A DNA stretch of 52,536 bases, taken from assembly GCA_021786105.1 (NCBI GenBank), contig JAJYNW010000005.1, forward strand, positions 1 through 52,536, written 5' to 3'. Positions 1 through 52,536 of this stretch are shown here, piece after piece. The notes under the pieces are model-generated. The model ran no database searches. It saw only the letters and a program-made list of their open reading frames with translations, and was not told where the DNA came from. This DNA is from a bacterium. Its GTDB lineage: Bacteria; Patescibacteriota; Microgenomatia; Daviesbacterales; UBA10151. Each line of letters starts with the position of its first letter. Position 1 is the first letter of the stretch. The translations under genes and the position numbers were made by a program.

Positions 1-29
1 TTTGGAAACAAATCCAGAAAGGTAAATAA

Positions 30-386
30 ATGGACAGTAAGGGGATAGTTAGTGTTTTAGGGGCACTAGGTATTATTTTTATCTACTGGTTTTTTCTTGG
101 TAAAAAAGAGAAGGAGATTGAAATTTCTGATTCCGTGGATGTTACTGTAAGCGGGGGATACTCTCCGGAGGTGATCTCTGTACCTCGTGGTAAAACTACG
201 AAGATAAATTTTATCCGGACAGACCCAACCGAATGTTTGGGTGAAATAGTTTTAGGGGATTTCAAAATAAAAAAAGAACTTCCTTTAAACCAAAAAGTGA
301 CCATAGAAATTAAACCAGAAAAGCCGGGCGAGTATGGTTACGCTTGTGGTATGAATATGTACCACGGAAAGATAATTGTTAAATGA
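30..386 (+). CDS. membrane-anchored cupredoxin-like protein
   Basis: N-terminal TM, then a cupredoxin-like beta domain ending [15 protein letters not shown]; first gene of copper operon, overlaps copA by 4 nt. Confidence 0.75.
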
Positions 387-2632
387 CAGAAGTAAAAAAA
401 ACATTTTGTATCAAGGGGATGCATTGTGCCTCTTGTGTGAGGGTGATCGAGAATGCGCTACAAAAGACTCCCGGAGTTAAAGATGCCAATGTCAGTTTAT
501 TAACTGAAAGAGCAGACGTAACTTTTAGTCCGGAAGAGGTAAGTGAAGAAAAAATATCTTCAGCTGTAGCTAATGTTGGCTACCAGGCTTATGTTAAAGA
601 AGAATCTGTAAGCCAGAATGAGGAAAAAGCCGAAAAAGAGAAGGAATTAAGGAAACTTCGCCAAAAGGTCTTTATTTCCTTGTCTTTGGCAACCCTAATT
701 GTTGTAGGAAGTTTCCCGGGACTTACAAATATTGCTCCCCCTATCTTGAAAAATTTCTGGGTTCAGTTACTTCTGGCTGCTCCGGTGCAGTTTTGGGCAG
801 GCTTAGGGTTTTACAAAGCCACAATTCCGGCTTTGCGCCACCGGACAGCCAATATGGATACTTTGATTGCTATTGGCACGAGCGCGGCCTTTGGCTATTC
901 ATTTTTAGCGACTGTTTTTCCGGGCATTGTCCGCAGTGCTGGCATTACCCCAATGCCTTATTTTGATGTCTCTTCTTTTGTGATTGGTTTGATTTTACTT
1001 GGAAGGTATTTTGAGGCACGGGCAAAAGCTGGAACTTCGGAAGCGATTAAAAAACTGATTGGGTTACAGGCAAAGACAGCCCGGGTATTAAAAGATGATA
1101 AGGAGATTGATATGCCGATTGACCAAGTAGTAATTGGCAGTATTATCCGGGTAAGGCCGGGAGAAAAGATTCCGGTAGATGGAGTAATTACAGAAGGAGA
1201 GTCTTCCATTGATGAGTCAATGATTTCCGGAGAAAGTATTCCGGTGGAAAAATTTAAAGGGGATACGGTCATCGGAAGTACTATCAATAAAACGGGCACC
1301 TTTACCTATAAAGCAACCAAAGTGGGCAGCGAGACGATGCTGGCCCAAATTATTAAGCTGGTAACAGAGGCTCAGGCGAGTAAAGCTCCTATTCAAAGAG
1401 TGGCAGACTTAGTTTCCGCTTATTTTGTTCCCATTGTCCTGATGCTGGCAATTGCCACATTTGTTGTCTGGTATGATTTTGGACCGGCTCCGGCATTTTT
1501 GTTGGCCTTACTGAATACAGTTGCAGTTTTAATTATTGCTTGCCCTTGTGCCATGGGTTTGGCTACTCCGACAGCGATTATGGTAGGTGTAGGAAAGGGC
1601 GCCGAAAACGGGATTCTGATTCGTGATGCGGAGAGTTTGGAAACCGCTCGGAAAATTAACACCGTCATCTTTGATAAAACCGGAACCCTTACAAACGGAA
1701 AGCCTGTGGTAACAGATGTGGTGGTCGGAGTATCAGAGCGTCGGAGTGTTGGAAAATCGGAGAATAAGAATTTATTGCAGCTGGCAGCGAGTTTAGAAAA
1801 AGGGTCAGAGCATTCCCTAGCCGAAGCAATTATTAATAAAGCGGATGAAGAAAAGGTCATATTGAGTAAAGTAGAGAAATTTAAAGCAATTCCTGGCCAT
1901 GGTGTGGAAGGGACGGTAGGTAAGGAAAAAGTTGTCTTAGGCAATAGAAAGTTAATGGAAAAAGAGGGAATAAAGATTAATGATTTAGAATTAAAGATTG
2001 AAGAATTGGAGGGCCAAGGTAAAACAGTAATGATGTTGGCTGGGAATGGAAAAATATTAGGGCTGATCGCTGTAGCAGATACATTAAAAGAGTCATCAAA
2101 AGAGGGAGTAAAAAGACTTCAGCAATTAGGGATTGAGGTGGCGATGATCACTGGAGATAATAAAAGGACTGCCGCGGCTATTGCGAAACAGGCCGGAATT
2201 ACCAAGGTTTTAGCGGAAGTTTTGCCTGACCGAAAGGAGTCTGAAGTAAGGAAAATCCAATCAGAAGGAAAAGTTGTAGCAATGGTGGGGGATGGGATTA
2301 ATGATGCTCCGGCGCTCGCTGCAGCCAATGTGGGGATTGCTATGGGGACAGGGACGGATGTGGCAATTGAGGCGGCAGATATTACCTTAATTAATAAAGA
2401 TTTGGCCTCTGTGGCAGCTGCGGTCGAACTTTCCCGAAAAACTATGCGGACTATTAAAATGAACCTGTTTTGGGCTTTTGGCTATAATGTAATTTTAATT
2501 CCGGTAGCTATGGGTGTCTTATATCCTTTCTTCCAGATCCTTCTAAATCCAATTTTTGCTTCAGCGGCAATGGCTTTAAGCTCTGTTTCAGTTGTTTCTA
2601 ACTCTTTGCTTTTAAAGCGGGTGAAGTTTTAA
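383..2632 (+). CDS. copA: Cu(I)-translocating P1B-type ATPase with N-terminal HMA domain
   Basis: GMHCASC HMA motif, [39 protein letters not shown] and MALSS motifs in final TMs. Confidence 0.96.
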
Positions 2633-2650
2633 TACAATGAGCATTACGTT

Positions 2651-3688
2651 ATGGATCTGGGAATCATCTTTTTAACTGGTTTAACTGTCGGTGGGTTAGG
2701 ATGTATTGCTGTCCAGGGTGGGCTTTTGGCTTCAGTAATTGCTGCCCGGGAAGAAGAGGATATAAAAACCGGCAGCCATAAAAAGCACAGTGTCTTACCA
2801 ACTCTGGCATTTTTGGTTACCAAGCTTACAGCTTATCTAATTCTTGGTTTTGTCCTTGGTCTTTTTGGGCAAAAGTTACAAATCTCTGATGGGGCCAGGA
2901 CTTATATTCAGCTCTTTGCAGGAATTTACATGCTGGCAGTGGCTTTGAATCTTTTAAATGTTCACCCAATTTTTAGGTATGTCATTATCCAGCCTCCGAG
3001 ATTTTTATCTAAACTGGTCCGTAATCAGGCTAAAAGCAAAGATTTATTTGCCCCGGCATTTTTAGGTGCCCTGACAATTTTTATCCCGTGCGGGACAACT
3101 TTAGCCATGGAAGCTTTAGCTATTTCTTCCGGGAGTCCTTTCTCGGGAGCTGCTATTCTTGGGGCTTTTGTGTTAGGTACCTCTCCCCTCTTTTTTGTTT
3201 TGGGGTATATTACAACAATCTTGGGTGATGCTTTTAAGGATAAGTTTTTAAAAATTGCTGCTTTGCTTGTGATTTATCTTGGACTCACAACAGTAAACAG
3301 TGCTTTAGTTCTAGCCAACTCCCCCATCACTTTGAATAATATTGGCGATTTAATTCCTATCCAGATTAATTTTGGGGATGGAAACAGTGGCACCCAGGGT
3401 AATACAGTGAAAATTGTAGATGGGGTACAGAATGTTGATATCCAGGTTTTCCCTAACGGGTACAACCCAAACTCAGTCAAGGTAAAAGCGGGGATACCTA
3501 TAAAAATGAACTTAACAACCACGGGGGGTTTAGGCTGTACTCTAGCCTTTGTGATGCCCCAATTAGGTATAAGGCAAAATTTACAAAGGGATGCTACTAC
3601 AACAATTGATATCCCGGCTCAAAATCCGGGAAAGTTAACCTGGACTTGTTCAATGGGTATGTATTTTGGAGTAATGGAGGTGGAGTAA
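2651..3688 (+). CDS. SafE/DsbD-like membrane protein fused to C-terminal cupredoxin-like domain
   Basis: Six-TM-like region with IPCGTTLAMEALA, then C-terminal domain ending LTWTCSMGMYFGVMEVE similar to the first ORF. Confidence 0.75.
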   Translation: MDLGIIFLTGLTVGGLGCIAVQGGLLASVIAAREEEDIKTGSHKKHSVLPTLAFLVTKLTAYLILGFVLGLFGQKLQISDGARTYIQLFAGIYMLAVALNLLNVHPIFRYVIIQPPRFLSKLVRNQAKSKDLFAPAFLGALTIFIPCGTTLAMEALAISSGSPFSGAAILGAFVLGTSPLFFVLGYITTILGDAFKDKFLKIAALLVIYLGLTTVNSALVLANSPITLNNIGDLIPIQINFGDGNSGTQGNTVKIVDGVQNVDIQVFPNGYNPNSVKVKAGIPIKMNLTTTGGLGCTLAFVMPQLGIRQNLQRDATTTIDIPAQNPGKLTWTCSMGMYFGVMEVE

Positions 3689-3915
3689 TGGGGAAAATAA
3701 TCAAGAAAAAAATAAAAATTGAGGGAATGCATTGCTCTTCCTGTGCTATGTGCATTGATATGGATTTAGAGGACTTGGAAGGGATAAAAAAAGCCCAAAC
3801 TTCTTATGCCAAGCAGGAAACTGATGTTGAATATGATGAGGAAAAAGTAGAACTCAAAGATATCATAGAGACAGTTAAAAAATCTGGTTATAACCCTACT
3901 TCTGTTGTAGACTAG
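3688..3915 (+). CDS. heavy-metal-associated (HMA) domain protein, copper chaperone-like
   Basis: IEGMHCSSCAMCIDMDLEDLEG; start at 3688 overlaps upstream stop; ORF-track start 3646 lies inside the previous gene. Confidence 0.85.
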   Translation: MGKIIKKKIKIEGMHCSSCAMCIDMDLEDLEGIKKAQTSYAKQETDVEYDEEKVELKDIIETVKKSGYNPTSVVD

Positions 3916-3920
3916 AATTA

Positions 3921-4901
3921 ATGTTTGATTTAATTTCCATTGGCGATCCGGCTGTTGACCATTTTTTCAAAATTCACGATGCCCATGTGGAGGTGGAAAG
4001 GGATGGCAGGGAGCTCTGTTTGCGGTATGGAGACAAACTGCCCGTGGAACAATACCAGCAGGTTTTAGGGGGGAATAATCCTAATAATGCCGTTGGGGCT
4101 TCAAGATTGGGTTTAAAAGTAGCTATTTATACCAATATCGGCACTGATTTAGCCGGAAAATTTGTTTTAACCAGGCTAAAAGAGGAGGGGGTAGATACCC
4201 GTTATGTGGCGACCAATGAGAAGATGGATTCCAATATTTCTGCTTTGGTGAGTTTCCGGGGTGAGAGGACAATTTTAACTTACCACCAAAGTTATAAATA
4301 CGATCTTCCGGATTTAGACAGATCCCGCTGGATTTATTTAAGTTCAATGGGGAAATCGTCTTTGGAAGGCAATTTTTATGCCCAGGTAGAAAGCTATCTT
4401 CAAAGAACCGGAGCCTCTTTAGCTTTTAACCCGGGAACTTATGAACTATCCTTTGGCTTAAAAAAATTATCCAAACTTTTGTCACTTACCACCCTTTTAA
4501 TCCTCAATAAGGAAGAAGCAGAGCTGGTTTTAAAGATTGACGGAGGTAAAAAGGTGGAGATTAAAAAATTGCTCAAAGGACTTCTGGAGTTGGGCCCTAA
4601 AATGGTTATTATTACTGATGGGGAAAATGGGTCTTTTGGGTTTGATGGAGAAAAATATTGGTTTTTGGGTATTTTCCCGGCTAAGGTTGTCGATATGACC
4701 GGGGCAGGAGATTCATATGCTACCGGTGTAGTTTCGGGGCTTTTTTACGGTAAAGAACTTTTAGAAGCGATGCGCTGGGGTGCAGCGAACGGCGCTTCGG
4801 TTGTTGAACAAATTGGCGCCCAGGCAGGACTATTAACCCACTCTCAAATGCAGGAAAAATTGAAAGAAAATTCTAAAGTCGTAGCTCAGGAATTAAAGTA
4901 A
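3921..4901 (+). CDS. PfkB-family carbohydrate kinase
   Basis: GGNNPNNAVGASRLG and C-terminal DMTGAGDSYATGVVSGL signatures. Confidence 0.9.
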   Translation: MFDLISIGDPAVDHFFKIHDAHVEVERDGRELCLRYGDKLPVEQYQQVLGGNNPNNAVGASRLGLKVAIYTNIGTDLAGKFVLTRLKEEGVDTRYVATNEKMDSNISALVSFRGERTILTYHQSYKYDLPDLDRSRWIYLSSMGKSSLEGNFYAQVESYLQRTGASLAFNPGTYELSFGLKKLSKLLSLTTLLILNKEEAELVLKIDGGKKVEIKKLLKGLLELGPKMVIITDGENGSFGFDGEKYWFLGIFPAKVVDMTGAGDSYATGVVSGLFYGKELLEAMRWGAANGASVVEQIGAQAGLLTHSQMQEKLKENSKVVAQELK

Positions 4902-5345
4902 CTATTTTTTATGTTGGGATTGTTCCAGTTTCTCGATTCTTTTTAAGATATCCAACATCATTTCATCCTGCTTTTCTAAATGAAGAAGGATGGTCTCAAT
5001 TTCTTTTTCAGCCTTGACGTTGGTCTCAAAGTCGTGTTCGGCCCGGATTTCTGCATGTCTGCCTTGTAGGTTCTGGCCTACAAGAATTAAAGGTAGAAGA
5101 ATTAATTGGAGGTAGCCGGAGGAGATGTATTGCACGGTAGACAAGGTAGAGTTAAAAATGAGTGGGATGGTAACTAAGATCACGCAGGCGAAAAAGAAAC
5201 CCATTGTGCCTACTTTATTGGTAATAGCTAAGGCAAATTTATCTAATGCCGAAAGCCTGTTGCGATGGGTTTCATTGGGATTCTTTATGGGAGAGAAGCG
5301 CTCTTTTAATTGCTCAAGAGTAGTAATCCTATCCATGTTTACCAT
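4902..5345 (-). CDS. DUF1003-like membrane protein
   Basis: DKFALAITNKVGTMGFFFACVILVTIPLIFN...LILLPLILVGQNLQGRHAEIRAEHDFETNVKAE; ATG start at 5345 preferred over the TTG at 5372. Confidence 0.8.
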   Translation of the reverse strand: MVNMDRITTLEQLKERFSPIKNPNETHRNRLSALDKFALAITNKVGTMGFFFACVILVTIPLIFNSTLSTVQYISSGYLQLILLPLILVGQNLQGRHAEIRAEHDFETNVKAEKEIETILLHLEKQDEMMLDILKRIEKLEQSQHKK

Positions 5346-5371
5346 GGTATTAGGTATGTTATTATAAGTCA

Positions 5372-6235
5372 ATGACAGGACGCGAGTGGTTGCAAAAGGC
5401 GAAAGCGGAAAAGTGGGCGATTGGGGCGTTTAATGTGGGGAATTTAGAGACCTTTAAGGCCATTGTCCAGGCAGCAGCCAATAAAAAATCACCGGTAATT
5501 ATTGAATCATCCCCTGGTGAGACGTCATGGATTGGCCCGGAAAATGTGATCGATTTAGCCAGAAATTACTCACAGCAGTTTGGCATTCCGGTTTTGGTTA
5601 ATTTAGACCATGCGAAGAATCTGGAAGAGTGCCAGCAGGGGATTGATGCGGGCTATGACCTGATCCATTTTGACGGGTCAGAGTTGCCGTTGGAACAAAA
5701 TATCGAGATTGCCAAGAAGGTTGTGGAATTGTCCCATGCCAAAGGATTGGTGGTGGAAGGGGAGATGGACCACATTATGGGGTCTTCCGAGATACATCAA
5801 GGTTCGGCTTTGGAGGAGGCCGCAAAAGGGGCTTTTTCTGACCCGGAAAAAGCGGTAGAGTTTGTAAAATCGACAGGGATAGATATCTTTGCGGCATTTT
5901 TCGGCAATGTGCATGGGGTATTTAGTGCGGGTGATGAAAAACTGCACTTGGAAGTTTTGGAACAGCTGTCTGCAAAACTGCCGGATACTTTCTTTTCTCT
6001 TCATGGAGGTTCGGGAATTTCCGGTGACCAGGTAAAAGAGGCAATCCAAAGAGGGATCGTCAAGGTAAATATAAATACCGAACTTCGGGAAGCTTTCCGG
6101 GCTAACTTGCAGGAAGAGATGAAGGAACACCCGGATGAGTATGCAATGTATAAATTAGAAGGCCCGGTTTTGGAAGAAGTCCAAAAAGTCGTAGAAGAGA
6201 AAATTGATATCTTTGGCTCCTTTGGTAAAGCCTGA
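5372..6235 (+). CDS. fba: class II fructose-bisphosphate (ketose-bisphosphate) aldolase
   Basis: GAFNVGNLETFKAI, NLDHAKNLEEC, VEGEMDHI, FGNVHGVFS, LHGGSGI, VKVNINTELR motifs. Confidence 0.93.
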   Translation: MTGREWLQKAKAEKWAIGAFNVGNLETFKAIVQAAANKKSPVIIESSPGETSWIGPENVIDLARNYSQQFGIPVLVNLDHAKNLEECQQGIDAGYDLIHFDGSELPLEQNIEIAKKVVELSHAKGLVVEGEMDHIMGSSEIHQGSALEEAAKGAFSDPEKAVEFVKSTGIDIFAAFFGNVHGVFSAGDEKLHLEVLEQLSAKLPDTFFSLHGGSGISGDQVKEAIQRGIVKVNINTELREAFRANLQEEMKEHPDEYAMYKLEGPVLEEVQKVVEEKIDIFGSFGKA

Positions 6236-6260
6236 ATTTTTCGGTATACTAAAGTGAGAG

Positions 6261-7079
6261 ATGGCTACTGCCCGGCGTTATCACCACCACCATTATCATT
6301 TCTCTTACCCGTTGTCGTTTAGGCACCACTTCGGTTCCCTGGCAGTAGTCTCTGCAATTTTGATCCTGGTAATGCTGCAGGTTTTTCACCTGGCTGAGCC
6401 GGCGGCGTCTTCTTCGATACACAATATTTCAATTACTACCCTTGTCGCAGCGAGTCTGGCGACATTGTACCGTTTATCAATTGCCTATGTAATTTCGTTA
6501 GTTATATCCGTCCCCTTAGCCTTACTGATTACTAGTACTCCCAAAACCGAAAAATATTTACTTCCCCTATTTGACATTATTCAGTCGGTTCCGGCTTTGG
6601 CCTTTTTCCCGCTTTTAGTTTTGCTTTTTATAAGATTTAATTTTTTTGAAGGGGCAGCGATCTTTATTTTGGTTTTGGATATTGTTTGGAATCTGGTTTT
6701 TTCTATGGTTGGAGGGTTAAAAAGTATCCCTAATGACATTAAAGCGGCATCAGTTATTTTTGGGGCAAAGGGTTTTAAAAAACTTTGGTTTGTGACTTTG
6801 CCCTCAATCCTTCCATATATAATTACCGGGTCTTTTTTGGCTTGGGGACAGGGCTGGAATATTATTGTGGTGGCAGAGGTGCTGCATAACTATATTCCCG
6901 GAGGAAATACATCTTCGGATTTGTTCGGACTGGGAAGTTTACTAGTTAACTCTACAGCTTCCGGGCAAAGTTCAGTTTTTCTTGCAGGACTGATTACAAT
7001 GGTGATTATTATCGGGTTTTTGAATTTTTTTGTCTGGCAAAAACTTATCCATCTGACAGAAAGGTATAAATTTGATTAA
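6261..7079 (+). CDS. ABC transporter permease (SsuC/TauC-like), His-rich N-terminus
   Basis: Multi-TM, binding-protein-dependent permease family pattern; adjacent ATPase; N-terminus RRYHHHHYHFSYPLSFRHH. Confidence 0.85.
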   Translation: MATARRYHHHHYHFSYPLSFRHHFGSLAVVSAILILVMLQVFHLAEPAASSSIHNISITTLVAASLATLYRLSIAYVISLVISVPLALLITSTPKTEKYLLPLFDIIQSVPALAFFPLLVLLFIRFNFFEGAAIFILVLDIVWNLVFSMVGGLKSIPNDIKAASVIFGAKGFKKLWFVTLPSILPYIITGSFLAWGQGWNIIVVAEVLHNYIPGGNTSSDLFGLGSLLVNSTASGQSSVFLAGLITMVIIIGFLNFFVWQKLIHLTERYKFD

Positions 7080-7791
7080 CGTTGGCCTGTACCATGTTTA
7101 TAAAAATTACCCCGGAGCTTCAAAGAAGTGGGCCTTAAAGGATTTTAACTTGGAGGTCTTCCAGGGTGAATTCTTTTGTTTGGTAGGGCCTTCTGGATGT
7201 GGAAAATCCACAGTTTTAAAAATTATTAGCGATTTGGAAAAACCCACGTCCGGAGTGGTGAATAAACCGGAGAATATATCCTTAGTTTTTCAATTAGGTG
7301 CACTTTTGCCTTGGCTTTCGGTAGAAGAAAATATCGGTTTTGGCTTGAAGATGCGGAATACCCCTAAAAAACAAATGGAACAATCAGTACAGGGATATAT
7401 GGAAATGGTGGGACTTTCGGATTTTGCTAAAAAATACCCCCGGGAACTTTCCGGAGGGCAGAGACAGCGGGTGGGAATTGCCCGGGCCTTAACCATGGAG
7501 CCGGACGTTTTACTTTTGGATGAACCTTTTTCAGCGCTGGATCCTTTAACAACAGAAGGATTGCACGAAGACCTTTTGTCGATTTGGAAGCAGACCTCAA
7601 AGACTATTATTATGGTTTCCCACTTTATAGAAGAGGCTGTCAGGCTTGCTGATAGGGTAGGTGTTATGTCTGATGGTAGTATGAAAGAAATTTTCGATGT
7701 CAGGCTTTCCCGCCCGCGGAATATCCATGAGGATGGTTTTTTGGGTTTAACCGAAAGGATAAGTAAGTCGCTGGGTTTGGTTAATGAATGA
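7072..7791 (+). CDS. ABC transporter ATP-binding protein (SsuB/TauB-like)
   Basis: Walker A GPSGCGKST, signature ELSGGQRQRVGIARAL, Walker B VLLLDEPFSALD. Confidence 0.93.
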   Translation: MINVGLYHVYKNYPGASKKWALKDFNLEVFQGEFFCLVGPSGCGKSTVLKIISDLEKPTSGVVNKPENISLVFQLGALLPWLSVEENIGFGLKMRNTPKKQMEQSVQGYMEMVGLSDFAKKYPRELSGGQRQRVGIARALTMEPDVLLLDEPFSALDPLTTEGLHEDLLSIWKQTSKTIIMVSHFIEEAVRLADRVGVMSDGSMKEIFDVRLSRPRNIHEDGFLGLTERISKSLGLVNE

Positions 7792-8494
7792 ATACTCTGG
7801 TTCCGGGGTTGGAAGCTGATGCCCGGATATAATTTTGTCCTGCCGGAAGATTGGGGCCTGCCCATTCAAAAAGCTGGGTGGCTTGGGCTAAGGGAGCATT
7901 TACGCATCCATGGCTCATGGGGTGGCCGAAGTTGTTGTGCCAGTAAGCTCCGTGGATGGCAAATCCTTTATAAAAAAACATGTTATTGGGGACATTGGGT
8001 AGATCGTAATAGGTTCCCAGTTCTTTGGAACCGCCTTTCATTCTTTGGTACCTGGTTTTGGCATAAATATTAAAGTCGCCTTTGGGGGTGGGATACCAGC
8101 GTCCGGAAGAAATAGGAAACTCCATTACGATTTTATTCCCTTCCCAAGCCCTTAACTTCTGTTGTTCCAGGGAAACCTCAATCCATTTAGTTTCACCTGC
8201 TGCGTTAGTTGTTCCTAAGACCTTGGTTTCGCTGTCTGCATCTGCCAGGTAACCTTGAGCCAGGGAAGTTTTTGGGTAATCAACTTCCTGGCCATTGAAA
8301 AAAGCCAATGAGGCATCCTCGTCAAAATTGCCTTTTGATGAAAGAACATCAGCCTCAGTGCAACAAGATGTTGTGGTGTCGCCGGAGATCCCCAGCTCAT
8401 AGAAAACAACTCTTTTGAAGGGTAAATAGGCCAATACAGTAATTAAAATTAACGGTATAATAAGTAGAGGCAGCAGACGGTGCATTAACCCCAT
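7781..8494 (-). CDS. L,D-transpeptidase (YkuD family), membrane-anchored
   Basis: IEVSLEQQKLRAWEGNKIVMEFPISSG...AIHGAYWHNNFGHPMSHGCVNAPLAQA. Confidence 0.92.
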   Translation of the reverse strand: MGLMHRLLPLLIIPLILITVLAYLPFKRVVFYELGISGDTTTSCCTEADVLSSKGNFDEDASLAFFNGQEVDYPKTSLAQGYLADADSETKVLGTTNAAGETKWIEVSLEQQKLRAWEGNKIVMEFPISSGRWYPTPKGDFNIYAKTRYQRMKGGSKELGTYYDLPNVPNNMFFYKGFAIHGAYWHNNFGHPMSHGCVNAPLAQATQLFEWAGPNLPAGQNYIRASASNPGTRVFIH

Positions 8495-8550
8495 TGTCTG
8501 GCCTTGTTCCTTCCTCCGTCAAGGGGGCATTTTTAGGCTCAATCCAAGAT

Positions 8551-9459
8551 ATGAAAAGAAAAGTATTTTTTTACCTATTCTTGCTTGTTGTAGCGGTAGC
8601 CCTCTGGATAAATTTCTCTACCCCAAAGAAACAATCCTTACTCTCCCCGGTGGTTCCTAGAAGCATGTTGGCTACCAATCTTTGGTTTCCGGAGATCAAA
8701 GCCGGGAGCAATGAAGATGGCGCTCCCGAAATTACCGCCAAAGCTGCATATTTTGTAGATACGCAATCAGGAAAAGTCTTGTATCAAAAGAACCCCCACG
8801 AAAAATTGCCCATTGCTTCCTTAACCAAAATTATGACGGTGATTGTAACTTTGGAAAATAAAAAATTTGACGATGTGGTTAATATCAGTGACCATGCGGC
8901 CTCGATGGAACCGGATCACATGTTGCTTATTGCTGGAGAAAAATTAACTGTTAAAGAACTTCTTTATGGAATATTTTTAGTTTCAGCCAATGATGCTGCA
9001 GAAGCCTTGGCGGAAACTTCCACTTCGGGAAGGGATGATTTCATTTCCCAAATGAATGCCACCGCCAAAAGATTAGGGATGAATGATACCTTATTTATTA
9101 ACCCCTCCGGGCTTGAAGAAGATAACCGTGATCAACACTCAACCGCCTATGATGTAGCTTTAATGAGCAGGTATGCTATAAAACACTTTCCCGGGGTAGT
9201 GGATATTTCTAAAACCTACCACATAGTTTTACCTAAAACTTCGACCCATCAGGATTATGAAATGTATTCAGGTATTAACCTTTTAACAACTTACTCCGGG
9301 GTAGTGGGGTTTAAGACCGGCTATACCCCCGAAGCAGGTTTGACTCTGGTAACTTTGGCTAGGGTTGGCGGCCATGAGGTTTTGGGGGTTATCCTGGGTT
9401 CTGAAAACCGCCGGGAAGAAGCCCGGAAGTTACTGGATTACTCCTTTTCTCATCTCTGA
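8551..9459 (+). CDS. D-alanyl-D-alanine carboxypeptidase (serine-type)
   Basis: ASLTKIMT (SxxK), SANDAAE (SxN), FKTGYTPEAG (KTG); ATG at 8551 precedes a TM; upstream TTG at 8494 unlikely. Confidence 0.92.
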   Translation: MKRKVFFYLFLLVVAVALWINFSTPKKQSLLSPVVPRSMLATNLWFPEIKAGSNEDGAPEITAKAAYFVDTQSGKVLYQKNPHEKLPIASLTKIMTVIVTLENKKFDDVVNISDHAASMEPDHMLLIAGEKLTVKELLYGIFLVSANDAAEALAETSTSGRDDFISQMNATAKRLGMNDTLFINPSGLEEDNRDQHSTAYDVALMSRYAIKHFPGVVDISKTYHIVLPKTSTHQDYEMYSGINLLTTYSGVVGFKTGYTPEAGLTLVTLARVGGHEVLGVILGSENRREEARKLLDYSFSHL

Positions 9460-9505
9460 TTTGGCCGCGGCCTTCGCGATTCCCGGGCAGATTTAGCTTA
9501 CTTTC

Positions 9506-9640
9506 TTAGAAACCAAACATATCGCCTTTATCACCCTTGTCGCGGTCCATCATGCCTTCGTTCTTGTTTTTCCTTTCACGGTTTTTTCGGCTCGTGCTGT
9601 GACTTTGGTTTCGGTTTTGTTTCTTTGCATCTCTAGGCAT
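9506..9640 (-). CDS. 44-aa highly charged small protein, unknown function
   Basis: Near-perfect SD (AAAGGAGGTGAAATAT-ATG) on minus strand; product MPRDAKKQNRNQSHSTSRKNRERKNKNEGMMDRDKGDKGDMFGF. Confidence 0.6.
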   Translation of the reverse strand: MPRDAKKQNRNQSHSTSRKNRERKNKNEGMMDRDKGDKGDMFGF

Positions 9641-9730
9641 ATATTTCACCTCCTTTTGAGTGTGAACATAGTAACCGCTAGCCTTAAAAAGGCCACAAAA
9701 ATACGGTAATAATCCCGTCAGAATCACCCG

Positions 9731-9770
9731 TGCAAGGTGACGCCTTTTTCTGCGAGGTGACGCCTTGCGT
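9731..9770. repeat. two tandem copies of a short palindromic element containing AGGTGACGCC
   Basis: tgcaaggtgacgcc-tttttc-tgcgaggtgacgccttgcgt; related single copy at 20930-20950. Confidence 0.6.
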
Positions 9771-9811
9771 GAAGGACAGGGTAAAACTTCAAGATATGAT
9801 ATAGTGGAAAT

Positions 9812-10087
9812 ATGCTTGGATTTAATAAGAAGAGGTTCCTGCTTACCTTGGTGTTGAGTTTAGTTATTTGGTTTGGAAGCGGACTAATACAGTTACTCAC
9901 AGGATTTAAGGATTACTTTAATATCTTTAATTCTTGTACTATAACTGGATACCCTATCGCAATGTGTATATCTAGTAACGACAAAGAAAGAATATTGCTC
10001 ATTTCTTTATTAAATATCATCATCTGGTTTTGGTTGACTCACTTTTTTTCGGGATTATTTTTTAATCGTCCTTCTTTCAAAAAATGA
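9812..10087 (+). CDS. hypothetical small membrane protein
   Basis: 91 aa with two hydrophobic segments; TATAGT-N6-ATG upstream. Confidence 0.5.
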   Translation: MLGFNKKRFLLTLVLSLVIWFGSGLIQLLTGFKDYFNIFNSCTITGYPIAMCISSNDKERILLISLLNIIIWFWLTHFFSGLFFNRPSFKK

Positions 10088-13023
10088 AATAGGATACTAG
10101 CCCCTAAGGATGTAGCTATAAGTAAAAGTGGCGGTAAAGTTAGAAACCAGGGTAGAGAGAACGACGAAGCTTTTTGATAGTTTTTATTATTCGGAGAAAA
10201 TGGGGCAATTGAAGGAAATTCCTTAGCTGCTGTGGTTTGTAATCCTAATACTTGGTCAATCTCGGAAGCATCTTTAGGTGCTATTATTGCGGAGATTGTT
10301 GCCAATGAGGTTAGTGTTAGGGGTATTTGAGAGGTTATATCAGAATCATTGCTTGTATTATTGGAGGATGAGGATGCTACTGGAGTGGGTGTGGAAGTTG
10401 GGGTTGTTGTTGGGGTGGGGGTAGGAGAAACGATAGTGATAGTTATGGTTTGGGGATATTCCTGGTTCCCCAATAAATCACTGGAGAAAAATTGGATAGT
10501 GGTTGTCCCGGCAGCAGTAATATGAATAGGCTCGGTGTATGTTTGAACAGTTTGGCCGTTATCGAGACTATATTGTGTTGCGGAAACTCCTGAACCGCTA
10601 TCTGAAGAAGTAAGTGTAATAGTGACTTCGCCTGTATAAATATTAGAACTAGATTCTGTTCCGGAAATAGAATATGTAGTGGCAGGAGGAGTTAAGTCAG
10701 TTGCCGATGAACCGGATACTTCGCTAGTAGGAGGAATAGTTTCTGAACCATTGTTCAAAGGCAGGGATGTGTCAGAAGAAGGATCTAATGCCAAATCGAC
10801 AGTAGAGGTATTGTTTACGGGAACATTTTGATAGGTGGTTGTTTTGGTGATTTGATCACTTCTATAAGTGCGTTTTTTAATGTTAGTAGAAGTGCTTCTT
10901 GATGATTTAACTTTTACGGTAACTGCTCGGGAACTCTTTTTAATGAAAAAGTGTTTGCTGGTTCCTAATGTGTCGAAAAAAGTCCCTGGAATATTTGTTT
11001 CGACGTTGCCATTTGAGTCCATCCCTGTATGATTTCCATCGCTATCGTAAATATCTAAATCTGCATCCTGGTCAACTGAGATCTGCTCTCCCTCCAAAAC
11101 AATTTTCTCATCTTTGACTTCTATTGGGATGGAATCTCCTTCGGATAGTATAGCAGCTACAGTTTGCATAGCTGGCCCTGTTTTGGATACAAGATCCGAG
11201 TGATTTTGTTCCACATAGTAGAGTCTAGAGTTTCCTGAGTAATCAAGAATATCGCTTTTAAGTGAGGCACTATATGTAGGGACTGTACCATCACCGTTAA
11301 TATAAATTTCTTCATATTTTGGAAAAGTTTGTATTGGCCAATTTATCCACCAGCTTTCACGGATTTGGCCGATTGTCGGTTGGCTTGTACCAACAATTAA
11401 GTAAATGTTAATGCCATGATTTTGATTTAACATAGAGTCAAGAGAATTATGGAATTGATCAGCAATATTGATCAGGGATGAATTGTGCAAATTTTCTAAC
11501 AATGTTTTAGTTTGTGAATATGATAGATCTCCAATCGTGCCATTATTATCGATATCACGGCTATCGCTGAAAGGATATGGATAATTAATGTCCGAGTTAT
11601 TGTAAAAATTAAAGTACATAGAGGAAGGCAGTAGTTCATATAACCCCGTCATATTTTGAGCGTTATCTTTAGTTTCGCTTGGTGGAATACCTAAATGAAA
11701 TAAATGGTAATCATAGCCAAGCCAAGATCCGTATTGTAAAGTTCTTAATGCATCAACTGATCCTAAGTGGGGAACGCCCAACTCAATTAATTTATTAATC
11801 TTACTAGCTCTTCCCGAATCAGAAATATAATTTCTGGCAACTAGCCCACCCATGGAATGAGCAACGATGTTGGCTTTAGGCATTCCTGATTTTGTCTTGG
11901 CCTCTTCAACCAGGTTATCCAAATCTGAGGTTGTAGTCCTAACATCCTTTCTCCAGTCATAAGGAAAAACAAAAAAATTTGTTCCCTTTGTATACCCATT
12001 TTCCTGAAAGAATGAATCAATATCCGCATAGCCAAAAGATGTCAGATCACCTGTCAAAGACAAAGGTGCTTCAGATGTTTGCCCATCAGATTGTAATCTT
12101 AAAACATCAAAATAATCATCAGTTCCAGGCATCGCTGCCTCAGCTTCATTAACCCAAACTTTTTCATTGTTTGTATATGCGTGAGAAAAAATTCCTCCGT
12201 GTCCGTCATCTTTTGACCAGATAATATCTTGGGAGGCTTTAAATTCGGATCCGCCTATGCCTGGAATAAAAATTACCGGAAATCTGGTGGATGGTGTTGG
12301 GGTAGGTGTTGGTTCTGGGGTAGTATTAGATAGGACAAAATAGAGATCATCTTGAGACGTGGTCCAGACATTACAGCCTGAGGAAGGGGTGGGGTTGGTG
12401 TCTCCCCAGATATAGCTGGAGACATTACAAGTACCTGAATTATGGGAATAATCCCAGGGGTTACCGTTGGCATACCTTAAACCTCCGCCAGTAAATTTAT
12501 CCGTACCGCCATTTCTTCCTGGCCCATAGGCTGAAGCTGCAAATTTGATATTTTTCCCGCCGTATTGAGGCATGTTGGCGTTGCTGATTCTGATGATATA
12601 TCTGTGGCCGGAGATGAAATTATAGTTGTTGCAGGAGAAATCAATAATTACATCCTCATATCCGCTGGGAACATTCGAGGTTGAGAAACTAAGACCTCTG
12701 AGGCGGTCACTTGAACTGGCTCCGGAGGGAACACATCCAGTAATATAGGAGCTGCCGTTATCCTTATCATAGATTCTAGTGTTTTGGGCAGTGTAATCAA
12801 ACTGATTTGAGTTGCTGGCGGCGGTACTGACGCGAAAAGTAAAGGATGAAACTGTTCCGGATAGACTATTTCCTAGCTCTTGGATGACTTGCCAGTCACT
12901 AAGTTCATCGGAATAAACTTGGTTTTGGGAAGCAATATTTAAAGACATTACTTTTTGAGGACTTAAAAAGATACTCAAAAATAAAACCAATCCTAAAACT
13001 GTTACATAGGGTAGAAGTTTCAC
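10039..13023 (-). CDS. large secreted/surface alpha/beta hydrolase (LCAT/PGAP1-like lipase) with Ig-like region, Pro/Thr linker and C-terminal TM
   Basis: FPVIFIPGIGGSEF, FPYDWRKD, NIVAHSMGGLVARNYI (GxSxG-type AHSMGG), TPTPTTTPTSTPTP linker, C-terminal hydrophobic anchor. Confidence 0.8.
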   Translation of the reverse strand: MKLLPYVTVLGLVLFLSIFLSPQKVMSLNIASQNQVYSDELSDWQVIQELGNSLSGTVSSFTFRVSTAASNSNQFDYTAQNTRIYDKDNGSSYITGCVPSGASSSDRLRGLSFSTSNVPSGYEDVIIDFSCNNYNFISGHRYIIRISNANMPQYGGKNIKFAASAYGPGRNGGTDKFTGGGLRYANGNPWDYSHNSGTCNVSSYIWGDTNPTPSSGCNVWTTSQDDLYFVLSNTTPEPTPTPTPSTRFPVIFIPGIGGSEFKASQDIIWSKDDGHGGIFSHAYTNNEKVWVNEAEAAMPGTDDYFDVLRLQSDGQTSEAPLSLTGDLTSFGYADIDSFFQENGYTKGTNFFVFPYDWRKDVRTTTSDLDNLVEEAKTKSGMPKANIVAHSMGGLVARNYISDSGRASKINKLIELGVPHLGSVDALRTLQYGSWLGYDYHLFHLGIPPSETKDNAQNMTGLYELLPSSMYFNFYNNSDINYPYPFSDSRDIDNNGTIGDLSYSQTKTLLENLHNSSLINIADQFHNSLDSMLNQNHGINIYLIVGTSQPTIGQIRESWWINWPIQTFPKYEEIYINGDGTVPTYSASLKSDILDYSGNSRLYYVEQNHSDLVSKTGPAMQTVAAILSEGDSIPIEVKDEKIVLEGEQISVDQDADLDIYDSDGNHTGMDSNGNVETNIPGTFFDTLGTSKHFFIKKSSRAVTVKVKSSRSTSTNIKKRTYRSDQITKTTTYQNVPVNNTSTVDLALDPSSDTSLPLNNGSETIPPTSEVSGSSATDLTPPATTYSISGTESSSNIYTGEVTITLTSSDSGSGVSATQYSLDNGQTVQTYTEPIHITAAGTTTIQFFSSDLLGNQEYPQTITITIVSPTPTPTTTPTSTPTPVASSSSNNTSNDSDITSQIPLTLTSLATISAIIAPKDASEIDQVLGLQTTAAKEFPSIAPFSPNNKNYQKASSFSLPWFLTLPPLLLIATSLGASILFHFLKEGRLKNNPEKK

Positions 13024-13082
13024 AGCAAGTTAGACTTATAAATTCTATTTTCTTATCTTGTTATGGTGTTTGCAATGATGGC

Positions 13083-13250
13083 TTAGAGGTTGTTGCCGAG
13101 TTTGTATCCAAGGTAGATCCCGATGATGGATCCGATTCCGCTGGTAATAATGGAGATAGATGAAAGCATAGAGGCTCCAAAGAGGGTGGGGATATAACCT
13201 CCAATGACAGACCCGATAGTCATCCCTAAAAAGATAAATGTTTTAGTCAT
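13083..13250 (-). CDS. 55-aa small membrane protein
   Basis: ATG...TAA ORF absent from the supplied track: MTKTFIFLGMTIGSVIGGYIPTLFGASMLSSISIITSGIGSIIGIYLGYKLGNNL; two Gly-rich hydrophobic segments. Confidence 0.5.
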   Translation of the reverse strand: MTKTFIFLGMTIGSVIGGYIPTLFGASMLSSISIITSGIGSIIGIYLGYKLGNNL

Positions 13251-13274
13251 TAAAATAATTGTAACAGACTAAGG

Positions 13275-13670
13275 TTATTCAGGATTCTTGTCTATTCCTG
13301 TTTTTCTCCAATAGAATGCCCAACCTATATATTCAACGTCCCGTCTTGGCCTTCCTAAATGCTCACTTAATTCACTGACTACTGCGAGTACTTCTTCTGT
13401 ATTTGCGCCTGCTGCTCTTAAAAAATAAGCGCCATCCCCCGGAAATAAACTTTCCCAGGTAATTCTGATGGGCATGTCTTTGCTTCCCAAAGTCACCACC
13501 TGATCCTCATCTGATTTTCCATTTTCAAACACGATATCGTCGATCTCAGTGTCCTCGATTTTTCTAAGGCCTCTGATTCTTTCAAGAAGGGATAAGCCAG
13601 AAGATGGAGTTGTAGTTTGAGGTGTGGTTACTGCGGTTTCTACCCGGTCTCTTTCCTGGACACTTGCCAT
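13275..13670 (-). CDS. hypothetical protein
   Basis: ORF with internal ATG at 13670 (MASVQERDRV...); no recognised motif. Confidence 0.45.
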   Translation of the reverse strand: MASVQERDRVETAVTTPQTTTPSSGLSLLERIRGLRKIEDTEIDDIVFENGKSDEDQVVTLGSKDMPIRITWESLFPGDGAYFLRAAGANTEEVLAVVSELSEHLGRPRRDVEYIGWAFYWRKTGIDKNPE

Positions 13671-13789
13671 ATTAAAAGGAGGATAGCAAACGCAATTTGG
13701 AAACACAAGAGGTACCTTGCCAAGTAATTTTCAGAGTGGTATAAAGCAATCGTCATTGATTTTGCAAAATTAAGGAGACGATTACTGTG

Positions 13790-13832
13790 TAACTATCGTG
13801 CACCCTGATTGCAAAATTGTGCACAATAGTTA
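13790..13832. promoter_or_regulatory. inverted repeat upstream of cyclophilin gene
   Basis: TAACTATcGTGCAC-N15-GTGCACaATAGTTA; 13 of 14 paired positions. Confidence 0.55.
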
Positions 13833-13845
13833 TAAACTTCGGAGC

Positions 13846-14553
13846 ATGGGGCAGAAGCATGTAATCGCACTTTTTATTATTCTTGCCCTTTTCGGTATTG
13901 GAACCACCGGTTTTGCTGCTTTAAAAGACAAGTTTAGTTCTGTGGCCGAACCTGTTTCTCCAACGCCTACTCCCGATAATCTTATGTTTAACAATAACCA
14001 ATCACAGCAAACAGGAAATGAAGAGAATATCCAAAATAATCCTGCTGCACAACCTAAAAAGCAAGTTAAGCAATATCCCGCATTTCCCGGGCCGCTTCCT
14101 GAAAATGAGATAACAAACAAAAAAGCAGTCATTCAAACTGATAAAGGTAATATTGAATTTGAAATTTATCCTGAGGCCACCAAAGCTGCCTCCAACTTTA
14201 TCTTTCTGGCCAAAGACGGTTTTTATGATGGGTTAACTTTTCACCGGGTTGTGCCGGGATTTGTAATCCAGGGCGGGGATCCTTTAGGAAACGGTACCGG
14301 GGGACCGGGCTATAAATTTGAAGATGAACCGGTTACTAAAAAATACGATAAAGGGATAGTGGCAATGGCCAATGCCGGGCCGAATACTAACGGTTCCCAA
14401 TTCTTTATTATGCTTGCTGATAACCCGACTCTCCCCCCCAAATACACAATTTTCGGGAAGGTTCTCTCTGGTCAGGATGTGGTGGACCAGATCGCTGTTG
14501 GGGATGTGATGCGGAAGGTTACAATTACTGACTTTGTTACAGCCGGACCATAA
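13846..14553 (+). CDS. peptidyl-prolyl cis-trans isomerase, cyclophilin type, membrane-anchored
   Basis: FHRVVPGFVIQGGDP, GSQFFIMLADNPTLPPKYTIFGKV; N-terminal TM starting MGQKHVIALF. Confidence 0.92.
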   Translation: MGQKHVIALFIILALFGIGTTGFAALKDKFSSVAEPVSPTPTPDNLMFNNNQSQQTGNEENIQNNPAAQPKKQVKQYPAFPGPLPENEITNKKAVIQTDKGNIEFEIYPEATKAASNFIFLAKDGFYDGLTFHRVVPGFVIQGGDPLGNGTGGPGYKFEDEPVTKKYDKGIVAMANAGPNTNGSQFFIMLADNPTLPPKYTIFGKVLSGQDVVDQIAVGDVMRKVTITDFVTAGP

Positions 14554-14555
14554 TT

Positions 14556-14571
14556 ACCCAACATATTGTGT
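14556..14571 (+). promoter_or_regulatory. candidate NrdR box
   Basis: ACCCAACATATTGTGT matches ACACWATATATWGTGT at 14/16; weaker copy CCCCAACAGGTTGTGT (11/16) at 14633-14648. Confidence 0.6.
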
Positions 14572-14656
14572 ATTGACAGAGATACAATACCATATGCTAA
14601 GTTATATATATTGGTAAGGTTAAAAAGGAGTTCCCCAACAGGTTGTGTAGTAAGAG

Positions 14657-15103
14657 ATGAAATGCCCGTTTTGTGAAAGCTCTATTAGTCGGGTAGTTGA
14701 TAAAAGGGCTGTTGATAGCTTGGGGGAGATTCGCCGCCGTAGACAGTGTTTAAAATGTTCGGGGCGGTTTACAACTTATGAGAGGTTGGCGAATTTGGAA
14801 CTGCTGGTTGTTAAAAAGGACGGGCACAAAGAAGCGTTTAACCGGGAGAAATTAAAGTCAGGGATTGTTAAAGCTTTAGAAAAAAGGCCGGGGATAGAGA
14901 AAGCAGATAATTTGGTAGGCAAGATTGAGAAAAGGTTCCGCCGAAAAGGAAGGAAAGAAGTGACTTCCAAAGCGATTGGACAGATGGTTTTGACGGAGTT
15001 AAAGAAACTGGATACTGTGGCATATTTGCGGTTTGCCAGTGTTTACCGGAGATTTGACGATCCGGAAGATTTTACCAAAGAGCTCAGCTCTTTAAGCAAT
15101 TAA
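14657..15103 (+). CDS. nrdR: transcriptional repressor NrdR
   Basis: MKCPFCESSISRVVDKR...IRRRRQCLKCSGRFTTYER zinc ribbon plus ATP-cone. Confidence 0.97.
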   Translation: MKCPFCESSISRVVDKRAVDSLGEIRRRRQCLKCSGRFTTYERLANLELLVVKKDGHKEAFNREKLKSGIVKALEKRPGIEKADNLVGKIEKRFRRKGRKEVTSKAIGQMVLTELKKLDTVAYLRFASVYRRFDDPEDFTKELSSLSN

Positions 15104-15106
15104 AAA

Positions 15107-17830
15107 ATGAAAACATCTACAAAAAAGACAAAAAGTATTAATTTCCAAGTTTCAGGTGTTACCTCAAGATCTGGGAAAACTTTAACTAATGGACATGCTA
15201 AAGGTATAGTCCTTTATAGCCGGGAACAAGCTTGGGAAGAGGGGAAAAATGTTCCTCCGGTTCCGGAAGATGTTATTGAACCTCAGCTTTCTGAAACCGC
15301 TTTATATATCGGTAAGACAAGATATGCCAAAAGGAATGATCTGAGTGAGCCGATTGAATCTGCCAAAGAGATGTTTTGGCGGGTAGCCTACAATATTGCT
15401 TGCGCTGACTTACAATTTGATCCGGACAAAAAACACCAACTTGAGCAGGCAAAAGAGTTTTATCAGGCAATGGCTTCCCAAAAATTTATTCCCAATACCC
15501 CAACAATGCTCAATGCCGGAAAACCGATGCAGCAACTTTCCGCCTGCTTTGTTTTGCCTGTTGAAGACAATATGAGATCTATTGCCCAGACTTTAGTGGA
15601 CATGGTGATGATCCATAAATCCGGTGGAGGAACAGGATTTTCATTTTCCAGACTAAGGCCTTATGGTGACACGATAGCTTCTTCGGGAGGGACTACTGTT
15701 GGCCCAACATCTTTCCTGCAGGCATATAACGATGTCACCTCCCAAGTGAAACAAGGAGGGGTGAGGCGGGGAGCTAATATGGGAATTCTGCATATCACCC
15801 ATCCGGATATCCTGCGTTTTGCGGTGATGAAGGTGGATGAGTTTTCCGTGACCAACTTTAATATTTCCGTTACCGTAACTGAAGATTGGATGGAGCAGGT
15901 TAAAAAAGACAGTAAGTTTGTAACAGAAGAACCTGATTGGGAGGAGATTATCGGAGAGATTAAGGAGGCCCAAGCGATCCGTGATGTGGATTTGAAGCTG
16001 AAAAAAGTGGAAGACGGAGTGATGAAGCTCTATGACCTGGTTCGGGCAAAAGAAGAAGATGAAGGTTATGAATTAATCAACCCGAGAAATGGGGAAGTAA
16101 CGGATCGCTTAAACGCCAGGAAAGTTTTCCTTCTGATTACCCAACTTGCCTGGCATTATGGTGACCCGGGGATGATTATCATTGACAGGATTAACAAGTC
16201 CAATGCTAACCCCACACCGGGTTTGGGGACTATCGAAGCCACTAACCCTTGCGGTGAGCAGCCGTTGCTCCCATATGATGCTTGTACGTTAGGGGCAGTA
16301 AACGTGGGGAAATTTGTCAAAGATAAGGAAGTTGATTGGGAAAACCTGGCAACTACAGTGAAGATGGCAGTGCACTTTTTGGACAATGTTTTGGATATGA
16401 ACAATTATCCTATCCAGGCGGTTAACGACATGACCAGAAACATCCGCCGGATTGGCTTGGGAATGATGGGATTTGCAGATATGCTGGTCCAGCTTGAGGT
16501 AGGTTACAACACTGAAGAAGGGTTGAAGGTGGCTGAGGAAGTGATGGACTTTATTAACAAAAACGCCAGAGAAGCAAGCATTGAGCTGGCTAAGATTCGT
16601 GGTACTTTCCTGGCTTGGCCGGGATCAATTTATGACTCCAAGAGTCCCTATTTCCGTGGGGACAGTGTAAAACTTCGAAACGGAGCGATTACTACCATTG
16701 CTCCAACCGGGACAACTTCAATGTTGGCTGACGCGTCTTCCGGGATTGAACCTTACTTTGGGCTCTCATATGCCAAAAATACTATCGAGGGGAAGAGATT
16801 GTTTACTACTAATCCATTTTTCCTCAAAGTGGCTCAGGAGGAAGGATTCTATTCTGAAGAACTGTTAGCCAAGATTGAGGCCAACCATGGTTCTGTCCAG
16901 GGGCTTCCGGAAGTGCCCGAAAAGTGGCAGCGGGTCTTTGCTGTAGCCCACGATATTACCCCGGAGTGGCATGTTAAGGTCCAGGCAGCTTTCCAAAAAC
17001 ATGTCGATAATGCAATCTCTAAAACTATTAACTTTGCTCATGGGGCAACGGTGGAGGATGTCCGGCAGGCCTATATGATGTCTTATGAAACAGGCTGTAA
17101 GGGAATTACCATTTACCGTGATGGGTCCCGGGAAAAGCAGATTCTGGAGACTAAAAAAGAATCCTCCTACTTTGATAAATTAAGCGGCAAAGATTCCGTG
17201 AAACAACAGGTCTCAATTTCTGAGGATGAGGTTCAGGGTGTGGAGGCTGTTACTTCCGATACGCTTTCCGGCAGACCGGCAATCTTGCGCGGAAGGACCT
17301 ACAAGATTAACACTCCGGTGGGCGAGGCTTTTGTGACGATTAACCGCGATACCAAGGATCAGCTCTTTGAGGTTTTTGTAACCATCGGTAAAGCCGGTAT
17401 GCATACTTCAGCAGATGCTGAAGCATTGGGAAGAATGATTTCCTTAGCTTTGAGGATATCCAAACCCAACTCCCAGACGATTGCTAAAAAGGTTGTTTCC
17501 CAACTTAAAGGTATTGGTGGGTCTTCCCAGATAGGTTTTGGCAAGGAAAGGGTGATGAGCTTGGCTGATGCGATTGCTAAGGCTTTGGCAGAGGAATTGG
17601 CTCAGCTTGAGGCAGCAAAAACCGAGGAACCTTCCGGAGAAATGATCCCTTTAAATCTGTCGCTTTCCAGCGAATCCGGTGAAACCCACGGGCATGTTCA
17701 GGAAACCTTGCTTGAGGATTCGCAAGCTGCAACTAAATTTGCTGATTTCTGTCCGGAGTGCGGGCAGGCAACGTTTACTTTTATTGAAGGGTGTAAGAAG
17801 TGCCAGTCTTGCGGATATAGCATGTGCTAA
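15107..17830 (+). CDS. nrdJ: adenosylcobalamin-dependent (class II) ribonucleoside-diphosphate reductase
   Basis: KFIPNTPTMLNAG, NPCGEQPLLPYDAC, APTGTTSMLA, C-terminal CPECGQ...CKKCQSCGYSMC. Confidence 0.95.
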   Translation: MKTSTKKTKSINFQVSGVTSRSGKTLTNGHAKGIVLYSREQAWEEGKNVPPVPEDVIEPQLSETALYIGKTRYAKRNDLSEPIESAKEMFWRVAYNIACADLQFDPDKKHQLEQAKEFYQAMASQKFIPNTPTMLNAGKPMQQLSACFVLPVEDNMRSIAQTLVDMVMIHKSGGGTGFSFSRLRPYGDTIASSGGTTVGPTSFLQAYNDVTSQVKQGGVRRGANMGILHITHPDILRFAVMKVDEFSVTNFNISVTVTEDWMEQVKKDSKFVTEEPDWEEIIGEIKEAQAIRDVDLKLKKVEDGVMKLYDLVRAKEEDEGYELINPRNGEVTDRLNARKVFLLITQLAWHYGDPGMIIIDRINKSNANPTPGLGTIEATNPCGEQPLLPYDACTLGAVNVGKFVKDKEVDWENLATTVKMAVHFLDNVLDMNNYPIQAVNDMTRNIRRIGLGMMGFADMLVQLEVGYNTEEGLKVAEEVMDFINKNAREASIELAKIRGTFLAWPGSIYDSKSPYFRGDSVKLRNGAITTIAPTGTTSMLADASSGIEPYFGLSYAKNTIEGKRLFTTNPFFLKVAQEEGFYSEELLAKIEANHGSVQGLPEVPEKWQRVFAVAHDITPEWHVKVQAAFQKHVDNAISKTINFAHGATVEDVRQAYMMSYETGCKGITIYRDGSREKQILETKKESSYFDKLSGKDSVKQQVSISEDEVQGVEAVTSDTLSGRPAILRGRTYKINTPVGEAFVTINRDTKDQLFEVFVTIGKAGMHTSADAEALGRMISLALRISKPNSQTIAKKVVSQLKGIGGSSQIGFGKERVMSLADAIAKALAEELAQLEAAKTEEPSGEMIPLNLSLSSESGETHGHVQETLLEDSQAATKFADFCPECGQATFTFIEGCKKCQSCGYSMC

Positions 17831-18426
17831 AAACTACTACAGTTCCCTTTACGATTTCTCACAGAAAAGTTGTGCCCAAGACGGTAAAATTGAACTCGAA
17901 ACCTGAAGGTTTGGTCATTGTTTATACAGGTGAAGGGAAAGGAAAAACAACTGCAGCTTTGGGATTGGCGCTCCGGGCGGCAGGATATAAAAAAAGGGTA
18001 TTAATTGTTCAATTCGGCAAGGCTTGGTTTTCCGGCGAGGTGCAGGGGGTAAAGAAACTCAAACCTTTTATCAGGTTAGTACAGGGAGGTCGTGGGTTTG
18101 TCGGTATCTTAGGTGACAAGCTTCCCGAAAAGGAACACAAAATGGCTGCCCAAAAAACATACGAGCTATTATATAAGGAAGTAATTTCAGGCAAATGGGA
18201 TATAGTTATAGCTGATGAAATTGTCGGGGCAGTCAGCTCCCAGCTGTTACCCCTTTCCCAAGGTTTAAGGTTAATCAAAGATAAGCCAAAAAATGTTGAC
18301 CTGGTGCTGACAGGGCATCATGCTCCCGAACAAATTATTGCCAAAGCAGATTTGGTGACTGAAATGGTAGCTGTGAAGCACCCTTTTGAAAAAGGTATCT
18401 TGGCTAAAGAAAGTATCGATTATTGA
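17824..18426 (+). CDS. cobO: cob(I)yrinic acid a,c-diamide adenosyltransferase (CobO/BtuR family)
   Basis: GLVIVYTGEGKGKTTAALGLALRAAGYKKRVLIVQFGK, VIADEIVGAV, LVLTGHHAP; overlaps nrdJ stop. Confidence 0.92.
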   Translation: MLKTTTVPFTISHRKVVPKTVKLNSKPEGLVIVYTGEGKGKTTAALGLALRAAGYKKRVLIVQFGKAWFSGEVQGVKKLKPFIRLVQGGRGFVGILGDKLPEKEHKMAAQKTYELLYKEVISGKWDIVIADEIVGAVSSQLLPLSQGLRLIKDKPKNVDLVLTGHHAPEQIIAKADLVTEMVAVKHPFEKGILAKESIDY

Positions 18427-18448
18427 GCAGTTGGGGGGTTGCCATAAT

Positions 18449-18475
18449 TTAGCACTCGTGGTAGACTACTGCTAA
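18449..18475 (+). promoter_or_regulatory. CIRCE-like HrcA operator upstream of lon
   Basis: TTAGCACTC-N9-TACTGCTAA versus consensus TTAGCACTC-N9-GAGTGCTAA: 16/18, exact spacing. Confidence 0.78.
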
Positions 18476-18504
18476 GAGCTAATGAGAGAGGATCTAAACA
18501 ATTA

Positions 18505-20925
18505 ATGGCTGATTTTAATCTACAATCTACATCATTACCAGATAAACTTCCTGTCGGACCTTTAAGGGATGTGGTTATGTTTCCAGGAACAGCTCTGCCT
18601 ATTGCTTCTGGCCGCCCAATGTCCAAAGCTGCTTTAGACCAAGCTTGGTCCACTAACCGTTTAGTTGTTTTTGTTACCCAGAAAAACGGCCGGGTAGAAG
18701 AACCCAAGGAGAAAGATTTATATCAAGTTGGTACAGTTTGTCTTTTAAAAAGGATGATCAAAAACCCAGAAGGTGAGTACACGGTTCATGCTGAAGGTTT
18801 ACATCGGGTTTTCATTAAAAAGTACACCCAAAACGATCCCTATTTGGAAGCTGAGGTCACTGAACTTCCGGAACTTGCCGAAAGGAACGAAGAAGTTGAA
18901 GCCTTAATGAGAACGGTTAAGGACCAGTTCCGCCGTTTTATTGAGCTTGGAGGTAACCCCATCTTTGATCCAACAGTGTTTTCTAACTGGACTGCATCTT
19001 TGACTGTCATTTCCCAAAACGAAGATCCTAATTTATTAGTCAATTCCATTGCGTCCGCAGTTGAGTTTAAGACTATCGATAAACAGCAACTTTTGGAGAT
19101 GGTTTCCATTATTGATAGACTGCAAAGGCTGTCTGAGCTTTTGGCTAAAGAACTCAAAATTTTAGAAATCCAACAAAACTTGTCTTCGAAAACCCAGGAA
19201 AGAGTTTCCAAGATGACCCGGGAAGCAATCCTGCGTGAGCAGATGAAAAGTATTGCTGAGGAACTTGGTGAAGAGGGCGAGGGGAACCAGGAGATCCGGG
19301 AATTTGAGATCAAGATCAGACATTCAGGGATGCCCAAAGAAGTTCGCGAAAAGGCGATGAAAGAGTTGGCAGGTTTGGCCAAAATGTCCCAATACAACCC
19401 TGAAGCTTCCTATAAAAGAAATTATATTGAATGGCTAACAGACCTTCCCTGGAAAGTGAAAGACAACCCCCGGGTAGATATGAAAAAAGCAGAAAAAGTT
19501 TTGGATGAGGATCATTATGGCTTAAATAAAGTTAAGGAAAGAATCTTGGAATACCTGGCTGTCCACAAGCTTTCCGGCAAAGTTAAAGGCCCAATCCTTT
19601 GTTTTGTGGGACCTCCGGGAACCGGAAAAACTTCTATCGGTAAATCCATTGCCCGCTCGCTGGGAAGAAAATTCGTGAAAGTTTCCCTAGGCGGTATCCG
19701 GGATGAAGCCGAGATTCGCGGACACAGAAGGACTTATGTCGGATCAATGCCAGGAAGGATTGTCCAGGGAGTTAAACAAGCGGGGAGTGTGAATCCGGTA
19801 TTTATGCTCGATGAAATTGATAAGATTGGCATGGACTATCGCGGTGATCCCTCAGCAGCCCTTCTGGAAGCTTTGGATCCCGAACAAAACAATGCTTTCT
19901 CGGACCATTACCTAGAGGTGCCTTACGACCTTTCCGACGTGATGTTTATTACCACGGCCAACGTTTTGGACACTATCCCTCCGGCACTCCGTGACCGCTT
20001 GGAGATTATCCGTTATGCGGGTTATACAGAAGAAGAGAAATTTCACATTGCCCGAAAGTTCTTAATTCCGAAACAAATTGCCACCCATGGACTTAAGGAA
20101 AACCAAATCAAATTCGAGGATGATGCAGTTTATGCGGTGATCCGTGAATATACCCGAGAGGCTGGGGTAAGAAATCTGGAGAGGGAACTGACTTCTATCA
20201 TCCGTAAAGTTGTCCGTCAGGTTGCCGAAGGCGCCAAGAAGAAAACATTCATTATCACCCCGGAAGAAGTTACCAAGCTTTTGGGTCCGGCAAAATTCTT
20301 GCCACAACTTACCGAGGTTGAAGATACAGTGGGGACTGTTACCGGTTTGGCTTGGACAGAGGTTGGGGGAGATATCATGTTTATCGAAGTGACCTTGATG
20401 CCGGGTAAGGGCCAATTGATTTTGACCGGGCAATTGGGGGATGTGATGAAGGAATCCGGAACTGCAGCCATGTCCTATGTTCGGGCCCACTGGAGGGATT
20501 TAGGGCTTCCTGAAAGGTTCTATCAAAAGATTGATGTTCACGTCCATGTGCCGGAAGGGGCTGTGCCTAAAGATGGGCCTTCCGCAGGCATTGCTTTAAC
20601 AACAGCTTTGGTTTCGGCTTTAACCAAGATTCCGGTTAAAAAGGACGTGGCGATGACTGGTGAGATTACCCTCCGGGGAAGGGTGTTGGAAATTGGCGGG
20701 TTGAAAGAGAAGGTTATTGCCGCCCATCGGGCTGGGGTTAAGACTGTCATTGTTCCGGAAAACAACAGGAAAGATTTGGAGGACATTCCTGATTATGTCC
20801 AAAAGGACGTTAAGTTTGTCTTTGTCAAACACATGGATGAAGTTTTGAAGGTAGCTTTAACCAAACCTCCGGTTTCCTCCAACCATAAGCACCTTCAATT
20901 TTCTCCCTCCCCGGTTTTTGCTTGA
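18505..20925 (+). CDS. lon: ATP-dependent Lon protease
   Basis: N-terminal LON domain, [29 protein letters not shown] catalytic Ser. Confidence 0.97.
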
Positions 20926-20929
20926 GCCT

Positions 20930-20950
20930 GTGCAAGGTGACGCCTTGCGT
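20930..20950. repeat. dispersed palindromic element, single copy
   Basis: GTGCAAGGTGACGCCTTGCGT: stem GCAAGG/CCTTGC, loop TGACG; same core as 9731-9770. Confidence 0.55.
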
Positions 20951-21013
20951 AGGATGTGCGACATGATATTCAAGCCTTGACTTAAGATAGGCTCCCATAG
21001 TAAATTATTAGGC

Positions 21014-23020
21014 ATGGAGTTTGTCCTAGCCAATTCAACATTACTAATTTTGGGAGCTGCAGCTTTGGCTCTTCTTTATGGACTTTTCTTAAGCTCATGG
21101 ATTTTAAAGCTCCCTGCAGGGGATAAGAAAATGCAGGCTATTGCCCAGGCTATCCAGGAAGGAGCCAGCGCTTACCTCAATAAACAGTACCGAAGCATTG
21201 CAATTGTGGCCATAATCTTATTTGCCGGACTGTGGTATTTCCTGGGAACTAACACCGCTTTTGGGTTTTTGATTGGGGCTTTGGCTTCTGCTGCTGCCGG
21301 TTATATCGGTATGAATGTTTCTGTTAGGGCCAATGTCCGGACAACGGAGGCTGCTAAATCCGGTTTAGCCCGGGCTTTGGACGTGTCCTTCAAAGGTGGG
21401 GCAGTGACTGGTTTGATGGTGGTTGGTTTAGGTCTTTTATCGGTTTCCGGTTTCTATTTTTTAACCCATGATATTAAAGCCTTGGTGGGACTTGGTTTTG
21501 GAGGATCTTTAATTTCAGTTTTTGCCCGTTTAGGGGGAGGAATTTTTACCAAAGGTGCTGATGTGGGAACAGATATGGTGGGAAAGATTGAAGCAGGTAT
21601 TCCTGAGGATGATCCCCGGAATCCGGGTGTGATTGCTGATAACGTTGGTGATAACGTCGGTGATTGTGCCGGAATGGCGGCTGATCTTTTTGAAACCTAC
21701 GCTGTGACTGCTGTGGCTACTATCCTTCTAGGAAGCTTGGTCTTTGCCAACTTTAATAACGCTGTTATCTATCCTCTGGCTTTGGGTGCTGCCTCAATTG
21801 TGGCTTCAATCATTGGAACTTTCTTTGTTAAGCTTGGCGGAAGTAAGAATATCATGAATGCTTTGTACAAAGGATTGGCAGTTTCGGCTATTTTGGCGGC
21901 TATAGCTTTTTATCCTCTAACTCAATGGTTTATGGGTGGGAATGGACACTATGATCCGATGAGCTTGTATTGGGCTTCCCTTTTGGGATTAGTGGTGACA
22001 GTAGGTATGGTTTTAATAACCGAATATTATACTTCTACCCGCTATAATCCGGTCAAAGGTATTGCTCAAGCTTCTACTACCGGACATGGAACCAACATTA
22101 TTGCTGGTTTGGCTACCTCGATGAAGTCCACTTTTTTGCCAATTATCTTAATAGCAGCTGCTATCTTTGCCGCTTTTTCTCTGGCTGGACTTTACGGAAT
22201 TGCCGTTGCCGCTATGGCGATGCTTTCTATGACGGGAATTGTGGTGGCAATTGATGCTTACGGCCCGATTACTGACAATGCCGGTGGGATTGCTGAGATG
22301 GCGGAATTGCCGGATTCTGTTCGGGATGTCACTGATCCTTTGGATGCAGTTGGAAATACCACCAAAGCTGTAACTAAAGGTTATGCTATCGCTTCTGCAG
22401 GTTTGGCCGCCTTAGTACTCTTTGCCTCATATGCTCAAGATTTGGCAGCTTTAGGCAAAAACCTTTCCTTTTCCCTCTCTGACCCCAATGTTATTATCGG
22501 ACTCTTTATCGGTGGAGCTTTGCCATATTTCTTTGGAGCTTTGGCTATGGAAGCTGTCGGAAAAGCGGCTTATGCAGTTGTTAATGAAGTCCGACGCCAA
22601 TTTAAGGATATCAAAGGTATCATGAGCGGTAAAGCTAAACCGGATTACGGTAAAGCTGTAGCGATTGTTACCGAGGCTGCTCAAAAAGAGATGATTTTGC
22701 CGGCCCTAATCCCGGTTGCGGCTCCAATTTTGGTGGGGCTTATTTTGGGCCCGGCAGCCTTAGGGGGGTTGCTCATGGGAATTATCGTGACCGGTATTTT
22801 TGTGGCCATCTCCATGACTACTGGGGGAGCGGCCTGGGATAATGCCAAAAAGCATATTGAGGCCGGTAACTTTGGTGGCAAGAAATCTCCTGCTCATCAA
22901 GCAGCAGTTACAGGTGACACTGTCGGTGATCCTTATAAGGATACCGCTGGCCCGGCTATTAACCCGATGATTAAGGTAGCCAATATCGTTGCCTTACTTC
23001 TTGTTCCTTTCCTCAGATAA
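21014..23020 (+). CDS. hppA: membrane-bound proton-translocating pyrophosphatase, K+-insensitive type
   Basis: [45 protein letters not shown] with Lys at the K+-independence position. Confidence 0.95.
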
Positions 23021-23023
23021 TTG

Positions 23024-23040
23024 TATTCCTTACAGGAATA
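23024..23040 (+). terminator. short hairpin directly after hppA stop
   Basis: TATTCCT-TAC-AGGAATA perfect 7-bp stem; T-rich stretch follows at a distance. Confidence 0.35.
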
Positions 23041-23092
23041 TTACCTTGTCACTATCTATTTTTCGCGGGAATTAACTAAAGTTATTGTTTAT

Positions 23093-23491
23093 ATGAGGAA
23101 AGAAAATTTAATAGTGGCTGTAATTAATTCTGACGAGGAGATACTCCAAACCTTGGAGTTAATAATTCAAGCCGATGGCTATAGTACGGCGGCGGTAAAG
23201 TTACATGAATTACAAGAAAGGGGAGTCGAGGGTTATATTGAAAAAGTAAAACCAAAGGTAATAGTTTGGGACATTAATGATCCGGTTGACGAAAATATCA
23301 GACAATTGGATCGGTTCAAAAGGTCAAAAATTGCGGAGGGTAAGGGTCTTCTGGTGGTTACGCCTTTTACGGACGAAGTTGGAATCTTCTCAAAAAGAGT
23401 AGGCATGCCGGTAATGAACTTAGATGAACTTTTTAAGAGAAGTTTTTCGGAAACTATGAAGGAATATTTGGGTGCGGGGGGTAAAGAGTAA
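23093..23491 (+). CDS. stand-alone receiver-like domain protein
   Basis: NLIVAVINSDEEILQTLELIIQADGY...KVIVWDINDPV receiver-like pattern; ATG at 23093. Confidence 0.55.
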   Translation: MRKENLIVAVINSDEEILQTLELIIQADGYSTAAVKLHELQERGVEGYIEKVKPKVIVWDINDPVDENIRQLDRFKRSKIAEGKGLLVVTPFTDEVGIFSKRVGMPVMNLDELFKRSFSETMKEYLGAGGKE

Positions 23492-23507
23492 GTAGCGCGT
23501 AGGGGAT
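23492..23507. repeat. duplicate of the tRNA-Glu 3'-end sequence
   Basis: gtagcgcgtaggggat identical to 23627-23642. Confidence 0.7.
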
Positions 23508-23581
23508 GGATCTCTCCTCATTTCATTCGGAGTTGAACCTGCTTCGCCTCTGTGAGGCGCGCATAGTTCTTACCCAATACA

Positions 23582-23614
23582 GGCAAAAAACAAAAAATCC
23601 CACATAAAGTGGGA
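23582..23614 (-). terminator. intrinsic terminator for tRNA-Glu (possibly bidirectional)
   Basis: Minus strand TCCCAC-TTTAT-GTGGGA-TTTTTTGTTTTTT; plus strand also followed by CCTTTTGTTTTT. Confidence 0.75.
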
Positions 23615-23627
23615 CCTTTTGTTTTTG

Positions 23628-23701
23628 TAGCGCGTAGGGGATTCGAACCCCTGATTACTGGAATGAGAATCCAGTGTCCTAGGCCACTAGACGAACGCGC
23701 C
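23628..23701 (-). tRNA. tRNA-Glu (anticodon CTC)
   Basis: GGCGCGT/ACGCGCT acceptor, CTGGA-TTCTCAT-TCCAG anticodon arm, AGGGG-TTCGAAT-CCCCT T-arm; CCA not encoded. Confidence 0.93.
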
Positions 23702-23776
23702 GCGTTGCTCTGCGTTCATCTGCGAGATCTCTAATACTATTGAAATCGTTGTTTCAATAGCGCTCCAATCTCTAAT

Positions 23777-23789
23777 GACGAACGCGCCG
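23777..23789. repeat. duplicate of the tRNA-Glu 5'-end sequence
   Basis: gacgaacgcgccg identical to 23690-23702. Confidence 0.65.
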
Positions 23790-23882
23790 TACTGGTAATT
23801 TTAACAAAATTTACATATTTCTACCACTAATCTTGCAAAAGATAGATAAGATTAAAGAGTGCTTCTCCAAGATATTGTGAGA

Positions 23883-23911
23883 TTGACATTTGAGGCTAGG
23901 TAACCTAAAAT
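23883..23911 (+). promoter_or_regulatory. sigma70-type promoter for greA
   Basis: TTGACA-N17-TAAAAT. Confidence 0.7.
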
Positions 23912-23939
23912 TTACAAAGCGTTTTCGTAATTTAAAATT

Positions 23940-24428
23940 ATGGCCAAAATAACTAAAAACCTTAGGCCTGCTACAAGTGTATACCTTACCCAAGAGGGTC
24001 TAAAAGAGGCCCGTGAAGAGTTGGACTTTTTAACATCTACAAAAAGAGCGCAAATTTCCGAAAGAATTGAGAAGGCCCGGGAGTTCGGTGACATAGCTGA
24101 AAATGCCGAGTACGATTCAGCGCTTGAAGAACAAGCTTTAGTTGAAAATAGAATAGCTTATCTTGAGGAGGTCTTAAAAGACGCCAAGGTTATCAAAAAT
24201 GGAGTAAAAAGTGATTTCGTGGTTATCGGCTCAACAGTGACGGTCGAGATGGAAGGGGAAATTGATGAATTTACTATTGTTGGCAAAGTCGAAGCTAATC
24301 CTCTAAAAAAGAGAATTTCCAATGAATCACCTTTAGGGTCATCCCTCCTAGGAGCTAAGGTAGGCGAGACAATTGAGGTTGCTACTCCCATTGTTAGATA
24401 TAAATGTAAGGTATTAAAAATCAAATGA
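23940..24428 (+). CDS. greA: transcription elongation factor GreA
   Basis: YLTQEGLKEAREELDFLTSTKRAQISERIEKAREFGDIAENAEYDSALEEQ; C-terminal ESPLGSSLLGAKVGE. Confidence 0.95.
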   Translation: MAKITKNLRPATSVYLTQEGLKEAREELDFLTSTKRAQISERIEKAREFGDIAENAEYDSALEEQALVENRIAYLEEVLKDAKVIKNGVKSDFVVIGSTVTVEMEGEIDEFTIVGKVEANPLKKRISNESPLGSSLLGAKVGETIEVATPIVRYKCKVLKIK

Positions 24429-25780
24429 CGAAACAATTTATTAAAGAATTTAATGTAGACACCTCTTATCTTACAAAAGAAGAGTTAGAGGCTTTAAAGA
24501 AACTGGTGGAAGCTGCTGAGCTTATAGCTGATGTTTATGCGATACAGCTTCGTGATGGTTTTTATCCTAAGGGAGCTACCCGCCATGAAATTGAAAAAGC
24601 TGCTGCTAAAAATCCAGCTATTCTTTCTCCGTACACTGTGGTGGAAAGGGATAAAAGCGGTAATCTGGTAGCCATTCCTTATCATGAGAAATACAAGGAC
24701 CTACTTATACCTGTTGCAAAAAAGCTTACTGAGGCAGCTCAAATAGCAACTTCCCATAATGATTTTCGCAAGGCTTTGCTTGCTCAAGCTAAATCATTGC
24801 TTGAGGGAAATTATGATCAAGCACAAATCGCTTGGTTAAAAATTAACCCCTACATATTAGATATTGTTATCGGTCCGCTAGAGAGGGTTGAAGACAATAT
24901 GTTCTTTGTTAAAAGGTCTTATCAGGCTTGGGTAGGTATGATGGATAAAAACATTACTGATAGGATTAACGGGTTAAAGGAGATTGTCTTTTCAGCTAGG
25001 CGCCAGGTTTTACCGTCTGAGGGGGTGGATTTTATGGATAAGACTCAACTCAGAGCGGATGAAACAATCATTATGTCTGGAATGATTGCCAACTATAACT
25101 ATACCGCAACCACCCTGCCGAACGATATCGAAATACTGGAAAAATATGGGAGCGAAGGATGGGTCTTTTTGCCTTTAGTAAGAAAAAATTTTGAAGATTG
25201 TCAATATCCTCTGTTCAATCTAATATTTGCACCATTTTTCAAAAACTCTTTTTCTCAGGGACAGCTACTTAGGGGATACCAGTTATTGATTGCAATACAT
25301 GAGATAGCCCGAATCGTAGTCCGTTATCGCTTTGCCACTGATAGGTTAAAAGAGCTGTATCCAATATTCAACGAAGCGGCGATAGAGGCTTTAGCTATTA
25401 AGATGGCCGGAACAATGCTTCTTAAAGATGTTATTTCCCAAAAAGAAATGGAAGCGGTTTTGGTAATGTTTGTAACCCGGATGTTTGATGGCTATTTTGA
25501 AAAAATGGACCAAAAGAGCGCTTCTGAACCGCTGGTTCAAAGTAATGCCATCATGCTTAACTCTTTAATCTCAAAAGGGTCGCTCCAACTAACCAAGGAT
25601 GGTATGTCATGGCCAAATTTTACCAAGATGTATATTGCGGTTGCGGAATTGGCTGATGAGCTGGAAAAGATATTAGCCGAAGGAACTTATAAAGATGCCT
25701 ATAACTATATGCAAAAAAGTTCTTCTTTAGACGTTTTTCAAAAGTTTTCCAAAGCCCTAAAGAACTTACAAAGGGATTAA
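24425..25780 (+). CDS. protein related to neighbouring HExxH protein, degenerate motif (HEIAR)
   Basis: LLIAIHEIARIVVRYRF...FNEAAIEALAIKMAG; LPNDIEILEKYG shared with 25886-27280. Confidence 0.5.
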   Translation: MTKQFIKEFNVDTSYLTKEELEALKKLVEAAELIADVYAIQLRDGFYPKGATRHEIEKAAAKNPAILSPYTVVERDKSGNLVAIPYHEKYKDLLIPVAKKLTEAAQIATSHNDFRKALLAQAKSLLEGNYDQAQIAWLKINPYILDIVIGPLERVEDNMFFVKRSYQAWVGMMDKNITDRINGLKEIVFSARRQVLPSEGVDFMDKTQLRADETIIMSGMIANYNYTATTLPNDIEILEKYGSEGWVFLPLVRKNFEDCQYPLFNLIFAPFFKNSFSQGQLLRGYQLLIAIHEIARIVVRYRFATDRLKELYPIFNEAAIEALAIKMAGTMLLKDVISQKEMEAVLVMFVTRMFDGYFEKMDQKSASEPLVQSNAIMLNSLISKGSLQLTKDGMSWPNFTKMYIAVAELADELEKILAEGTYKDAYNYMQKSSSLDVFQKFSKALKNLQRD

Positions 25781-25835
25781 CCTCCTATTTTATTATATTT
25801 CAAACCTAAAATAATAGCGGATGTAATATTTATCT

Positions 25836-25864
25836 TTGACAATAATAGTATGAAAAAGTAAAAT
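25836..25864 (+). promoter_or_regulatory. sigma70-type promoter
   Basis: TTGACA-N17-TAAAAT, 21 nt before ATG 25886. Confidence 0.7.
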
Positions 25865-25885
25865 ACATGCCTGGAAGTTGAAAAA

Positions 25886-27280
25886 ATGAGCGAATTCATA
25901 AGTAGCCGGAGACCTATAGATGAATATCAAGTTGATACTGATAGTTTACGTCCTGGACAACGGGTGATTTTTAACGAACTTGAAGGAGTGGCACACGTTG
26001 GGGCAGATATCTATCTGGCCCAAAAATATCTCCTCCGTCCCTATAGAGGAAAATTTACCGAGCTAGTCAAGGATGACCCGTTGGCGGATCACCGTAGCAC
26101 TTTGCCCGAATCTGACGGGAGATTTGTTTATTATTGGGAACATTCAGAAATCAGACCTTTGCTACAAGATGCTCAGGCTAGGATTTTGTCTGCCTCTAGT
26201 TTAGCTCGAAGTGTTGGGGAAGCAGGTTTAGAAGATTATCTTTACGTTGTTGGAAATGAGTTGACAACTGGAAATAAACAAGCTGTTTGGGAAAAATATC
26301 TAGCACCACTACCTTCCAGAATTAATTTCCATATCCTTTTTGAGGAGACTGAAAAAGGAAAAGAGATGTGCCAGGTTTATGTGGGTGTCGTAGACGCAGA
26401 AGAAACGAGAAAAGCAAAAGCAGATATTAAGATGATCAGAGAAGCAGGAATGAGAAGAAATAGAGGGGTGTGGTTTACTCCTAGTTCCGAGATAAGTGTA
26501 GATAACGAAGGGGTGGTTGCAGGATTTCTTTCTTCAGAAGCCAGCCGTCAGCGTCGTCGGGAAGCAGGAATAGAAGAAGGAGTAGCTACAGGAGCAAGCG
26601 CGGAAAATCTCCCAAATGATCGTGAAGTAGCGGAAAAGTATGGGACGAGACTAATTTTTTATCAACATCAGTTTAAGGAAGTTGTGCAGTTCGATATTTT
26701 AAGTAAATGCGATCTGTTTTTGGCATCAGGACTCATGCCTAAACCACAAGGAGTTTTACGATTTGTTGAATTGCACGAGTTCCAACACGATGAGAGATAT
26801 GCTAACTATTTAGGTGAACTTCATACAGCATTAAGAGAATCATATGCTAATCAGGGAGGATTAGATTTAGGGGCGGAGGTTTGGGATTCAGATATGAGCG
26901 GGACAAAATTGTTAAGTGTGGTTAGCGGTGCTTTAGGATATGCGATTCGTGATTGTTATGAAGTCTTATCAGGGAAAGAAAATACTACAGATTTAGGCAG
27001 GCTAATGGAAGTTTCTAACTATATCCCAGGGAATTTAGCTTGGATTAATTTGGCGATACAAGAAGGGGCGTTTGTTGTGAGGGGGGGACTTATTACCCAT
27101 ATCAGCATTCCTAAAACTATTGACTTATCGAGACGGTTGGCGGCGGAAGAGCGGAAATTGTTACGAAATGGAACGATCCAAGATGTCCGGAACTATTTTG
27201 AGGGCAATCTACCTAAAACAGCGCTTCCTTTAGGTAAACTAGGCAGGCCGGTAAACAAAGAAGCAGGACAGGTAGCTTAG
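25886..27280 (+). CDS. putative HExxH zinc metalloprotease-like protein
   Basis: RFVELHEFQHDERYANYLGELHTALRESYANQGGLDLG (HExxH plus downstream Glu). Confidence 0.5.
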   Translation: MSEFISSRRPIDEYQVDTDSLRPGQRVIFNELEGVAHVGADIYLAQKYLLRPYRGKFTELVKDDPLADHRSTLPESDGRFVYYWEHSEIRPLLQDAQARILSASSLARSVGEAGLEDYLYVVGNELTTGNKQAVWEKYLAPLPSRINFHILFEETEKGKEMCQVYVGVVDAEETRKAKADIKMIREAGMRRNRGVWFTPSSEISVDNEGVVAGFLSSEASRQRRREAGIEEGVATGASAENLPNDREVAEKYGTRLIFYQHQFKEVVQFDILSKCDLFLASGLMPKPQGVLRFVELHEFQHDERYANYLGELHTALRESYANQGGLDLGAEVWDSDMSGTKLLSVVSGALGYAIRDCYEVLSGKENTTDLGRLMEVSNYIPGNLAWINLAIQEGAFVVRGGLITHISIPKTIDLSRRLAAEERKLLRNGTIQDVRNYFEGNLPKTALPLGKLGRPVNKEAGQVA

Positions 27281-27325
27281 CCTCAATATCTTTTAAAAAC
27301 CCTCAACTTTAGATATACTTGACCC

Positions 27326-28789
27326 ATGGCTTTAGAGAGTTTACAAAAAGAGAGACTAAAAAAATTAAAAAATATTAAATCTTTAGGAATAAACCCTTAT
27401 CCGGCAACAACCAACCGTAAGCAAACTACAGCCGAAGCTCTGAAAATGGTTGGTAAAAAAGTAGCGGTTGCTGGCAGATTGCGGTCGCTCCGTCCGCATG
27501 GGAAAATTGCTTTTGCCGACTTAGAGGATGTATCCGGTAAAATCCAACTCTTTTTTTCTCAAAATGAACTACCCCAAAATTATGATTTTCTAAACAACTT
27601 GGACCTGGGGGATTTTATCCAAGCCGAAGGTGAAGTTTTTAAAACCCAAGCCGGAGAAATTACTGTCAAGGTTCAAGTCTATCAATTATTAACTAAGTCC
27701 TTAAGGCCCCTTCCTTCTGCCTGGTATGGTTTGGAGGACGTTGAGGAGCGGTACCGCCAACGTTATGTTGATTTAATTATTAACCCCGAGGTCAGGCAGG
27801 TTATGGATACGAGACACAAGATAGTGAGGTTTATTAGAAACTTTTTGGAAGACAGGGGGTTTACGGAAGTGGAAACTCCGGTACTGCAACCAATTTATGG
27901 CGGGGCAACCGCCAGGCCGTTTATCACCAAACACAATGTCTTGGATGCCAACTTTTATCTGCGGATTGCTGATGAGCTCTATCTTAAAAGACTAATTGTT
28001 GGAGGTTATGAAAAAGTTTTTGAAATTAATAAGGATTTCCGCAACGAAGGTATTGACCGTCAGCACAGTCCGGAATTTACCATGTTGGAATTTTATTGGG
28101 CTTATGCAAATTATGAAGATTTAATGAAATTGACGGAAGAGATGGTTTCAAAACTAGTTAAAGAAATTCATGGGAGTTATAAATTCAAATATGAAGGAAC
28201 TGAATTAGACTTTACAGCACCTTTTAAAAGAGTTAGTTTCAATGAACTAGTTAAAAAGTACAGCGGCATAGATTTGGAAAAAATTAAGACGGAAGAGGAG
28301 ATTAAAGACGCTATTAAGGAAAAAGGGATTAAACTTGATTTTAAAGGTGTGGTAGGGGCAGGACCTTTAGTTGATGAACTCTATAAAAAGGTAGCTCGGC
28401 TCCAGGTTCAACAACCTACTTTTGTGACGGATTATCCCTATGCCATGAAACCTTTAAGTAAAAGAAAAGAGGATGACCCAGAAAAATCAGCCAGCTTCCA
28501 ACTTTTAGTAATGGGGTTTGAATTAGTTAATGCTTACAACGAACTTAATAATCCTCAAGAACAGGAAGCCAGGTGGAGGGAAGAGCTGGAATTGGCTAAA
28601 AAAGGTCTGGAGGAGCACCAGGTTTTAGATGAAGATTATATCCGGGCATTGGAATATGGAATGCCGCCAACAGCCGGTTTTGGAATGGGGATCGATAGGC
28701 TGACGGCAATTTTAACAGACCAACATAGCTTAAAAGACGTTATACTTTTCCCCACCTTAAAACCGGAGAAAAGGAGGAAGAAGAAATAA
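27326..28789 (+). CDS. lysS: lysyl-tRNA synthetase, class II
   Basis: ITKHNVLDANFYLRIADELYLKRLIVGGYEKVFEINKDFRNEGIDRQHSPEFTMLEFYWAY; GFGMGIDRL motif 3. Confidence 0.97.
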   Translation: MALESLQKERLKKLKNIKSLGINPYPATTNRKQTTAEALKMVGKKVAVAGRLRSLRPHGKIAFADLEDVSGKIQLFFSQNELPQNYDFLNNLDLGDFIQAEGEVFKTQAGEITVKVQVYQLLTKSLRPLPSAWYGLEDVEERYRQRYVDLIINPEVRQVMDTRHKIVRFIRNFLEDRGFTEVETPVLQPIYGGATARPFITKHNVLDANFYLRIADELYLKRLIVGGYEKVFEINKDFRNEGIDRQHSPEFTMLEFYWAYANYEDLMKLTEEMVSKLVKEIHGSYKFKYEGTELDFTAPFKRVSFNELVKKYSGIDLEKIKTEEEIKDAIKEKGIKLDFKGVVGAGPLVDELYKKVARLQVQQPTFVTDYPYAMKPLSKRKEDDPEKSASFQLLVMGFELVNAYNELNNPQEQEARWREELELAKKGLEEHQVLDEDYIRALEYGMPPTAGFGMGIDRLTAILTDQHSLKDVILFPTLKPEKRRKKK

Positions 28790-29352
28790 TGGATAGGGAA
28801 GAGGCGCTAAAAATTATTGAGGAAAACGTTTCCAATAAGAATATCATCAAACACATGTTGGCTACTGAAGCAGTAATGAGGGCTTTGGCGGAAAAGTTGG
28901 AGCCGGAAAGTGTTGATGAGTGGGGGATAGCAGGGCTCCTGCACGATGGAGATTATTCAGAAAAAGTTCCTGTTTCTGAACAAGGAGTACAGATTTCTAA
29001 ATGGGTAGAAGAAAAAGGTTTCGTTCTGTCTGATGAGGTCAAACATGCTATGGCTGCGCACAATTGCAGTAATACCAAAATTATGCCGGAGTCAAAGATG
29101 GATTGGTCATTATTTTGCTGTGATTCCCTAACTGGACTAATTACTGCTTGTGCTTTAGTTCTGCCTGAGAAAAAATTAGCTGATGTGACTGTTGAAAGAG
29201 TTTTAAAAAGATTTAAAGAACCGAAATTCGCTGCTGGTACCAGAAGAGATGAAATCCAAATGTGTGAGAAACAATTAGGGCTAACCTTAGAGGAATTTGT
29301 TAAAATATCTCTAGAGGCAATGCAAAAAATTGCTCCGGAATTAGGGCTCTAA
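28789..29352 (+). CDS. HD-domain hydrolase
   Basis: NIIKHMLATEAVMRALAEKL...WGIAGLLHDGDYSEKV...MAAHN. Confidence 0.8.
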   Translation: MDREEALKIIEENVSNKNIIKHMLATEAVMRALAEKLEPESVDEWGIAGLLHDGDYSEKVPVSEQGVQISKWVEEKGFVLSDEVKHAMAAHNCSNTKIMPESKMDWSLFCCDSLTGLITACALVLPEKKLADVTVERVLKRFKEPKFAAGTRRDEIQMCEKQLGLTLEEFVKISLEAMQKIAPELGL

Positions 29353-29353
29353 A

Positions 29354-30649
29354 ATGGTAGATATTAATAGTATTCGTCAAAATCCGGATCTTTATAAAAA
29401 GGCAGTTATTGATAAAGGTATCGATTTAAATATCGATGTTTTGCTTCGTGCTGATGAGGAGAAGAGGAATTTATTAACTCAAGTTGAGGGACTTCGCAAA
29501 GAAAGAAATGATGCTGCCAGAGAAAAAAATATTGAAAAAGGGAAAGAGATTAAAATAAAACTTGATAGTTTAGAGGCAGAATTATCTAAAGCAGAAGATA
29601 AATTTATTGAGTTGGCGGTTAAAGTTCCAACTGTTCCATCCTCTGATACACCCATTGGAAAAAGCGATGCTGACAATATAGAAATCCGCAAAGTTGGCGA
29701 AATTCCTCAATTCGATTTTACCCCCAAAGATCATATCCAATTAGGAAAAGAATTGGATATTTTAGATTTTGATAACGGGGCGAAAGTCGGAGGATATAGA
29801 GGATATTATCTAAAGAATGAAGGAGTAATGCTGGTGATGGGGCTGATGATGTATGCCTTAAATAAATTAATCGAGAAAGGCTTTACCCCGATGATTCCTC
29901 CAACCCTGGTTAAAGGTTTTGCCCTTTTTGGAAGTGGCTATTTTAAAGGCTTAGTTTATAATCCGGAAACTGATGAAATCTACCAGGTTGCGTCTCCGGA
30001 CAAAGAAGCAAGTGGGGAAGTAATGCGCGAACAAAAGTTTTTAGTTGGTACTGCAGAACCATCACTATTAGCCTATTTTTCAGGTCAAACTTTAAAAGAA
30101 GAAGATCTTCCTAAAAAAGTTGTTGGGTTCAGCCAGTGTTACCGGAGTGAGATTGGCAGTTATGGTAAAGACACAAAAGGCCTTTATCGGGTTCACGAAT
30201 TCATGAAGGTAGAACAGGTGATCCTCTCTATTGCGGATACCGAAGAGTCTAACAAGTTGCAAGACCAGATGGTGGCTATCTCAGAAGAGATCCATAAAGA
30301 GTTAGGGCTCACTTATCGAGTTATTCAAATTTGCACCGGAGATATGTCGGCTGGGAAATATAGAGCCTTTGATATTGAGGCATGGATGCCGGGATTAAAC
30401 CGCTGGGGTGAAACCGGGTCAGCCAGCAATTTTGTAGACTGGCAGGCCAGACGGTTAGATGCCAAATATATAGATAAAGAAGGAAATAGAAAATATGTCT
30501 TTATGCTAAATAATACAGTTTTGCCAAGCCCAAGGCCTTTTATTGCTATCTTGGAAAATTTCCAGCAAAAGGATGGGACAGTTGTGATTCCGGAAGTTTT
30601 AAGGAAATATACCGGTTTTTCGGAAATCAGGCCTAAAAATAGTAGATAG
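29354..30649 (+). CDS. serS: seryl-tRNA synthetase
   Basis: MVDINSIRQNPDLYKKAV; FSQCYRSEIGSYGKDTKGLYRVHEFMKVEQ; C-terminal NNTVLPSPRPFIAILENFQQKDGTVVIPEVLRKYTG. Confidence 0.96.
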   Translation: MVDINSIRQNPDLYKKAVIDKGIDLNIDVLLRADEEKRNLLTQVEGLRKERNDAAREKNIEKGKEIKIKLDSLEAELSKAEDKFIELAVKVPTVPSSDTPIGKSDADNIEIRKVGEIPQFDFTPKDHIQLGKELDILDFDNGAKVGGYRGYYLKNEGVMLVMGLMMYALNKLIEKGFTPMIPPTLVKGFALFGSGYFKGLVYNPETDEIYQVASPDKEASGEVMREQKFLVGTAEPSLLAYFSGQTLKEEDLPKKVVGFSQCYRSEIGSYGKDTKGLYRVHEFMKVEQVILSIADTEESNKLQDQMVAISEEIHKELGLTYRVIQICTGDMSAGKYRAFDIEAWMPGLNRWGETGSASNFVDWQARRLDAKYIDKEGNRKYVFMLNNTVLPSPRPFIAILENFQQKDGTVVIPEVLRKYTGFSEIRPKNSR

Positions 30650-30732
30650 CATTAATTAGTATCTATAGTTTAAACTTCTTTCTTCCTGAATCCTTACCTA
30701 TTTTATATTTTGCGACGTTATATTAACTGTGT

Positions 30733-31401
30733 ATGCTTCCTCTTTGGGATGTGGGTCCGACGGGAAAATTTCCTTTCTGGGTAATTACAATTATCGCTAT
30801 CAATGTTTTTGTTTTTTACCTTGAGTTGACTGTCCCTAATCTTGACGCCTTCATTACCCGATATGCCTTAATCCCTTCGGCCATAAATTTAATGAACATT
30901 AGTACTTTACTTCCTTTTGTAACAAGCCAATTTTTACATGGAGGTTTTTTGCATATTGTTACTAATATGTGGTTTTTTTGGATCTTTGGTGACAATGTTG
31001 AATATCGGTTAGGAGCATTTTTCTTCCCTATTTTTTATTTGCTTTCGGGGATAACAGGCAATGCTTTGCAATATGCCCTTATGCCCAATTCAGATATTCC
31101 GGCACTTGGGGCATCGGGTGCGATTGCCGGAGTTTTAGGTGCATATTTTGCTTTCTTCCCCCGCAACCGGGTAAAGACCTTAATATTTTTTTTAATTGCA
31201 GATTTGCCGGCATCAATAGTTTTGTTTTATTGGTTAATTCTGCAGCTATTCAATAGTGCTGTTGCTGTGTCTCCAGCTTCCAATCCCAATGATGGGGGGG
31301 TTGCTTACTTCACCCATATTGGAGGGTTTGCTTTAGGATGGTTTGTGGGAAAAGTCTCATTAATTTTGCAGGAGAAAAAAATTAAATTAAAGTTTATTTG
31401 A
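30733..31401 (+). CDS. rhomboid-family intramembrane serine protease
   Basis: FLHGGFLHIVTNMWFFWIFGDNVE, GASGAIAGVLGAYF, THIGGFALGW. Confidence 0.92.
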   Translation: MLPLWDVGPTGKFPFWVITIIAINVFVFYLELTVPNLDAFITRYALIPSAINLMNISTLLPFVTSQFLHGGFLHIVTNMWFFWIFGDNVEYRLGAFFFPIFYLLSGITGNALQYALMPNSDIPALGASGAIAGVLGAYFAFFPRNRVKTLIFFLIADLPASIVLFYWLILQLFNSAVAVSPASNPNDGGVAYFTHIGGFALGWFVGKVSLILQEKKIKLKFI

Positions 31402-32700
31402 TTGTATTCTGCCTATGCCTTCATAAACAAATCCCAAAGACCTGACCGTTTCAGGGTTATAGATATTTCTTCCGTCAATAATAATTGGCTTAGACATTGT
31501 ATGTTTCACTTTTGTGAGATCGAGCTCTTTAAATTCATTCCATTCAGTAATTATCAACATCGCTTCACTACCCTCTAAGGCATCGTAAGGATTTTCGTAA
31601 ATTTTTACGCCATCTTTAAACATATTCCGTATGTGATTTGCCGCAGCGGGATCATAAGCTTGTATTATTGCCCCCTGTTCTAAAAGCTTGCTAATAACTT
31701 TAACTGATGGTGCTTCCCGGATATCGTCAGTGTTGGGTTTAAACGAAAGGCCTAGAACTGTCACAGTTTTCCCATCTAATTTTTTTAGATGCTTAGTTAC
31801 TTTTTGAAAGAAAACATTCACTTGATTGTGGTTTATATCCTCAACTGATTTTAAAAGCTGGAAATTATAACCTACATTATCTGCAATATGGATAAAGGCA
31901 GAGACATCTTTAGGAAAACATGAACCACCGTATCCCACACCCGGATATAGAAAGTTTCTGCCTATTCGTTTATCGTAGCCTGCCCCCGACAATACAATTT
32001 CTGCATCTGCTCCTAATTTCTCACAAATATCAGCAACAGCATTGGCAAAAGATATTTTTGTAGCTAAAAAAGTATTGGCCACATATTTTATTGTTTGGGC
32101 AGAACGTAAATCGCAAACTACTCTTTGCCCGTTTAGATGTTTATAAAGATCAAGGAGTAAGTCGGCAGCCTTTTTGCTTTTAGTGCCAATAACGATTCGG
32201 TCCGGATTTTTGGCGTCTTCTACAGCTGATCCTTCTTTTAAAAATTCCGGGCATGAAGCAAATTCAAATTTATTTTTGGCGGTGCCTTTTATAGTTTCCT
32301 CGAGTTTTTCCTCAACCCCGATGGGCACAGTGCTTTTAATAGTGATAAGTGTATAACCTTTAAGGTGTTTAGCTGTTTCTTTGACTGCGTCAAAAAGATA
32401 AGTTAAATCAGCTTCACCGTTTGTTTTAGGTGGAGTGCCGACACAAATAAAAACTACTTTTGATTTAGGGACACTGGTTTCGTAACTGGTGGTAAAGATT
32501 AACCTCTTTTGAACTAAGTTGCGTCTAACTAGCTCCTCTAACCCCGGTTCAAAAAAAGGAACGTTGCCTTTTTTTAAAGAATCAATCTTTTTGGGATCGA
32601 TATCCACGCAATAAACTTTATGTCCAAAATCAGCAAAAACAGCACCTGTTACAAGTCCTACATACCCGGTGCCGATAATAGTTATTGTCATAGGCGTCAT
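31387..32700 (-). CDS. ugd: UDP-glucose 6-dehydrogenase
   Basis: ITIIGTGYVGLVTGAVFADFGHKVYCVDID; PGVGYGGSCFPKDVSAF; GLSFKPNTDDIREAPS. Confidence 0.95.
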   Translation of the reverse strand: MTPMTITIIGTGYVGLVTGAVFADFGHKVYCVDIDPKKIDSLKKGNVPFFEPGLEELVRRNLVQKRLIFTTSYETSVPKSKVVFICVGTPPKTNGEADLTYLFDAVKETAKHLKGYTLITIKSTVPIGVEEKLEETIKGTAKNKFEFASCPEFLKEGSAVEDAKNPDRIVIGTKSKKAADLLLDLYKHLNGQRVVCDLRSAQTIKYVANTFLATKISFANAVADICEKLGADAEIVLSGAGYDKRIGRNFLYPGVGYGGSCFPKDVSAFIHIADNVGYNFQLLKSVEDINHNQVNVFFQKVTKHLKKLDGKTVTVLGLSFKPNTDDIREAPSVKVISKLLEQGAIIQAYDPAAANHIRNMFKDGVKIYENPYDALEGSEAMLIITEWNEFKELDLTKVKHTMSKPIIIDGRNIYNPETVRSLGFVYEGIGRIQSNKL

Positions 32701-32830
32701 AGAATATTAAAACGATTTTGCTCGGCTTGCAAGTCTCGCAAAATGTTTTGAACCCAAAAATATTGGATTTGGAAGTTGTAAATGAAATTATTTTGGGTAT
32801 AAAATAAGATTTGCGTCATCGTCAAAATTT

Positions 32831-33850
32831 ATGGGTAAGAAAATATTAGTTACTGGTGGGGGAGGATATATCGGGTCTATTACTTCTGACCTTCTTCTTA
32901 AAAACGGTTTCGATGTAGCAGTTTTAGATAATTTTTCCCGGGGATATGAAACTCCCTTAGTTTTTCTAAAAGATAAGTATGGGTCCGAAAGATTAAGTTG
33001 GAAGAATCTAGATTTAACAACGGATAATTTAGAGAAGTTTTTTGAAGAGGTAAAACCTGACGCGATTTTGCATTGTGCAGCGCTTTGTAATGTGGGAGAG
33101 TCATGGGAAAATCCCGCATTATATTTCCGTAACAACATTTTCGGAGTCCAAAGATTAGCAGATGCAGCTATAAAAACTAATATTAAGAATATTGTCTTTT
33201 CTTCTACTTGTGCGGTTTATGGTGACGCCCAATATTTGCCTATTGATGAGAAACACCCACTGGCAAATCCGTCAAGCCCATATGGGGCCACAAAAAAAAT
33301 GTGTGAGGAGATTCTCAATTGGTATGCTAAAGTCGATCTTTTGAATTATGTTTTTTTAAGGTATTTTAATGTCACCGGAGCATCAGATGATGGGGAAGTT
33401 GGAGATTCGAAAAATCCTTCTTTCCATTTGATTCAGAATGCTATCCGGGGGGCATTGGGAATTGATAAATTTGAATTAAACTTTGCAGCTGTAGATACTC
33501 CGGATGGCTCTCCAATCCGCGACTACTTGAATGTTGTTGATTTGGCTAACGCCCACATGCGGTCCTTAAACTATCTACTCGAGGATCAGGGGAAAAATGA
33601 AGTTTTCAATTTGGGGACAGGAGCGGGAAATTCTGTTTTAGAAATTATCAAACTAGTTAAAGAAAGAACCGGAATAGATTTTCAAATTGGAGAAGCGGCA
33701 AGCAGAAGAAAGGGCGAGGCGGATAAGATGATTGCCGATATTTCTAAAGCCAAAAAAATCTTAGGATGGGAACCAAAACACTCCCTAGATGATTCAATCC
33801 AAACACTAGTTAAATGGTATAAATTGCACCCGAAAGGCTGGAATAAATAA
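32831..33850 (+). CDS. galE: UDP-glucose 4-epimerase
   Basis: ILVTGGGGYIGSITSDLLLKNGFDVAVLDNFSRG; SSTCAVYGD; SPYGATKKMCEEIL; LRYFNVTGA. Confidence 0.94.
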   Translation: MGKKILVTGGGGYIGSITSDLLLKNGFDVAVLDNFSRGYETPLVFLKDKYGSERLSWKNLDLTTDNLEKFFEEVKPDAILHCAALCNVGESWENPALYFRNNIFGVQRLADAAIKTNIKNIVFSSTCAVYGDAQYLPIDEKHPLANPSSPYGATKKMCEEILNWYAKVDLLNYVFLRYFNVTGASDDGEVGDSKNPSFHLIQNAIRGALGIDKFELNFAAVDTPDGSPIRDYLNVVDLANAHMRSLNYLLEDQGKNEVFNLGTGAGNSVLEIIKLVKERTGIDFQIGEAASRRKGEADKMIADISKAKKILGWEPKHSLDDSIQTLVKWYKLHPKGWNK

Positions 33851-33853
33851 TTT

Positions 33854-34072
33854 CTACCGGGATTTCCACCAAGATATTAAGATAAAATAAAGTGCTGAGA
33901 TTCCGACTAAAGCATAAATAATTCTAGTTAATCCTGAACCGGCTCCGAATATCGAATCTACCAAGTTGTAACCGAAAAATCCTACCAGTCCCCAATTAAT
34001 ACCGCCAATCACTAATAGTATTAAGGCTATCCAGTCAACCCAATTCATATCTCTCATATCAGCTCTTGCCAT
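33854..34072 (-). CDS. DUF378-like small membrane protein
   Basis: VDWIALILLVIGGINWGLVGFFGYNLVDSIFG; strong SD AAGGAGGTGGTAATT-ATG. Confidence 0.85.
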   Translation of the reverse strand: MARADMRDMNWVDWIALILLVIGGINWGLVGFFGYNLVDSIFGAGSGLTRIIYALVGISALYFILISWWKSR

Positions 34073-34172
34073 AATTACCACCTCCTTATTATGGTATAGC
34101 CTGTAATATTACTCCGTTTTGGTAAGAAGTTTAGGTAGAAACCATCAAGAATCCGGAAAGAGATCCGAAAGG

Positions 34173-34664
34173 TTATTGGTGTCGCTGCCACTCGATTTTT
34201 TCACCTTTTGTTTTTTGTTCTGCCATAACTAGTTCGTCATAAATTCCGTCGATTAAGTCATAATCCTTGGCTTCTTCAAGAGTTACCCAAGCATATTGGT
34301 CGGTTTCTTCCGGTTGAAGCGTTACTTCTCCGGAAACGTAATTAGCGGCACAAGAGATAACTAAGGAGGAAGCTCCGTCTTGATGAACAGTGGCTAGACT
34401 TGTGACATACTTGATGTTGTTAATTTCAATACCAACCTCTTCTTTTACTTCGCGTTTTAGAGTCCGTTCTAAAACGTTGTACCAATAATCCTCTGTGTCT
34501 TTAGGCAGTTCCAAATAATCACTGGATTGTAACCTACCACCCGGGACAGTCCATTTGCCGGGAAAACGTTTTTTGGTGAGCGCCCTTCTTTCGATTAAGT
34601 ATTTGCCGTCTTTTTTAATGATGGCGGTAATTGCGACTTCATGTAAGTATTGATTTTGATCCAT
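34173..34664 (-). CDS. NUDIX hydrolase
   Basis: GRLQSSDYLELPKDTEDYWYNVLERTLKREVKEEVGIEI; start MDQNQYLHEVAITAI preferred over ORF-track start 34796. Confidence 0.85.
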   Translation of the reverse strand: MDQNQYLHEVAITAIIKKDGKYLIERRALTKKRFPGKWTVPGGRLQSSDYLELPKDTEDYWYNVLERTLKREVKEEVGIEINNIKYVTSLATVHQDGASSLVISCAANYVSGEVTLQPEETDQYAWVTLEEAKDYDLIDGIYDELVMAEQKTKGEKIEWQRHQ

Positions 34665-34737
34665 TGCTCTTTTTAATATACAAGAATTTGCTGTGAATAA
34701 AAATATGACAAAGACCTGCCTGTTGGAAAGGTAGTCT

Positions 34738-37458
34738 TTAATTTGGATAGTGACAACGTTTATATTTTTTGCCTGAACCGCACCAACAAGGATCATTGCG
34801 GCCGACTTTATTGTGGCGGATTTGTCCGGAATCAGAATCTAATGTTTGAGTCGCTACCTGTCCATTTCTTTCAATTGTTACTTTAGTTACTCCACCCTCA
34901 TGTTCTAAAACTTCTGCAATTGGTTCGCCTTGAGCAACTTCCTTTACCTCTTCCTCCTCTGTTTTAACTCCGGTCTCAATTTCCGGATGTCTTTCTGTAA
35001 CCTCAATTGGCTGGGGTTGAACAGGTTGGTTGGAGGGTGCAAGCTTATAAATTTTATGGACCACATCATAATCAATGTTGGCCATCAGTTTAGTGAATAA
35101 ATCGAAGGATTCTTTTTTGTATTCCACTAAAGGATCCCTTTGGCCGTAACCACGAAGCCCGATTCCTGCCCGAAGATCATCCATAGTGTCCAAATGTTCA
35201 ATCCATAAAGTATCGATGGTTGTCAGATAAACAAAGGTTTCCATTTGGCGGGCTACTTCAGAGCCGAACTGTTTCTCTCTTTGTTCGTAAACATCGCGTG
35301 CTACCTGGATTAAGAATTGAGTAATATCTTCTACGGACCCGATTTGGCTGATTTTTTGTTCCAGCTCTTTTCTGGAATTAGGATCAAAGTTAATAACATC
35401 AGAAAAATCTTCAACGATCTTTGTTTGGTCTAGCCCCTCGGCGCTATTGATTGTAACAATACTGGAAATGGCCTCATCGATCTTTTGTAAAATATCTTCC
35501 TTAAGCTGGGAGCTGGCTTCTCCCTTTAAATTGGCGGCGGCTTCCAAAATATTTTTTCTGACTCCATAGATAATTTGTCTTTGCTGGTTCATCACATCGT
35601 CATACTCGACCGTTGTTTTACGGATATCAAAATTATGGCCTTCGACTTTTTTCTGGGCCGATTCAATGGCTTTAGAGATCATCCCGTGTTCGATCGGAGC
35701 GTCTTCGGGCATCTTTAAAAAGTCCATGACTTTCGAAACTTGGTCGCCGCCGAAGATCCGCATTAAGTCATCCTCCAGGGAGATAAAGAACTGGGAGGCG
35801 CCGGGATCCCCCTGTCTTCCGGACCGTCCCCGAAGTTGGTTGTCAATCCTTCTTGATTCATGTCTTTCGGTGCCAATTACAAAAAGCCCGCCTGACTTTT
35901 CCGCTCCCTTACCAAGCTTAATATCGACTCCCCGGCCGGCCATGTTGGTGGCAACTGTGACTGCGCCTTTTTCCCCGGCTTTGGCGATAATTTCCGCTTC
36001 TTTTTCATGGTTTTTAGCGTTCAAAAGTGCGTGGGAAATACCTTTTTTCTTCAACAAATCTGACAAAAATTCGTTTTTCTCAATGGAGGTGGTACCGACC
36101 AAAACCGGTTGTCCTTTGGCGTGGAGCTCCTCGATCTTGTTGGCAACTGCGGTATATTTACCGGCCTGGGTTTTATAAATTGTGTCGGACATGTCTTCCC
36201 TGATCATCGGCAAATGGGTGGGAACAACAACCACATCAAGCTTGTAGATCTTGTGAAACTCTTCTGCCTCAGTAGCGGCGGTTCCGGTCATACCCGCAAG
36301 TTTTTTATACATCCTGAAGTAATTTTGGAAAGAAATGGTGGCTAAAGTTTGTGACTCCTGCTGAATGGCGACTCCCTCTTTGGCTTCAATGGCTTGATGA
36401 AGGCCTTCGGAATAGCGCCTTCCCGGCATTAACCTTCCGGTAAACTCATCAACAATTATTACTTCGCCGTCCCGGACAACGTAATCTTTATCTTTTTGAA
36501 ACAGGGCACGGGCTTTTAAAGCTTGCTCGATATGATGCAAGGTAGAGAAGTCCTTTTCGTACATATTGTCCACACCCAGCATATTTTCAATCTTGGCAAT
36601 ACCATGTTCTGTAAGATGGGCAGTCCGTTGTTTCTCATCAATGGAATAATCGGTGTCTCCTGAAAGCTTCTCGATTATCCCGGCGAACTCATAATATTTT
36701 TGGGTGGGTTCAGAAGCGGGGCGGGAGATAATAAGCGGGGTTCTGGCCTCATCAATTAAGATGGAATCAACCTCATCAACCACCGCAAAGGAATGCCCTC
36801 TTTGGACTTGATCAGCCAAAGAAAAGACCATGTTATCCCGAAGATAGTCAAAGCCGTATTCATTATTTGTGCCGTAGGTAATATCGGCGTTATAAGCCTC
36901 TTTGCGGGTTACAGGCTTTAGGTGCTTTAATCTTTCGTCTGTGTGCTCGGTATTTTTAAACTTTGGGTCATAGATAAAGGCTTGTTCGTGAATAATGACT
37001 CCAACTGTTGCTCCCAGGGTATGATAAATTGGTCCCATCCAACCACAATCACGCATGGCAAGATAATCGTTAACCGTGACAAGATGGGAGCCTTCCCCGG
37101 TCAGCGAGTTTAAAAATAGCGCCGGAACCGCAGAAAGGGTTTTTCCTTCACCGGTTCTCTGTTCGGAAATTTTTCCCTGGTGTAAGGTGATGGCTGACAT
37201 AAGCTGAACGTCGAAGAGCCTCATGTTGAGAGTTCTGGCGCCCGCCTCCCGAACGGCTGCGTAAACATCCGGAAGAAGCTCATCCAGGCTTTGGCCTTTT
37301 TGGTAAAGTTTTTTAAATTCCTGGGACTTTTCGATGAGCTGTTTATCGGTAAGTTTCTGGTATTTTTTCTCCAGATCGTTTATCTGGGTAATGATTTTTC
37401 CGAAACGATCAAGCTCTTTTTGGTTGGAGTCCAAGATACGGCTAAAGATATTTAACAT
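34738..37458 (-). CDS. secA: protein translocase ATPase SecA
   Basis: MRLFDVQLMSAITLHQGKISEQRTGEGKTL, VDEVDSILIDEARTPLIIS, C-terminal GRNDPCWCGSGKKYKRCH. Confidence 0.98.
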   Translation of the reverse strand: MLNIFSRILDSNQKELDRFGKIITQINDLEKKYQKLTDKQLIEKSQEFKKLYQKGQSLDELLPDVYAAVREAGARTLNMRLFDVQLMSAITLHQGKISEQRTGEGKTLSAVPALFLNSLTGEGSHLVTVNDYLAMRDCGWMGPIYHTLGATVGVIIHEQAFIYDPKFKNTEHTDERLKHLKPVTRKEAYNADITYGTNNEYGFDYLRDNMVFSLADQVQRGHSFAVVDEVDSILIDEARTPLIISRPASEPTQKYYEFAGIIEKLSGDTDYSIDEKQRTAHLTEHGIAKIENMLGVDNMYEKDFSTLHHIEQALKARALFQKDKDYVVRDGEVIIVDEFTGRLMPGRRYSEGLHQAIEAKEGVAIQQESQTLATISFQNYFRMYKKLAGMTGTAATEAEEFHKIYKLDVVVVPTHLPMIREDMSDTIYKTQAGKYTAVANKIEELHAKGQPVLVGTTSIEKNEFLSDLLKKKGISHALLNAKNHEKEAEIIAKAGEKGAVTVATNMAGRGVDIKLGKGAEKSGGLFVIGTERHESRRIDNQLRGRSGRQGDPGASQFFISLEDDLMRIFGGDQVSKVMDFLKMPEDAPIEHGMISKAIESAQKKVEGHNFDIRKTTVEYDDVMNQQRQIIYGVRKNILEAAANLKGEASSQLKEDILQKIDEAISSIVTINSAEGLDQTKIVEDFSDVINFDPNSRKELEQKISQIGSVEDITQFLIQVARDVYEQREKQFGSEVARQMETFVYLTTIDTLWIEHLDTMDDLRAGIGLRGYGQRDPLVEYKKESFDLFTKLMANIDYDVVHKIYKLAPSNQPVQPQPIEVTERHPEIETGVKTEEEEVKEVAQGEPIAEVLEHEGGVTKVTIERNGQVATQTLDSDSGQIRHNKVGRNDPCWCGSGKKYKRCHYPN

Positions 37459-37509
37459 AACTGTGTCATTATACCCAATTTGGGCAGGTTTGTCAGGTAA
37501 AAGAACGGG

Positions 37510-37538
37510 TTGACGGGGTAGGGTTTTTTCTATACACT
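37510..37538 (+). promoter_or_regulatory. sigma70-type promoter
   Basis: TTGACG-N17-TACACT; a second TATACT lies 4 nt before ATG 37572. Confidence 0.55.
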
Positions 37539-37571
37539 TAAAATGGTTACTTTAGATTACGTATACTGCCC

Positions 37572-38831
37572 ATGGATCCAAATAATAACAATTCTACAGG
37601 TTTTCCGCCGGCTTCGGATCCGTCTGCTTCTTCGCCAACTACCCCGCCAACTCCACCGACCGATATGTCAATGGGAGTGCCTTCTGCACAGCCGAGTGCC
37701 TCATCTCCTCTTCCAGATACATCTGATTTAGGGCCAAGTGCAAGTAGTGGTTTGAGCTCTGGTTTTAGTATGTCGAACCCTGTACCAAATGTTACGCCCG
37801 AACCCGCTCCTAATTTAGAAGGTACTTCCACTACTCCTTTGGGGAGTAATGCTGCATTAGGGGAGGCTCAGCGGGGTGCGGGAGCAGGGGGTGTTCCTTC
37901 TTGGTCAACACCAGGTAGCAGCCCAAGTGCGGTTCCTTCTCAGGATATGTCTGCCTCTGCGGCTCCGGCTTTTGGAAGTATGGATACTACTCCTAGTGAG
38001 GCGCCTGTGAATCCTATGGCTGCCGGTACTGATTCTTCCGCCCCTTCGGGAGCGGCTCCCGGTGGATTTTCCATCGCTGATTTAGCTAGCGGTCCCGGAA
38101 CAAGTTCTACTTCGGGGTTAGACGGTTTTTCAGGAGGCACACCTCCTTTATCATCAACAGATGCTAGTGTTAGCGCACCTTCGGTTTCCCCTGCCCCAGC
38201 AGATACCGTTTCTGCAAGCCCATTGGGAGGTTCCGGCAATTCTGAAACGGCACCTGCCAATCCCTTTATGGGGGGTTCACAGCCATCAATGTCTGAAACT
38301 ACCGCTGCTCCAAACGGTGGGAGTGGTGCAGAAACTGGAGCCAGTGCGTCGGGACCGGTGGAATCTGCGCCGACAGATTTAAGCCATCTTGTGAGCGGCG
38401 CTTCCGGTGAACAATCAGCTACATCTTCAACAATCCCCCAACCGGAAACATTAGTTGTTGCCCCATCAGCTGCACCGGCTGCTTCGGATGCCCAGGTTGT
38501 TTCCGGCGGTGGAAAAAGTTTTCCTAAGTGGATTTTAGCTGTAGCGTTTGTTGTTGTATTGGCGGTAATTGGTGCTAGCGCTTACTTTATTTTAGGTGTG
38601 GGTAAGCCGGAAGCCCCGACAACATCAGTTCCTGCTGTTCAGGCTCCCTTAACGAAGCCTCCTAAAACAGTATTACCAAGTGTTTCTCCGACTCAAGCCC
38701 CTGCTTCCGGATCTGCGACTTTTGGAAGTTTGGAGGGCACGGCTCCCGTATCTTCAAGTGGGTCGGCTGCCCAAAATGGGCCTTCGGCTTTGGAACTATT
38801 GAGGAAGCGTCAGGTTTCTCCTACTCCCTAA
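37572..38831 (+). CDS. low-complexity Ser/Ala/Pro/Gly-rich protein with one TM segment near C-terminus
   Basis: About 310 aa low-complexity then KWILAVAFVVVLAVIGASAYFIL and a short Pro/Ser tail; promoter present. Confidence 0.65.
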   Translation: MDPNNNNSTGFPPASDPSASSPTTPPTPPTDMSMGVPSAQPSASSPLPDTSDLGPSASSGLSSGFSMSNPVPNVTPEPAPNLEGTSTTPLGSNAALGEAQRGAGAGGVPSWSTPGSSPSAVPSQDMSASAAPAFGSMDTTPSEAPVNPMAAGTDSSAPSGAAPGGFSIADLASGPGTSSTSGLDGFSGGTPPLSSTDASVSAPSVSPAPADTVSASPLGGSGNSETAPANPFMGGSQPSMSETTAAPNGGSGAETGASASGPVESAPTDLSHLVSGASGEQSATSSTIPQPETLVVAPSAAPAASDAQVVSGGGKSFPKWILAVAFVVVLAVIGASAYFILGVGKPEAPTTSVPAVQAPLTKPPKTVLPSVSPTQAPASGSATFGSLEGTAPVSSSGSAAQNGPSALELLRKRQVSPTP

Positions 38832-39246
38832 CCTCAATTTCTCTGGTGTTTCCTGAAGTTAGCTTAATCTTAATTTGCATTGCTTGCTGGGGTAGTGATT
38901 TACCCAGCTTTTCTGCCCATTCAATTAGAACAATATTATTGGGATTAGCAAAGATTTCTGATAGTCCAGTACCCTCAATATCAACCTCATCCTCAAACCT
39001 GTAAAGGTCGATATGGAAAAGCTTTCCCTGGGGGTTTTTAGGAATATCATATTGCCGCATAACTATGAAAGTAGGGGAAATTAACCTGTCGTTAATTCCC
39101 AGTCCCCTGGCAAAACCCTGGATAAAAGTTGTCTTGCCGGCGCCCAAGGGACCGGAAAAGGCGATGATGCCTCCGTTTTGATACTTTTGGGCAAGGTCTG
39201 CGGCGATTTTTTGGGTTTCTTCGGCTGAATTAGAAGTGTAAACCAT
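38821..39246 (-). CDS. tsaE: tRNA t6A biosynthesis ATPase TsaE
   Basis: FSGPLGAGKTTFIQGFARGLGI, SPTFIVMRQYDI, HIDLYRFED, LIEWAEKLG. Confidence 0.95.
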   Translation of the reverse strand: MVYTSNSAEETQKIAADLAQKYQNGGIIAFSGPLGAGKTTFIQGFARGLGINDRLISPTFIVMRQYDIPKNPQGKLFHIDLYRFEDEVDIEGTGLSEIFANPNNIVLIEWAEKLGKSLPQQAMQIKIKLTSGNTREIEVRE

Positions 39247-39264
39247 AATATCTCCAAATTATAT

Positions 39265-39999
39265 CTAATCCGGTTTCTTTTTAACAACAAAGGTAAAGAG
39301 GAGGACTCCGGAAAGGATGAAAGCAAGACCCCCTCCAATAATGGACATTTTTTGGATGGGGGAACCTTGAGCTTGGGGTTTAGGGGAAGATGTGGGTGTC
39401 AGGGTAACAGTAGCTGAACTTGTGCCCAAGATAGAAGAAGGGAGGTTGGTGCTGGAAGTGTACAACTTTACCTCTTTTTTAGTTGTAGGGTGGGGAGTTG
39501 GTGTAAGTGTAGGTAATCTAGTAGGGGTAGGAGTTTTAGTTGGGGTGGGGGTGTGAGAAGGAGTAGGAGTATTGGTAGGGCCAGGTGTGGGGGTTGAGGT
39601 TGGGGTAGGAGTGGCAGTTGGTGTTGGGGTGGGGGAAGGGGCTACTAAGTTAAAGTTCCAAGTTGAGCTCCAGTCGCTCCATGTTCCAGATGAATCCTTG
39701 GCTTTTACTCTCCAATACCAGGTTCCTTCTGATAAACCTGATGGTGTATAAGATGCATTGTTAGGATCGTAATCTTTGTCAATGGATGCAAAAGTCTGAT
39801 CGTCATCTACCTGGACGCGATAGTGATCACCGGAATAAAGGGTATAAGTTGGCACCTCCCAAGCCATGGTGGTAGTGGTAACACTAGAGCCGTTTTCAGG
39901 TGAGGTTTGAGTTGGAGCATCAGTGGCGAAAGCAGGCAGGGTTACGATAAAAAAGCTGAAAGATATCAATGAAGTCAGGAGAATAATTATTACCTTCAC
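39265..39999 (-). CDS. secreted surface protein: Fn3-like domain, Thr/Pro repeat linker, C-terminal TM
   Basis: Signal peptide; ATDAPTQTSPENGSSV...YRVQVDDDQTFASID...WYWRVKAKDSSGTWSDWS; PTPTPTATPTPTSTPTP linker. Confidence 0.75.
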   Translation of the reverse strand: MKVIIILLTSLISFSFFIVTLPAFATDAPTQTSPENGSSVTTTTMAWEVPTYTLYSGDHYRVQVDDDQTFASIDKDYDPNNASYTPSGLSEGTWYWRVKAKDSSGTWSDWSSTWNFNLVAPSPTPTPTATPTPTSTPTPGPTNTPTPSHTPTPTKTPTPTRLPTLTPTPHPTTKKEVKLYTSSTNLPSSILGTSSATVTLTPTSSPKPQAQGSPIQKMSIIGGGLAFILSGVLLFTFVVKKKPD

Positions 40000-40040
40000 T
40001 TACCTTATAGTATCACATCTACAAGATATAATACTTTAAG

Positions 40041-41258
40041 TTATGGGATATGCCAGTATAAAGTGACGTAGCCGTTGCCGTGATCGATGGCAATGCCTTT
40101 CCCGACAGTTCCTGTTAAATAGCAGGCGGACGAGTCACGGAATTCATAGGCTGTTCCGTCCGCCACCGCTTTTATGGGCGCTCCGAAATAATCTACAATA
40201 TCCAATCCTGTATGATAGCTGCCTCCCAAAATGTTATACCAGATCGGAAACCGGGTCGAAATATCACCGTTATGGCAATAATCTGCCTGGCTGCAATCGC
40301 CGGCAGGATATTCAGCTAACGGACTGCCAAAAAATCCGGAATCAAGTAACGGTTTAGGATCAACGAGATTTTCTTTACCGATGATTGAATTATTCTCAAT
40401 ATGGGCTGGGGTCATCACCTGAAAATGGAGATGGGCTCCGGTGGTGCAGCCACTCATACCCACGGAAGCTATAATCTCACCCTTCTTCACTGGTCCGACT
40501 TTGGCTCCAAAACCTCCTAAAGCACGGGAAATAGAGTTGGCATCCGCCTGCAACTGCGCAATTAATGACTGGTATTTAGCTTCATTATTTTGGGTAACCC
40601 GTAAAAGGTCATCCTTAGCTTTTTTCTGGTCTGCAAGCTGGGCTTGGTAAGTTACCAAATCCTTCTTTAGCTTTTCCTCCTGGGCCTGTCTGGTTTCTTT
40701 ATCCGTCTTTTGGTCATGGTAGGCAGCTTTAGTTGCTTGAAGCTGGTAGAGAACTTTCTTGTCGTTCTCCTGGGCAACCTGGATATATTTCATCCTTTCC
40801 AACAGGTCGGCAAAACCGTTGGAGGAGAAGAAGAGATCTATGGGGGAATAATCCCCATATTTATATGTTTGGACTATCCGGTTAAGAAGGATTTGGGCAA
40901 TGCTGTCAACGCTGCTGGAAAGCTTGGTAATTCTTCCGGAAAGGTCAGTAATTTCCTTGTCTAATTTTGCAATTTGGGCATTGGCTTCATCCATCTTTAG
41001 TTGGGTGAATTTGGTTTGGGCATCAATGTAATTGAGTTGGGATTTAAGGGTTTTTTCCTTACTTTGTTCACCATTTAATAACTGCTGACATTGGGCCGTT
41101 AATCCGGCAATACACGCATATCTGTTGCCGGGGTCAGGATCTATGCATTGTGAACTATCTCCGCAGGAAACTTGGGCGAAGGCTGGATTAGCACTAAAGA
41201 AGGCGGTTAAAAGCAGAGGAATTATTAAGAGATGACGAATTTTAGGGGAGACTACCAT
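40041..41258 (-). CDS. secreted coiled-coil peptidoglycan hydrolase (EnvC/PcsB-like) with M23/LytM motifs in permuted order
   Basis: Signal peptide, coiled coil, then GPVKKGEIIASVGMSGCTTGAHLHFQV followed by STRFPIWYN...YHTGLDIVDYFGAPIKAVADG...GIAIDHGNGYVTLYWHIP-stop. Confidence 0.88.
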   Translation of the reverse strand: MVVSPKIRHLLIIPLLLTAFFSANPAFAQVSCGDSSQCIDPDPGNRYACIAGLTAQCQQLLNGEQSKEKTLKSQLNYIDAQTKFTQLKMDEANAQIAKLDKEITDLSGRITKLSSSVDSIAQILLNRIVQTYKYGDYSPIDLFFSSNGFADLLERMKYIQVAQENDKKVLYQLQATKAAYHDQKTDKETRQAQEEKLKKDLVTYQAQLADQKKAKDDLLRVTQNNEAKYQSLIAQLQADANSISRALGGFGAKVGPVKKGEIIASVGMSGCTTGAHLHFQVMTPAHIENNSIIGKENLVDPKPLLDSGFFGSPLAEYPAGDCSQADYCHNGDISTRFPIWYNILGGSYHTGLDIVDYFGAPIKAVADGTAYEFRDSSACYLTGTVGKGIAIDHGNGYVTLYWHIP

Positions 41259-41261
41259 GTC

Positions 41262-42491
41262 TTAATAAGTAATGATTTCAGTAATGTAGTTTCCGGAATA
41301 GTTACTCTTAAAGGAAACGTTAGGACCTTTCCAAGGATCAAGTAAATTATAATCATCACCATTTTTGGAGGTGACAACTACAAAATGGAATGGTTGGGCA
41401 TAAGTACTTGAAGTATACCCAATTCCCACAATTGCCCATTTGCCGGCGCTTAAGGCGTTATCCAGTGTTGAAGTGTTGGTTGTCCGGGAGGGGGAATTAA
41501 AGCCTAAAGAGGTTAGGGCAGACCACAAAAAGTCTCCGTCAAAGAAATAGGAATCGTTGCTGCCGATAGTGGCTGGGGTTTGGGAATTGCCGCGGTGGGT
41601 TAAAACCATAGCTACCGAAGAAACCAGACAACCGGCTAGACCAATAGAGTACCGGCTGTTGCCGATAGCCATATTTCCCCATCGGACATCACGTTGGGAA
41701 AAATAACCTGCCGGCCAAGAGGGATCGGCGTTGATTAAGGTTAAGCCTCCCTGACTCTGAACGAATGACCGGAAGGCAGCCAGCTGGGCTTCTGCTTGGG
41801 CAATCAATTTTTCGTAATTAGACTCATCACCCTGGGTTGCTGCCAATAACTGTTGTTTAGCCTTTTTCTGGTCAGCCAGTTGGGTTTGGTATACCACCAA
41901 ATCTTTCTTTAGCTTTTCCTCCTGGGCCTGTCTTGTTTCCTTGTCCGTTTTTTGGTCATGGTAGGCAGCTTTGGTGGCCTGAAGCTGGTATAACACTTTT
42001 TTATCATTGGCTTGGGCAACCTGGATATACTTCATTCTTTCCAACAGGTCGGCAAAACCATGGGAAGAAAAGATTAAATCTAAGATAGAGGGCTCTCCTT
42101 GCTTGTATGTCTGGGTGATCCGGACCAGCAGTAGTTCGGAGATGCTGTCCACATTGGCAGAGAGCTTGGTAATTCTTCCGGAAAGATCGGTTATTTCTGT
42201 TTCCAGTTTGGTAATCTGATAATTTGTATCGTCGATTTTGGCCTGAGTCAATCTGGTTTGCGCATCGATATAATCAAGCTGGGATTTAAGGGTTTTTTCC
42301 TGGCTTTTGGCTGCACTTAATCGGGATTCACAGTCATCTTTTACTTGTTGGTAACAGCTATGAGGGTCGGAGTCGCTTGCGCAACTATCCCCATCTCCGC
42401 AACTTTTAGCCAATGCAGAGGTTGGGGTAAAAATGAGAAGCATTAAAAAAGAGGTCACAACAACCAAGACAGAAATTCTCATACATGGCAT
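41262..42491 (-). CDS. secreted coiled-coil protein with C39-like (Peptidase_C39_2) cysteine peptidase domain
   Basis: Coiled coil near-identical to 40041-41258; YFSQRDVRWGNMAIG...GLAGCLVSSVAMVLTHRG...FHFVVVTSKNGDDYNLLDP. Confidence 0.85.
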   Translation of the reverse strand: MPCMRISVLVVVTSFLMLLIFTPTSALAKSCGDGDSCASDSDPHSCYQQVKDDCESRLSAAKSQEKTLKSQLDYIDAQTRLTQAKIDDTNYQITKLETEITDLSGRITKLSANVDSISELLLVRITQTYKQGEPSILDLIFSSHGFADLLERMKYIQVAQANDKKVLYQLQATKAAYHDQKTDKETRQAQEEKLKKDLVVYQTQLADQKKAKQQLLAATQGDESNYEKLIAQAEAQLAAFRSFVQSQGGLTLINADPSWPAGYFSQRDVRWGNMAIGNSRYSIGLAGCLVSSVAMVLTHRGNSQTPATIGSNDSYFFDGDFLWSALTSLGFNSPSRTTNTSTLDNALSAGKWAIVGIGYTSSTYAQPFHFVVVTSKNGDDYNLLDPWKGPNVSFKSNYSGNYITEIITY

Positions 42492-43366
42492 TAAATTCTC
42501 AGGTAGCGGCGAACAGCCACAAAGGCTCCGACTCCGCCCACAAGTATTGCTACAACTACTTCGACGCCCAGAAGTCCTAGTAATAATACCGGAGAGAGTG
42601 CAAAGAATTGTCCAGCGGCTTCTCCTAAATTATTCCGCAAGACCGGTTCGAAATACCATAAAACTGCAAATGAGGTAATCCATCCTAAAAAGGCCCCAAT
42701 TAAGGCATAAACCACACCTTCCGTAATATAGGGAATACGGATAAACCAGGTGGAGGCGCCTAGAAGTTTCATGATTTCAATCTCGCTTCTTTTGATCCTG
42801 ATCTTAAAACCCACCACCATAACAATGATTAGAGTAGAGAAGGTAATTAAAAATCCCACAACTGCGCTACCGACAACCCTGATTAATCTTGTTGCTGATA
42901 CTAAAGAAGAGACGACATCTTCCGGAAAGACAACCTCCTCCACCACCGGTTCTTTCTTGACGATTTCGGCTACAGGTTTTAGATCCTCTGGGGTTTGGGT
43001 GGAAATCTCCAGGGAAGCAGGTAAGATATTGGCAGTTACCAATTCGAGCAACATGGGGTTATTTTTATTGCGTTCCCTATATATTTGCAAAGCATCATCT
43101 TTAGAAACAAATTTTAATTTAGTGACTTTACCGGTTTGGTTTAATGCGCCTTCGATTGCGTTTACATCTTGGTCAGTGGTACCATCTTTAAAGAAAGCAA
43201 TTGCCTGGGGTTTGCTCTCATAATACCTGAGGATTTGCTGGGAACAGATGGCCAAAAGTAAAAATCCGGAAAGAGTTAAGAAAGTTAAGAACATCACCAT
43301 GGAAGCAGCGAGTGCCTGGTAAGGTGTTCTCCTAATATTCTTTTTTACTGTGTTAAATAAATTCAT
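42491..43366 (-). CDS. ftsX: cell division protein FtsX
   Basis: Four-TM FtsX pattern: RRTPYQALAASMVMFLTF; IRIKRSEIEIMKLLGASTWFIRIPYITEG; ftsE upstream. Confidence 0.93.
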   Translation of the reverse strand: MNLFNTVKKNIRRTPYQALAASMVMFLTFLTLSGFLLLAICSQQILRYYESKPQAIAFFKDGTTDQDVNAIEGALNQTGKVTKLKFVSKDDALQIYRERNKNNPMLLELVTANILPASLEISTQTPEDLKPVAEIVKKEPVVEEVVFPEDVVSSLVSATRLIRVVGSAVVGFLITFSTLIIVMVVGFKIRIKRSEIEIMKLLGASTWFIRIPYITEGVVYALIGAFLGWITSFAVLWYFEPVLRNNLGEAAGQFFALSPVLLLGLLGVEVVVAILVGGVGAFVAVRRYLRI

Positions 43367-43382
43367 TTTTAGTAGGGCTACC

Positions 43383-43399
43383 TTTTGACTTCGTCAAAA
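43383..43399. promoter_or_regulatory. 7-bp hairpin in ftsE-ftsX intergenic region
   Basis: TTTTGAC-TTC-GTCAAAA. Confidence 0.55.
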
Positions 43400-43407
43400 C
43401 GATCCTG

Positions 43408-43434
43408 TTGAAAATAGTTTACAACTATTTTCAA
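43408..43434. promoter_or_regulatory. perfect 12-bp hairpin overlapping ftsE stop
   Basis: TTGAAAATAGTT-TAC-AACTATTTTCAA. Confidence 0.7.
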
Positions 43435-44114
43435 TGAAACTCGTATTTTCCTTCTGTTTTGTCTTTGGTTACTTTGCCGTTTTTAATGGCAATGACCCGG
43501 CGTTTTTGCATATCAACAATTTCTTTATTGTGGGTGGCCATGACTACAGTTGTTCCCCATGAGTTGATCTCATTTAAAAGTTGCAGCACGGACCAGGATG
43601 TTTGTGGATCCAAGTTTCCAGTTGGTTCATCAGCAATTAATACTTTGGGTTTGCCGATAATTGCCCGGGCAATAGCTACCCGTTGGGCTTCGCCTCCGGA
43701 AAGCTGGCGGGGAAAAAGGTTCCGCCTGTCCCAGATTTCAAAAAGTTTAAGGGTCCGCTCAACTTCTTTATGAATCTCAGCTTCCGGGGTGTTTCTGACC
43801 TGTAAAGCCAAGGCCACATTTTCAAAAACAGTTTTGTCATCCAATAGTTTATTGTCCTGAAAGACAAAACCAATTTTTCTCCGGTACTCGGGAATGTCCT
43901 GCGGCTTTATTTTGGTGATATCAACATCATCTAGGAGGATTTTGCCTGAATTGGGCAGGTATTCCCTGGTTAAAAGCCTGAGTAAAGTAGATTTCCCGGC
44001 ACCCGAAGGTCCAACAACAAAAACAAATTCCCCGTTTTTAATCTCTAGATTAATATCCTCAAGGGCAGTAATTGATGAGCTAAATTTTTTAGAGACATTT
44101 TGAAAAGAGATCAT
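43431..44114 (-). CDS. ftsE: cell division ATP-binding protein FtsE
   Basis: MISFQNVSKKFSSSITALEDINLEIKNGEFVFVVGPSGAGKSTLLRLL; QLSGGEAQRVAIARAI; LIADEPTGNLDPQTS. Confidence 0.96.
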   Translation of the reverse strand: MISFQNVSKKFSSSITALEDINLEIKNGEFVFVVGPSGAGKSTLLRLLTREYLPNSGKILLDDVDITKIKPQDIPEYRRKIGFVFQDNKLLDDKTVFENVALALQVRNTPEAEIHKEVERTLKLFEIWDRRNLFPRQLSGGEAQRVAIARAIIGKPKVLIADEPTGNLDPQTSWSVLQLLNEINSWGTTVVMATHNKEIVDMQKRRVIAIKNGKVTKDKTEGKYEFH

Positions 44115-44120
44115 CGAGCT

Positions 44121-44552
44121 TCATTTAACTTCTACTTTACCCACATCCATCAGCCAACCTTCTTTAATGGCTTTTTGTGTTTCCCCAAAAACCTTAACCT
44201 TTTTACCTTCGTATTGGCTTAAATCAACTACGGATGAAGTAAGGGCTACAGGCACAGCTCCGTCCCGAATTAGTAAATGTGTGCCTTCACTGTAATCATC
44301 CCCCTTTGAATCATCTTTTTTCTGGATTGTGCCTTCAGCAAAATCTCGGAAGGTGCGGTTGTCTTGTTGGGCTGTTTTGGCAACTTGGGTTGTTGCTGCC
44401 GTAGAAGAAGCAGCTTTTCCTTTTGCGGAACCTGCAAAAAGATATCCGGATGCGGCGCCTAAAACAACAGAAAGAACGAGAATAGAGATAAAAATCTTGT
44501 TTAAGCTGAAGTTACTCAAAGTTTTGAGAGGCAAAGTGACAGGGTTTTGCAT
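44121..44552 (-). CDS. membrane-anchored protein, possibly OB-fold-like
   Basis: N-terminal TM; C-terminal GAVPVALTSSVVDLSQYEGKKVKVFGETQKAIKEGWLMDVGKVEV. Confidence 0.5.
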   Translation of the reverse strand: MQNPVTLPLKTLSNFSLNKIFISILVLSVVLGAASGYLFAGSAKGKAASSTAATTQVAKTAQQDNRTFRDFAEGTIQKKDDSKGDDYSEGTHLLIRDGAVPVALTSSVVDLSQYEGKKVKVFGETQKAIKEGWLMDVGKVEVK

Positions 44553-44601
44553 GTAGGTTTATTGTAACCATTTTGGAATCGATTTGTCCAGACCTGACTG
44601 G

Positions 44602-45678
44602 TTATTTCCCAAAGCTGCGAAGTTCCGATTCGATAAATTGGTCCAAGTCGCCGTCCAAAACTGCATCCGTATCGGAAGTTTCTGCTTCTGTTCTTAAGTC
44701 TTTAACCATATGATAAGGATGCAAGACATAAGAACGGATCTGGGTTCCCCAGGAAGCCTGGGTTTTCCCGCCTTTTAATTCAGCTTCAGTTTTCTTTTCT
44801 TCTTCTTGTTTCCTTGCCCAAAGTTTAGCCCGAAGGAGAGCCATGGCGTTTTCCCGGTTTTGCAGCTGTGACCGTTCAGTTTGGCAGGTAACCACAATAC
44901 CTGTAGGGATATGCTTTAACCTCACCGCAGTATTTACCTTGTTAACATTTTGGCCTCCGGCACCCCCAGATCTAAAGGCTTCAAACTCAATCTCGTCCGG
45001 CTTGATTTCAACCTCGGTCTCGTTTTCGATAACCGGCAGGACTTCCACTAAGGCAAAGGAAGTTTGACGAAGGTTATCAGCATTGAAAGGGGACTGGCGG
45101 ACTAGGCGGTGTGTTCCGGCTTCACCTTTGAGATAGCCATAGGCATATGATGCATGCACAATCATTGAGATGGACTTATAACCTGCTTCCTCCCCGAAAC
45201 TTTCATCAGTGATTTCGTATTTCCAGCCCTTACGCTCAAAATAGCGCTGGTACATCCGGGCAAGCATTGCGGCCCAATCCATCGCTTCGACCCCACCAGC
45301 TCCTGCATGAACTGATAAGATTGCTTCTGATTCATCATGGGGACCGGAAAGGAAAAGCCGAAGTTCGAGGTTATCCAGAAACTCCTCAATTTCATTTGCT
45401 TCCTTTTCTAAATCCTGCTGCATCTCTGATTCGTTGGATAACTCCACTGCATTATTAATTCTGTTTTCCAGTTCGTCCAACGCTCCGAGAAGCTTTTGCT
45501 TTTCCGAAAGATCCTGGGAGACTTTACGGGCGGTTTCCTGGTCATTCCAAAAATCAGAGTGGTTCATCTGGGCTTCCAGTTCACGGATTTCGGCACGTAT
45601 TTTATCCCGGTCAAATTGACAGACAACTTTAGTAAACCTTTCCTTTAGATCATTTAGTTTTTTCTGCAGCTCTTCCAT
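44602..45678 (-). CDS. prfB: peptide chain release factor 2
   Basis: [45 protein letters not shown]; single uninterrupted ORF. Confidence 0.96.
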
Positions 45679-45737
45679 AAGTATGAGGGAATTATATCAG
45701 GTTTAAAATTGGAGGTGTCGCAGAGAGGCAGAAGTTA

Positions 45738-46061
45738 TTAGCCTTGTAAAGACCTTTGATGGCGGCCTCTCCTGGCTTTTTGTCTTCCAATCTCTAGCCA
45801 TTCCATAACTTGCTCGCGAGGTGAAAATACTAATTCCTCATCAGATATTTGGAGAAGTTTAGTAATCTTATCAAATAGCTCTTCTGAAGGAGAATATTTA
45901 TTGCCCTCAATTTGACTAATATGACTTGGCCTGTAATTTCCTAAATCTTTGGCAAAATCTTCCATATAAATTCCCAGAAACCACCTTCTGGATCTTATTC
46001 TAGTCCCCAATGGTATTTCACCTTCAGAAGGAATAGTAGGCTCTGTCTCTCTTCTTCCCAT
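45738..46061 (-). CDS. XRE-like helix-turn-helix regulator
   Basis: LGTRIRSRRWFLGIYMEDFAKDLGNYRPSHISQIEGNKYSPSEELFDKITKLLQI. Confidence 0.75.
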   Translation of the reverse strand: MGRRETEPTIPSEGEIPLGTRIRSRRWFLGIYMEDFAKDLGNYRPSHISQIEGNKYSPSEELFDKITKLLQISDEELVFSPREQVMEWLEIGRQKARRGRHQRSLQG

Positions 46062-46140
46062 AATTCTGGTAGTTTAACATGAATTAGCCGTAAAAGCAAT
46101 TATTATAGGTTATAATACACAAGGATAGTATAATTATTTT

Positions 46141-46449
46141 ATGGTTTTGTATATTAATACCAAAGATATGAATGTAGTGACTGTGGCCTTGAAGGAAGGT
46201 GAAGAGGTAGTGGATTCTTTGAGTGAGGAAAACGAATGGGGGTCACAAGTCCTTTTGCCGTTGATTGAGAAAATACTTAAAAAGAATAAGTTGGAGTTTA
46301 AGGATTTAACTGCAATTGAAGCGGAAGAGGGACCGGGGTCTTTTACCGGACTGCGGGTGGGCGCTTCGGTTGCCCAGGCTTTAGGATTTTCCTTGAATAT
46401 CCCGGTTAATGGAAAACTTAACAAACCCCTAGACCTTAAGTATACTTAG
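46141..46449 (+). CDS. tsaB: short TsaB-like protein, N-terminal lobe only
   Basis: VLYINTKDMNVVTVALKEG...LPLIEKILKKNKLEFKDLTAIEAEEGPGSFTGLRVGASVAQALGF; only 102 aa. Confidence 0.82.
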   Translation: MVLYINTKDMNVVTVALKEGEEVVDSLSEENEWGSQVLLPLIEKILKKNKLEFKDLTAIEAEEGPGSFTGLRVGASVAQALGFSLNIPVNGKLNKPLDLKYT

Positions 46450-46452
46450 GGA

Positions 46453-47346
46453 GTGAAGAAAAAAATCCTTCATTATTTTATCCCCCACACTGAAACCCAC
46501 CAGAAGGCTCATCTTCTATCCTGGAAATACTTATTTATTTACCTTTTATTATTTGTTCTGCTGCGGACGGTAATTGATGTTGTTAATGTTTACCGGCCGG
46601 GTGTTTTAGGGATTAGCTCCAATATCAGCGTTTCCCGGATTATTGAAGATACTAACAAAGAAAGACAGAAAGCCGGGTTGCCGTCCGTTTCTGAAAATAC
46701 CGAATTGGATGAGGCGGCGATGGCCAAAGCCAAAAACATGTTTGCGGAGAATTACTGGGCGCATTTTTCTCCATCCGGTAAAGACCCCTGGGGATTTATT
46801 TTGGCTTCCGGCTATAAGTTTTCCTATGCCGGAGAAAATTTGGCCCGTAATTTTTACAACTCGGATGATGTTGTAGTAGCCTGGATGAATTCGCCCTCTC
46901 ACCGGGACAATATTTTAAATTCCCACTACCAGGATATTGGAGTGGCGGTTTTGGATGGGGTATTAAACGGCCAGCAGACTACTTTAGTGGTGCAAATGTT
47001 TGGCAGGAATTATGATTCAGCTGTCCCTGCCCCTCAGGCTGATGCAGGCGGAACCAAATCTAACTTATCTCCGGAAGTTCTCCAGCAACCGCAAACTCCA
47101 CTTGTAGCCGGATCTTCTTCCCAAGCTGTGGCTCCTACCTCTAAACCTTTGTTAGATCCTTATGCCGTAACCAGGACTTCTGGAATTATCTTGCTTTCCT
47201 TTATTTTTATCCTTTTGTCCCTGGACTTTATTATTTTGAAAAAACGGGGAGTGTTCAGGTTGTCTTCACACCATGTAGCGCACTTGGGGCTTATGACTTT
47301 AGGGGGCGCCTCACTTCTTTTGAGTAAGGTTGGGGAGATTCTATGA
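46453..47346 (+). CDS. CAP/SCP-domain membrane protein
   Basis: TNKERQKAGLPSVSENTELDEAAMAKAKNM...WMNSPSHRDNILNSHYQDIGVAV. Confidence 0.9.
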   Translation: MKKKILHYFIPHTETHQKAHLLSWKYLFIYLLLFVLLRTVIDVVNVYRPGVLGISSNISVSRIIEDTNKERQKAGLPSVSENTELDEAAMAKAKNMFAENYWAHFSPSGKDPWGFILASGYKFSYAGENLARNFYNSDDVVVAWMNSPSHRDNILNSHYQDIGVAVLDGVLNGQQTTLVVQMFGRNYDSAVPAPQADAGGTKSNLSPEVLQQPQTPLVAGSSSQAVAPTSKPLLDPYAVTRTSGIILLSFIFILLSLDFIILKKRGVFRLSSHHVAHLGLMTLGGASLLLSKVGEIL

Positions 47347-47615
47347 GAATTTTTAATTTTAAATTTTCAATTTTCAAAAAAGTAAACTTGATGTGGATTT
47401 TTGTAGGAGCTACACCGCTATTTTTGGTGGTTCTTTATTACACCAGGTATTTACCTCAGTTGCAGCTTAAGGTGCTCCTAATTGCCTCGCTTTTTTACCT
47501 GGCTTTAGCCTTTATGTATCACCAAAAGGATAAAACTTTGACATTTGAGATAATTATAGAATATATTCTTATAGCTGCTCTGGCCTTGGTAATTGTACAA
47601 GGCATCTTTTTTTAA
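47343..47615 (+). CDS. hypothetical membrane protein
   Basis: Three hydrophobic segments; overlaps upstream CAP gene. Confidence 0.6.
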   Translation: MRIFNFKFSIFKKVNLMWIFVGATPLFLVVLYYTRYLPQLQLKVLLIASLFYLALAFMYHQKDKTLTFEIIIEYILIAALALVIVQGIFF

Positions 47616-47618
47616 CCA

Positions 47619-48494
47619 ATGAAAGGTATCATACTTGCAGGCGGTTCCGGAACAAGGCTTTATCCTCTAACTTTGGCTGTCAGTAAACAGCTTTTACCAA
47701 TTTTTGATAAACCGACAATTTATTATCCTTTGTCCACATTAATGCAGGCAGGAATTCGGGATATTTTGATTATTTCTACGGAAAAAGATTTACCAAGATT
47801 TTCTGATTTATTAGGAACAGGAGAAAAGATAGGATGCAATTTTTCTTACAAAGTACAGGCCCAGCCGCGGGGATTGGCCGATGCGTACATTGTAGGGGAA
47901 GAATTTATCGGTCAGGACAAAGTTGCCATGATTTTAGGGGACAATGTTTTTTATGGATCCACTATCGGAAAGAAATTGTCTGATTTTGCCGATGTTGATG
48001 GGGCAGTTGGATTTGCTGCTCCGGTAAATGATCCGCGGAGATATGGAGTTTACGAGTTCGATGACCAGATGAATGTCTTGTCAATTGAGGAGAAACCGGA
48101 ACATCCCAAGTCTAATTATGCCAATGCCGGTTTGTATTTTACTGACAACGAGGTAGTAGAAATTGCTAAAAACGTTAAGCCTTCGGGCCGGGGTGAAATA
48201 GAAATCACCTCAGTTTTAGATGCATATTTAAAAAAGGGGAAGCTTAAAGTTTGTTTATTGGATAGGGGTACCGCTTGGCTGGATACAGGAACCTTTGCCT
48301 CGATGAACCAGGCCTCGCAATTTGTCCAGGTAATTGAAGAGAGGCAGGGTTTAAAGATAGGCTGTATTGAAGAGGTGGCGTATAAAAAAGGCTTTATTAA
48401 TAAGGATCAGTTAATAAAATTAGCTGAGCCTCTTTTGAAAAGTGGCTACGGCCAGTACCTAATGGACATTGCGCAGGAGAAGATAGGTAAATGA
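47619..48494 (+). CDS. rfbA: glucose-1-phosphate thymidylyltransferase
   Basis: [60 protein letters not shown]. Confidence 0.95.
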
Positions 48495-49501
48495 AGATTT
48501 TAGTTACTGGCGGTTGCGGTTTTATTGGGTCAAATTTTATCCGCTATTGGTCAAAAGCTCATCCGGATGATCAGGTAATAAACTTTGATAAGTTAACTTA
48601 TGCTGGGCATCTTTCTTCAACAAAAGATTTTGCCGATAATCCCAGCTACAAATTTATTCAGGGAGACATTTGTGATGAAGAATTGGTGAGCCAGGCAATG
48701 GAAGGGGTTGATACCGTGGTCCATTTTGCGGCTGAATCGCACGTTGACCGTTCCGTTTTGGATCCGATGGTTTTTATAAAAACAAACGTTTTAGGAACCG
48801 GAATACTTCTCAACACGGCCTTAAAACATTCAGTAAAGCGATTTCACCACGTCTCAACGGATGAAGTCTTTGGTCAACTAAAACCAGGAGAAGATCCCTG
48901 GACAGAGGATAGTAAATATATGCCAAGGACTCCTTATTCTGCCTCCAAAGCCGGGTCTGACCATCTGGTTCGGGCATATTTTGAAACTTATGGTTTGCCA
49001 GTAACAATTACCAATTGTGCCAATAATTTTGGTTTTTACCACGACCCGGAAAAATTAATTCCCCGATTTATTACCAACCTTTTGCTGGATAAAAAAGTTC
49101 CCTTAATGGGTAAAGGGGAAAATATCCGGGAGTGGTTATTTGCGGAAGACCATGCCCGAGCTATTGATTTGGTAATCCAGAAAGGTGAAATAGGAGAAAC
49201 TTACTGTGTAGGTGGGGAGGCAAAAACTAATTTAGAGGTGACGAAAGCAATCTTAAAGTTTTTAGGTAAGGATGAATCCTGGATCGAATATGTTGAACAC
49301 CGGTTAGGCCATGATTTTCGCTATGGTTTAGATGACGCCAAACTTAGAAAATTAGGATGGAAACCGGAACATGATTTTGATACTTGGCTTGAAAAAACCG
49401 TTAAATGGTACCAGGATAACAAGTGGTGGTGGGAACCGCTACTAAAAGATAAACCTGTGGTTGACAGGATAGCTCAAAAAAATTATGTCCAAAGCGTCTG
49501 A
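48491..49501 (+). CDS. rfbB: dTDP-glucose 4,6-dehydratase
   Basis: [57 protein letters not shown]. Confidence 0.95.
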
Positions 49502-50063
49502 ACATATTAAAACAACCGGAATAGAAGGTCTTTTTGTCATCGAACGGGAGACTCTTGATGATAGCAGAGGCTTCTTTAGAGAAGTTTTTCATCTTGATGA
49601 ACTGGAAGAAGTCCTAGGGTATAAGTTTGATGGAGTACAAATGAACCATTCGATGTCTAAGCCAGGGGTGGTTAGGGGAATTCATCCTGATCCTTGGGAT
49701 AAGTTAATCTATCCTGCCAGCGGCAAAGTATTTACAGCCATTGCTGATATTGACCCTAAGTCTCCAACATTTAAAAAGGTAGAGACCTTTACTATGGATG
49801 ATGATCATCGTTATGCTCTTTTTATTCGCAAGGGTTTGGGTAACAGTTTATGTGCCGTGGGAGAAGAACCTGTTAACTATATTTATTTGGTTACTTCTTA
49901 TTGGGATGGGAATTTGTTAAGCGGAATGAGGGCAGTAGCCTACAACGATCCGGATCTAAATATTGCCTGGCCGGTTGAAAACCCGATTATTTCCGAAAAA
50001 GATTTGCATAATAAAACTTTAAGGGAACATTATCAGGAGGAATATCCGGAGCTTTTTAGATGA
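49485..50063 (+). CDS. rfbC: RmlC-like dTDP-4-dehydro-6-deoxy-sugar epimerase, divergent
   Basis: LDDSRGFFREVFHLDELEEVL, PGVVRGIHPDPWDKLIY, cupin fold pattern; in rml operon. Confidence 0.8.
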   Translation: MSKASEHIKTTGIEGLFVIERETLDDSRGFFREVFHLDELEEVLGYKFDGVQMNHSMSKPGVVRGIHPDPWDKLIYPASGKVFTAIADIDPKSPTFKKVETFTMDDDHRYALFIRKGLGNSLCAVGEEPVNYIYLVTSYWDGNLLSGMRAVAYNDPDLNIAWPVENPIISEKDLHNKTLREHYQEEYPELFR

Positions 50064-50953
50064 ATAAGGTTTTGGTTTTTGGCGGGGAAGGATTAATCGG
50101 TTCCCGGTTTATTGAACTAAACAAAAAACGTTTTGATATCCAGACGCCCTTAGCGTGCGAAGTTGATTTTCTAAAAGATGACCAATTAGAAAAAGCCGTG
50201 AAGAGCTCCGATGCATCGATCATTATTAATTTTGTAGCTTATACCAATGTTGATGAGGCAGAAAAAGAAAAAGACAACAAGGATGGGGTGGTTTACAAAC
50301 TTAATGTCGGAAGCACGGAAAGGCTTACCCAGGCCTGTAAAGAAACCGGAAAATACTTAATTCATATTTCTACGGACTATGTTTTTGATGGTAAACAGGA
50401 AGACCGCCCTTATACTGAAGAAGATATTCCCAATCCTTTGAGCTGGTATGCCCAGACCAAATATCTCGCTGAGCAAGTTGTGACTGAAAGAGGGGATAAG
50501 TTTGCGATAGTACGTTTCGAACTTCCTTTCAGAAGCCACTACGAGATTAAAAAAGACATTGCCCGGTTTTTTGTGGAACAACTGCAACAAAATAAACAGA
50601 TAACGGCAATTACCGATCAAAAGATAACTCCATTATTTATTGACGACGGGGCTATGGCTTTGGGGGAGATAGCTGAGAATCAATCCCAGGGAGTTTACCA
50701 TGTTGTTTGCAGCGACTCGACTACTACCTTTGATTTTGTTAAATTAATTGCGGAAAAGTTCGGGTTGGATCAAAACTTAATTAAGCCCACAGCTTACGAT
50801 GAGTACAGTAAAACCCGGACTGCTCAAAGGCCTCACTATTCCTGGATGGATACCACAAAATTTAGGAAGCAGTTTGGAGAAGGAATTTTACATACAATTA
50901 GCGAGTCCCTGGATATTTTCAAACAGCAAATTGACGAAAAGAGTAGTAATTAG
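50060..50953 (+). CDS. rfbD: dTDP-4-dehydrorhamnose reductase
   Basis: VLVFGGEGLIGSRFIEL; NFVAYTNVDEAEKE; HISTDYVFDGKQEDRPYTEED; SWYAQTKYLAEQ. Confidence 0.9.
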   Translation: MNKVLVFGGEGLIGSRFIELNKKRFDIQTPLACEVDFLKDDQLEKAVKSSDASIIINFVAYTNVDEAEKEKDNKDGVVYKLNVGSTERLTQACKETGKYLIHISTDYVFDGKQEDRPYTEEDIPNPLSWYAQTKYLAEQVVTERGDKFAIVRFELPFRSHYEIKKDIARFFVEQLQQNKQITAITDQKITPLFIDDGAMALGEIAENQSQGVYHVVCSDSTTTFDFVKLIAEKFGLDQNLIKPTAYDEYSKTRTAQRPHYSWMDTTKFRKQFGEGILHTISESLDIFKQQIDEKSSN

Positions 50954-50967
50954 TTATATTAACTAGC

Positions 50968-51984
50968 ATGGCAAAGAAGAAACGGGCACTTATTACAGGC
51001 ATTACCGGACAAGACGGTTCCTACTTAACTGAGTTTTTGCTCGATAAAGGCTACGAAGTTGCAGGTTTGGTGAGAAGGACCATTACTAATGACCTCGGTA
51101 ATTCCAAACATCTCAAAGATGAAATTCTCGTTTATTATGGTGACCTCCAAGCTCCGGAATCAATAGCTTTAGCAATCTATGACTTTAAACCGGATGAGAT
51201 TTATAACTTAGCGGCGCAGTCTTCGCCAATGGCTTCGTTTAAGGACAAGTTAGGGACAATGGCAATTACCGGAACCGGAGCGGTGCATGTTTTTGACCGG
51301 GCTAAAGATATTGTTCCCAATGCTAAGATTTACCAAGCTTCTACCTCTGAGATGTTTGGTGCACCTCCTTGTGTACCGCAAAATGAAGAGACACCTCTAT
51401 CTCCGGCTAATCCTTATGCTGCAGCAAAACTTTATGCCCACCAAATGGCGAAGATTTCCCGGGTCGATAAAAACGATCCCCAATTTATCGCCTGTGGAAT
51501 ATTGTTTAACCATGAAAGTCCGCGACGTGGTATTAACTTTGTGACCAGGAAAATTACAGCCGCCGTTGCCTGTATTAAAAACGGCAAAACGGAAGGCATT
51601 CCTTTAAATGAATGGGGTGAGCCGATTGTCCAAAACGGAAAATTGAAGTTGGGTTACTTGGGTTCCAAGAGGGATTGGGGGTATTCCCCGGATTATGTCC
51701 AGGCAATGTGGCTGATGTTGCAGCAAGATAAACCGGATGATTTTATTGTGGCTACGGGAGAAGTCCATACAGTAGAAGATTTTTGCCGGGAAGCTTTTGC
51801 TGAAGTGGGGTTGGATTACAAGGATTATGTTGTTACTGACCCCAGTTTTATTCCTCCGGTAGAGACAGGGCCGCTTTGTGGGGATTACTCAAAAGCCAAA
51901 AAGGTTTTAGGCTGGAAACCAAAAACGACTTTTACGGAGTTGGTAAAAATTATGGTCCACTCCGATCTAGCTAAATTTTCCTAA
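50968..51984 (+). CDS. gmd: GDP-mannose 4,6-dehydratase family
   Basis: ALITGITGQDGSYLTEFLLDKGYEVAGLVRR; YNLAAQSSPMASF; STSEMFGAP; LFNHESPRRGINFVTRKI; GYLGSKRDWGYSPDYVQAMWLMLQ. Confidence 0.9.
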   Translation: MAKKKRALITGITGQDGSYLTEFLLDKGYEVAGLVRRTITNDLGNSKHLKDEILVYYGDLQAPESIALAIYDFKPDEIYNLAAQSSPMASFKDKLGTMAITGTGAVHVFDRAKDIVPNAKIYQASTSEMFGAPPCVPQNEETPLSPANPYAAAKLYAHQMAKISRVDKNDPQFIACGILFNHESPRRGINFVTRKITAAVACIKNGKTEGIPLNEWGEPIVQNGKLKLGYLGSKRDWGYSPDYVQAMWLMLQQDKPDDFIVATGEVHTVEDFCREAFAEVGLDYKDYVVTDPSFIPPVETGPLCGDYSKAKKVLGWKPKTTFTELVKIMVHSDLAKFS

Positions 51985-52032
51985 GATCCCCACATTGTCA
52001 AATTATTTCAGGTTAGTTACAATCAACCAGTA

Positions 52033-52536
52033 ATGCCAAAGAAAAAAGTTGTCGTTTTGTTGCCGACTTATAACGAAAAGAATAATGTTGAGAAAGCAGC
52101 TAATGCAGTTCTTGCTCAAGAGAAAAATTTGCCGGGATGGGAAATAGAGGTTTTAATTTCTGATAGTAAATCCCCGGATGGGACGGGAGAGGTAGCTGCG
52201 CAACTTGCCAAAAAGAATCCCAAAATTCACTACCTTTCTACGGGTCGAGGTTTAGGTGTAGGTTTAATTGAAGGACATACTTATGCGGTTAAAAACTTAC
52301 ATCCGGATATCTTAGCCCAAATGGATGCTGACGGCCAGGTAGGTTGGGATGTGTTACCAAGATTGGTTAAAGCTATTGAGGAAGGTTATAATCTGGCTTT
52401 AGGATCTCGGTTTGTTTCCGGGGGGGCTAATAAACTATCCCCCATGCGCAGGTTATTTTCAGCCGGGTCTTCTTGGGTCAGCCGGATTTTGATTGGTCCT
52501 TTTGATGTTAAAGAGGTCACTAACTCTGCCCGAGCC
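52033..52536 (+). CDS. glycosyltransferase family 2 (dolichol-phosphate-mannose synthase-like), truncated by window end
   Basis: Not in track (no stop in window): MPKKKVVVLLPTYNEKNNVEKAANAVLAQEKNLPGWEIEVLISDSKSPDGTGEVAAQLAKKN...MDADGQVGWDVLPRLV. Confidence 0.85.
   Translation, partial: MPKKKVVVLLPTYNEKNNVEKAANAVLAQEKNLPGWEIEVLISDSKSPDGTGEVAAQLAKKNPKIHYLSTGRGLGVGLIEGHTYAVKNLHPDILAQMDADGQVGWDVLPRLVKAIEEGYNLALGSRFVSGGANKLSPMRRLFSAGSSWVSRILIGPFDVKEVTNSARA

Follow-up and report, generated by a model that had tools for sequence, protein, structure and literature searches.

Two coiled-coil proteins with C39-like and circularly permuted M23 heads as putative effectors of one FtsEX in a Patescibacteria genome

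The ftsEX locus and its two coiled-coil proteins

The DNA analyzed here, a stretch of 52,536 nucleotides that we refer to as the window, comes from the 26-contig draft genome of an uncultured Daviesbacteria-like bacterium. Its minus strand carries, in this order, ftsE (43431..44114), ftsX (42491..43366) and, directly behind them, two open reading frames (ORFs) encoding candidate effectors, which we call B (41262..42491) and A (40041..41258). The ftsE product matched TIGR02673 with 279.6 bits (cut-off 264.85), and the ftsX product, which includes an extracellular domain, matched both FtsX_ECD (61.9 bits) and the FtsX permease family (45.8 bits) above cut-off. B, of 409 residues, combines a signal-like N-terminus with a PcsB/EnvC-type coiled coil and a C39_2-like head; A, of 405 residues, has a signal-like N-terminus, the same coiled coil as B, and a permuted M23 head. 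Both N-termini were judged by eye to be hydrophobic and signal-like. The ftsX stop and the B start overlap (TAATG), and 3 nt separate the stop of B from the ATG of A. In a profile search of the genome, the only FtsX_ECD match above cut-off was the ftsX at 42491-43366; a candidate second FtsX was rejected as a partial match of 20.6 bits, below cut-off. A and B are the sole proteins of their kind in this draft genome. A preliminary description of this DNA had reported tandem coiled-coil proteins with unrelated M23 and C39 heads, and the two adjacent ORFs behind ftsEX confirm that report.

Three further features of the window were observed. Four cysteines, which might form disulfides, follow right after the signal-like stretch in both A and B, as they do in the C39 protein of genome G038. 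A short inverted repeat, GAAAATAGTTGTAAACTATTTTC, lies between ftsE and ftsX at about 43410-43432, beginning at the ftsE stop. Elsewhere, 24425-25780 and 25886-27280 encode adjacent proteins of about 450-460 residues that seem by eye to be related (LPND..EKYG).

Both coils are of the PcsB/EnvC/RipC type, by profile and by fold. Against the CC_PcsB profile (cut-off 27), B scored 28.1 bits, over the cut-off, and A 24.9 bits, just under it; the coiled coil also matched an EnvC profile with an E value of 1.8e-6. The top Foldseek matches of the B model were PcsB (E 7e-4), EnvC, the Vibrio cholerae FtsEX/EnvC complex and the Mycobacterium tuberculosis FtsEX/RipC complex. In the AlphaFold prediction of B, pLDDT was near 90 over most of the coil and weaker in the C39 part, for which the alignment held only four C39 sequences. 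The likeness of the two coils extends to the DNA, as previously noted, in the form of a 300-nt direct repeat (40615-40914 and 41857-42156) that is 79% identical. At the protein level, residue-wise comparison located a tract in which 64 of 67 residues are identical, comprising A148-214 (40617..40817, minus strand) and B145-211 (41859..42059, minus strand). Identity elsewhere is 42/60 over A61-120, 9/15 over A121-135, 6/12 over A136-147 and 12/26 over A215-240, beyond which A and B are unrelated. Thus, the near-identity first ascribed to the coiled coil holds for this tract, which is narrower than the whole coil.

The catalytic heads and their distribution

The head of B (residues 246-409; 41265..41756, minus strand) resembles C39-like cysteine peptidases. 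B alone matched Peptidase_C39_2 weakly, with 12.9 bits against a cut-off of 24 (E 0.027/0.17), but 19 of 21 heads related to B matched this profile, the best with an E value of 4e-14. The glutamine, cysteine, histidine and aspartate of the papain-like active site (Q266, C288, H369, D385) are all present in B and are invariant across the 21 related heads. B has the Q-C-H-D residues in common with Peptidase_C39_2, a C39-like family of papain fold, while itself falling under the Pfam cut-off. A literature search, which did not take in most subscription journals, found no paper on a C39_2-like domain as the head of an FtsEX effector.

The head of A matched Pfam Peptidase_M23 with 57.6 bits (cut-off 28.7) in two stretches that occur in reversed order. 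As located by phmmer and Pfam, residues 246-290 (40389..40523, minus strand) correspond to the C-terminal half of M23, placed first (GAHLHFQV, with H276 and H278), and residues 336-404 (40047..40253, minus strand) to the N-terminal half, placed last (HTGLD, with H349 and D353, and YWHI, with H403). The HxH half, at A250-282, thus lies ahead of the HxxxD half, at A336-404, the reverse of the usual M23 order, and the protein ends 2 residues past H403. The M23 members of the PDB among the alignments listed likewise matched A in two swapped stretches. When the sequence was de-permuted, a single Pfam match resulted, covering profile positions 2-89 of 96 with 68.0 bits, compared to two stretches and 61.2 bits for the native order. 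Because the halves are reversed and a single match is restored on de-permuting, we describe A as a circularly permuted relative of M23, as had been proposed, and the description holds across the class. A retains the motif halves and catalytic residues of peptidase family M23 (LytM/lysostaphin type), from which it differs in half order. H276, H278, H349, D353 and H403 are invariant across 24 family members of A, and the head is, as judged from its sequence, catalytically complete; the degenerate, noncatalytic LytM head that typifies EnvC-type amidase activators is absent from A. AlphaFold modeled the permuted domain alone with a pLDDT of 89.4 and a pTM of 0.87. Foldseek, which follows chain order, returned no significant match for this domain (best E 0.73). 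The same literature search, again short of most subscription journals, yielded no description of a permuted M23. As both active sites are intact, A and B may each be the hydrolase itself.

To place these heads among relatives, contigs were scanned; with A alone as the query the scan found 0 loci, and with an alignment as the query it found 80. Among 92 ftsEX loci of the window's class, the protein behind ftsX has a permuted M23 head in 73 and a C39 head in 17, both kinds occur in 1 (the window), and 1 is cut off. By motif, all M23-type effectors of the class with both motifs have HxH first, and none at ftsEX has an ordinary-order M23 head. C39 effectors are present in only 4 of the 45 genomes of the window's family. 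Of 79 loci sampled outside the class, 33 have no such gene within 3 kb; the head types found at these sampled loci are permuted M23, CHAP, C39 and ordinary M23, with CHAP confirmed by Pfam in five. HxH likewise comes first in proteins from Dojkabacteria and WWE3. Mapping the head types onto an FtsX tree built from 133 loci requires no fewer than 26 changes, of which 11 or more fall inside the class. A tree test did not reject a single origin of the permutation (p-AU 0.56). Outside Patescibacteria, 16 of 20 contig-search loci show the ordinary order by motif, 4 are without both motifs, and 0 are permuted. Phages or plasmids were considered as carriers of a permuted M23 and rejected, the two matches that span most of the query both being of ordinary order.

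In other families, too, ftsX is repeatedly followed by tandem sets of two to three effectors that differ in their heads. The window's C39-plus-permuted-M23 pair, which the preliminary description proposed to look for beside ftsEX in relatives, is found at no other of the 92 class loci but does occur in another class, where locus L260 has the same order, C39 and then permuted M23.

Individual loci show additional arrangements. Three coiled-coil effector genes stand consecutively behind ftsX in L347:2-4339 (CHAP, ordinary M23 and C39 heads) and again in L346:1405-5500 (CHAP, C39, and a third cut by the fragment end). In L349, L350 and L352, one operon comprises ftsX and, behind it, two M23 effectors, the first permuted and the second in ordinary order. 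The M23-type effector behind ftsX at L059:1458-2504 (genome G012) has an open frame from which the HxH half is gone and is probably a degenerate head. A contig-end fragment, L042:6110-6919, encodes a second permuted-M23 effector in genome G035 besides that of L033 behind ftsX, either a second copy or a strain variant. Near ftsX, L290:3299-3922 encodes a permuted M23 domain in a 208-residue protein that has no coiled coil. The HxH-first heads of the Dojkabacteria loci L189 and L190 have a seemingly altered His-to-Asp spacing (HQGMAID and HQGMSVD). Lastly, a single ORF at L051:2456-3880 matches FtsE plus FtsX, reflecting a fusion or an assembly gap, and ftsX is spread over two ORFs at L130:1281-2029 (genome G086) by a frameshift or sequencing error.

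Ancestry of the coils and the mapped FtsX-docking segment

In a DNA tree of A61-214, A and B are sisters with support of 100/98. From about A215 onward their affinities differ, B being nearest to the C39 protein of G038 (76% amino acid identity in the last part) and A nearest to M23 proteins such as that of G035. Within the tract A148-214, the A-B comparison gave a pN of 0.034, a pS of 0.57 and a dS of about 1.1; outside the tract, pS was 0.72-0.93. In the tract, comparisons of A or B with coils from other genomes gave pN values of 0.11-0.25; just beyond it, over A121-147, the A-B pN was 0.29. The sister coils, the differing C-terminal affinities and this pN/pS pattern together indicate that the pair is, by sequence, a mosaic of sister coils and C-termini from two lineages, with one unusually alike but not recent stretch. 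A permutation test for conversion was significant on all polymorphic sites (P = 1e-4) and not on third positions alone (P = 0.17), so that the gene conversion originally suggested draws support from the former and not from the latter. We consider an older gene conversion of A148-214 likely, though not proven. The claim that the duplication or conversion was recent is not supported: tract synonymous divergence, although below that of the flanks, is far from recent, and on this ground we rejected a recent conversion. A211-240, which follows the coil and resembles the EnvC restraining arm, might travel with the head; within the class we rejected this as a general rule, as same-head and different-head pairs were alike in the two lower identity bins and differed slightly only in the closest bin.

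In EnvC, residues 114-128 and 141-160 contact FtsX (PMC7668044). Profile alignment to EnvC maps site 1 to A121-135 (40854..40898) and B118-132 (42096..42140), and site 2 to A148-167 (40758..40817) and B145-164 (42000..42059), all on the minus strand. The near-identical tract of A and B covers site 2 and not site 1, which is 60% identical, and extends 47 residues past site 2. In the window pair, the mapped docking segment (34/47 identical) shows no excess over the rest of the coil (99/133; p = 0.69).

The same comparison of segment A121-167 with the rest of the coil was made for 16 within-genome adjacent pairs from 14 loci in nine families, some of them shared. Over all 16 pairs, mean identity was 0.64 in the docking segment compared to 0.37 in the rest. 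The corresponding values for partner-swapped pairs were 0.38 and 0.26, and for between-genome pairs with a rest identity of 0.2-0.35 the docking segment averaged 0.27. Fisher tests of single pairs gave values below 0.05 in 14 of the 16 adjacent pairs (14 of 15 without the window), the exceptions being the window (0.69) and L351 (0.12). As alignment columns were treated as independent and some loci were chosen on a hint of two genes, the size of this effect needs an unselected set. Six unlinked within-genome pairs averaged 0.59 in the docking segment and 0.58 in the rest; one of these, in G654, showed a docking excess, and those in G029, G016, G630, G634 and G636 showed no significant one. Each of the 19 genomes with effector pairs has one FtsX, and the five pairs that have no significant excess despite this suggest that some second effectors may bypass FtsX or dock differently. 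The likeness of docking segments in adjacent pairs fits a common FtsX partner, with local conversion as the alternative. The earlier attribution of the coil likeness to a common FtsX thus finds support in the 14 of 15 adjacent pairs elsewhere and none in the window pair.

A putative common FtsX partner and known systems

We think it probable that A and B are alternative effectors of one FtsEX, with coils that dock to FtsX, heads that cut the wall, and a mosaic history that includes an older conversion. In the solved EnvC, PcsB and RipC systems, the coil lies between the FtsX extracellular domains, which are moved by ATP use in FtsE, and a self-inhibited head is freed (PMC7668044, PMC11627006). 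By analogy, FtsE and FtsX would form an ATP-driven lever, each effector would insert its coiled-coil hairpin between the paired extracellular domains of FtsX, and movement of the lever would release the head of that effector for peptidoglycan cleavage where the cell divides, in B by a C39-type cysteine peptidase and in A by a circularly permuted M23 metallopeptidase. Since a single EnvC hairpin fills both FtsX domains of its complex, competition between A and B is expected, the two alternating on the same FtsX pair, and FtsEX-A and FtsEX-B would therefore coexist in a cell. The coils stem from one coil of this lineage; the end of B, from about B212, groups with a C39 effector like that of G038; and an older gene conversion probably rehomogenized A148-214. 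From these comparisons we infer the conversion, as well as docking to FtsX, competition between the effectors, their activation and the cutting of the wall. Comparison lends good support to one FtsEX serving two effectors: the original proposal of two interchangeable effectors agrees with the coil type, the tight operon, the one FtsX and the arrays elsewhere, and finds no echo in the docking segment of the window pair.

The sisterhood of the two coils, the far-diverged synonymous sites of the tract and the lack of docking excess in the window would all be expected if the likeness were simply a trace of ancestry, left by tandem duplication, replacement of one C-terminus and strong general constraint on the coil, with neither conversion nor docking-driven likeness. 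We consider this a serious possibility that falls somewhat short of an even chance, as the pN of the tract is well below that to coils of other genomes and that of A121-147, and the test on polymorphic sites argues for conversion. Only one of the two proteins might instead be an FtsEX effector, the other having kept or gained the coil and acting separately, for example on a host or neighbor wall. Most relatives do have a single effector, and the five unlinked pairs that show no significant docking excess are in keeping with such a division. We nevertheless regard it as unlikely, given that A and B both sit translationally tight behind ftsX, that relatives have one or the other head type alone at this place (73 and 17 loci), and that docking segments are alike in adjacent arrays elsewhere.

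The nearest characterized M23-headed partner of FtsEX is EnvC (PMC7668044), and the head of A could accordingly, instead of being an enzyme, switch on another hydrolase in the way that the LytM domain of EnvC activates amidases. The five catalytic positions are invariant in the 24 members, compared to an EnvC LytM domain that has no catalytic residues (PMC7668044), and among the members seen the HxH motif is lost in one only (L059), which makes this quite improbable. We give hardly any credence to the tandem arrangement being an assembly artefact: the genome is a draft in 26 contigs and its named relatives are metagenome bins, but the reading frames are clean and meet either by overlap or at a distance of 3 nt, identity between the repeat copies is no more than 79%, and the order recurs in L260, which belongs to another class.

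Returning to A and B as alternative effectors, the wider comparison suggests that, in this phylum, sets of exchangeable wall-cutting enzymes are commonly under the control of one FtsEX. We lean, by a little, toward a broader picture in which the single FtsEX of Patescibacteria is a hub for between one and three interchangeable wall enzymes, whose heads are of the CHAP, C39, ordinary M23 or permuted M23 type and whose docking segment is common within each genome, and in which the permuted M23 is catalytically competent and maybe of one origin in the phylum. FtsEX would become a switchboard where arrays of partners with a common docking segment and different heads accompany one FtsX, and the resemblance of coils within a genome provides a natural experiment on FtsX-binding residues. 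The permuted M23 head, with its reversed halves and a C-terminus 2 residues past the catalytic His, offers a clean case for protein-evolution and enzyme studies and a marker for division in little-known, reduced bacteria. In the literature covered, to the exclusion of most subscription journals, we found no description of a multi-effector FtsEX or of FtsEX partners in this phylum; to our knowledge, the well-studied cases have one coiled-coil partner per FtsEX.

PcsB of Streptococcus pneumoniae, an FtsEX-driven CHAP hydrolase and the best fold match of B, has the same build of a secreted coiled coil, of the CC_PcsB family, with a C-terminal catalytic head. It is a single effector with a CHAP head, whereas the tandem genes of the window encode a C39 head and a permuted M23 head; other ftsEX loci of the phylum do include CHAP heads. 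In Bacillus subtilis, the CwlO head is NlpC/P60. CwlO and RipC of M. tuberculosis are both coiled-coil proteins driven by FtsEX and hydrolases in their own right, and the RipC head is also NlpC/P60 (PMC11627006). The RipC complex is among the fold matches of B, but the window heads are M23 and C39, not NlpC/P60. EnvC of Escherichia coli, which acts in the FtsEX-EnvC-AmiA/B system, is alike in its coiled-coil hairpin with two FtsX sites and in its M23-family head. In the EnvC head, however, the halves stand in the usual order and the catalytic residues are missing, whereas that of A is permuted and, by sequence, catalytically complete.
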